The position numbers and the translations under genes are program-made. Positions 1 through 41,952 of a stretch of 41,952 nt of DNA are shown one piece after another. The notes beneath the pieces were generated by a model. The model had not been told where the DNA came from, did not search any database, and saw only the letters and a list, made by a program, of their open reading frames with translations. Location: positions 1 to 41,952 of the forward strand of contig JAPORR010000176.1 in the NCBI GenBank assembly GCA_026710105.1. Direction: 5' to 3'. Every line of letters starts with the position of its first letter. The stretch's first letter is position 1. This stretch comes from Alphaproteobacteria bacterium. Lineage in GTDB: Bacteria; Pseudomonadota; Alphaproteobacteria; Bin95.

Positions 1-2
1 AA

Positions 3-173
3 TTTGTACTTTCCGAACCGGAGACGGAATGGGGTCATGAAGGGTGGTGGACCGACTATTGGTATATCGAGGGCTTGCCCGACACTAAGACCGTACGCGC
101 TTTGATCCAAAACATATCGACGAGCCCGTCGATCAACTGGCACCAGACCTTCTGCTACTGGAGCAGCTGCTGA
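3..173 (+). CDS. 3' end of an unrecognised protein (cut by window edge)
   Basis: An open frame enters from the left edge in frame 3 and ends at TGA 171-173, giving 56 residues. The composition looks protein-like, rich in Trp, Tyr and Asp, with a stretch EGLPDTKTVRALIQNIST, and it ends in FCYWSSC. I do not recognise the family, and no start is visible because the frame runs off the window. It overlaps the 3' end of a minus-strand frame by about 40 bases, so at most one of the two ends is likely to be an intact native end. It could be chance open frame in decayed DNA. Confidence 0.3.
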   Translation, partial: FVLSEPETEWGHEGWWTDYWYIEGLPDTKTVRALIQNISTSPSINWHQTFCYWSSC

Positions 174-552
174 GTGCCGCACTCGGAACGGCGGAGGCTG
201 GCGGGATAGTTCCGAACTCCGCGGCCAAAGCCGGCAACCCGCGGGTGGTCTCGGGTCGATTCCGGTAGGGGGCGAAATAACACGGTTTTTCCGTCGTTTT
301 GGCCATATGGACCGCGTGCTCTTGATAGACAGGCAGAAGCGCCTCGGCGATTGCGTCTTCGCTTGCGTCCTCGGCCAACGCGCCCGCGACCGCTTCCTTG
401 GATGCCGGCCAGGACAGCGCGCTCTCGTCCACCGGCTCGCCAAGCCGAAGCATTGGCAAGAGCGCCGGCGCCACCTCCGCCAGCGCGTCGTTTGTCGCCA
501 TAGGCTTGCCCTCGGCTCGCTCATACTGGCGGACGGCTTCAATCAGGCTCAT
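133..552 (-). CDS. Hypothetical protein, possibly truncated
   Basis: A 139-residue frame starts with ATG at 552-550. The first hundred residues are acidic and Ala-rich (MSLIEAVRQYERAEGKP, then several Ala/Glu/Asp helices, then YFAPYRNR). The last thirty are Ser/Ala-rich and look out of frame, which suggests that the native 3' end was lost. Its ATG overlaps the TGA of the frame upstream by four bases (ATGA), so the two may have been translated together. No domain is recognised. It lies next to IS debris, which fits an accessory cassette damaged by transposition. Confidence 0.35.
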   Translation of the reverse strand: MSLIEAVRQYERAEGKPMATNDALAEVAPALLPMLRLGEPVDESALSWPASKEAVAGALAEDASEDAIAEALLPVYQEHAVHMAKTTEKPCYFAPYRNRPETTRGLPALAAEFGTIPPASAVPSAALSSCSSSRRSGAS

Positions 553-839
553 GGTCGTTTTCCCTTCGGGTTACGCTCCGGCGGGGCGCATCGTGGATCG
601 TCACACTGTTGAATTATTACAACGCGCCCCGGATAGTTGCGTTCGGCCCATTGGCAGGCGCTCTGATGCGAGCGAAAGCCGCGCGCAATCCGGTATTGCA
701 TCCGGGCGGGCGCATCATCGCGGGTCTGTGCCTGCACCAGACATGATAATGCCAGGGCGCGTTTGTGCCCTTCGGACGGCGCGCGCTCATGGGGCGATGC
801 GGTATCGGACGGTTTGAGCGTTGGGATAGCCGGCAGCAC
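549..839 (-). CDS. Small hypothetical protein fused to IS junction
   Basis: A 96-residue frame could start at GTG 839-837. It contains KRALALSCLVQAQTRDD and, near the end, SACQWAERNYPGRVVIIQQC. It begins just where recognisable transposase sequence stops, so its native 5' end has probably been replaced by the IS remnant. It ends in TGA overlapping the ATG of the next minus-strand frame. No family is recognised. The coupling to the next frame is the main reason to think it was once a gene. Confidence 0.3.
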   Translation of the reverse strand: MLPAIPTLKPSDTASPHERAPSEGHKRALALSCLVQAQTRDDAPARMQYRIARGFRSHQSACQWAERNYPGRVVIIQQCDDPRCAPPERNPKGKRP

Positions 840-841
840 GC

Positions 842-1440
842 TCGGGCTTCGCGGTTCAGGTCGTCCTTGAGGGCCTTGTCGCGGCGGGGGTTGGTGGCAA
901 TGATCGGGACATGACCGAGGCGTTCGCTGACCGCGTGTATCTCCGTCGCGTCATAGGCACCGTCCATAAGGTCGTAGAGGTTCGCGACCGGCCGTTATGG
1001 TGGGGGATGGCGACCTGGGAGTCGTGCAGGGAAGTGAGGATAGCACTGAGCGGCACGCCGCAGTCGGCTGTGTCGATATGGAGCTTATAACCGCGCCAGG
1101 TCTCCCGGATACCGCGGGCGTTCTTCTTCGTGCCCCGGTCGCAGACCTTCGGAAGGTCGTCGAGCATCGCGTCCAAGCTCATGCGCCCGCCTGCCGCTTG
1201 AGACGGGTTGGCCTCTTCGGCCTCGCTTCTCCCTTACGGGGCCGGCCGGGCCGGCGCTTCGGCTTCTTGACCTTTCGCATCGATCTTTTCGATGGTCCGT
1301 CGCCGGCGGCGCACTGTCGTCATCCTGCGCATCGCGCGGACGACGTCTCGCAAAAGACTACCGACAAATCCATGCTGCCACCGAAGCAGGAATCGCCCAC
1401 ATCCCTTATCACAACACGCCAGATCGCAAGCGCTACCCAA
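842..1440 (-). pseudogene. Broken DDE transposase (IS4/IS5-like), remnant
   Basis: Read on the minus strand, the fragments line up with a DDE transposase. From about 1380 come GFVGSLLRD and a Lys/Arg/Pro-rich linker. An in-frame TAA at about 1234-1236 follows, and then MLDDLPKVCDRGTKKNARG, ETWRGYKLHIDTADCG and VPLSAILTSLHDSQVAIP down to about 1010. The rest (MDGAYDATEIHAVSERLGHV, then IIATNPRRDKALKDDLNREA) is in another frame, so there is a frameshift near 970-1010. The Arg/Glu-rich C-terminus expected in this family (ERVNxRLKDEFGG) is missing, so the gene is also truncated near 842. The family is from memory of the motifs; the exact IS group is not assigned. No terminal inverted repeats were identified. 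Confidence 0.7.
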
Positions 1441-1466
1441 AACTCGAGCGAGATTCGGGGCAGGCT

Positions 1467-2708
1467 CTAGGGGGCGGGAGGCGCGCGCCAGGGGCGCAGG
1501 GCGGGGATGACGAGCAGTGCCAATGCCATGCAGGCCAGTCCTTCCGCTGCCATGACACCGACGGCAGCCTGCGCGCCCAGATGCTCAGCCATGAAACCGA
1601 CATGCAGCGTGCCAACCGGTCCGCCTGCACCGATCGCGACTGTCATCATACCCATGATGCGCGCACGCATCGCTGGCGCAGCCCCGTGCAGGATGAGTGC
1701 GCCTTGCATGGACGCAAATCCGGCGAAACCGATGCCACTCGCCAGCAGCGCGGTCATGGCTTGCGGGTAACCGGGCGCAAGCGAGAAGCCGATGATACAA
1801 GCGAGGAACGCTGCGCCGGCGACGACATAGAGGCGCAGGAAATGCACCGGACGGATGAGTGCGGCGATGACGAGCGCCGTGACGAAAGCGATTGCCGCCT
1901 CGGCGGACATCAGCGAGCCGGTCGAGAGTGCGTTGAGCTCAAGGTTCCCCTTACCGATGACCGGTATCATGCTGAGATAAGGAAAGCCGAAGATGTTCAT
2001 CACCACGGTCAACAGCACCGTGCCTAGCATGACGGGCGCATGCGGCAGATAGGCGAAAGCATCGCGTATATCAGCGAGGAAACCCCTTCCGGTGGGCGGT
2101 GCTAGCGGCCGGCGGTAGGAGACGGAAAGCAGCAGCAACGCACCGCCGCCGAAACCGAGGGTCCCGGCAAGATAGGCGCCACCGATGCCGACGGTATCCA
2201 TCAGCGCGCCGCCTGCCAGCGGCCCCAGCATACGGGTAAAACTGGCAGTGGAGCTGTCGAGCGCCATCGCGGTCCCGAAGTGCGGTGGCCCGGCGAGGTC
2301 GCCCAACATGGTACGCCGCACTGGGAAATCGAGCGCCCAGAAGACGCCGCTGACGACCACCCCCGCTGCTGCGTGCCAGACCGTGAGCGTGCCTGTGAAA
2401 GACAGGATTGAGAGTGCCGCCATGACCACCGTCATGGCGATCATTGCAGCAAGCAGGATGAGCCGGCGGTCGCCGCGTTCTGATAGCGCCCCGGCAAAGG
2501 CACCGAACAGCAACATCGGCGCTTGGCGTAGGAACAGCACCAGCGAGACCGCGAGCGGCGAGCCGGTCTGCTCAATGACGAACCAGCCCACAGCGAGCAT
2601 TTCCAGCCAACGCATCGCGCCTGCGAGCGCCCCGGCCGCCCAGGCGCGTCGGAAAGACCTACGTGCAAGCAGGCGGCGCGGCGCGGCGGTTCTGGCCCGG
2701 CGCGGCAT
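1467..2708 (-). CDS. MFS transporter (EntS/MFS_3-like)
   Basis: A 413-residue membrane protein with about twelve hydrophobic segments. After a basic N-terminus (MPRRARTAAPRRLLARRSF) comes RRAWAAGALAGAMRWLEMLA, then a loop GALSERGDRRLILL that matches the conserved loop 2-3 motif of the major facilitator superfamily. The pattern WALDFPVRRTMLGDL around residue 125 is typical of the MFS_3/EntS exporter-like branch. The substrate cannot be told. It is the only intact gene between the IS debris and tRNA-Ala, is transcribed away from the tRNA, and starts just after the tRNA terminator, so it probably needs its own promoter within or before that hairpin region. Confidence 0.92.
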   Translation of the reverse strand: MPRRARTAAPRRLLARRSFRRAWAAGALAGAMRWLEMLAVGWFVIEQTGSPLAVSLVLFLRQAPMLLFGAFAGALSERGDRRLILLAAMIAMTVVMAALSILSFTGTLTVWHAAAGVVVSGVFWALDFPVRRTMLGDLAGPPHFGTAMALDSSTASFTRMLGPLAGGALMDTVGIGGAYLAGTLGFGGGALLLLSVSYRRPLAPPTGRGFLADIRDAFAYLPHAPVMLGTVLLTVVMNIFGFPYLSMIPVIGKGNLELNALSTGSLMSAEAAIAFVTALVIAALIRPVHFLRLYVVAGAAFLACIIGFSLAPGYPQAMTALLASGIGFAGFASMQGALILHGAAPAMRARIMGMMTVAIGAGGPVGTLHVGFMAEHLGAQAAVGVMAAEGLACMALALLVIPALRPWRAPPAP

Positions 2709-2726
2709 GGTGCAATAGGCCTATCA

Positions 2727-2757
2727 AGAAAAGGCCCGACACGCGGCCGGGCCTTTC
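2727..2757 (-). terminator. Rho-independent terminator after tRNA-Ala
   Basis: An eight-base stem AAGGCCCG (2731-2738) pairs with CGGGCCTT (2748-2755) around a nine-base loop. Read on the minus strand, the stem follows the tRNA 3' end by about ten bases and runs into TTTTCTTGAT, a T-rich tail. The orientation fits termination of the tRNA transcript before the MFS gene. Confidence 0.75.
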
Positions 2758-2765
2758 AGGCAGAG

Positions 2766-2841
<76 letters not shown>

Positions 2842-2937
2842 CGATATGTCCGCACGGCGCGCAGGCTCGTGGCTTGCACGTTGCAATGCCTCACTATAGC
2901 CGCCGCCGCCAATAGCCGGCAAGGGTGGGGCGAGGTT

Positions 2938-3246
2938 TCAGCCGTCGCCGTCCTTCTTAGTGCTGCCAGCTACGACCTCGCCGAGATCGCTGTCGTCGTC
3001 GAGATCCTCGACATCCCCATCGTCCTCGTCGTTGAGAGAGATATCATCCTCGCTCTCTTCCTTCGGCGCAGACCGCTTGGGCGCGGTGGACGCGGCTGGC
3101 GGCTTGGTGCGGCGAGGTTTCAGGAAATTGACCAAGGGATGCGCTGCGCCACATTCCGGGCAGATCGCTGGGTCTTTCCCGAGGTCATAGAACTTGGCGT
3201 TGCACGAAAGACAAACACGCTTGCTGCCGAGATTCGGACGGGCCAC
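2938..3246 (-). CDS. FYDLN-acid zinc-ribbon protein (TIGR02300 family)
   Basis: A 102-residue protein starting at GTG 3246-3244, reading VARPNLGSKRVCLSCNAKFY. Two CxxC pairs (Cys12/15 and Cys29/32) form a zinc ribbon around the diagnostic FYDLG stretch. The second half is a Lys/Pro/Ala linker followed by a very acidic tail rich in Asp and Glu. This architecture defines the alphaproteobacterial FYDLN-acid family, whose function is unknown. A much longer upstream open frame exists, but the conserved family begins at ARPNLGSKR, so the GTG was chosen. It is divergent from aroA with 113 bases between them, an arrangement common in alphaproteobacteria. Confidence 0.9.
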   Translation of the reverse strand: MARPNLGSKRVCLSCNAKFYDLGKDPAICPECGAAHPLVNFLKPRRTKPPAASTAPKRSAPKEESEDDISLNDEDDGDVEDLDDDSDLGEVVAGSTKKDGDG

Positions 3247-3359
3247 GGGCGGTCTCCGGACGTTGTGCGAAACGAAAGCGGCGAGCGTTTGCCAGAAGGT
3301 CGCCGGAGTGTCAAAACGAATTCGACGAAGCAAGGCAATGAAACCCGGAGGATGAATCA

Positions 3360-4673
3360 GTGTCTGGAACGGGCGGCGCGATTTCGCACCCCTGTGGCGC
3401 TTTGGCTGGAAAGGCACGCGCACCGGGCGACAAGTCGGTTTCGCACCGCGCATTGATGCTTGCCGGCGTCGCAGTTGGTGAAACCAGGATCGATAAGCTG
3501 CTCGAAGGCGAAGACGTGTTGGCGACCGCCGCCGCGCTCCGCGCCCTCGGGGTCGAGATCGAGCGTATTGAGCCCGGGTGCTGGCGGGTCCATGGCCGCG
3601 GGGTCGGTGGGCTGACCGAGCCTGAAGACGTGCTCGACATGGGCAATTCCGGCACTGCTGCGCGACTTTTGCTCGGCCTGCTAGCGACACATAAGCTGAC
3701 TGCCACGCTGACAGGCGACGCTTCGCTCCGATCCCGCCCGATGCGCCGGGTGAGCGAACCGCTGTCACGATTCGGCGCGGCCTTTCACGGCCGGACGGGG
3801 GGCCAGCTACCGCTCACGGTCGTCGGCGCCGATGTTCCCGTGCCGATACGCTACGAACTGCCGGTCGCCTCTGCGCAGGTGAAATCGGCGGTGCTGCTCG
3901 CTGGCCTCAATACGCCGGGTGAGACGGTAGTTGTGGAGCCGATGCCAACGCGCGATCACACTGAACGTATGCTGCGGCATTTCGGAGCATGCGTGCAGCA
4001 AGAAGAGGGTGGTGTTGTACGACTCACAGGCGAGCCGGAACTTACCGCGCGCCCGATTTCGGTGCCGGGCGATATTTCCTCTGCGGCTTTTCCGCTGGTG
4101 GCCGCTGCGATTCTACCCGACTCATGCGTGACAGTGACGGGTGTCGGCCTCAATCCGGGCCGCATTGGGCTGCTTGAGACGCTACGCGAAATGGGAGCCG
4201 CCCTCGCCGTCGCCAATGAGCGCGTCGAGGGCGGCGAGCCGGTGGGCGACATCACCGTAACCTGGAGCCCGCTGGCTGCGGTAGACGTACCACCGGAGCG
4301 CGTGCCCGGTATGATCGACGAGTTTCCCATCCTGGCGGTCGCGGCCACCTTCGCCGAGGGAACGACTCGCATGTCGGGGCTGGGCGAATTGCGCGTCAAG
4401 GAAAGCGACCGCCTGGGCGTGATGGCCGCAGGGCTAGCCGCTTGTGGTGTCGAGGTGCGGGAGAGTGCTGACACGCTGGAAGTCGATGGCGGCCGCCCCC
4501 GTGGTGGCGTCCAGATCGAGAGCCGGCTCGACCACCGGATTGCCATGGCTTTCATGGTACTCGGCATGGGCGCGCGCGAGGCGGTGCAAATCGACGACAT
4601 CACGCCCGTGGCGACCTCGTTCCCGAATTTCGTTGGCCTGATGAACGGGCTCGGCGCAGCGCTCGAGGCATGA
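3360..4673 (+). CDS. aroA: 3-phosphoshikimate 1-carboxyvinyltransferase (EPSP synthase)
   Basis: Joins shikimate-3-phosphate and PEP to make EPSP, the sixth step of the chorismate pathway. The 437-residue protein has GDKSVSHR (23-30), LLEGEDVL (47-54), GNSGTAARL (95-103), [50 protein letters not shown] and DHRIAM. The LLEGEDV, TGDASL and RPMxRV forms resemble the class II enzymes, such as the Agrobacterium CP4 one, more than E. coli AroA. Gly98 sits where CP4 has the Ala linked to glyphosate tolerance, so this enzyme may be sensitive (inference). The start is GTG 3360 behind CCGGAGGATG. The stop overlaps the cmk ATG (ATGA). Confidence 0.97.
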
Positions 4674-5326
4674 TCATCGCCATCGACGGGCCGGCGGCGG
4701 CCGGCAAGGGTACATTGGCCCGCCAGCTCGCTGGGGCGCTCGGCTATATCTATCTCGATACGGGCGCGATCTACCGCGCCGTCGCGAAATCCGTACTAGA
4801 CGCAGGCGATGATCCGGACGACGTCAGGACGGCTGCTGCCCATGCGGAAAGCCTGAACCCGTCGGCTCTGGAAGATCCTGACCTGCGCGGCGAAGAAGTT
4901 GGTGATGCGGCTTCGCGTGTGGCGGCCCTGCCGGCGGTGCGGGACGCCTTGCTTGCTTTCCAGAGGCGGGTGGCAACGACGCCACCCGGAGCCGTTCTAG
5001 ACGGACGCGACACCGGAACCGTCATATGCCCGGACGCGGGGCTCAAGCTGTTCGTGACGGCGAGTTTGGAGGAGCGTGCGCGCCGCCGTCTGGAAGAGTT
5101 GCGGTGTAAGGGGGAAACGCTTATACTCCCACAAGTTCTGGCCGAGCTTGCCGCGCGCGATTCCAGAGACCGCGACCGGCAAATCGCGCCCTTGCGACAA
5201 GCAGAGGACGCTGTCGAGATCGACACTACCGGGATGACCCCGGATGCGGTTTTCCGACGAGTTCTTTGTCTGGCAAGGGAGCGACTTATGCTTTTGGAAG
5301 GCGTGCCCGGACGGACAATGAGGTAA
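4670..5326 (+). CDS. cmk: (d)CMP kinase
   Basis: Phosphorylates CMP and dCMP with ATP. The 218-residue protein opens with [19 protein letters not shown], the cytidylate-kinase form of the Walker A loop, then [27 protein letters not shown] and the Arg-rich lid region ([26 protein letters not shown]) follow, all typical of the family. The length is close to the usual 220-230. The ATG overlaps the aroA TGA by four bases, so translation is probably coupled. The aroA-cmk-rpsA order is widespread in proteobacteria. Confidence 0.97.
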
Positions 5327-5399
5327 AGACTGGCTTGCCCTTTGCCGATGAAGAGCAGTGGGCGGTTGGTTTACAGTAGGAAAGGAACGCAGCAGCCGA

Positions 5400-7154
5400 A
5401 TGGCTATTTCTGTTGCCGAAACCGGCGCGGTAGGCGCCGAAAAAGAAAATTTCGCAGCTCTTCTTGAGGAGTCGCTGGAAGCGACCAAGGGCTTCGAAGG
5501 AACGGTCGTCAAGGGCAGAGTCATCTCGGTCGAAAACGACATGGCGCTGATTGATGTCGGGCTCAAGGCAGAGGGCCGGGTGCCGCTCAAAGAATTCGCA
5601 ACGCCGGGCCGGCCAGCGGAAATCTCGACCGGAGACGAGGTCGAGATCTATGTCGAGCGCCTTGAGGACAAGAACGGCGAGGCGGTGCTCAGCCGCGACA
5701 AGGCCAAGCGCGAGGAAGCCTGGAGTCATCTGGAAAGCGCGTTCAAGGAGAACGACAAAGTCTCGGGTGTCATCTTCGGCAAGGTGAAAGGTGGGTTCAC
5801 CGTCGATCTGTCCGGTGCGGTTGCCTTTCTGCCCGGCAGCCAGGTCGACATCCGCCCGGTGCGCGACATCGGGCCGCTGATGGGTGCGCCGCAGCCCTTT
5901 CTAATCCTCAAGATGGACCGCTCGCGGGGTAATATCGTCGTTTCGCGGCGAGCGGTGCTGGAGGAGAGCCGCGCTGAGGCGCGCAATGAACTCATCGCCA
6001 ATCTGCGCGAGGGTCAAGTACTAAGCGGCGTCGTCAAGAACATCACCGACTATGGGGCCTTTATCGACCTCGGCGGCGTGGACGGACTGTTGCATGTCAC
6101 CGATATCGCCTGGCACCGGATCAATCATCCGAGCGAAGCGTTGACTATCGGCCAGACGATTGAGGTCCAGGTCATCCGCTTCAACCTTGATACCCAGCGC
6201 ATATCGCTCGGCATGAAGCAGCTGCAGGTGGACCCGTGGGAAGGCGTGGCGCTCAAATATCCGGCCGGGGCCAATTATCGTGGCCGCGTGACCAACATCA
6301 CTGACTATGGCGCGTTTGTCGAACTGGAGCCAGGTGTCGAAGGCCTAGTCCATGTCTCGGAAATGAGCTGGACCAAGAAGAATGTCCATCCCGGCAAGAT
6401 CGTTTCCACCAGCCAGGAAGTCGATGTAAGAATCCTCGACCTTGACCTGGAGAAGCGCCGCATCAGCCTCGGCATCAAGCAGACACAGGCCAATCCGTGG
6501 GACAGCTTTCTGGAGCAATTCCCGATTGGGACCACGGTCGAAGGCGAGATCAAGAACATCACTGAGTTCGGCCTATTCGTCGGTCTTCCGGGCGATATTG
6601 ACGGCATGGTGCATCTGTCGGACCTCGACTGGGGGCGCCAGGGCGACGACGCGGTGCAGGATTTCTCAAGGGGCGACACGGTCCAGGCAAAGGTGCTGGA
6701 TGTGGATGTCGAGAAAGAGCGCGTCAGCCTCGGTATCAAGCAGCTCACTGAGGACCCGTTCCAGAGTGCGACAAGCAGCGATGCGCCCAGCGGTGGCATC
6801 CGCCGCGGCTCGGTGATGACCGTGACGGTAGCAGCCGTGCTCGACAATGCTCTTGAGGTCACGCTTCCCGGCGAGCTCACCGGCATCATCCGCCGCAGCG
6901 AGCTCGGGCGGGATCGCTCGGAGCAACGCCCGGACCGCTTTGCCGTTGGCGAGCGCGTCGATGCCAAGATCACCCAGGTGGACAAGGCCGGCCGTCGTAT
7001 CCAGCTTTCGATCAAGGCGCTGGAGATCGACGAGGAGCGCTCGGCGATGGAGCAGTTCGGCTCCTCCGACAGCGGCGCTAGCCTGGGCGATATCCTGGGA
7101 GCGGCGCTCCGCGACCGGGCCCAGCGAGAAGAGAACGAAAATACAGACAAATAA
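5400..7154 (+). CDS. rpsA: 30S ribosomal protein S1
   Basis: Binds mRNA on the small ribosomal subunit and helps initiation. The 584-residue protein carries six S1 (OB-fold) repeats. Repeats three to five are the clearest, each with KNITDYGAFIDLGG-like, TNITDYGAFVELEP-like or KNITEFGLFVGLPG-like strands followed by GLLHVTD, GLVHVSEMSW or GMVHLSDLDW. The last repeat is more divergent and ends in an acidic tail. The start chosen is ATG 5400, which gives MAISVAETGA; an upstream GTG-type start at 5358 is open but adds a stretch not expected in S1. The 73-base gap after cmk may hold a promoter or S1 autoregulatory leader, but no clear element was seen. Confidence 0.97.
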   Translation: MAISVAETGAVGAEKENFAALLEESLEATKGFEGTVVKGRVISVENDMALIDVGLKAEGRVPLKEFATPGRPAEISTGDEVEIYVERLEDKNGEAVLSRDKAKREEAWSHLESAFKENDKVSGVIFGKVKGGFTVDLSGAVAFLPGSQVDIRPVRDIGPLMGAPQPFLILKMDRSRGNIVVSRRAVLEESRAEARNELIANLREGQVLSGVVKNITDYGAFIDLGGVDGLLHVTDIAWHRINHPSEALTIGQTIEVQVIRFNLDTQRISLGMKQLQVDPWEGVALKYPAGANYRGRVTNITDYGAFVELEPGVEGLVHVSEMSWTKKNVHPGKIVSTSQEVDVRILDLDLEKRRISLGIKQTQANPWDSFLEQFPIGTTVEGEIKNITEFGLFVGLPGDIDGMVHLSDLDWGRQGDDAVQDFSRGDTVQAKVLDVDVEKERVSLGIKQLTEDPFQSATSSDAPSGGIRRGSVMTVTVAAVLDNALEVTLPGELTGIIRRSELGRDRSEQRPDRFAVGERVDAKITQVDKAGRRIQLSIKALEIDEERSAMEQFGSSDSGASLGDILGAALRDRAQREENENTDK

Positions 7155-7172
7155 TGGGAACGGCGCGCTGTC

Positions 7173-8084
7173 GTGGCCGTACTCGCTACAATCCGCCATA
7201 CGCGGCTGAATCGCCAATTGCGCCTCTGGCGGCTGATCGCCCTGTGCGCCGCGGCGGTCGCGTTGGCGGCCGTGCTATATTCGGCGGCGAAGCCCATCGC
7301 CGGGGGTGGCGATTATGTGGCGCGGATCCATATCGAAGGAATCATTCACGACGACCGAGAATTGCGCCAGCGGCTGAACGAAATCGCAGCCGACGATCAC
7401 GCCAGGGCTCTGCTGGTCTTCATCGACAGTTCAGGAGGATCGGCAGCCGGGTCCGAAGCGCTCTACACGGCAATGAGAAGGGTCAGCACCGCAAAGCCGG
7501 TTGTGACCGTGATGGGCGCAACTGCGGCGTCGGGGGCCTATATGGCCGCTATCGGCGCGGACCGCATCTTCGCGCGTAACGCCACCGTCACAGGGTCGAT
7601 CGGTGTCATCATGCAGGCGCCGCAGGTGACGGGGCTCATGGAGAGCCTGGGTATCGAAGTCGATATCATGCGCAGTGGGCCTTTGAAAACGGTGCCGAAT
7701 CCTGTCGAGCAGCTGACGCCTGCCGGCCGCGCCGCCGCGCAGAAGCTCGTGGACGAAATTTTTGCTCTATTCGTCGATATGGTGGCTGAACGCCGTCCGC
7801 TCAACCGCGCCGAGGTCATAGCCCTCGCTGACGGGCGCGTCTTCACTGGGCAGTCAGCTGTCAGTAACGGCCTCGTCGACGCCATCGGCGGTGAGGCTGC
7901 GGCGCGCGACTGGTTGGCAGACCAACACGGTATTGAACGCGACCTGGCCGTGATTGACCGGAACCCGGAGCGTGACGGGGACTGGCTGGATCGGATTGCC
8001 GGTCGTATGTTGGGGGAAAGCGCTGTAACGGAGAGCCTCTTGCTTGACGGGCTACTGACGGTTTGGCATCCTTCACTCCAATAG
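7173..8084 (+). CDS. sppA: Signal peptide peptidase SppA (short form)
   Basis: A membrane-bound serine protease that degrades cleaved signal peptides. The 303-residue length is that of the short, single-domain type. A transmembrane anchor lies at about residues 19-38. The active-site Ser120 is in GATAASGAYMAA and the general-base Lys172 in SGPLKTVPNP, both in the S49 peptidase spacing. IDSSGGSAAGSEAL (about 84-97) is the substrate-groove motif. The start is GTG 7173, 18 bases after the rpsA stop. It lies between rpsA and ihfB as in many alphaproteobacteria. Confidence 0.94.
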   Translation: MAVLATIRHTRLNRQLRLWRLIALCAAAVALAAVLYSAAKPIAGGGDYVARIHIEGIIHDDRELRQRLNEIAADDHARALLVFIDSSGGSAAGSEALYTAMRRVSTAKPVVTVMGATAASGAYMAAIGADRIFARNATVTGSIGVIMQAPQVTGLMESLGIEVDIMRSGPLKTVPNPVEQLTPAGRAAAQKLVDEIFALFVDMVAERRPLNRAEVIALADGRVFTGQSAVSNGLVDAIGGEAAARDWLADQHGIERDLAVIDRNPERDGDWLDRIAGRMLGESAVTESLLLDGLLTVWHPSLQ

Positions 8085-8116
8085 GTATAGCTATTGGCAC
8101 TTAGGGAGACTTGCGG

Positions 8117-8404
8117 ATGACTCGATCCGAGTTAATCAGGCGTGTTGCAGAACAAAACCCCGAGTTAGAATTCAAGGTCGCTGCAAAATTAGTTGCAGTT
8201 TTCTTCGAAGGAATTTCTGAAGCCTTGGCGCGAGGTGACCGTGTAGAATTGCGCAGTTTTGGAACTTTTTGGACCAAGGAACGCGAAGCACGTATCGCGC
8301 GTAATCCGGCAACTGGTGCGCCTGTCTCGGTTGAAGCCAAATTCCTACCTGCTTTTAAGCCCGGGAAGCATCTTCGCGAACGGTTGAATGGTCATATTGA
8401 TTAA
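8117..8404 (+). CDS. ihfB: Integration host factor subunit beta
   Basis: One half of the IHF DNA-bending heterodimer. The 95-residue protein reads MTRSELIRRVAEQNPELEFK, with ELRSFGTFWTKEREARIARNP and a DNA-contacting arm ending in FKPGKHLRERL. The Pro of ARNPATG intercalates into DNA in this family. The start is ATG 8117 behind TTAGGGAGAC. The base composition is unusual: bases 8161-8220 contain 23 G+C of 60 (38%), against 38 of 60 in a sampled part of trpB. The product itself is a normal alphaproteobacterial IHF-beta in its usual place. Confidence 0.96.
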   Translation: MTRSELIRRVAEQNPELEFKVAAKLVAVFFEGISEALARGDRVELRSFGTFWTKEREARIARNPATGAPVSVEAKFLPAFKPGKHLRERLNGHID

Positions 8405-8415
8405 AGGGGGCTATC

Positions 8416-8721
8416 GTGGCGTTTATCCGGGCCGCTTGTGTTCTAGCGATTGCTATGGTGGCAGCCCTCTTTGCAGTCGAGAATATGCATGAGGTCGCGA
8501 TCGGTATTTTCCCGGTCGATTCGACTGTGTTCTTGCCGGTCTACCTCATCGTTCTGGCACCGTTGGCCGCCGGACTAGTCGCGGGTTGGGTACTCTCCGG
8601 AATTGCAGGTGGTAAGTCACGCAGACGCCGCCTGCGCCGGGAGACGGTGCGTACGGGAGGTCGGAAAACAGCCATGACGCCCGCGAGCGGAAAGAACCCG
8701 GCGCTGCCAGCTGCTCCCTGA
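8416..8721 (+). CDS. LapA-domain (DUF1049) membrane protein
   Basis: A 101-residue inner-membrane protein with two hydrophobic segments (about residues 3-20 and 40-66). Between them lies the family signature ENMHEVAIGIFPVD. The C-terminal tail is basic (SRRRRLRRETVR) and probably cytoplasmic. The family resembles LapA/YciS, which in E. coli works with LapB in controlling lipopolysaccharide synthesis; whether this one does is not shown. The start is GTG 8416 after AAAGGGGG. Its TGA overlaps the trpF ATG (TGATG), which ties its expression to the trp genes. Confidence 0.85.
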   Translation: MAFIRAACVLAIAMVAALFAVENMHEVAIGIFPVDSTVFLPVYLIVLAPLAAGLVAGWVLSGIAGGKSRRRRLRRETVRTGGRKTAMTPASGKNPALPAAP

Positions 8722-9362
8722 TGGCGATCCAAGTGAAGATTTGCGGCGTCCGGGACCGGCGCGTTCTAGAGAGCGCAGTGGAGGGCGGGGCGGCGGCAAT
8801 CGGCTTTGTCTTCGTTGTTGGCAGCCCGCGCGAAATCTCAACTAAAGCCGCCGCGGCCTTGGCACCGCATGTGCCTTCTGCCGTGCTCAAGGTCGGATTG
8901 TTTGTTGATGCCGACGATGCGGCAATCAGTCAGGCGGTTGACGCGGCAGCTCTTGATGTCCTGCAACTGCACGGGGATGAAACGCCGGGGCGAACAGCAG
9001 AAATCCGCCGACGTTTCGGTCGTGAGGTATGGAAGGCGGTGCCTGTTTCCGAGCCGGATGATATCTCGGCAGCTTTTGCGTTCGAGAGGGCTGCAGATCG
9101 TCTGTTGTTCGATTCACGTCCACCGGCCGACGGGCACCTTCCGGGCGGTAATGCCCGCATCTTCGACTGGTCGTTGCTCACTGTGTCTCTGCCGACCCTG
9201 CCTTGGCTACTATCCGGGGGGCTGACTGCTGGCAATCTGGGTAAGGCGGTGTGTATATCCGGCGCGCGCGCTGTCGATGTATCCTCCGGCGTGGAGCGGC
9301 GCCGAGGCATCAAAGACCCGATGCTAGTGCGCGCGTTTCTGGAAAAGGCGGCAGCGCTTTGA
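8721..9362 (+). CDS. trpF: Phosphoribosylanthranilate isomerase
   Basis: Isomerises PRA to CdRP in tryptophan synthesis. The 213-residue (beta/alpha)8 protein has the catalytic Cys in VKICGVRD near the N-terminus, [30 protein letters not shown] and the C-terminal phosphate-binding [11 protein letters not shown] and [17 protein letters not shown]. The ATG shares a base with the preceding TGA. trpF, trpB and trpA stand together without trpC, trpD or trpE, which must lie elsewhere, as is usual in alphaproteobacteria. Confidence 0.97.
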
Positions 9363-9420
9363 TTCCGGAGCCGGCGCGCGTATGGTCCAATGCGACTGCG
9401 CGACCCAGGGAACGAACGCC

Positions 9421-10641
9421 ATGAGTCCCGATACCGCCGCCAACAGCTACCGCCTGGGGCCCGATGAGTGGGGTCATTTCGGCCTTTATGGCGGCCGCTA
9501 TGTTGCCGAAACCTTGATGCCGCTCATCAGCGAGGTCGGTGCCGCCTATCGGAACGCGAAGAATGATCCGGCTTTCCACGAAGAAATGGGCTACTTTCAC
9601 AAGCATTATACTGGTCGGCCGAGCCCACTCTATTTCGCCGAGCGGCTGACGGCGTATCTGGGTGGCGCGAAGATCTACTTCAAGCGCGATGAACTGAACC
9701 ATACAGGCTCGCACAAGATCAATAATTGCCTCGGCCAGATCCTGCTCGCCCGCCGCATGGGCAAGACGCGTATCATCGCCGAGACCGGAGCGGGCCAGCA
9801 CGGGGTGGCGGCAGCGACGGTCTGTGCGCGGTTCGATCTGCCTTGCACGGTCTATATGGGCGCCGTCGACATCGACCGGCAAGCGCCCAATGTTTTTCGC
9901 ATGCGCCTGCTCGGTGCGGAGGTAAAGGCAGTCGAAAGCGGCTCGCGCACTCTCAAGGACGCCCTCAACGAGGCGCTCCGGGACTGGGTGGCCCATGTTC
10001 ACGACACCTTCTACATCATTGGCACGGCCGCAGGCCCTGCGCCTTATCCGGAGATGGTAAGGGACTTCCAGTGTGTCATCGGCGACGAGGCACGTGCCCA
10101 GATCATGGAAGCTGAGGGCCGGTTGCCTGATACGGTGGTTGCCTGCATTGGCGGCGGGTCGAACGCTATCGGCCTGTTTCATCCCTTCCTTGATGACCCG
10201 GATGTGCGTATTGTTGGTGTGGAGGCGGCGGGACGCGGGCTGGAGACAGGCGCGCATGCCGCTTCGCTCGCTGGGGGCTGCCCCGGGGTGCTGCACGGCA
10301 ACCGCACCTACCTCCTCCAGAATGAGGACGGTCAGATCACCGACGCGCATTCGATTTCGGCCGGTCTCGATTATCCGGGAATTGGGCCGGAGCACGCTTG
10401 GCTGAAGGATATGGGGCGGGCGGACTACGTCTCGGCGACGGATGCGGAAGCGCTGGAAGCCTTCCAGCTCTGCACCCGGCTCGAGGGCATTATCCCGGCT
10501 CTGGAGCCTGCACATGCGCTCGCCTGGGTGGTGCGTACGGCACCGAATCTGCCGCGGGATCATATCCTCGTGATGAACATGTGCGGACGCGGTGACAAGG
10601 ATGTCTTCAGCGTCAGCGAAGCGCTGGGAATCAATCTGTGA
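9421..10641 (+). CDS. trpB: Tryptophan synthase beta chain
   Basis: Condenses indole with serine to make tryptophan, using PLP. The 406-residue protein has the PLP lysine Lys99 in [10 protein letters not shown], the indole-channel region [18 protein letters not shown], the phosphate loop [10 protein letters not shown] and the C-terminal [11 protein letters not shown]. The start is ATG 9421, giving [10 protein letters not shown]. An earlier ATG at 9382 is open but adds a short Cys-rich stretch unlike the family. The stop overlaps the trpA GTG (GTGA), as expected for subunits of one alpha2-beta2 enzyme. Confidence 0.97.
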
Positions 10642-11441
10642 GCCGGATTGCCACGCGTTTCGCAGCTTTACGCAAAGTCAACCGCGCTGCTTTCGTGGCC
10701 TTTGTCAGCGGCGGCGATCCGGATTTCGACACCGGCCTCGCCATTCTGCGCCGCCTGGTGGAAGCGGGCGCAGACATTCTGGAGATCGGCATTTCTTTCA
10801 CCGATCCTATGGCAGACGGGCCGACAATCCAGGCGGGCGGCGCGCGGGCGCTAGCCGCCGGTATGAATACGAAGCGCATCTTCGACCTGGTGCGCGCCTT
10901 CCGGGTGGAAGACAACGATACGCCTGTTGTACTCATGGGTTATTTCAATCCGATCTACCGCTATGGCACGGCGCGTTTTGCGACGGACGCCAGGGCGGCA
11001 GGCGTGGACGGACTGATTACCGTCGATCTGCCTCCCGAGGAGGAGGATGAACTGCGCGGGCCAGCAGAGGGCGCAGGCCTGGATATTGTCCGCCTGGTCG
11101 CGCCGACGACTGACGAAGAACGTCTGCCGCTCCTGCTCGAGCGCGCGAGCGGCTTTGTCTATTATGTCTCGATTGTCGGCATCACCGGCACGCGTTCGCC
11201 GAGCATGGTGGATGTGGAGTACGCCATAGCCCGGCTGCGCCGGTTCACCGACTTGCCGGTGGCTGTCGGCTTCGGCATCAATACGGCGGAGCAGGCTGGC
11301 GCGGTTGCACGCGTCGCCGACGGGGCGGTTGTCGGGTCTGCCCTCGTCCACGAGATCGGGGTAGGCGGCTCGGATATGCTGGACCGTGTGAGTGTGCTCG
11401 CACGTACACTTGCCCACGGCGTTGCAGGAGCGCGTGCTTGA
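10638..11441 (+). CDS. trpA: Tryptophan synthase alpha chain
   Basis: Cleaves indole-3-glycerol phosphate and passes indole to TrpB. In this 267-residue protein the catalytic acids fall at Glu49 (DILEIG) and Asp60 ([10 protein letters not shown]), the same numbers as in the Salmonella enzyme. The phosphate-binding ends [11 protein letters not shown] and [10 protein letters not shown] are present. The loop before Asp60 reads GISFTDP rather than the common GxPFSDP, a mild change. The start is GTG 10638, overlapping the trpB stop; the TGA overlaps the accD TTG. Confidence 0.97.
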
Positions 11442-12397
11442 GCTGGCTTACCAAATTCGTTCGGCCACGCCTACGCAACCTCGTCCGCAAGCCGGATGTA
11501 AAGGAGAATCTCTGGCTGCAATGCGATAATTGCGGGCAGATGATCTTCCGTCGTGAATTGCGGGATCGGATCAATGTCTGCCCGCATTGCGACCACCATA
11601 TGCGCCTCGACGCAGCGGACCGCCTGTCTATGCTGTTCGACCACGGTATATACGAGACCATCGAACTGCCGGATGCTCCTGTGGACCCGCTCAAATTCCG
11701 CGATCGGCGGCGCTATACTGAGCGGTTGAGAGAGGCCCAGGCGAAACTCAAAACTAAGGACGCCATGCGCGTCGCGCACGGAGTCATCAACGATCAGCCG
11801 GCGGTGGCGGCGCTGCTCGACTTCTCTTTCATGGGCGGTTCTATGGGGATTGCCGTGGGTGAGGCGTTCCTAACAGCGGCGCGGCTCGCAGTCGTGCAGC
11901 GGGCTGCGCTGATCGCGATCACGGCCTCAGGAGGTGCCCGGATGCAGGAGGGCATCTTGTCGCTTATGCAGATGCCGCGCACAACGATCGCAGTCACCGA
12001 AGTCAGAGAAGCAGGGCTGCCATACATCGTGCTGCTCACCGACCCGACCACGGGCGGCGTCTCGGCTTCTTTCGCCATGCTGGGGGATATTGCGATAGCG
12101 GAGCCCGGCGCAGCGGTCGGCTTTGCTGGGCAACGGGTCATCCAGCAAACGATCCGTGAAACCCTGCCGGAAAACTTCCAGCGCGCGGAATATCTGCACG
12201 AACACGGCATTATCGACATGGTCGTTCATCGACGAGACCTGCGCGATACGCTCGGCAGCCTGCTGTCCATGCTCATGCAGCCGAAGCGGCCGCCAGAGTC
12301 TGAGGACGGCGCCGCCATGCTGCCGGGTGCTCCAGTCATTGAGACAGCGCCAGCTAATGATACTGACGGTGCAGGCTCGGAGCAGATCAAGGATTGA
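11438..12397 (+). CDS. accD: Acetyl-CoA carboxylase carboxyltransferase beta subunit
   Basis: Transfers carboxyl from biotin to acetyl-CoA, the first step of fatty acid synthesis, together with AccA (not in this window). The 319-residue protein has an N-terminal zinc ribbon with Cys29/32 and Cys48/51 (CDNCGQ and CPHCDHH). The crotonase-like core carries SGGARMQEGILSLMQM and TDPTTGGVSASFAMLGD. The C-terminal 30 residues form a variable Ala/Pro/Glu tail. The start is probably TTG 11438 in a TTGA overlap with trpA; WLTKFVRP is the usual N-terminus. Linkage to folC is common in proteobacteria. Confidence 0.96.
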   Translation: MSWLTKFVRPRLRNLVRKPDVKENLWLQCDNCGQMIFRRELRDRINVCPHCDHHMRLDAADRLSMLFDHGIYETIELPDAPVDPLKFRDRRRYTERLREAQAKLKTKDAMRVAHGVINDQPAVAALLDFSFMGGSMGIAVGEAFLTAARLAVVQRAALIAITASGGARMQEGILSLMQMPRTTIAVTEVREAGLPYIVLLTDPTTGGVSASFAMLGDIAIAEPGAAVGFAGQRVIQQTIRETLPENFQRAEYLHEHGIIDMVVHRRDLRDTLGSLLSMLMQPKRPPESEDGAAMLPGAPVIETAPANDTDGAGSEQIKD

Positions 12398-13617
12398 GCG
12401 TGCTTGACCCGGTGCTGGCGCGGCTTACGGCACTGCATCCGAAGCTGATCGACCTCACGCTTGAGCGGGTGCGGTGTCTCCTGGATTGTCTGGGAAACCC
12501 TGAGTGCCGGTTGCCGCCCACGATCCATGTCGCCGGCACCAACGGCAAGGGGTCGACCGTCGCGTTCATGCGCGCCATGCTGGAAGCGGCCGGTTGGCGT
12601 GTCCATGTCTATACCTCGCCACATCTAGTGCGGTTCAATGAGCGTATCGTCGTGGCCGGGACGATGCTTTCCGACCGCGCCCTTCTGGCGCTTCTGGAAG
12701 AGTGTGAACGGGTGAACCGGGGCCGCCCAATCACCTTTTTCGAGATCACAACGGCGGCGGCGTTCTTGGCTTTCTCCCGTACGCCCGCCGATGTCCTGCT
12801 GCTAGAAGTTGGCCTTGGAGGTCGGCTCGACACGACCAATGTTGTCGAGCATCCGGTGATAACGGCGATTACGCCGGTCACCCGCGACCACATGCAATTC
12901 CTCGGAGACACACTTGCGGAAATAGCCTCCGAGAAGGCCGGCATCGTCAAGCCGGGTGTCCCGCTGGTTCTTGGCTGCCAAGAGGAGGAGGCTAGGGCTG
13001 TCATTCTGGCGAAAGCAGCGGTAGCGAGTGCGCCTGTTCTTGATGACTGGCGAGTCGTGCAAGGTGTCTTCCACGGACGACGGCTGACGCTACCCCTGCC
13101 GAAGCTCGGTCTGACTGGCGCGCACCAGACAGGTAATGCCGGTCTCGCTCTCGCTTGTCTGGAGGGTTTTGATCTGCCAGAGGAAGCGCTGGTACGCGGC
13201 CTCGAAACCGTGCGCTGGCCAGCGCGCTTGCAACGACTTTCGGATGACCCGGAAATCTGGCTCGACGGCGGTCACAACGCCGCAGCAGGGCGTGTTCTGG
13301 CCGACTGGCTCACGGGGCAGGCGGCGCGTTTCGACCTCATCGTCGGTATGCTGGACACCAAGGATCGCGACAGCTTTCTCGCTGCATTGGTGCCGCATGT
13401 AGCACGGACCATGACGGTGCCCGTGCCCGGCAGCGCGGCCTCTGTATCTGCTGAGATGTTGGCAGAAACTGCCCGCGCCGCAGGCATGGACGCTTCAGCG
13501 GCGCCGAATATAAAAACGGCTCTGCAGCGTCTCGGCAGCGTCCGGCCTGTCTTGATCGCCGGCTCGCTCTACTTGGCGGGGGCGGTACTCGCTGAGCGAT
13601 GCATTCTTCCGGGCTGA
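12394..13617 (+). CDS. folC: Bifunctional folylpolyglutamate / dihydrofolate synthase
   Basis: Adds glutamate to dihydropteroate and to folates. The 407-residue protein has the Mur-ligase-type P loop VAGTNGKGSTVAFM, YTSPHLVRFNERI, FFEITTAAAFLAF, LLLEVGLGGRLDTTN, ITPVTRDHMQFLGDTLAEIA and EKAGIVKPGVPLV. WLDGGHNAAAG begins the C-terminal domain. The start is TTG 12394 (TTGA overlap with the accD stop) or GTG 12400 in the same frame; the sequence does not settle which. It is the last gene of the plus-strand block, and trxA converges on it 47 bases later without a clear terminator. Confidence 0.96.
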   Translation: MSVLDPVLARLTALHPKLIDLTLERVRCLLDCLGNPECRLPPTIHVAGTNGKGSTVAFMRAMLEAAGWRVHVYTSPHLVRFNERIVVAGTMLSDRALLALLEECERVNRGRPITFFEITTAAAFLAFSRTPADVLLLEVGLGGRLDTTNVVEHPVITAITPVTRDHMQFLGDTLAEIASEKAGIVKPGVPLVLGCQEEEARAVILAKAAVASAPVLDDWRVVQGVFHGRRLTLPLPKLGLTGAHQTGNAGLALACLEGFDLPEEALVRGLETVRWPARLQRLSDDPEIWLDGGHNAAAGRVLADWLTGQAARFDLIVGMLDTKDRDSFLAALVPHVARTMTVPVPGSAASVSAEMLAETARAAGMDASAAPNIKTALQRLGSVRPVLIAGSLYLAGAVLAERCILPG

Positions 13618-13664
13618 CGAAGGCCCGCTACACAGGTTGCAGCACCCCGTAGCCTGACGTTTAC

Positions 13665-13985
13665 TCAGACTACCGAATCGAGCCACTGCTTCAGTGCGCT
13701 CTTCGGCATGGCGCCAACGCGCTGTGCAACCATCTCCCCGTCGCGGAACACCATAAGCGTCGGGATGCCACGAACGCCAAGTTCACCAGGAATCTTAGGG
13801 TTATCGTCGATATTGACCTTCACGACATCAAGACGCTCTTCCATCTCGCTTGCAATATCGTCGAGGAAGGGCGCGATCTGCTTGCAGGGGCCGCACCATT
13901 CGGCCCAGAAATCGACCACGACAGGTTTGGTCGCCTGCCTTACATCCTCATCGAAATTCGCATCCGTCGTATGCCGCGTGGTCAT
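13665..13985 (-). CDS. trxA: Thioredoxin
   Basis: A general disulfide reductase of the cytoplasm. The 106-residue protein has the active site WCGPCK with Cys31 and Cys34, the FWAEW strand before it and the cis-proline loop RGIPTLMVF. The start is ATG 13985-13983 behind GGGAGG; an upstream start is open but lacks a site and lengthens the family N-terminus. It follows addA by 63 bases on the same strand and is probably its downstream neighbour in a shared transcript, an order common in alphaproteobacteria. Confidence 0.96.
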   Translation of the reverse strand: MTTRHTTDANFDEDVRQATKPVVVDFWAEWCGPCKQIAPFLDDIASEMEERLDVVKVNIDDNPKIPGELGVRGIPTLMVFRDGEMVAQRVGAMPKSALKQWLDSVV

Positions 13986-14048
13986 TCGTATCCCTCCCGA
14001 GGAGTTGCTTGTCTTCAAGACTTCAAGTGGCGGCAAAGCGCAGCGTCG

Positions 14049-17000
14049 TCAAGGCATATATGGCGCGAGGCTGTTTTCGGGAATGGGCATCAACAGGGGC
14101 GTTTCGGTCCATAGCAACGCCGCATGCACCGGCCGGTCAGGCTGCATCCGCCTTAACAGCGCGACATAGCGTGCTAATTGGCGCAGATAGGCGGCGGGCG
14201 CCTTTGCCGGATCAGGCGGCGGGGCGCGCCCGCTCTTGAAATCGACGATAAGCGTCTCTTCCGGCAGGAGCGCCAGCCGGTCGACACGCGCGCTCACAAT
14301 CTCGCTGCCGAGTCGGCCAACAAGTGGTACCTCTGCCCGGCTGCCGGGGCCGAATACCGCGCCAAAAGCAGGATCGTCGAGCACAGCTATCGCCTCGCGC
14401 GCGGTTGCCTCGGCCTCATCCGCCAGCCCCGGGGTCGCTGCGAGGAACCGACAGGCGGTTTCCAGGCGCCGTTCAGGGGCGATTTCCGGTAGCAGCTCCA
14501 GCAGCTTGTGGATCGCCCGGCCCCGGCCGAAGCGCCCGCCGGCTTTGTTGCGAAGCGGGGAAGAGACGGGAAAGGCATCCTCGCCACTGTCGGGTGGTGC
14601 TGCGGTCTGGGGAGCTAGCTGCCGCGCCCAGCTGGGCAGGGCAGGGGACGGTTTGCAGCTCCCTGTGCGTTCTTCGGCTTCTGGTTCCTCAGCGTGCCGT
14701 TCCATCACCATTAAGGGTTCGTCGAAATCCGTATCTTCCTCCGGCGTCATGCGGTCTGAGAGGCGGTTCCGCACAGTGTGATACCAGCAATCGTCCGATA
14801 GTTCCCTGCCGCTGTTGTTCCAGCCGCAAACCACTAGGCGATCGGCCGCACGGGTCATCGCAACATAAAGCAGGCGACGGCGCTCCTCGTTGTCTGCTTG
14901 GCGGTGGGCTTCCAGCAGTAGCTTCGAAACCGGGTCGATTTTGTCTTTGCCCTTGGATGGCGGCCAGAGAAGCAGGTCTCCTTCGCGGAGCAAGTGTGGG
15001 TCATTGCGGGCCGTCTTGACGCCTGTGGTATCGGGCAGGATGACCACTGGCGCCTCCAGCCCCTTCGCGCCGTGGACGGTGCTAACGCGCACCTCGTCGC
15101 GACCTTGCTGATCCAGTTGCCGCTTCACCTCTGCTTCTCCGCTCCGCAGCCATTGCAGGAAGCCTTGGAGGTTCGGAGGATGGCGACGCTCATAATCGAG
15201 CGCGGCATTCAGGAACTCGTCTATCGGGTCGCTGGCCTCTTCGCCGAGCCGGGCCATGATCTTCTGGCGGAGGCCGCCCTCCGCCAGTAACTCTGCAAAG
15301 AAGTCATACACACCGATCCGGTCAGCCCGGACGCGCAGCGCGCCGAGCACCTCGAAGCAGGAGCCAAATTGTTCTGTCTCCCGGCGCGCGCTAAGTGCCG
15401 CCCAGAGCGTGCCCTTGCGGTCGTGCGCCAGCTCGAACAGCGCCTCGTCGTCGAAGCCGAATAGCGGCCCCTTGAGTACGGTTGCAAGGGTCAGGTCATC
15501 CTCTGGCAGTAGGATGAGATCGCCGATAGCGGCGAGGTCCATCGCTGCAAGCTCGTCTGCGAGCGTCATACGGTCGATGCCGGCGACAGGCACGTCATGT
15601 TGCTTCAGCGCTGCGATGACGCGAGGAATGAAAGGCCGGTTCTTGCGGCGCGGCAGTAGGATCATGATATCGCCGGCGCGCATGGGCCGCCCACCCGGAG
15701 CGACCGGTTCGCCGCGTTCGAGCCAACTTGCGATGCGCTGGGCGACTCGATCGGCCAGCGCGGTCTCGGCGACGTCCTCGCGGAGATAGTGCCTGGGTGC
15801 TTCGAACGGGTCTCCAGGCTCACGCGTTTCGCCGACTTCGAGCGGCCAGATCTCGACGCGCCCGCCAGCGCCGCTGCGACTAGGCTTATGAACGGGAGCC
15901 GTACCGTTGAGGCCGAGGTCCATATCTTCATCCGCGAATGTCATATCCACCGCTTCCAGAAGCACCGGCGCAGCGCGGAAGGAGACCTCTAGCGGAACAT
16001 TCTCCCAGCGTTGTCCTGCACCCAGCGCCTGCTGCTCGAATTCCCGGCGCATCCTGTCGAAGCCGGTGGGGTCGGCACCCTGAAAACGGTAGATCGACTG
16101 CTTGGGGTCACCAACGGCGAAGAGTGTGCGCGTTTCATCGCTCGCCCCTTCGCCCGTGAAGAATTCCTGTGTCAGTGCTTCGATCAGCCGCCATTGTGTG
16201 GGGCTGGTGTCCTGCGCCTCATCGATCAACACATGGTCGATGCCCCGGTCGAGCTTGTAATGCACCCAGGCGGCGGAGGCGCGGCGTAGGAGGCCGAGCG
16301 CGCGCTCGATCAGATCGTCGTAGTCAAGCAGGCCAGCCCGGCCCTTGGACCGGCGGTATTCGCCGTCAACCGCGTCGCCCAATGCCAGCATGGCCTCTGA
16401 CGCCCTGAGTGTCGTCTCGATACGACGATAGGCACAGAGCTGCTCGACGCGCTCGCGCTCGGCTTTAAGCAGACCCGGCAGGCGGTCACTACCAGCAAGC
16501 CGCTTTGCGCCGATTTCGTGGCGTGGCTCGCCGTCCGACTTGTAGAAGACCTTGCGGATTTCCTCGATATCCTCATCGGAGAAGTCATCACCGTTGGCCC
16601 ATTGTTGCAGCCTGGCAGCATGTTGTTTGTCTCTTACGGAGCCGCTTGCGAGGATCGATGCTGCCTCCCGTATTGCGGCCATCCCCGCTGCTGAGCGTTT
16701 CGGTACTTCCGGCAGGACCAGGACGTCTTTCAGTTTAGCTAGAGATTCCGGCCTGAACACACTGCGATGACTCAGTAATTCGGCGATGAAAGTACGAGTA
16801 TTGTACTCAGAAAGATTGTCGGCAATCTCCGTGGCGGCGGCTTCGATCACATCTCCGCGCTGCTCTAGCGCAGCGTCTCGGGCGTTTGCCTGCCGGGTCA
16901 GTGCCTCGCGCTCATCGGCAAGCTGGAACCAGGGCGAAACCCCGGCTTCGATGGGGAAGCGTCCCAGCAGGCTCTGGCAGAAAGCGTGGATCGTATCGAT

Positions 17001-17375
17001 ACGAAGCCCGACTGGCCCATCGACCGTACGGGCGAAGAGGCGACGCGCCCGGTTTCGCATGTCGTCGTCCGGCTTTGGAACCACTAGCCGAGCGAGCGCC
17101 AGCGCCAGCGCTTCGTCGGTGGCCGTGGCCCAGCCGGCGAGTTCACGCTCAATGCGGATGCGCATTTCGGCCGCCGCCGCGCGGGTATAGGTGAGGCAAA
17201 GTATCCGTTCTGGCGGCGTGCCCCGGAGCAGTAGCGCCAGCACGCGGTCGGCGAGCACTTTTGTCTTTCCAGAGCCGGCATTGGCGTCAACCCAGGCTGA
17301 GACGGCCGGGTCAGTCGCCCGCTGCTGCTGCGCGGTTGCGGTCTCGACCGCCGGGTTCAGAGCCGCCGGGACCAT
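14049..17375 (-). CDS. addA: Double-strand break repair helicase-nuclease AddA
   Basis: The UvrD-like helicase and nuclease subunit of AddAB, which resects double-strand ends for RecA. The 1108-residue protein has Walker A ANAGSGKTKVLADR (Gly/Lys at 34-38), CLTYTRAAAAEMRIRI, Walker B VLIDEAQDTSPTQW, AVGDPKQSIYRFQGAD and VSTVHGAKGLEAPVV. LLYVAMTRAADRLVVCG is helicase motif VI. The C-terminal RecB-like nuclease shows ETLIVDFKSGRAPP. The start at ATG 17375 lies 19 bases inside addB, which suggests coupled translation. It belongs to the alphaproteobacterial AddA type. Confidence 0.97.
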   Translation of the reverse strand: MVPAALNPAVETATAQQQRATDPAVSAWVDANAGSGKTKVLADRVLALLLRGTPPERILCLTYTRAAAAEMRIRIERELAGWATATDEALALALARLVVPKPDDDMRNRARRLFARTVDGPVGLRIDTIHAFCQSLLGRFPIEAGVSPWFQLADEREALTRQANARDAALEQRGDVIEAAATEIADNLSEYNTRTFIAELLSHRSVFRPESLAKLKDVLVLPEVPKRSAAGMAAIREAASILASGSVRDKQHAARLQQWANGDDFSDEDIEEIRKVFYKSDGEPRHEIGAKRLAGSDRLPGLLKAERERVEQLCAYRRIETTLRASEAMLALGDAVDGEYRRSKGRAGLLDYDDLIERALGLLRRASAAWVHYKLDRGIDHVLIDEAQDTSPTQWRLIEALTQEFFTGEGASDETRTLFAVGDPKQSIYRFQGADPTGFDRMRREFEQQALGAGQRWENVPLEVSFRAAPVLLEAVDMTFADEDMDLGLNGTAPVHKPSRSGAGGRVEIWPLEVGETREPGDPFEAPRHYLREDVAETALADRVAQRIASWLERGEPVAPGGRPMRAGDIMILLPRRKNRPFIPRVIAALKQHDVPVAGIDRMTLADELAAMDLAAIGDLILLPEDDLTLATVLKGPLFGFDDEALFELAHDRKGTLWAALSARRETEQFGSCFEVLGALRVRADRIGVYDFFAELLAEGGLRQKIMARLGEEASDPIDEFLNAALDYERRHPPNLQGFLQWLRSGEAEVKRQLDQQGRDEVRVSTVHGAKGLEAPVVILPDTTGVKTARNDPHLLREGDLLLWPPSKGKDKIDPVSKLLLEAHRQADNEERRRLLYVAMTRAADRLVVCGWNNSGRELSDDCWYHTVRNRLSDRMTPEEDTDFDEPLMVMERHAEEPEAEERTGSCKPSPALPSWARQLAPQTAAPPDSGEDAFPVSSPLRNKAGGRFGRGRAIHKLLELLPEIAPERRLETACRFLAATPGLADEAEATAREAIAVLDDPAFGAVFGPGSRAEVPLVGRLGSEIVSARVDRLALLPEETLIVDFKSGRAPPPDPAKAPAAYLRQLARYVALLRRMQPDRPVHAALLWTETPLLMPIPENSLAPYMP

Positions 17376-20260
17376 TCGTCCTTCCTCGAAAGATGCCGAT
17401 ACTCGTTATAGGCTCCGGCGAAATCCGGCCTCGGCTCGGCCAGGTAAGGCATGGACTCGTCGTCGAAGGCGGCGATGAAGCGGCAAAGTCCTTCATCAGT
17501 CGCCTCTACAAGGGCGGCGGCATTGTAAGGCGCACGCTGCCGGCCTTTGGTGGCTTCCGCCGTCGCAATGATGGTCGGCACGGACCGGTCGGATCTGCCG
17601 CCGCCGATGCGCCAGTATTCGAGCACGGCGGCATCGACAGCAGGGCAATCGGGAAAACCGCCCGCCGCCGCGATCAGGCCTTCGATGGGCAGTTGTCGTG
17701 CTGTTCCCGCAATGACGTCTTTCGCCAAAGGTGGACTGCCAGACTTGTAATCGACGATGACAACCTCGCCGTCGCTCCGCAACTCCACCCGGTCCGCGCG
17801 GGCCTTGAGAGTGAAGGTGCCCGCCGGGCTCATAATCTCCTTCTCGCCCTGGATTTCAGTCAGGATGCGTTCGATCCTGGGGCGGCGCTCACGTTCAATG
17901 GACCAGATGTTCTGAGCCGCGCGTAGGAACCGGCGGTTCCAGAAAACTGCCGCCAGCGGCCGGTTCGCGAAGCCGGCGAAGGCCTCTTTGCCGATGGCGA
18001 GCAAGTGGTCCCAGGCTTCGTCCGGTAGGTCAGTGGCCGGATATGCGCACATGAAACGCTCCAGCACCTCATGGATCGTCGAGCCGAACTGCCGCGCCTC
18101 CGGGTCGGCGTCGAGGGTGTCCAGGGGATGTAGGCCGAGAACCTGCCGCGCATAAATGCTGTAGGGATCCTGTAGCCAGGTTTGAATGCGGGTGGCTGAG
18201 AGCATGCGCGGGCGGGCCGCCACGGGCGGACAGGGTCTCGGCGGCCTGGTAGGTTGCACAGTGTTCGGCCGGTCCAATTCCGCCTGCCAGGCGGCCCAGC
18301 GTTGGTCCTCGATATCTCGCCCAAGGGCCCGCGCCACGGTTTCGAGCCGTTGCAGCCAGGGAGACGGCACAGTCGGATCCGTGCCCACCCGCTCGGAGCG
18401 CGTCAACACGACCTCTCCGGCGCCCAGCGTCTGGGCGAAGTCGTGTGCGGCAAGCCCTTGACGAACCTCCGGTGCTGGCAGGCCGAACTGCATGCGCATC
18501 TCGCGGCTCATCCACGGGTCGGGTGCAGGGTCCGCCGGCCATGCTCCCTGGTTCAGCCCGGCCAGCACCAGCCGGTCGGCGCGCTGCAACCGCCCTTCCA
18601 GCGGCCCCAGAATAGCGAGGCCTGAATGGTGCGGATGCGGGAGGCGCACGGCGTGCCGGGCGACTAGTTCGTCGAACAACGCCGCATAATCGGTCGGTTG
18701 GATCGGAGGCCAGACTCCGACCGTCTCGTCGAGGTCCGCCAGCAGACTCGCCGCGGCCTCCCCGTCCGCACCGCGCCAGAGACGGGCATCGCCAGCCAGG
18801 TTTTCAGCCGCCTCTACATGGGCCGCTAGCAGGTCGGCAAGTGCCACCGCCGATCGTTGGTGGAGCTTGCGTAAAGGTTTGAAGGCGCGGGCAACACGGC
18901 GCACTGTCTTTCCGACGCGCTTGTCCTGTGTCCTTTCCGCCGCTTCCAAAAGCCCGTCCAGCCCATTGCCAGGACGAGGTCCGCGCAGCAGTGTGCGCTC
19001 CAGTCGGCGAACGGCGCGGCGGAAGCGTGTGGGAGCTATGCCGCAGGCTGCAAGCGGATGCTTGAGTGCGGCGAGCAATGCTGCCGGGGCGAAGTCCGTC
19101 GCTGCTGCATGGGCGACAAGCCGCAAAAACCCTCCCACAGATGTCCGTCCGAGTGGCTGGCCGGCGCTGTCGTCCACAAAGAGGCCCCAGCGGCCGAGTT
19201 CAACCGTGATTCGCCGGGCGAGGTCCCGGTCGGGCGTGACCAGAGCAGCGCTTCGGCCGTGTTCCACCGCTTCCCTCAACATGAGTGCGACGCCGCCGGC
19301 CTCAGCGGCAGGGGTGGTGAAACGCACCACCGCGAGTCCCTCCACACCCTCGCCAAGGGCGGGTGAAAGGTTACGCCAAGCCTCGGTCGTCTGCGCCGGG
19401 CGCATGGCTTCCGCCACCAGCCGCCCGCGCGGTGCGAGGTAGGGCTCCGGCCAGTCCGGCACAGCGTCGCGTGTCGTTTCGAGCCGTCCCAGCAACTGCT
19501 TCAGCGCCCATTGAGGGTGGTTTTCTTCCAGCGCCTGCCAGCTCTCGTCGTCGAGATGCCGGTCGAGCCCCGGCAGCACGACAAGTCCTTGTGGCAGATT
19601 GGCGATGTAGGCGAGCAGATTCGCCGTCGCCGGCATGATGCCGGTGGAACCGGCCGCGACCACTTGTCCTTTCGGCGGCGATGCGCGCCAAAGCGCGATT
19701 TGTGCTTTGTAGAGCCGATTACGCCGGTCTATGGGGTCCAGCTGTCCCCGCTCCTCAAGGAGCGTCGGCCAGAACTTCGTGACAAGAGAGAGGAAGTCCA
19801 GGGTCTCCTGCCAATGTTCCGCGAATTCCTCTGCGACCAGCGTGTCGAGGCCGTTGAAATCCAGATCGTTGAACTGAACCTCGTCTATTAGCCTGGCAAG
19901 CGCACCGGCAAGCTGAAGAGCACGGTCGGGTGGAATCTGCCGGTCACGCTGTATGACGAGCCGGGCCAGCAGCAAGCGGCGTCCGATCGGTGAGATGGCT
20001 GGTTTAAGGCTGAGGTCGTCAGCAATTGTGGGTTCGGCGTGGATAATAATTTCGTCCGCGTCCAGCTCCCCGAGGGAAAGAATACGCGGCAGAAGGAGCG
20101 TGTCGCCGTCTGCTACCTCGGCGAACGCTTCGACCAGCGCCCGCCCGGCGCGGTGCGTCGGCAGGAGCACAATGTCGTCGGTGCGCGTCGGGCTGTCCAG
20201 TAGCATGCGGGCGAGCGTTTCTAGGAAGGGCGCGCCGGCAGGGATAGAGACGACGGTCAT
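17357..20260 (-). CDS. addB: Double-strand break repair protein AddB
   Basis: Partner of AddA; supplies the second nuclease and the Chi-scanning scaffold. The 967-residue protein ends in a RecB-like nuclease with SATRIQTWLQDPYSIYAR, FGSTIHEVLERF and EVVIVDYKSGSPP. No GxxxxGK[ST] loop is seen at the N-terminus (PAGAPFLETLARMLL is in its place), and no Cys cluster for an iron-sulfur site stands out. Both fit the alphaproteobacterial AddB type rather than the Bacillus one. The start is ATG 20260, overlapping the murU stop (ATGA); a longer upstream frame lies inside murU and is not used. Confidence 0.95.
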   Translation of the reverse strand: MTVVSIPAGAPFLETLARMLLDSPTRTDDIVLLPTHRAGRALVEAFAEVADGDTLLLPRILSLGELDADEIIIHAEPTIADDLSLKPAISPIGRRLLLARLVIQRDRQIPPDRALQLAGALARLIDEVQFNDLDFNGLDTLVAEEFAEHWQETLDFLSLVTKFWPTLLEERGQLDPIDRRNRLYKAQIALWRASPPKGQVVAAGSTGIMPATANLLAYIANLPQGLVVLPGLDRHLDDESWQALEENHPQWALKQLLGRLETTRDAVPDWPEPYLAPRGRLVAEAMRPAQTTEAWRNLSPALGEGVEGLAVVRFTTPAAEAGGVALMLREAVEHGRSAALVTPDRDLARRITVELGRWGLFVDDSAGQPLGRTSVGGFLRLVAHAAATDFAPAALLAALKHPLAACGIAPTRFRRAVRRLERTLLRGPRPGNGLDGLLEAAERTQDKRVGKTVRRVARAFKPLRKLHQRSAVALADLLAAHVEAAENLAGDARLWRGADGEAAASLLADLDETVGVWPPIQPTDYAALFDELVARHAVRLPHPHHSGLAILGPLEGRLQRADRLVLAGLNQGAWPADPAPDPWMSREMRMQFGLPAPEVRQGLAAHDFAQTLGAGEVVLTRSERVGTDPTVPSPWLQRLETVARALGRDIEDQRWAAWQAELDRPNTVQPTRPPRPCPPVAARPRMLSATRIQTWLQDPYSIYARQVLGLHPLDTLDADPEARQFGSTIHEVLERFMCAYPATDLPDEAWDHLLAIGKEAFAGFANRPLAAVFWNRRFLRAAQNIWSIERERRPRIERILTEIQGEKEIMSPAGTFTLKARADRVELRSDGEVVIVDYKSGSPPLAKDVIAGTARQLPIEGLIAAAGGFPDCPAVDAAVLEYWRIGGGRSDRSVPTIIATAEATKGRQRAPYNAAALVEATDEGLCRFIAAFDDESMPYLAEPRPDFAGAYNEYRHLSRKDEWSRRL

Positions 20261-20958
20261 GCCCCTGCCCGCATGGCATGGGTGAGGCGCTCCGGCGTGC
20301 CGGCGTCCAGCCATGTCCCTTTGCAGACGAGGCCGAAGAGCCGTCCATCCGTTTCCGCCCGGTTGTAAGCGCGCGTCAATCGCCAAGCGCCCGGGGGCGG
20401 GTCATCGAAAAGCCGAGGGACCAGTATCTGTGCGCCGGTAAAGAGGAAGGGAGCGGTCTCCGGATCCTGCCGTCGGCGCAGCCGTCCGTCTGGTTCCAGG
20501 TGGAAATCGCCGCGTTCCTCGTAATGCACGGCCTGCACCGTTGGGTAGAGCAGCAGCAGGGCGTCCATCCGGCACGCATCGAAACTGGCCGCAAGCTGTT
20601 TCAACCAGTCTGCGCCGTCCGTACCCCAAACGAGGTCCGAATTGAGTACGAAAAACGGGTCATCGCCGAGAAGCGCCAGTGCGTGAGCGACGCCGCCGCC
20701 TGTTTCCAGCCGTTCCGCCTCGCGGGAAACCAGGATGTCCGGCTGCACCCGTCCGGCGAGATGGGCCTCAATCTCGGCAGCGCGATGATGGGTGTTGACG
20801 ACGGCACGCTCGACTCTGGCTTCGACAAGCATGTCTAGCGCATGGTCGATCAGTGCCCGGCCGCCGACCTGACGGAGCGGTTTGGGTGGTCCGTCGCCGA
20901 GTCGCGAACCGAGCCCGGCGGCCAGCACCATGGCGGTATGCGGCAAGGCGAACGTCAT
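20257..20958 (-). CDS. murU: N-acetylmuramate-1-phosphate uridylyltransferase-like
   Basis: A sugar-phosphate nucleotidyltransferase of 233 residues. MVLAAGLGSRLGDGPPKPLR is the nucleotide-binding signature; ETGGGVAHAL and FFVLNSDLVW (metal-binding Asp) follow; WLDAGTPERL is near the end. Standing directly after an AmgK-like sugar kinase, it most likely makes UDP-MurNAc from MurNAc-1-phosphate in peptidoglycan recycling, a route known in Pseudomonas and Caulobacter that bypasses MurA. The function is inferred from family and neighbour; related enzymes act on other sugars. It overlaps amgK upstream and addB downstream, each by four bases. Confidence 0.85.
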   Translation of the reverse strand: MTFALPHTAMVLAAGLGSRLGDGPPKPLRQVGGRALIDHALDMLVEARVERAVVNTHHRAAEIEAHLAGRVQPDILVSREAERLETGGGVAHALALLGDDPFFVLNSDLVWGTDGADWLKQLAASFDACRMDALLLLYPTVQAVHYEERGDFHLEPDGRLRRRQDPETAPFLFTGAQILVPRLFDDPPPGAWRLTRAYNRAETDGRLFGLVCKGTWLDAGTPERLTHAMRAGA

Positions 20959-21929
20959 TCGGCGGCAGGGATCAGGAGGTTGGCATCAACCTGACGGCGG
21001 AACCACGCTGCCAGCGGCTCCAGTGCCGGATGGGCGAGATTGCGCTCCAGCATCCGCCGAAGCCGGGGCAAGTGGCGTAGATAGCTTTGCTTGCGGTCCC
21101 GCCGTGCGAGCCGCACGAAGGTGCCGAGCACACGAATATGTCGCTGCGCTCCAAGCACGGCAATATCGCGCTCTAGATCCTGGGCATGAGGAAAGGCGGC
21201 ACGATAGCGCGCGAGCACTGCTCGGCGCACAGTGCCATCGATCTCACGCCGTGCATCCTCAATGAGTGAGGCGAGGTCATAGGCCGGCGGGCCGCCGGCA
21301 GCATCCTGGAAGTCGAGCAGGCCACAGGCTGCGACGCCTTCACGACCCTCCAGTCGGACGAGGTTATCCACATGGAAGTCGCGCAGCATCAGGGTTTGCG
21401 GTCCCGCCAGCACCGGTGCCAATGTCTGGAGCATAGCGGCACGAAAACCTTCCCGATCGGTTGTTTGTCGGTTTGCCGCCGGCAGATACCAGTCGAGCAA
21501 AAGCTCTGCACCTGCGAGGAACTCGTCCGCGCCAAAGAAAGGAAAGCCTGCCGCTGCATCGCCATGGTGTTGCAGGGCGACCAGCGCATCGGTCGCCAAC
21601 AGGTAAAGCTCTGTTGCGCTCTCGCCTCTGTCCAGCAGCCGCGTGAAGGTGTCGTCACCGAAATCCTCCACCAGCAGCAGGCCGCGCGCTGGATCGGACC
21701 GCTGAACCTCCGGCGCGGAAAGCCCGAGTTGCCGTAGCCGCGCCGCCACCGTTATGAAAGGCCGCACATCTTCTTTGGGAGGCGGCGCATCCATCAGCAT
21801 GATGGTCTCAGCGTCACGCCTGAGCCGGATATACCGGCGGAAGGAAGCATCACCCGGCAGGGGCTCGTATTGAGCCCGGCTCCAGCCGCTCCCTGCAAGA
21901 AAGACCGCAATTTCGGTCTCCCGGGTCAA
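20955..21929 (-). CDS. amgK: N-acetylmuramate/N-acetylglucosamine anomeric kinase-like (AmgK)
   Basis: An aminoglycoside-phosphotransferase-fold kinase of 324 residues. PLPGDASFRRYIRL begins the N lobe. LVEDFGDDTFTRLL is in the hinge region. The catalytic loop is LRDFHVDNLVRL, and the metal-binding loop LLDFQDAAGGPPAYDLASL. This set, next to murU, fits AmgK, which phosphorylates MurNAc at C1. The start is probably TTG 21929 in a TTGA overlap with the tsaE stop. A longer frame upstream lies inside tsaE. The tsaE-amgK-murU order is frequent in alphaproteobacteria. Confidence 0.88.
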   Translation of the reverse strand: MTRETEIAVFLAGSGWSRAQYEPLPGDASFRRYIRLRRDAETIMLMDAPPPKEDVRPFITVAARLRQLGLSAPEVQRSDPARGLLLVEDFGDDTFTRLLDRGESATELYLLATDALVALQHHGDAAAGFPFFGADEFLAGAELLLDWYLPAANRQTTDREGFRAAMLQTLAPVLAGPQTLMLRDFHVDNLVRLEGREGVAACGLLDFQDAAGGPPAYDLASLIEDARREIDGTVRRAVLARYRAAFPHAQDLERDIAVLGAQRHIRVLGTFVRLARRDRKQSYLRHLPRLRRMLERNLAHPALEPLAAWFRRQVDANLLIPAAE

Positions 21930-22366
21930 CGGCGATCCTCGATACGCACCCAACGCGCGTCCCCGCAGGCAATCTCGAACGTGATGTCGAGCCGCTGGTC
22001 GGGCAGGATATCGCCGAGGCGCTCCGGCCATTCGATCAATACCATGCCTTCGCCGAGCGCCTGCTCCAGCCCGAGTTCGATGGCCTCCTCCGGCGCGGCG
22101 AGACGGTAGCAGTCGAAATGCCAGACCGGCGGTGCCGGATGCTCATAGACCTGCACCAGGGTGAAAGTCGGGCTCGGCACAGTCTCGGGCTGAAGCCCGG
22201 CGTCCCTCTGGCGCCCCTGGATGAGCGCGCGTGCAAAGGCGGTTTTGCCTGCACCGATGCTGCCGATCAGCCCAACGGTGTCGCCCTGGCCGAGCGATGC
22301 TGCAACCTGCCGGGCGAGCCGGCTAGTTGCGGCGAGGTCGGGCAGATCAACGGCTTCGGGCAACAT
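21926..22366 (-). CDS. tsaE: tRNA t6A synthesis ATPase TsaE
   Basis: The ATPase of the TsaBDE complex that places threonylcarbamoyl on A37 of ANN-decoding tRNAs. The 146-residue protein has the P loop GSIGAGKTAFARALI, the VPSPTFTLVQVYE switch, WHFDCYRL and LIEWPERLGDILP, all family landmarks. The start is ATG 22366, giving MLPEAVDLPDL; the reading frame is open further upstream, but that part overlaps the divergent reductase gene and has no family match. The gap to that gene's start is 78 bases, so both promoters must lie close together there. Confidence 0.95.
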   Translation of the reverse strand: MLPEAVDLPDLAATSRLARQVAASLGQGDTVGLIGSIGAGKTAFARALIQGRQRDAGLQPETVPSPTFTLVQVYEHPAPPVWHFDCYRLAAPEEAIELGLEQALGEGMVLIEWPERLGDILPDQRLDITFEIACGDARWVRIEDRR

Positions 22367-22444
22367 GACGTCAGGACTTGATCGGGTGAGATGCGGATTC
22401 CATGATAATGGCCGTTGGAGTGCCCTCCAATCCCGGGGATATCG

Positions 22445-23452
22445 ATGGAACACGAGACCGATGTGGCGATCGTCGGGGCGGGCCCGGTCGGCCTGTTCGC
22501 CGTGTTCGAGCTCGGCATGCTCCAGATGCGTGCGCATGTAGTGGACTCGCTGGAAGCTGTTGGCGGTCAATGCACGGCGCTCTATCCCGAAAAACCCATC
22601 TACGACATACCCGGTTTTCCAAGGGTAGATGCGTGCGACCTTGTCGCGAGGCTGGAGGAGCAGGCGGCGCCGTTTTCGCCCGTCTATCACCTTGACCGGA
22701 AGGTCGAGGCACTCACGCCTCTGGAAGGCGGCTGGCGAGTCGAGATTGCGGAGGGCAGTGCGATTCGCTGCAAGGCAGTCATCGTGGCAGCCGGTGCCGG
22801 CGCCTTTGGCCCGAATCGCCCGCCGCTCGAAGGGCTGGCCGCCTATGAGGGCAGGAGCGTCTTCTACGCTGTGCGTCGGCGCGAGGACTTCCGGGGTAAG
22901 CGGGTGGTGATCGGTGGTGGCGGTGATAGCGCGGTGGACTGGGCGCTTTCACTCTCGGAGCTTGCAGCCTCGGTCACGGTCGTTCATCGGCGTCCCAAAT
23001 TCCGTGCCGCGCCCGAGAGCATCGCTCGCATGAAGGCACTGGAGGCGGATGGAAAGGTCGAGTGCGTCATTCCTTACCATTTGGATGGGCTTGAGGGCGT
23101 GGACGGCCGGTTGGAAGCGGTCTGGGTGAAGACGCTGAAGGGCGAGACGCGCCGGCTGGAAGCGGATGTACTGCTGCCCTTTTACGGGCTGGCCATGAAT
23201 TTGGGGCCCATTGCGAAGTGGGGCCTCGCCCTCGACCGCAATCATATCGCCATCGACCCCTCGACCTCGATGACCGACCGCGACGGCATCTACGCCATCG
23301 GCGACATTGCGACCTACAAGGGTAAGCTCAAGCTGATTCTGACCGGTTTTGCCGAGGCTGCTGCTGCTGCCCACGATATCTATCGGCGCGTCTTTCCGGA
23401 TGAGGTACTCCATTGGGAATACTCGACGACGAAAGGCGTGCCCCAGCCATGA
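22445..23452 (+). CDS. Ferredoxin-NADP+ reductase, thioredoxin-reductase-like
   Basis: A 335-residue flavoprotein with VAIVGAGPVGLFAVFELG for FAD and VVIGGGGDSAVDWALSLSEL for NADPH. GIYAIGDIATYKGKLKL is near the end, and LHWEYSTTKGV forms a C-terminal extension. The CxxC of true thioredoxin reductase is absent. That and the tail match the TrxR-like ferredoxin-NADP reductases (Bacillus YumC, Chlorobium FNR), so it likely moves electrons between NADPH and ferredoxin or flavodoxin. The start is ATG 22445; an in-frame ATG at 22415 is less likely. Confidence 0.9.
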   Translation: MEHETDVAIVGAGPVGLFAVFELGMLQMRAHVVDSLEAVGGQCTALYPEKPIYDIPGFPRVDACDLVARLEEQAAPFSPVYHLDRKVEALTPLEGGWRVEIAEGSAIRCKAVIVAAGAGAFGPNRPPLEGLAAYEGRSVFYAVRRREDFRGKRVVIGGGGDSAVDWALSLSELAASVTVVHRRPKFRAAPESIARMKALEADGKVECVIPYHLDGLEGVDGRLEAVWVKTLKGETRRLEADVLLPFYGLAMNLGPIAKWGLALDRNHIAIDPSTSMTDRDGIYAIGDIATYKGKLKLILTGFAEAAAAAHDIYRRVFPDEVLHWEYSTTKGVPQP

Positions 23453-23525
23453 CTCGCTCGCTTGCGTCATGTTGAAGGGGCGCCAGCTATTGATTTCGAC
23501 CTATACGCTACCGGGGGTGCTGACC

Positions 23526-24362
23526 ATGATCGGCCCGACCGCCCCGATGCGGCCGCTGCTGCTCGACTCGCCCCATAGTGGCACCGACTATCCGGCTGAT
23601 TTCGCCCCGGCTGTAGACCGCGATACGCTGCTCAACGCGGTGGATACGGCGGTGGACGATCTGTTCGGTGACGGACCGAAACTGGGCGCAGCACTGCTGA
23701 AAGCCCATTTCCCGCGTACCTATATCGACCCGAACCGCGCTGCTGACGATATTGACGCCCGTCTTATCGATGGGCGCTGGCCCAGCTTGCTGGCACCGAC
23801 GGAAAAGACACGGCGTGGCATCGGCCTGATCCGGCGTACCATAGGCGAGGACGAGCGGGCGCTTTACGACCGTCGGCTCGGCGTCGGGGAGGTGCAGGCA
23901 CGTATCCGCCGCTATCACGCGCCCTATCACCGTGCTCTCGGAGAGGCGGTAGACCTCTTGGCGGCGCACTTCGGCACAGTTTACCACCTGAATTGCCACT
24001 CCATGAGCTCGCGCAGCCGGCAAGGTGTGTTGCGGCGTCCAGACATCATACTCGGAGACCGCGACGGCACGACCTGTGAGGCGGGATTCACGTCCTACGC
24101 TGCTGAGGTTCTGCGCGGGCTCGGCTACAGGGTGCGGACCAATCATATCTTCAAGGGCGTGGAACTCGTCCGCGCCTTCTCAGACCCGGCTGCCGATCGC
24201 CACAGCCTCCAGATCGAGATCAACAAGGCCCTCTATATCGACGAGGAGACGCGCCGCCCGAGCCCCGCCTATGCCTCCCTGCAAGCGGATCTTGCGCAAT
24301 TAACAGACTGTCTGGCTGCCTACGCCGAAGAACGTGCCCGCGGTAGGACGGGCATGGCCTGA
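23526..24362 (+). CDS. N-formylglutamate amidohydrolase family protein
   Basis: A zinc-hydrolase family that in histidine breakdown releases glutamate from N-formylglutamate. From ATG 23526 the protein has 278 residues. PLLLDSPHSGTDYPADF opens the family, then FPRTYIDPNRAADDID, a Tyr/His segment RRYHAPYHRALGEAV, VYHLNCHSMSS and SLQIEINKALYIDE near the end. The start is uncertain: ATG 23526 has GGGGGTG six bases upstream, while ATG 23469 in the same frame has no clear site but leaves room for the usual N-terminal strand. No hut genes stand nearby, so the substrate is open. Confidence 0.88.
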   Translation: MIGPTAPMRPLLLDSPHSGTDYPADFAPAVDRDTLLNAVDTAVDDLFGDGPKLGAALLKAHFPRTYIDPNRAADDIDARLIDGRWPSLLAPTEKTRRGIGLIRRTIGEDERALYDRRLGVGEVQARIRRYHAPYHRALGEAVDLLAAHFGTVYHLNCHSMSSRSRQGVLRRPDIILGDRDGTTCEAGFTSYAAEVLRGLGYRVRTNHIFKGVELVRAFSDPAADRHSLQIEINKALYIDEETRRPSPAYASLQADLAQLTDCLAAYAEERARGRTGMA

Positions 24363-24464
24363 AAACCCATGCCGAGGTCGTCGGGGGTGGCGGCAGGGTC
24401 GAGGCCGTGACATCGGAGGGGCATTCGGGCTAGAAGGGGCCCGGTTTTACAGCCCGAGGCTCTG

Positions 24465-25031
24465 ATGCGAATCCAGGCGAATACCATCCGTCCCGGCAAT
24501 GTCATCGAGCATGATGGAAAACAATGCGTCGTCATCAAGATCGACCTGATCCTGCCCGGCAAGGGCAATGCCTTCATTGCCGTCGAGATGCGCGACCTGA
24601 AGACCGGCGTGAAGACCCAGGAACGCTGGCGTACCGCCGACAGTGTCGAACGGCTAACCACTGAGGAGCGATCTTGCCAGTTCCTCTACGCCGAGGCCGA
24701 TGGCTATACTTTTATGGACAATGAAACCTACGACCAATTTTCGCTCGACGCCGGCACGGTCGGCGCCGGCGCGCCGTTCCTCCAGGACGGGTTGGAGGTC
24801 AAGGTAATGACGGTGGACGGCAACCCGGTCGGCCTCGAGTTGCCGACGCGGATCGTGCTGGAGGTCGTCGAGGCAGAGCCGGTGGTGAAGGGGCAGACGG
24901 CCTCCTCCTCCTACAAGCCGGCCCTGCTGGAGAATGGGGTGAAGGTGATGGTCCCGCCGCATATCAAGGTTGGCGCGCGCATCGTTGTAAACCCGAACGA
25001 CCTCAGTTATGTCGAGCGGGCCAAGGACTGA
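24465..25031 (+). CDS. efp: Elongation factor P
   Basis: Relieves ribosomes stalled on proline runs. The 188-residue protein has the three-domain EF-P layout: RIQANTIRPGNVIEHDGKQC, the modification loop LPGKGNAF with Lys33 at the position that EpmA lysylates in E. coli, and the C-terminal OB fold ending in GARIVVNPNDLSYVERAK. Whether Lys33 is modified here cannot be told; epmA and epmB are not in the window. The start is ATG 24465. The 102 bases before it hold no recognisable regulatory element. Confidence 0.96.
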   Translation: MRIQANTIRPGNVIEHDGKQCVVIKIDLILPGKGNAFIAVEMRDLKTGVKTQERWRTADSVERLTTEERSCQFLYAEADGYTFMDNETYDQFSLDAGTVGAGAPFLQDGLEVKVMTVDGNPVGLELPTRIVLEVVEAEPVVKGQTASSSYKPALLENGVKVMVPPHIKVGARIVVNPNDLSYVERAKD

Positions 25032-25037
25032 CCAGCC

Positions 25038-25856
25038 ATGCGCCGCCCGGCCGAGATCAATGTCATGCTGCGTGCGGCGCATGCGGCAGGGCGTGGGTTG
25101 GCGCGCGATTTCGGCGAGGTGGAGAACCTTCAGGCCTCAGAGACGGGGCCTGGCGAATTCGTGTCGATCGCCGACCGGCAGGCTGGGCGCCGGATCGTTG
25201 AGGAACTCTCTCGCGCGCGGCCACGATACGGTTTCCTGCTTGAGGAAAGCGGGGCAGTCGCGGGCCCCGACACGAGTAATCGCTGGGTCGTCGATCCGCT
25301 TGGCGGGTCGAGTAATTTTCTGCACGGCATCCCGCATTTCTGCTTGTCGATCGCACTTGAACGTGACGGTGAACCGATGGCGGCGCTCGTCTATAACCCG
25401 CTCACTGATGACACTTACTGGGCGGCGCGCGGCGTCGGCGCTTATGTGAACAACCGGCGACTTAGAGTCTCGGCGCGGGCGCGTCTTACCCACTGCATCC
25501 TGGCGGCCGGCGATGAGGCCGGAGCGGATGTCAGCCATCTGCGCCGGCATGCGGCGGCCAAAAGTGCTGGCGCGAGCCTGCGCTGGTTCGGCGCAGTGGC
25601 GCTGGACCTCGCCTGGGTCGCGGACGGGCGTCTCGACGGATGCTGGCATACTGGCATGCGGCGCTGGCACATCGCGGCCGGCGTGCTACTGGTGCGCGAG
25701 GCTGGCGGGGCGGTTTCTGACACCGACGGGTCCGCTAACATGCTGGAAAGCGGCAATATCCTGGCAGCCAATGATCGCCTGCATGGCTCTTTGAGCCAGC
25801 TCATGGAGGCTGCCGACGCGCTGGTTCCGGTTGCGCCGACCGGGCAGGCAGCATAG
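25038..25856 (+). CDS. Inositol monophosphatase-family protein, metal site degenerate
   Basis: A 272-residue IMPase/SuhB-family protein. SIADRQAG (Asp46) and GFLLEESG (Glu69/70) are near-normal, and NFLHGIPHFCLSIALERDG, FGAVALDLAWVADGRLDG and GVLLVREAGGAVSDTDG are typical. The core motif DPLDGTTN, however, reads DPLGGSSN, with the second metal-ligand Asp now Gly89. The motif WDxAAG reads WHIAAG, with the base-activating Asp now His211. Both are single-base changes from GAC (GGC and CAC). The fold seems intact and the frame is open, so this may be a pseudoenzyme, or an enzyme with altered metal use. It follows efp by six bases, where alphaproteobacteria often keep a suhB-like gene. Confidence 0.88.
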   Translation: MRRPAEINVMLRAAHAAGRGLARDFGEVENLQASETGPGEFVSIADRQAGRRIVEELSRARPRYGFLLEESGAVAGPDTSNRWVVDPLGGSSNFLHGIPHFCLSIALERDGEPMAALVYNPLTDDTYWAARGVGAYVNNRRLRVSARARLTHCILAAGDEAGADVSHLRRHAAAKSAGASLRWFGAVALDLAWVADGRLDGCWHTGMRRWHIAAGVLLVREAGGAVSDTDGSANMLESGNILAANDRLHGSLSQLMEAADALVPVAPTGQAA

Positions 25857-25895
25857 AGTACCGGCCATGCTGCCGAAGCGGCGGCGGAAGGAGAG

Positions 25896-26840
25896 ATGGC
25901 GCGCTACCGAAGCATTCTACGAGCGGCAGCTGCGTTAGTCCTGTTCCTCGTGGTCGCCTGGGGCGCCGATGCGCAGGACATCCTGATTATTGATCGCGAT
26001 GGGGCGCGCTGGAAGAGTGGTGACAGCGAGGAGCCGTCCATTACGGTCACTTCTTCTGGTATCATCAACGCCTTGCCGCCCACCTCCGGGCCGGAGCCGA
26101 GGACACCGGAACTGGCGGCTGTGCCTTCCTTCGCTGCGGGGCGGCCTGTGGCTGTTTCTGACCCGCAGCTGGTCAAAGCCGCGCTCGCCAAGCCGTCTGA
26201 AGGATCCCGTACGCTGGTTCCATATGTCCGTGCGACCGCCCTGCCGCTACGCCCGCCTGCCAGAGAGACGGATGCGTCGCCGCCGCTGCGGGCATTCCTG
26301 GCGCGTGCCAGGAATACCGCCCCGTCTCGGTCGGCTGCGCGTTCATCTGTGGCACTGCCGACACCGCGGCCGCTCCAGATGCTAATTGTCGAACCCGCTT
26401 CGCCCGCTGACTCGTTGGCGCAGTCTGTCCGGATCGGCTTGCCACCGCCCTCCGCCACGCCTGAAACATTGCGCCGGCGGGGGGCACTTGACATGTCTGG
26501 TGTGCCAGCCTCTGCAATGCCGGTTGTGGTGGACGAGGTGATGACCTTTTTCTACGGCGGTGGCGAAACCGGGCTCAGCCTAGAGGATCGTGCGCGCCTA
26601 GGTGGCATCAACACCAAGGCAGGCGGCAAAACAGGGCCGCGTGTTGAGATCCACGCTTATTCGGGGTCCGCGGAAAACGAGGGTACGGAAGCCCGCCGCA
26701 AAGCCTTGTTGCGTGCCATAGAGGTCCGTCGTCTGCTGATTGCTCGTGGTGTGCCAGGGCCTCGTATCGTGATGAAGGCGGCTGGCATCGGTGAGGACGT
26801 GAGGGCCCGCGTCGATATCATGCTGGTCGAACGCAGTTGA
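25896..26840 (+). CDS. Exported OmpA-like domain protein
   Basis: A 314-residue protein with a signal peptide ending at about residue 26 (ALVLFLVVAWGADA, cut before QD). A long low-complexity Pro/Ala/Ser/Arg-rich linker runs to about residue 205. The C-terminal OmpA-like fold has PRVEIHAYSGSAEN, then ALLRAIEVRRLLIARGVPG, and ends RARVDIML. The RA..V helix Arg is kept, but the Asp of the canonical GHTD motif is replaced, so classical binding to diaminopimelate is doubtful. Its stop lies just before the ExbB-like gene. Together they look like an energised envelope pair. Family function is unknown. Confidence 0.8.
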   Translation: MARYRSILRAAAALVLFLVVAWGADAQDILIIDRDGARWKSGDSEEPSITVTSSGIINALPPTSGPEPRTPELAAVPSFAAGRPVAVSDPQLVKAALAKPSEGSRTLVPYVRATALPLRPPARETDASPPLRAFLARARNTAPSRSAARSSVALPTPRPLQMLIVEPASPADSLAQSVRIGLPPPSATPETLRRRGALDMSGVPASAMPVVVDEVMTFFYGGGETGLSLEDRARLGGINTKAGGKTGPRVEIHAYSGSAENEGTEARRKALLRAIEVRRLLIARGVPGPRIVMKAAGIGEDVRARVDIMLVERS

Positions 26841-26884
26841 ACCTCCGAACCGCCCGCCCACGCAGTCGGAACCGGCCGGGACCG

Positions 26885-28024
26885 ATGACCCGCCCGACCC
26901 AGTATCTGGTGCGTATGGCTGTGTTCGTCGCGGTGGTTGTAGCCGCGACGGTGCTGTTGTTCCGTCCGATCGTCACCGCCTTCATGGCTAGTCCGGCCTT
27001 GAATGGCTTGATCCTCGGCGTACTGCTGATCGGCATCGCCTACAATTTCCGCCATGTGCTGCGCCTGTTCCGGGAGATCGCGTGGATCCGGTCGATTCAG
27101 AGCCCGGTGTCGGGCCGGGCTGCGCCGCTGCCCGCGAAGCCACAATTGCTTGCGACGTTGGCGACGGCCTTTTCCTCCGAGGCCCCGGTGCGGTTTTCTG
27201 CCGTTTCGATGCGTTCGATCCTCGATGGCGTGGCGGCGCGCATCGAAGAGGCAAGCGAGACCGCCCGATACCTAGCGGGGCTGCTGATCTTCCTCGGCCT
27301 CATCGGCACATTCTGGGGTCTCATCCAGACGGTCTCGGCCATCGGCGATGTTATAGGCGGGCTGGAAATTGCCGGAGGCAGTCTCACCGGCGTCTTCGAG
27401 GAACTCAAATCAGGCCTTGATGCGCCGCTCGCGGGCATGGGCACCGCGTTCAGCTCGTCGTTGTTCGGGCTCTCCGGTGCGCTAGTGTTAGGCTTCCTGG
27501 ATCTGCAGGCGTCGCAGGCGTCGAGCCGCTTCGTGAACGAACTGGAGGAATGGCTGTCCTCGCTCACCCGCCTCGGCGGCACTGGCATCGGCGACGGGGA
27601 CCAGTCAGTGCCGACCTATATCCAGGCGTTGCTCGAAACGACGGCAGAGAACCTGGAGGATTTGCGCCGGATCGTCGGGAGGGCAGAGGAGGGCCGTCAT
27701 TCGGTTAACCGCAATATCGAGGCGTTGTCGGAAACGCTGACGGCCCTCGCCGAACAACTCCGTGACAATCAGACAGCTCAAATCCGCCTCGCCGAGGAGC
27801 AGATCGAGACCCAGACGCTGCTGCGCCGGGTTCTGGAGGGGGGGCAGCGCGAGCGCAGCGGCCTCGACGAAACAACCCGCAGGCATATCGCCAGCCTTGA
27901 TTCGGCGCTCTCGCAAATGCGCGATGAGGTGCGGACGGGGCGCAGCGAGTTGGTCGAGGATCTGCGCAACGAGATCAAGTTGCTGGCCCGCACCGTCTCC
28001 GCCCGCTTGGAGGACCGGCGGTGA
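26885..28024 (+). CDS. MotA/TolQ/ExbB-type proton channel protein with coiled-coil tail
   Basis: A 379-residue inner-membrane protein. Hydrophobic segments lie at about residues 9-26, 36-52, 135-160 and 197-215. [20 protein letters not shown] and [20 protein letters not shown] match the pore helices of the MotA/TolQ/ExbB family. From about residue 245 a long heptad-rich coiled coil runs to the end ([15 protein letters not shown], then [15 protein letters not shown], ending [17 protein letters not shown]). The start is ATG 26885; TTG 26837 overlaps the upstream stop and is possible. The stop overlaps the guaA GTG. The partner is probably the upstream OmpA-like protein; no ExbD or MotB homologue is in the window. 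Confidence 0.85.
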
Positions 28025-29571
28025 GCGCTCGTGTCCTGATTGTCGATTTTGGCAGCCAGGTTACGCAACTGATCGCCCGTAGGGTCCGGGAGGCTGGTGT
28101 CTATTCTGAGGTTCATCCCTTCAACAGGGTGGATTCGGCTTTCCTTGCCGGTTTTGCACCGGTGGCAGTGATCCTGTCGGGTGGGCCGGCATCCGTGTTG
28201 TCGTTCTCAGCACCCTCGGCCGATCCGGCGCTGTTCGAGGCAGGTGTGCCAGTCCTTGGCATCTGCTACGGCCAGCAGGCCATGGCGGCGCAGATGGGTG
28301 CGCATGTTCGATCCGCCAGCCATCGCGAGTTCGGGCGCGCAACCGTGGAAGTCGTCGCGGAGTGCAAGTTGTTCGAGGGCCTCTGGGAGCCGGGCGGGCA
28401 TTACCCGGTCTGGATGAGCCACGGCGACCGGGTTGAGACGCTGCCGGAGGGCTTCCAGGCCATTGCACGCAGCGAAGCGGCGCCCTTTGCGGCCATCGCG
28501 GATGAGGAACGGCAGCTTTACGGCGTGCAATTCCACCCCGAGGTGGTGCACACGCCGGGCGGAGCCGAGCTGATTCATAATTTCGTTCGCCGGATTGCGG
28601 GCGCAAAGGGCGGCTGGTCGATGGCGGCCTTCCGGGACACGGCTGTGGCCCAGATTCGCGCCGAGGTTGGCGGCGGGCGGGTCGTTTGCGGGCTGTCCGG
28701 TGGTGTGGACAGCACAGTCGCTGCGCTGCTGCTGCACGAGGCCATCGGAGACCAGCTCAACTGTATCTTCGTGGATACGGGCCTGATGCGTGCCGGCGAG
28801 GCTGAAGAGGTGACGGGCCTGTTCCGCCAGAACTTCAACATTCCCCTCGTACATGCCAATGCTGCCTCGCTTTTTCTGGAACGGTTGGCTGGTATGGAGG
28901 ATCCGGAGTGCAAGCGTAAGGCAATTGGCGCCACTTTCATCGAGGTGTTCGAAGCGGAGGCCGCGCGGCTCGGTGGCGCGGACTTCCTCGCCCAAGGCAC
29001 GCTTTACCCGGATGTCATCGAGTCGGTCGCTTTCGATGGCGGCCCGTCGGTGACGATCAAGTCGCACCACAATGTTGGCGGTTTGCCGGAGCGTATGGGC
29101 CTCGGGCTCGTCGAGCCGCTCCGCATGCTGTTCAAGGATGAGGTGCGCGCGCTCGGCCAGGAGCTCGGTCTGCCGGAGCGTTTCGTTGGGCGTCATCCCT
29201 TCCCAGGTCCAGGGCTGGCGATCCGGATGCCAGGCGTGGTAGCATCCGACAAACTGGAGACGCTCCGGCAAGCTGACGCCGTCTTTCTAGAAGAGATTCG
29301 TCGCGCTGGGCTCTATGATGACATCTGGCAGGCCTTCGCTGTACTGTTGCCGGTGCATACGGTAGGCGTCATGGGCGACGACCGTACCTATGAGCAGGTC
29401 TGTGCCCTCCGGGCGGTCACCTCCGCCGACGGCATGACGGCAGATTTTTATCCCTTCGACGCTGATTTTCTCGGCCGGGTCGCGGCCCGCATCGTCAACG
29501 AAGTCCCCGGCATCAACCGCGTCGTTTACGATGTGACCTCGAAGCCGCCCGGCACCATCGAGTGGGAATAG
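28021..29571 (+). CDS. guaA: GMP synthase (glutamine-hydrolysing)
   Basis: Converts XMP to GMP. The 516-residue protein has an N-terminal class I glutaminase with [10 protein letters not shown], the nucleophile Cys in [15 protein letters not shown] and the His/Glu pair in [13 protein letters not shown]. Then the ATP-pyrophosphatase P loop [15 protein letters not shown], and [17 protein letters not shown]. The dimerisation domain ends [18 protein letters not shown], the family's invariant end. The start is GTG 28021, overlapping the channel-gene stop (GTGA), so guaA expression is tied to an envelope gene. Confidence 0.97.
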
Positions 29572-29605
29572 CGGCTCTGGTAGACCGGTGCTTCCGCCAC
29601 CGTCA

Positions 29606-30646
29606 TCAGTCGACGGCGACACCGTATTTCTGGCCGAGCGCGCGGAATTTCTCCCAGGTGGCGTCCTCGATATTGATGCCGGTCGCGCGCCGCGCGTCGG
29701 CAGTACGCCGCTCGATCTCGCCGGGGACCAGAACCTCCTCGAAGCCCTCGGCGGTGCGCGTGTCCTTCAGGTAGTCCGCGAATTCGTCCACTTCGCGCCC
29801 GAACTCTTCCGGGTCTCGGAAGGCGGCGACCTTGAAGAGCGCGAGGAAGCAGCCGTCATTATGCCGTCCTGTCGGCTCGATGCCGAAGCCGAGTCCGGTC
29901 AGCAGGCCGGAGAGGATCTCCACCATCGCTGAGAGGCCATAGCCTTTGTGGCCCTCGCTGCCGCCGAGCGGCAGCAGCACGGCGCCCTTGTCGAAATCCC
30001 CAGGATCGGTCGAGGTACGGCCGTCCGGGCGCAGGATCCAACCTTTCGGGATTGCCTTGCCACGCGCCTGGGCGAGTTTGATCTTGCCGGCGGCGACCGA
30101 GGAGGTGGCCATGTCGAGCAGTAGAGGCTCGCCACGCGCCGATGGCACCGCCATCGCGATGGGGTTGGTGCCGAGGCGGGGTTCGGCGCCGCCAAAGGGC
30201 GCCACTGCCTTTGGCGCGCGGCCGGAATCGGCGGTCATCATGGCAATGAAACCAGCCTGTGCCGCCATGGCTGGATAGGCCCCTAGGCGCCCAACATGGC
30301 TCTGGCGGAAGATCGTGCAGGCGGCGACATTCTGCGCCTCTGCCTTCTCCATCGTCAGCTTCAGCGCGCGCTCGGCGACCGCATAGCCGAAACCCCAATG
30401 GCCGTCCACGACGGTCGTTGTCGGGCTCTCCTGGACGATCTCGAAGGGGGCATCCGGTACGATATGGCCTTTCTCGATACGCTCGATATAAATCGGGATC
30501 TGGATCGCGCCGTGGCTGTCATGCCCGCAGAGATTGGCGTCCACAACATGGCGGGCGACGATGTCTGCCTCCCCGGGCGGCGCACCGCAGGCGGCCAATA
30601 GACGGCGAATAGTGTCCTCCAGCGTCACGGCAGCGATCATTGGCAT
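29606..30646 (-). CDS. Malate/L-lactate dehydrogenase (Ldh) family oxidoreductase
   Basis: A 346-residue NAD(P)-dependent 2-hydroxyacid dehydrogenase of the Ldh_2 fold, unrelated to classical MDH. Its family landmarks are NLCGHDSHGAIQIPIYIERI (with the catalytic His region), VDGHWGFGYAVAERA, FRQSHVGRLGAYPAMAA, RLGTNPIAMAVPS and GGSEGHKGYGLSAMVEIL. Members act on malate, lactate, ureidoglycolate, sulfolactate or delta1-piperideine-2-carboxylate, so the substrate is open. The start is ATG 30646 with AAGGAT eight bases before it. It is divergent from the ABC importer with 209 bases between, which may share control. Confidence 0.92.
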   Translation of the reverse strand: MPMIAAVTLEDTIRRLLAACGAPPGEADIVARHVVDANLCGHDSHGAIQIPIYIERIEKGHIVPDAPFEIVQESPTTTVVDGHWGFGYAVAERALKLTMEKAEAQNVAACTIFRQSHVGRLGAYPAMAAQAGFIAMMTADSGRAPKAVAPFGGAEPRLGTNPIAMAVPSARGEPLLLDMATSSVAAGKIKLAQARGKAIPKGWILRPDGRTSTDPGDFDKGAVLLPLGGSEGHKGYGLSAMVEILSGLLTGLGFGIEPTGRHNDGCFLALFKVAAFRDPEEFGREVDEFADYLKDTRTAEGFEEVLVPGEIERRTADARRATGINIEDATWEKFRALGQKYGVAVD

Positions 30647-30855
30647 GAGGCAGATCCTTCTCTGGCAGGGTAAGGGCAGCATGACCCGGCGGCAGATCCC
30701 GGTCCAGTCCCGGAAGGCCGAAAATGCGCTAGGGCAAAGATGGGTTAGGGTTGCGACCGTATGCTACCGGTGGTTTCCGTCTGGGGCAGAAAAGCGATAG
30801 AGTGCCCGACTTGTTACGATCCGGCGGTGTACCGCTGAACCGGGAGGGCCATACC

Positions 30856-32040
30856 ATGAAGAAAACCGTGCTTGCGCTGGCGGCCGCCGCCGCGCTGCTG
30901 GCGTCGCCGTCGGTTGGCGCCGACAAGGTCAGGATCGGCTTTGTCACCACGCTCACCACGCCCGCGGGCGTGATCGGCCGAGATATGCAGGACGCCGTCA
31001 ATCTGGCCATACAGGATATCGGAGGCAAAATGGGTGGCCTCGAGGTCGAGCTCATCGTCGAGGACGATGGCTTCAAGCCGGAGGTTGGCAAGCAGAAGAC
31101 CGACAAGCTGGTCAAGCAGGACGATGTGCATTTCGTCGCTGGGTTCATCTGGTCGCACGTGCTGCTCGCCTCGCGCAAATCGGCGCTGGACGGCGGTAAG
31201 TTCCTCATCAGCTCCAATGCCGGCCCCTCGCAGATCGCTGGCAAGCTCTGCCATGAAAACTTCTTCTCTACCTCCTGGCAGAACGACCAGACGCCGATGG
31301 CGATGGGCGAGGTACTGAACCAGCGTGGCGTGAAGTCGCTCTACGTGATGGCCCCTAATTACGCCGCCGGCAAGAACATGGTCGCCGGCGTCGAGCGCAC
31401 TTTCAAGGGCGAGATCCTCGGCAAGGACATGACAAAATGGGGCAAGGACGCCCAGCTCGACTTCTCCGCCGAGCTGGCCAAGGCCAAGGCTTCTGGGGCG
31501 GAGGCGATCTTCGTGTTCTATCCTGGCAAGGCGGGCGGCGCCTTCATCAGGCAGTACCAGCAAGCCGGCCTGCAAGATGACATCGCGCTCTACACGGTGT
31601 TCACCGTCGATGCGATTGCCCTACCGAACCTGCAGAAGGCGGGTATGACGGGCGTGCTCGGCTCGCTGAATACGCAGTTCTGGGGCCCTGACCTCGATAC
31701 ACCGCAAAACAGCAAATTCGTCTCGGGCTTCAAGAAGGCCTATGGGCGCTACCCGTCCTTCTACGCCGCGCAGTCCTATGACACGATCTTCCTTATCAAG
31801 AGCGCGGTCGAGGCCGTCGGCGGCAATCTGGACGACATGGACGGGATGCGTGCCGCCATGAAGAAAGCCGATTTCCCCTCCGTGCGCGGGGCGTTCCGCT
31901 ATGGCAACAACCACTTCCCGGTCCAGAATTTCTATCTCCGCAAAGTGGTCGAGGATGCGGATGGCGTGTGGACGACGACGGTGATCGATACCGTTCTGAA
32001 GGACCACCAAGACGTGTACGCTGCTGAGTGTAAAATGTAA
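30856..32040 (+). CDS. Branched-chain amino acid-type ABC importer, substrate-binding protein
   Basis: A periplasmic binding protein of the Leu/Ile/Val (Peripla_BP_6) type, 394 residues. The signal peptide MKKTVLALAAAAALLASPSV is cut near GAD. The mature part starts KVRIGFVTTLTTPAGVIGRD and has GGKMGGLEVELIVEDDGFKPE and ISSNAGPSQIAGKLCHENFF. AAQSYDTIFLIKSAVEAVGG is near the C-terminus. GGGAGGGCC precedes the ATG. This branch also serves aromatic acids, amides and urea, so the ligand is not certain. First gene of a five-gene importer set in the order binding protein, permease, permease, ATPase, ATPase. Confidence 0.93.
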   Translation: MKKTVLALAAAAALLASPSVGADKVRIGFVTTLTTPAGVIGRDMQDAVNLAIQDIGGKMGGLEVELIVEDDGFKPEVGKQKTDKLVKQDDVHFVAGFIWSHVLLASRKSALDGGKFLISSNAGPSQIAGKLCHENFFSTSWQNDQTPMAMGEVLNQRGVKSLYVMAPNYAAGKNMVAGVERTFKGEILGKDMTKWGKDAQLDFSAELAKAKASGAEAIFVFYPGKAGGAFIRQYQQAGLQDDIALYTVFTVDAIALPNLQKAGMTGVLGSLNTQFWGPDLDTPQNSKFVSGFKKAYGRYPSFYAAQSYDTIFLIKSAVEAVGGNLDDMDGMRAAMKKADFPSVRGAFRYGNNHFPVQNFYLRKVVEDADGVWTTTVIDTVLKDHQDVYAAECKM

Positions 32041-32058
32041 CCGGGAAGGTGATCGTCC

Positions 32059-32982
32059 ATGGATGCGGGGCTTGTCGCCGCGCAATTGCTGAACGGGCTC
32101 CAGCTCGGCGTGCTGCTATTTCTGCTTGCCTCCGGGCTGACGCTGATTTTCGGCATCATGGATTTCGTCAACTTAGCGCACGGCTCGCTCTACATGGTGG
32201 GCGCCTATCTCTGCGCCGAACTGACAGATGCTACGGGCTCGTTTCTGCTGGCCGTAGCGCTGGCGCTGCCGGCCACAGCCCTGGTCGGCGCGGCGGTGGA
32301 GCTACTGGTTGTCCGGCGACTCTATCGCCGTGACCATCTCGACCATGTGCTGGCGACCTTCGGGCTGATCCTCTGCTTCGATGCGTTGGTGCAGATGATC
32401 TGGGGGCCGGAGGGTATGGCGATTCGTCTACCAGCCTGGGCGGACGGGCAGCAGCATCTGCCGGGCGGGCTAGTGTTTCCGACCTACCGGTTGTTAATTA
32501 TCGGGGCCGGACTCGCCGTAGCAGCTGGGCTCTATGTGCTGGTCGTGCGGACGAAGCTCGGCATGCGTATACGCGCTGGTGCCTCCAACCCTGCCATGGC
32601 TGGCGCGCTCGGCATCGACATTGGCCGCCTGTTCACACTGGTATTCGCGTTGGGTGCCGTCATGGCAGGCCTTGCCGGCATGATGATCGCACCGATCACC
32701 GAAGCCTCCATCGGCATGGGCAACGAGATCATCATCACCGCCTTCGTCGTTGTCATCGTGGGCGGCATTGGATCGATACGGGGCGCGTTCGTTGCTGCGT
32801 TACTGATCGGCCTTATCGATACGATGGGCCGTTCCTTCCTGGACATGGCCCTGAAGCTGGCGATGAGCGCGCAGGCCGCGGAAACCTCCGCGCCGGCGCT
32901 CTCGGCCATGCTGATCTACATTCTCATGGCGGCCGTGTTGGCGTTCCGTCCGCAGGGCCTCTTTCCACCGAAAACACGATGA
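32059..32982 (+). CDS. ABC importer permease, LivH type
   Basis: A 307-residue inner-membrane permease with about eight hydrophobic helices. LLNGLQLGVLLFLLASGLTL begins the protein, then FGIMDFVNLAHGSLYMVGAY, a hallmark of LivH, and MRIRAGASNPAMAGALGIDI. The coupling segment VFALGAVMAGLAGMMIAPI comes before VVIVGGIGSIRGAFVAALLI. The start is ATG 32059, 18 bases after the binding-protein gene. Its TGA overlaps the next ATG by four bases. Confidence 0.94.
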   Translation: MDAGLVAAQLLNGLQLGVLLFLLASGLTLIFGIMDFVNLAHGSLYMVGAYLCAELTDATGSFLLAVALALPATALVGAAVELLVVRRLYRRDHLDHVLATFGLILCFDALVQMIWGPEGMAIRLPAWADGQQHLPGGLVFPTYRLLIIGAGLAVAAGLYVLVVRTKLGMRIRAGASNPAMAGALGIDIGRLFTLVFALGAVMAGLAGMMIAPITEASIGMGNEIIITAFVVVIVGGIGSIRGAFVAALLIGLIDTMGRSFLDMALKLAMSAQAAETSAPALSAMLIYILMAAVLAFRPQGLFPPKTR

Positions 32983-33902
32983 GCCGGCGGGTCGGCTGGC
33001 TGCTGCTGGCGCTGCTTGCTGCCGGCCCGCCCTTGGCGCTCGCCGCCGGCCAGCCTTTCTATGTCGATATCATGACGCGCCTCGTCTGCCTTGCGGCGGC
33101 GGCCACCTCACTGAACTTCATACTAGGTCATGGCGGCATGATTAGCTTTGGCCACGCGGCCTATATCGGTATCGGTGCCTATGCGGTCGGCATCCCAGCT
33201 TATTACGGCCTCCACGACGGATGGCTACACCTCTTGTTGGCGGTTTGCTGCTCCGCCTTGTTTGCGCTCGCTACGGGCGTTATCGCGCTGCGCACGCGCG
33301 GCGTCTATTTCATCATGATCACGATGGCATTCGCGCAGATGGTGTTCTTCGCCATCGTCAGCATTGAGGAATATGGCGGCGATGACGGCCTCGTGATCGA
33401 TATCCGTTCGGAATTCCCGCTGCTCGACCTGGAGGATGGCCTCACCCTTTATTACGTCTGCTTCGCCCTCCTGCTCGGTACGCTCTATCTGGTGCACCGC
33501 CTCATGCGGTCGCGTTTCGGCATGGTGATCGAGGGTGCGAAGGGTAATGAGCGCCGGATGGCCGCGCTCGGCTTCGCCTTCTACCGCCACCGCCTCGCCG
33601 CCTACACGCTCGCCGGAGCGCTCTGCGGGTTGAGCGGGGCCATGCTCGGCAATTTCACTAATTTCATTAGCCCTGAGATGATGGATTGGACTCGTTCTGG
33701 CGAGTTGATCTTCATGGTGGTGCTCGGCGGTGCGGGTGCGCTATTCGGCCCGCTAATAGGTGCTGCCGCCTTCCTGCTGCTGGAGGAGTTACTGTCCGGC
33801 TGGACGGTCTATTGGCAGCTTCCCTTCGGCGTTCTGCTGATTCTGGTCGTGCTGTTCGCGCGCGGTGGGCTCGCGGGCCTGCTGGAAGGACGTCGTGGCT
33901 GA
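32979..33902 (+). CDS. ABC importer permease, LivM type
   Basis: The second permease, 307 residues, with LNFILGHGGMISFGHAAYIG and IGAYAVGIPAYYGLHDGW, landmarks of LivM. GVIALRTRGVYFIMITMAFA and MVIEGAKGNERRMAALGF follow, and TLAGALCGLSGAMLGNFTNF is before the last helices. The start is ATG 32979 in an ATGA overlap. Its stop overlaps the ATPase start by eight bases. Confidence 0.94.
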   Translation: MSRRVGWLLLALLAAGPPLALAAGQPFYVDIMTRLVCLAAAATSLNFILGHGGMISFGHAAYIGIGAYAVGIPAYYGLHDGWLHLLLAVCCSALFALATGVIALRTRGVYFIMITMAFAQMVFFAIVSIEEYGGDDGLVIDIRSEFPLLDLEDGLTLYYVCFALLLGTLYLVHRLMRSRFGMVIEGAKGNERRMAALGFAFYRHRLAAYTLAGALCGLSGAMLGNFTNFISPEMMDWTRSGELIFMVVLGGAGALFGPLIGAAAFLLLEELLSGWTVYWQLPFGVLLILVVLFARGGLAGLLEGRRG

Positions 33903-34650
33903 AGAGGCGCTGCTCCAGGTCGAGGACCTGAAGAAGAGCTTCGGTGGGGTCACCGCCGTCGACGGCGTGTCAATGACCGTGCGGCGTGGGGAGGTCCACG
34001 CTGTTATCGGACCGAACGGAGCCGGCAAGACGACGCTGATCTCACTACTTGCCGGTGAGATCGGACCGGATCGCGGCCGCATCTTGCTCGGCGGGCGCGA
34101 CATTGCCCGCCAGCCGGCATATGCGCGCGCTCGGCTCGGCCTTGCGCGCTCTTTCCAGATCACCAGTGTCGTACCGGAGATGCGGGTGCTCGACAATGTG
34201 CTGCTGGCGGTGCTGGCGCGCGACGGGCGGAGCTTCCGCTTCTGGCATCCGGCTCGCAGCGACCCGGCGCTTGTCCGCCCAGCGGAGGCGGCGCTCGAAC
34301 GGGTGAGCCTTGCGCATGCGGCCGGGGAGCGGGCAGATGCTATCAGCCACGGCGAACACCGCCAGCTCGAAATCGCGATGACGCTGGCGGCAGAGCCAGA
34401 ACTGTTGCTGTTGGACGAGCCGATGGCCGGCATGAGTGCGGAGGAAAGCCGACGCATGACCGGCATACTAGAAGGCCTGAAAGGCGAGAAGACCATGCTG
34501 TTGGTCGAGCATGACATGGATGTCGTGTTCGCACTCGCGGACCGGATCGACGTGCTGGTTGGCGGGCGCATCGCCGCGTCGGGTACCCCAGAGGCCGTGC
34601 GGGCGGACGAGGCCGTGCGCCGCGCCTATCTCGGCGACGAGGCGGTCTGA
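33895..34650 (+). CDS. ABC importer ATPase, LivG type
   Basis: A 251-residue ATP-binding subunit. Walker A IGPNGAGKTTLISLL, the Q loop region ARSFQITSVVPEMRVLDNVL, and Walker B LLLLDEPMAGMSAEES are present. The H loop is LLVEHDMDVVFALAD. The signature segment reads ISHGEHRQLEIAMTLA, where the common LSxGQ is ISHGE, a relaxed form seen in this group. The start is GTG 33895 behind GGAAGGA, inside the permease gene. Confidence 0.94.
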   Translation: MAEEALLQVEDLKKSFGGVTAVDGVSMTVRRGEVHAVIGPNGAGKTTLISLLAGEIGPDRGRILLGGRDIARQPAYARARLGLARSFQITSVVPEMRVLDNVLLAVLARDGRSFRFWHPARSDPALVRPAEAALERVSLAHAAGERADAISHGEHRQLEIAMTLAAEPELLLLDEPMAGMSAEESRRMTGILEGLKGEKTMLLVEHDMDVVFALADRIDVLVGGRIAASGTPEAVRADEAVRRAYLGDEAV

Positions 34651-34651
34651 C

Positions 34652-35353
34652 ATGCTTCGGATCGAGGGTTTGGAAGTGTTTTACGGGCGGAGCCAGGCGC
34701 TGTTCGGCGTGTCGCTGGAGGTAGGCGAGGGTGAGGCGATCGGCTTCATGGGACGCAACGGTATGGGCAAGACCACTACCGTGAACGCGCTGTTCGGCAT
34801 TGTCCGGGCGGCGACGGGCACTGTCCTGTTTGAGGGGCGGGAATTGCGCGACCTGCCTTCCCACCTCATCGCCCGTCTCGGTCTTGGTCTCGTGCCGGAG
34901 GGCCGGCAGGTATTCCCTAATCTGACTGTCGAGGAAAACCTGACGGCGGCGGCAGCCAATCGCGGTGGCCGCCGCAATCCGTGGACGGCCGCGCAGCTCT
35001 TCGCCATGTTCCCGGAGCTTGAGGCACGTCGACGCCATATGGGTAATCTGTTGTCAGGTGGTGAACAGCAGATGCTGGCGATCGGCCGCGCTCTGATGAC
35101 CAACCCGAAGCTGCTGGTGCTGGACGAGGCAACGGAAGGGCTGGCGCCGTTGGTGCGCCGCCGCATCTGGGCGTGCCTTGCCGCGCTCAAGGCCGAAGGC
35201 CATGCGATTCTCGCCATCGACCGGCATGTGCCTGACCTCGCTCGCCTCGCTGACCGCCATTATATCGTCGAGAAGGGCCGCATCGTGTGGACCGGAAGCA
35301 GCGCCGCGCTGGCCGGCGGCGGCGCCGACTTGGAACGCTGGCTCGGTGTCTAG
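34652..35353 (+). CDS. ABC importer ATPase, LivF type
   Basis: The second ATPase, 233 residues. It has the LivF-like Walker A MGRNGMGKTTTVNALFG, then LGLVPEGRQVFPNLTVEENL. The signature is NLLSGGEQQMLAIGRALM and Walker B KLLVLDEATEGLAPLVRR. The usual H loop His is present in AIDRHVPDLARLAD, but the common E before it (VEQ/VEH) is replaced by Asp-Arg. The start is ATG 34652, one base after the LivG stop. It is the last transporter gene. Confidence 0.94.
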   Translation: MLRIEGLEVFYGRSQALFGVSLEVGEGEAIGFMGRNGMGKTTTVNALFGIVRAATGTVLFEGRELRDLPSHLIARLGLGLVPEGRQVFPNLTVEENLTAAAANRGGRRNPWTAAQLFAMFPELEARRRHMGNLLSGGEQQMLAIGRALMTNPKLLVLDEATEGLAPLVRRRIWACLAALKAEGHAILAIDRHVPDLARLADRHYIVEKGRIVWTGSSAALAGGGADLERWLGV

Positions 35354-35430
35354 CTGCGGGTCCCACGGGCTTGCGGAAGGCGTTGGCGGCTTGTAAGCCC
35401 GGCATTGGCTATTGCTTGGGGAGGAGTGGC

Positions 35431-36381
35431 ATGACCGGCGTCGAGATCATCGATCCTGCAGTCGTCGAAGCGAGCAGACGCGCGCCCGCGCTTGATCTCA
35501 GGACGCTAGTCGATGCGCCGGCGGCGAAAATCCGTGCTGCCTACGACGTCTCCTCTGCCTATTGGAACGCCACGCCGCCCCCCTTGGCATCAGTGGTCAA
35601 TCTCGCCCTCGCCGGGCCGCATGGTGAGCTCCGGGTACGTATCTATCGGCCGCGCGAGGAGGGACCGCTGCCGGCGCTGCTCTACTTGCATGGCGGCGGC
35701 TTCATGCTCGGCAGTGTCGAATCGCATGACACTCTCTGCCGCCTTCTGGCGAGGGAGGCCGATGCGGCAGTAGTCTCCGTGGACTACCGCCTCGCACCGG
35801 AGTACCACTTCCCGGTTCCGGTCGAGGAATGCCTGTTCGCCTGCGACTGGCTGGCGGAACATGGTGCCGAAATCGGGGCGGATGCCTCACGGCTTGCTGT
35901 CGGCGGCGACTCGGCAGGTGCCAATCTGGCGCTCGCCGTATTGGACCAGCGACGCGAGGCGCTCCGCACGGCCTTGCTGTTCTATGGCTGCTACGGCCAT
36001 ATGCCCGAATATGGCTACGAGCCTGGGCCTGCCGCCGCTACTTACGGTGACGGTCGTTATGGCCTTGGCCTCGACATCATGCGCCGCTTCTACGCCGATT
36101 ATCTCGGTGCGGCGGCGGACGGCCAAAACCCGCTGTTCTGCTCTCTGAATATGGATTTCCGCGACCTGCCGCCGGTATTACTGACGGCGGCGGCGCTAGA
36201 CCCGCTGCGCGACGATGCCGAGGCGCTGGGTCTGAAGCTGGCCATCGCTCATGTGCCGCACCGCTATATCCTCTATCCTGGCGTACCGCACGGCTTCCTG
36301 AAAATGGCCCTGGAAGTGGAAGTTGCCGCCCGCGCTGTCCGCGACGCCGCCGACCACTTGCGCGAGCATTGGAGCATGTAA
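35431..36381 (+). CDS. HSL-type alpha/beta hydrolase (esterase)
   Basis: A 316-residue alpha/beta hydrolase of the hormone-sensitive-lipase branch. The oxyanion motif HGGG is at 87-90, the nucleophile Ser161 in GDSAGANLALA, the acid Asp257 in ALDPLRDDAEAL and the base His287 in GVPHGFLKMA. DYRLAPEYHFPVPVEEC is the family's cap-core link. No signal peptide is seen, so it probably acts in the cytoplasm. The start is ATG 35431 behind GGGGAGGAG. It follows the importer genes on the same strand by 77 bases, so it may work on an imported ester or amide (inference). Confidence 0.93.
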   Translation: MTGVEIIDPAVVEASRRAPALDLRTLVDAPAAKIRAAYDVSSAYWNATPPPLASVVNLALAGPHGELRVRIYRPREEGPLPALLYLHGGGFMLGSVESHDTLCRLLAREADAAVVSVDYRLAPEYHFPVPVEECLFACDWLAEHGAEIGADASRLAVGGDSAGANLALAVLDQRREALRTALLFYGCYGHMPEYGYEPGPAAATYGDGRYGLGLDIMRRFYADYLGAAADGQNPLFCSLNMDFRDLPPVLLTAAALDPLRDDAEALGLKLAIAHVPHRYILYPGVPHGFLKMALEVEVAARAVRDAADHLREHWSM

Positions 36382-36463
36382 TGTCGGCAGTACCGCCCGC
36401 AGATATCATGCCCCCGATTGTCACCAATGGCCGCCAGAAGCCATCGGAAGCAAAAATGACATG

Positions 36464-36991
36464 CTAAAGGCTGTCGCATTGCGCCTTCTCGGTTAATCTA
36501 GTACCACCGTACTGACTGAATTCAACGCCATCAGGAAGGGGTCTCACACTATTGTTCATTTGAACTATCATATTGTTTGTGATTCCCAAGTATCCTCGCC
36601 ACCCATTGCCTTCAAACAATCGTTTCTCGCCACCATAATTGGTTGCGCTGCCTTGGGTTTGAGTGAACATACCTTGTAGAAGGTTGATAATGGACCCGTT
36701 GGGGTTATTTGCTTCGTTTGGGTTCTTTTTCAGTGCCAAACTGGCAGCAAACATTTCCTTTCGCTCATCGTCGGAATAAACGATGAGCTTAACATTGGCA
36801 GTGTCTCCAGTTGCCTTCAGTTCAATGCAAATCTTGTCCCATTCTGATTCAGCATCATCTGAATCCGGGATTGGAACAAGACCGGCATAATTGCCTTCAA
36901 TCATCCCGGTTGCTTGATTTGCATGCACTTCGATGCTTGCGGTTAATGTCATTAAGAAGATTGCACAAACTGATGCGAATAGTCTGAACAT
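36464..36991 (-). CDS. Exported hypothetical protein of low G+C
   Basis: A 175-residue protein starting at ATG 36991 behind GAGGAGTGAG. The signal peptide MFRLFASVCAIFLMTLTASI is probably cut after VHA at residue 24. The mature part has alternating polar and hydrophobic strands, many Asn and Gly residues and only two Cys (55 and 172) that could bridge. I recognise no family. Base composition is far from its neighbours: 36541-36600 has 23 G+C of 60. It lies 17 bases after another small exported gene on the same strand, so the two probably form an operon. Recent transfer is likely; the role is unknown. Confidence 0.75.
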   Translation of the reverse strand: MFRLFASVCAIFLMTLTASIEVHANQATGMIEGNYAGLVPIPDSDDAESEWDKICIELKATGDTANVKLIVYSDDERKEMFAASLALKKNPNEANNPNGSIINLLQGMFTQTQGSATNYGGEKRLFEGNGWRGYLGITNNMIVQMNNSVRPLPDGVEFSQYGGTRLTEKAQCDSL

Positions 36992-37008
36992 TTCACTCAC
37001 TCCTCTGA

Positions 37009-37197
37009 TTAACGCTCGATTTGGAATATCGAGCAACCCTTGCCATTGCAATTGTCTTGGCTGGTCCAGCGCGTGACTCGGTTATCTCCATCTGGGGTAC
37101 ATGCGGCGTCAGTTCCAAACGCCTTCGCCGCCATCGCTGGCGTTGCCATCACCGTTGCCAGTAGCGCAGCCGCGAGCGCGATCCCAGTGCGTTTCAT
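37009..37197 (-). CDS. Small exported Cys-containing hypothetical protein
   Basis: A 62-residue protein starting at ATG 37197, MKRTGIALAAALLATVMATP, with a signal peptide cut near AMA at residue 23. The mature part of about 39 residues has Cys33, Cys50 and Cys55 (DNCNGKGCSIF) and ends QIER. The odd number of Cys leaves one free, or allows pairing with another protein. No family is recognised. It is 17 bases upstream of the 175-residue exported gene, on the same strand. An in-frame start further upstream would place basic residues before the signal peptide and is less likely. Confidence 0.6.
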   Translation of the reverse strand: MKRTGIALAAALLATVMATPAMAAKAFGTDAACTPDGDNRVTRWTSQDNCNGKGCSIFQIER

Positions 37198-37798
37198 CGA
37201 TCCGCCAGGAACCGGGATGCTGAGCGTCTCTTGGCTGAACCCCTCTTTATGCTGCATCCTCCTTCTGCGGTGCATCCGTCCTGCACCATGGATGGTGACA
37301 AGCTAGGGCCGACGGATCAATCGGGTCCAATACCGAATTATCATAGGCTCGATCAGAATTTCTTATGATATGAGACCCGAAGCCGCGGGAACCGCCGCAC
37401 CCGACTGCGACGCACGCAGACCGGCGCGTACGCCGATCCGGCTGCAGAACCAGGCGAGGAAGTCCCTGGATACAATGAACTCCTCAAGGAGCAAGAGGTC
37501 GATGTTGTGCTCGGCGAGATTGTCGACTGGCTCGCCCGCCTCTGATTTGGCCATCGCTTAGCCCTCGCTGTCCGTCACCCGGCAGTGGGAACCGTCAGGC
37601 ACCGGCCGGAGCGCGCCGCGAACCGGCTTTCCGTTTCCATATCTGTGTAGTCGATGTCGGCCACCCCAAGATCATCGTCGAAAACCGCTATACGCCCGAT
37701 CGTAGCGAAGGCCGGTTCGTGTTATCAGCCCCTTGTGGGTTTCTTCAAAACCTCGACGAAAATGACTATAGCCATCCCATCGCGGTCAAACGGCTTGT
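37198..37798. other. Gene-poor stretch with debris
   Basis: No intact gene is seen here. The first part may carry the promoter of the small exported pair. One minus-strand fragment is listed separately. On the plus strand from about 37641 to the stop at 37806-37808 an open frame reads like protein (VVDVGHPKIIVENRYTPDRS, later CGFLQNLDENDYSHPIAVKR), but it has no start and runs into the end of the aldolase gene. The stretch may be a scar left by insertion of the low-G+C island. Confidence 0.4.
37363..37554 (-). pseudogene. Possible 5' fragment of an unidentified gene
   Basis: A 63-residue frame from ATG 37554 reads MAKSEAGEPVDNLAEHNIDL, then LLLEEFIVSRDFLAWFCSRI, before losing protein-like character (an Ala/Ser/Gly-rich end). 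The NIDLLLLEEF...FLAWF pattern reminds me of the N-terminus of some PD-(D/E)XK-type nuclease proteins of defence loci; this is memory, not a search. If right, the gene is cut short after about 40 residues. No catalytic part is present. It could also be a small intact gene. Confidence 0.3.
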
Positions 37799-38719
37799 TC
37801 ATGCTTGACCCAAATAGATGTCAACGATCCGCCCGAGCAGCGCGAGTGCTTCTTCGCGCGGGCGTTGGAACGCGTTGCGGCCGATGATGGAACCGGTGGC
37901 ACCGCCATCTCGCAATTGACGAATCTCTTCCAGCAGGCCTTCCGTATCGCGCGCCTCGCCACCTGAGAAGACCACCATGCGCCGCCCGTTGAAGCAAGAT
38001 TGCACGATATGCGCGATGCGCTCGGTCAACGTTGCAACGGGAATCTCCTGGTCGCGGTAAACCTTTGCCGCGGCATCAAGCTCCAGCGCCGCCGTCGGCG
38101 GCTTCACCTTCACGATATGTGCGCCGAGCAGGCAGGCCATATGCGCGGCATAGGCACAGATATCCAATGCCGTTTCACCTTGTCGGGAAAGATCGCCGCC
38201 GCGCGGGTAACTCCAGATCACCACTGCTAGCCCGCATGCCTTAGCTTCCCTGGTTAGCTCGCGGATTTCTTCCATCATCTCGAACTGATCGTCCGAACCC
38301 GGGTAGATTGTGAAACCGATGGCCGAGCAGCCGAGCTGCAGGGCATCGGTGACCGAAGCCGTAACCGCCTGGTCCTTGAGACGTGAAAGACTGTTGGCGC
38401 TGTTCATCTTCAGGATAGTCGGGATTTGGCCGGCGAAACTGCCCGCGCCCGCCTCGATCATGCCGAGTGGTGCTGCATAGGCAGAGAGTCCTGCCTCAAG
38501 CGCAAGATCAAAATGGTAATGCGGATCGTAAGCGGGTGGATTGTGCGCGAAACTGCGTGCTGGCCCATGTTCAAAGCCTTGGTCAACCGGTAATATCACA
38601 AGTTTGCCGGTCCCGCCGAGTCGGCCCTGCATCAGGATGCGGGTGAGGTTCGCTTTGACGCCGGGAGTCTCACTTTCATACCCGGAGAGGATAGTCCTGA
38701 CCGTGTCTGTGATGCGCAT
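37799..38719 (-). CDS. fbaB: Class I fructose-bisphosphate aldolase (DhnA/FbaB type)
   Basis: A Schiff-base aldolase of the archaeal/DhnA type, 306 residues. LVILPVDQGFEHGPARSF opens the barrel, then KDQAVTASVTDALQLGCSAI and FTIYPGSDDQFEMMEEI. VIWSYPRGGDLSRQGETALD is a family hallmark. The Schiff-base Lys is expected in GAHIVKVKPPT. VFSGGEARDTEGLLEEI and GSIIGRNAFQRPREEAL complete the phosphate site. It cleaves or forms fructose-1,6-bisphosphate in central carbon flow. The start is ATG 38719. It lies downstream of the DddL-like gene on the same strand with 59 bases between. Confidence 0.92.
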   Translation of the reverse strand: MRITDTVRTILSGYESETPGVKANLTRILMQGRLGGTGKLVILPVDQGFEHGPARSFAHNPPAYDPHYHFDLALEAGLSAYAAPLGMIEAGAGSFAGQIPTILKMNSANSLSRLKDQAVTASVTDALQLGCSAIGFTIYPGSDDQFEMMEEIRELTREAKACGLAVVIWSYPRGGDLSRQGETALDICAYAAHMACLLGAHIVKVKPPTAALELDAAAKVYRDQEIPVATLTERIAHIVQSCFNGRRMVVFSGGEARDTEGLLEEIRQLRDGGATGSIIGRNAFQRPREEALALLGRIVDIYLGQA

Positions 38720-38778
38720 GGGCTAGGCTCCCGGTCCGCTGGCTGGCACGCTTCGATTACGCCGCTTGGCAGGCGATT

Positions 38779-39456
38779 TCAAGACTGACGCGGTGGGCGG
38801 CGGAACGCCATTTCCTGCTCGGCGAGATCTTCCGTGCTGCCGGTCCAGGCATAGACGAGAAGCGTTGGCTCCAGTGCGCATGTGGTGATCTTGTGGTCGA
38901 ACTCTGGGGTGTTGAGGATCATTGATCCTGGCGTATAGACCGCCACATCGTTCTGCGACATGGCTCCGGAGATGCAGATATAGCTTTCCGTCACGCCGTG
39001 GTGCGCATGGCTTGGATAAATCGTGCGAGGCGCGAAAAGGACGCAACCGAGGATCAAATCGTCGGCCATCACCGGCCCCATTGGTCCCATGAACTCGGCA
39101 TAGGCGTATTTCTCGCCGAGATTGCCCGGCATAGTGCGGTAGCCGTAGCGCCAGGTCAGCGCCGGTGCGACTGTTTCCACGCAGCGCACCAGGGCCACTG
39201 GACCGGACCGCTTGCCATTGTCGATGGCGCGGCCAAGATGGATACAGACTGGCTTCGTCTGTGGCGGCCGCTCCAGCACGAAGGGGTTTTGCGCAATAGC
39301 CCGGTTGAGCCGCTGGCGCACCAGCCGATGATGCGAACGGATCGGCCGGCTGCCGCCAGAAGAACTGTGCCGATAGGCCCAGTAGATTTCGTTCAACAGA
39401 TAACGCCAATTCGGGTAGTCGTTGAGCGTTGCTGCTAGGTCCATAACAGTTTCCAT
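38779..39456 (-). CDS. dddL: DddL-like dimethylsulfoniopropionate (DMSP) lyase, cupin
   Basis: Would cleave DMSP to dimethyl sulfide and acrylate. The 225-residue protein matches the DddL pattern as I recall it: YPNWRYLLNEIYWAYRH, GGSRPIRSHHRLVR, ALTWRYGYRTMPGNLGEKYA and GPVMADDLILGCVLFAP. The C-terminal cupin core is YPSHAHHGVTESYICISG. The metal ligands would be His150, His152, Glu157 and His188, and the candidate catalytic Tyr is Tyr159. No signal peptide is seen. The symbol rests on remembered motifs, not on a database match; a non-DMSP cupin is possible. The start is ATG 39456; ATG 39444 is an alternative. Confidence 0.72.
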   Translation of the reverse strand: METVMDLAATLNDYPNWRYLLNEIYWAYRHSSSGGSRPIRSHHRLVRQRLNRAIAQNPFVLERPPQTKPVCIHLGRAIDNGKRSGPVALVRCVETVAPALTWRYGYRTMPGNLGEKYAYAEFMGPMGPVMADDLILGCVLFAPRTIYPSHAHHGVTESYICISGAMSQNDVAVYTPGSMILNTPEFDHKITTCALEPTLLVYAWTGSTEDLAEQEMAFRRPPRQS

Positions 39457-39494
39457 GTTCCATCACGAAGGAACTGCTAACCCAGTATATATCG

Positions 39495-39869
39495 TTACCC
39501 GCCTCGTCGTCGCTGGTTTCTGACAACCTGTTGCCCAGAAGCGTGGGCGATTTCTTGCAAGCGCCGGTAGCGCTCGTCGTCGGTTTCAACGGCGGCATCA
39601 AGGCCGTGCCGGAAGGCGGCAAGAACAAGGCCTGGCTTGTCGGCGCAGTCGAGTCGGCCGCGCAGCGTCTTGTCAGGAAAGCGGGCCGCCGCGAGATCCA
39701 TAAGCTTGCGGAAGAAAAGCGGTCCGAGTGTAAGCGCGCCGCCCGGCGGGCTGGTGAGCAAAACATGCTTAGCCGGGCATTGTGCCAACGCGGCCACAAC
39801 AGTTTCGAGCGAGGCTGCATCCGTGACAACTGCTTCGGCGGTCTTGGTCTTGTGATCTTCCGGGGCCAT
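39495..39869 (-). CDS. Small hypothetical protein
   Basis: A 124-residue protein from ATG 39869 with GGAG six bases before it. It has an Ala/Val-rich helix (SLETVVAALAQCPAKHVLL), a Gly-rich loop SPPGGALTLG, then LFFRKLMDLAAARFPDKTLR and LDCADKPGLVLAAFRHGLDA, ending in a basic tail. The alternation suggests an alpha/beta fold of about 100 residues. I do not recognise a named family. No export signal is visible. It lies 38 bases upstream of the dddL-like gene, on the same strand, so the two and the aldolase may be one transcript. The frame continues open upstream into the divergent dehydrogenase gene, but that part looks like shadow. Confidence 0.6.
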   Translation of the reverse strand: MAPEDHKTKTAEAVVTDAASLETVVAALAQCPAKHVLLTSPPGGALTLGPLFFRKLMDLAAARFPDKTLRGRLDCADKPGLVLAAFRHGLDAAVETDDERYRRLQEIAHASGQQVVRNQRRRGG

Positions 39870-39906
39870 TATGGCTCCTAGAATGACATGGGAGATGCGC
39901 CAGCGC

Positions 39907-40833
39907 ATGGTTCTAGTGTGCAAAACTGGTGACGCTGGTGACGCCGAGCGGTGGAAAACGGAATTGCAGCGATTGCTGCCGGCACTCGAAATCCGCGATT
40001 GGCCGGATATTGGCGATCCGACAGAGGTTGAATTCGTGCTGCTGTTCCGGGCGGTGCCCGGCCTGTTTGATGGCATGACCGGTCTCCGTGCCGTGTTCTC
40101 CGCCGGGGCAGGCGTGGACGGCTTCCTATGTGATTTGCCGCCGGGCGTACCGGTCGCCCGGTTGGTCGATCCTTGGATGCAGACAGCTATGGCCGCCTGG
40201 GTCGTGCATGCCGTGCTGCATTTCGCGCGCAACATGCCGGCCTATGCCACCCAACAGATAAGAGGCATTTGGCGGGAGCGGTTCGAGGAGCATTTCGAGC
40301 CGCGGCGAGTCGGCATTCTCGGCTGCGGCGAGATCGGCCGGCGCACGGGCAGCGCGCTTACCGGCCTCGGCTTTCGCGTCTCGGGCTGGACACGGACGCC
40401 GCGCGATCTCGGTGGGCTGGAGCCTCTCTATGGCGAGACAGGCCTTGCCCGATTACTTGCCGGGAGCGAATTTCTTGTCTGCCTGCTGCCATTAACGCCT
40501 GGAACGGAGGGCCTGCTTGATGCCGGGCGGTTGGCGCAACTGCCGAAAGGGGCCTTCTTCATCAATGCCTCGCGCGGACGGGTCGTTGGGCAGCGCGACC
40601 TACTGGCGGCGCTTAATTCGGGCCACCTCGGCGGGGCCTGGCTTGATGTCGCTGAACCAGAGCCCTTGCCACCCGGGGACCCGCTATGGCGTCACCCGAG
40701 GGTGCGGATCACGCCCCATGTGGCAGGTGTCACCAATCCTATCACCGGTGCGGCGTTGGTTGCGGAGAACATCCGCCGGGTGCGGGCCGGTGAAGCCCTT
40801 GCCCATCCCGTTGACCGCAATCGAGGATATTGA
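39907..40833 (+). CDS. Glyoxylate/hydroxypyruvate reductase, GhrA-like
   Basis: A D-2-hydroxyacid dehydrogenase of 308 residues, close to E. coli GhrA in length and build. VFSAGAGVDGFLCDLPPGVP, VDPWMQTAMAAWVVHAVLHF, the NAD(P) loop VGILGCGEIGRRTG, FFINASRGRVVGQRDLLAAL (substrate Arg), WLDVAEPEPLPPGDPLW and the catalytic His in ITPHVAG are present. It reduces glyoxylate or hydroxypyruvate in that family. Several in-frame ATG codons stand at 39871, 39883, 39895 and 39907; 39907 (MVLVCKTG) fits the family best. Its end overlaps a possible TTG of the next gene. Confidence 0.88.
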   Translation: MVLVCKTGDAGDAERWKTELQRLLPALEIRDWPDIGDPTEVEFVLLFRAVPGLFDGMTGLRAVFSAGAGVDGFLCDLPPGVPVARLVDPWMQTAMAAWVVHAVLHFARNMPAYATQQIRGIWRERFEEHFEPRRVGILGCGEIGRRTGSALTGLGFRVSGWTRTPRDLGGLEPLYGETGLARLLAGSEFLVCLLPLTPGTEGLLDAGRLAQLPKGAFFINASRGRVVGQRDLLAALNSGHLGGAWLDVAEPEPLPPGDPLWRHPRVRITPHVAGVTNPITGAALVAENIRRVRAGEALAHPVDRNRGY

Positions 40834-40838
40834 TCGCC

Positions 40839-41591
40839 ATGGGACGCTTTCAGGGAAAACGTGCATTGATTACCGGTGCCGGCTCTGGCATCGGCCAGCG
40901 GCTGGCACTCGATCTTGCCGCGGCTGGTGCTGAGGTCGCCATCTGTGGCCGCCGCCACCGCCCGCTGGAGGAAACATCGCGGCTCGCTGGCGGCGGCATT
41001 GAGATGTATCCCGCCGACCTGACGGATGCTGATGATGCCTTCCGCCTCGCCGAGGCCGTCGGGCCAGTCGATATCCTGGTTAACAATGCAGGCTTCTCCT
41101 CTCTCGTCCGTAGCGCGCGCCATATTGGCCCCGAGGAATGGTGTGCGGTCATGAATGTGAACACGCTCGGCCCCGCCATGCTGACCCGTGCGCTCTTGCC
41201 AACAATGATCAAGAAGGGCGCGGGCGATGTAGTCACCGTCTCTTCCGTAGCCGCCATCTCACCGAGCATCATGGCCGGCGCCGCCTACAGCGCCGCCAAG
41301 GCTGCGGTCCGCGCCTGGATGGATGTGCTGGCAGCAGAAGTGCAGCGCTACGGCATCCGTTGCATCACGGTGCTGCCAGGCGAGGTCGATACCCCGATAC
41401 TCGACCGCCGCGCTCGACCGCCGGACTCCGCAGCGCGTGCCGCTATGATGATGCCGGAGGACGTTTCGACAGCCATTGTCATGGCACTTGCTCTGCCCCG
41501 CCGGGCGACTATGTCTGAGATCGTCATGGTCGCAACGCAACCTCGCGACCTTACCGAGGATATCCGCGCTGCAATGGAAAAGACCAGTTGA
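40839..41591 (+). CDS. Short-chain dehydrogenase/reductase
   Basis: A 250-residue Rossmann-fold oxidoreductase. The cofactor loop is ITGAGSGIGQRLALDLA, NNAG is in DILVNNAGFSSLV, and the catalytic Ser and YxxxK lie in VSSVAAISPS and AAYSAAKAAVRAW. VLPGEVDTPILDRR follows the active site as usual. The ICGRR after the second strand suggests NADP(H) use. The start is ATG 40839 with GAGG upstream; TTG 40830 in the same frame overlaps the ghrA-like stop. Substrate unknown. It may act with the dehydrogenase before it. Confidence 0.9.
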   Translation: MGRFQGKRALITGAGSGIGQRLALDLAAAGAEVAICGRRHRPLEETSRLAGGGIEMYPADLTDADDAFRLAEAVGPVDILVNNAGFSSLVRSARHIGPEEWCAVMNVNTLGPAMLTRALLPTMIKKGAGDVVTVSSVAAISPSIMAGAAYSAAKAAVRAWMDVLAAEVQRYGIRCITVLPGEVDTPILDRRARPPDSAARAAMMMPEDVSTAIVMALALPRRATMSEIVMVATQPRDLTEDIRAAMEKTS

Positions 41592-41952
41592 GTCCTATTT
41601 CAGCAGGATAATTTCAAGAAAATCGTGACCCAGGCCGCGGATACGGCAAGCTGCAACTAGGAAGCCACAGGAGACATTGGCGGCGCTCCTGCACAAATCA
41701 CAACGGACGCGCTGCGTTGGGCCTTCCACGCGCAGAAGCGGGATGCACTACCTCCGCAACGTTCGGGAGAGACTTCTTCGGTCTCATACCAGCGGCTGAG
41801 TTTTGAGACTCATTGAAGGGATTCCCAAGGGGAGCGTCTTCTGACTCAATGGCGATTGGGCCCTTCCGTCTGCGCCCGCTCAGCGCAGCAGGCTTCCCCA
41901 GGGTGCAAGTCTGGCATGGCGCTGACATGGCGCTGGTAAGCGGTTGATTTAT
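41592..41952. other. Terminal stretch without a confident gene
   Basis: After the SDR stop there are 361 bases with no recognised gene. A minus-strand frame at 41698-41928 could code 76 residues from an ATG (MSAPCQTCTLGKPAALSGRR) but has no clear ribosome site or family. Two small hairpins lie at 41769-41785 (GAGAC/GTCTC) and 41797-41812 (TGAGT/ACTCA). A near-perfect direct repeat catggcgctg lies at about 41915-41936, close to the window end. The stretch could be the edge of a repeat or mobile element. Confidence 0.3.

Follow-up and report, generated by a model that had tools for sequence, protein, structure and literature searches.

SuhB of Escherichia coli (structures 2qfl, 6ib7, and 6tqn) is an active inositol monophosphatase (IMPase) and an rRNA antitermination factor, and its phosphatase activity is dispensable for relieving the defects of suhB mutants (PMC6614801, PMC4807359). 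Complementation is lost in variants of the protein that no longer bind RNA polymerase, and the contacts of SuhB with NusA-AR2 are made by Lys251 and Leu254 (PMC6614801). The debate on the relevance of the phosphatase to the cellular role of SuhB has so far drawn chiefly on E. coli mutants. Lineages in nature that drop the activity yet keep suhB provide an independent answer, and they can reveal the surfaces that selection still guards. Searches of open papers returned no IMPase pseudoenzyme. The closest solved relative of the protein described here is SuhB of Bartonella henselae (3luz, 3lv0; sequence E value, 1e-74; Foldseek E value, 1e-32), and both proteins carry the alphaproteobacterial helix-1 motif RD[FY]GEV. 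However, 3luz differs in having intact DPLDGTTN and WDMAAG motifs and an Arg at position 183.

The gene of interest lies in a stretch of 41,952 nucleotides of an alphaproteobacterial contig, referred to as the window (Table 1). Its product, of the same family and fold as E. coli SuhB, gave a full-length match to Inositol_P (PF00459) in a Pfam profile search (residues 10 to 256; 178.7 bits; E value, 2e-52; cut-off, 27). Both its position after efp and its best match to congener genes place it in the efp-linked alphaproteobacterial SuhB group. The earlier note on this DNA, made from the sequence alone, had described the efp-linked position as conserved, and this was confirmed: the gap to efp is 6 bp, and suhB stands directly 3′ of efp in 87 of the 87 orthologue loci in which efp was found. 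Against the E. coli-type equivalog NF008027, the protein reached 182.4 bits, below the cut-off of 332, a shortfall that may apply to alphaproteobacterial SuhB generally. An AlphaFold2 model (pLDDT, 91; pTM, 0.90), which tracks the alignment and is no proof of protein stability, had Bartonella SuhB 3luz as its top fold match.

Table 1. Features of the efp-suhB locus and residues of the window SuhB discussed in the text
Feature	Position in window	Strand	Remark
efp, elongation factor P, fixed upstream neighbor of suhB	24465..25031	+	Pfam EFP_N, EFP, Elong-fact-P_C
SuhB/IMPase orthologue, dismantled metal site 2, predicted pseudoenzyme	25038..25856	+	272 aa
RDFGE motif, helix 1, residues 23 to 27, candidate non-catalytic surface	25104..25118	+	
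Codon 36, Lys to Thr	25143..25145	+	Lys invariant in 87 orthologues
Codon 46, Asp retained, human Asp47 equivalent	25173..25175	+	
Codon 69, Glu retained, metal site 1 ligand	25242..25244	+	
Codon 86, Asp retained, bridges both metals	25293..25295	+	
Codon 89, Asp to Gly, metal site 2 ligand	25302..25304	+	E. coli Asp87
Codon 91, Thr to Ser, catalytic Thr	25308..25310	+	Human Thr95 equivalent
Codon 183, Arg to Trp	25584..25586	+	Aligned with E. coli Arg184
Codon 204, His across the whole genus, Glu in most orthologues	25647..25649	+	Human Glu213, substrate contact
Codon 211, Asp to His, metal site 2 ligand	25668..25670	+	E. coli Asp212

The two motif changes claimed in the earlier note are present: DPLGGSSN replaces DPLDGTTN (codon 89, GGC), WHIAAG replaces WDxAAG (codon 211, CAC), and the protein thus carries neither of the active-IMPase motifs DPxDGTxN and WDxAAG. 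Asp occupies both positions without exception in 87 further alphaproteobacterial orthologues and in the seven congeners, whose codons there are GAC or GAT, in agreement with the observation that each change is one base from GAC. The genus comprises eight genomes, and suhB is found in the same place in all seven congeners with 80 to 83% identity, next to an efp that was confirmed in each fetched suhB stretch (efp itself is 93 to 98% identical between this genome and the congeners). Plus-strand reading of the motifs in five congeners gave DPLDGTGN and WDIAAG, and the residue table gives both Asp residues in all seven. Therefore, the D89G/D211H loss is confined to this species, which a tree built from seven concatenated genes places deepest in the genus.

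By alignment to 2qfl, Gly89, His211, and Trp183 stand where E. coli SuhB has Asp87, Asp212, and Arg184. In the established IMPase mechanism, as in human IMPA1, Asp87 and Asp212 form metal site 2 together with Asp84, and D89G and D211H thus leave one of the two catalytic metals without two of its three ligands. Among outgroup sites that are at least 98% conserved, the window SuhB differs at four (K36T, D89G, T91S, and D211H) and the congeners at none; the note had not mentioned K36T, T91S, or R183W, which likewise fall at strongly conserved or almost invariant positions. The replacement E204H is common to the whole genus and is therefore older. Loss of metal site 2, together with T91S and K36T, would very probably make the hydrolysis of inositol or other phosphate monoesters impossible. 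Metal site 1 could conceivably have been turned to another chemistry, with Glu69 and Asp86 acting with His211 or in some other arrangement on a new substrate or in a one-metal reaction; these two ligands and Asp46 are retained, and a substrate contact was already altered genus-wide by E204H. However, Gly89 is unable to act as a metal ligand, and two further residues, Lys36 and Thr91, are altered too.

Sequencing error at these bases, which the note had raised, is unlikely, and an assembly or sequencing artefact in this fragmented draft has a very low probability in our estimate. The genome is known from a single assembly of 246 contigs, yet the gene carries 28 differences at sites where the seven congeners agree, some codons have two changes (codon 92, two or more bases), synonymous divergence is normal, the frame is open, and independent parallel losses occur in the other lineages described below.

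Three more PF00459 proteins are encoded in this genome, 30 to 32% identical to the window SuhB and with DPLDGT intact; judging from their sequences, we read them as CysQ-like, HisN-like, and unassigned, respectively. The search for a second intact IMPase that the note had proposed therefore does return family members with intact motifs, but all three belong to other subfamilies, and no second SuhB-type copy was found among the PF00459 proteins of this genome. None of the eight genomes in the genus yielded a gene for myo-inositol-1-phosphate synthase (PF07994), and the genus thus seems to lack the textbook substrate route.

The earlier note had left the choice between a pseudoenzyme kept for a non-catalytic role and early decay. 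That the protein is a pseudoenzyme is supported by the replaced ligands of the same metal, the changes at Thr91 and Lys36, and the lack of a second SuhB; that it is kept is favored for this genome. If the gene were decaying, its purpose would have been lost recently in this lineage, and it would now be drifting, with a frame that is open only for want of time. The Pfam score of the efp-linked gene, 178 bits versus 212 to 218 in the congeners, agrees with such a course, as the drop of 34 to 39 bits is confined to this gene and the scores of the three paralogues fall inside the range of their congeners or slightly exceed it. In a two-ratio codon model written for this analysis, which compared the branch to this genome with the other branches, dN/dS was slightly but not significantly raised (0.088 versus a background of 0.054; 2ΔlnL, 3.2), a value that averages the periods before and after the loss. 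As the exact changes occur in one genome only, it is an indirect measure of selection after the loss. On the same branch, the control values were 0.069 to 0.075 (the three paralogues) and 0.009 (efp). Neutrality (omega = 1) was rejected for the window suhB (2ΔlnL, 122); the results for the four-taxon genes g28021 and g29606 were discounted in this test, as pruning had probably produced a two-way root. By our own arithmetic, a mixture of 0.054 and 1 yields 0.088 with about 4% of the branch neutral, which would leave room for some 17 amino-acid changes free of selection. A brief neutral phase of suhB in the recent past of this genome is therefore possible, but by itself it would not account for the clustering of changes in the active site.

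Decay should hit residues at random, yet conserved active-site residues changed on this branch about 10 times more than other conserved ones (four of nine versus three of 70; Fisher P = 0.0025, an indicative value, as the active-site residues were listed from what is known of IMPases but with the motifs already in view). The open reading frame, length, and efp spacing are all intact, and dead forms are maintained in other lineages. The low branch dN/dS and the active-site clustering thus fit poorly with simple decay, which we regard as unlikely but as the main rival reading; no second genome with the exact changes speaks for keeping. Close relatives with intact motifs and relaxed selection, the combination that the note had set against its own reading, were found in half: the relatives are intact, but selection is not clearly relaxed. 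We consider it probable that the window SuhB is a pseudoenzyme retained for a non-catalytic role, as one case of a recurrent alphaproteobacterial trend.

The evidence for this trend came in part from a pattern scan for replaced WD motifs across 385 alphaproteobacterial genomes, which yielded four more SuhB genes without the WD Asp, all adjoining efp. Three other pattern hits (G014, G084, and G024) were dropped because they had no SuhB match. Replacements of D89 by codons not starting with G, and of D211 by codons starting with G, were omitted from the scan patterns, and independent losses are therefore undercounted. At least one of Glu69, Asp86, Asp89, and Asp211 is lacking in 12 of 148 SuhB orthologues (this genome; G011, G012, and G013; all three genomes of family f22; and G021, G030, G047, G273, and G339), a count that is not a frequency, as many orthologues were picked because they resembled the query and some because of a lost motif. 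When the class is represented by one genome per family (46 genomes, G014 to G059), four have losses (G021, G030, G034, and G047). The lineages with a dead SuhB comprise families f22, f9, f18, f19, f23, f35, and f36 and the sister genus g2 of the same family as this genome, and a FastTree tree implies about six to eight independent losses. Some of them are recent, as all four ligands are still present in the sister genomes G272 and G176.

Other losses are old. In family f22, the dead form is present in all three genomes, with four to five catalytic residues lost; the congeners G034 and G165 have D46E, D86S, and D211Q in common, along with replaced Glu69 and Thr91. Between these two, dN is 0.177 and synonymous sites are saturated (pS, 0.81), which indicates that a dead SuhB has long been maintained under strong purifying selection. 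In the sister genus, three of the four genomes have lost ligands (G011, G012, and G013), and dN between G011 and G013 is 0.089 at a dS of 2.4. Both of the latter carry Asp for Glu69 and Glu for Asp211, swaps that, from the residues themselves, might constitute a compensated site that still binds metal and is not dead. These swaps would also suit a changed catalysis in the window protein. However, each dead lineage lost its own combination of residues, Asp86 and Glu69 included, with no common new motif, and we judge a new or one-metal reaction to be very improbable. A 13th case, G574 (D86A, D89E, T91A, and D211N), emerged when 249 genomes across the phylum were scanned; the 3-kb stretch around its suhB showed no efp, and this copy may not be efp-linked, as all other dead orthologues are. 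No dead SuhB was found outside the Alphaproteobacteria in that scan, in which the non-alphaproteobacterial genomes had no positive control. The independent losses in several alphaproteobacterial lineages suggest that the main job of SuhB in these lineages is not enzymatic, and they caution against annotating such genes as inositol monophosphatase.

SuhB was not found in some efp-bearing genomes, which would suit early decay. SuhB is absent beside efp in G009 (the same family; a 93%-complete assembly), G032, and G045, where only weak paralogue-level hits were found elsewhere; the gene can thus be dispensable in genomes that bear efp. In G009, efp is followed by a ribose-5-phosphate isomerase-like open reading frame, and in G045, by a Fic/Doc-like one on the other strand. 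The absence of SuhB from G010 was not counted as gene loss, as efp is missing too and an assembly gap is probable. Early decay would likewise suit the size of this genome, at 3.35 Mb the smallest of its genus (others, 3.4 to 5.0 Mb). Dead SuhB copies tend toward the smaller genomes of their group (families f1, f35, and f36): G011, G012, and G013 have 2.6 to 3.3 Mb versus 4.2 to 4.3 Mb for G008 and G010, G047 has 2.8 Mb versus 3.5 to 3.8 Mb, and G273 has 3.0 Mb versus 3.9 Mb for its congener. Genome reduction may be a driver, relaxing the catalytic function first.

If SuhB is retained as a pseudoenzyme, the question arises of what it does. The fold, gene position, and most conserved non-active-site residues are kept, and the protein would most likely still have a task other than catalysis, probably that of a scaffold or binding protein tied to translation or rRNA transcription. 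The fixed efp linkage points to translation or ribosome making, and NusA with a C-terminal acidic repeat domain (TIGR01954 match) is encoded in this genome and in all congeners. We thus consider a non-catalytic binding function connected with the production of ribosomes or rRNA to be moderately probable. The RNA polymerase and NusA role of E. coli SuhB, which the note had offered as an example, does not hold as stated. Arg184 of the E. coli protein is reportedly part of the dimer core and involved in RNA polymerase sensitivity (Wang and colleagues, 2007), whereas Trp183 aligns with this residue of 2qfl, the one expected of a Nus-type SuhB. This replacement weakens any specific E. coli-like role. 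As the AR2-contacting Lys251 and Leu254 also align with Gly250 and Ser253, it would be unsafe to assume the E. coli contacts here.

The loss of this Arg is not peculiar to the window. By alignment, R183 and D190 correspond to Arg184 and Asp191 of E. coli SuhB, and R183 may contact D190. Both are intact in 126 of the 136 orthologues with all four metal ligands, at least one of them is replaced in all 12 orthologues lacking metal ligands, and G574, found afterwards, fits the pattern with Asn at both positions. R183, D190, and P160 are the conserved non-active-site positions most consistently lost with the metal ligands (six of eight lineages each). That the pair is broken in every dead copy argues against assuming an E. 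coli-type RNA polymerase contact. The pair is already broken in the nearest ligand-intact relatives of three lineages (sister genus, G008; G273, G176; G339, L081), which suggests that the pair is lost first and the active site later. The association of pair and ligands is partly phylogenetic, since long branches lose more of everything; the branch-length-weighted chance that all losses fall on broken-pair branches is about 0.001.

Other positions are guarded in dead copies. R23, D24, F25, and E27 are kept in 12 of 12 dead orthologues, as are N93, F94, R182, G185, and others. The RDFGE motif is absent from E. coli SuhB and is therefore a candidate docking surface specific to the Alphaproteobacteria. 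Tentatively, these observations could be joined into an ordered path within this class: (i) the R183/D190 pair breaks, (ii) the active site becomes dispensable, and (iii) the metal ligands erode, while RDFGE and the efp linkage are kept and the selected function becomes wholly non-catalytic.

The neighborhood of the locus offers two minor observations. Upstream of efp, the two genes at 22415 to 24362 encode a pyridine-nucleotide oxidoreductase and an N-formylglutamate amidohydrolase; they had no match in the congener stretches around efp, which are short on that side, and the upstream neighborhood may differ in this species. Downstream of suhB, an OmpA-like gene (25896 to 26840; weak Pfam match, below the cut-off) is 37 to 60% identical to its congeners over partial stretches versus 80 to 90% for its neighbors and is, by these sequence comparisons, apparently a fast-evolving gene amid conserved ones.
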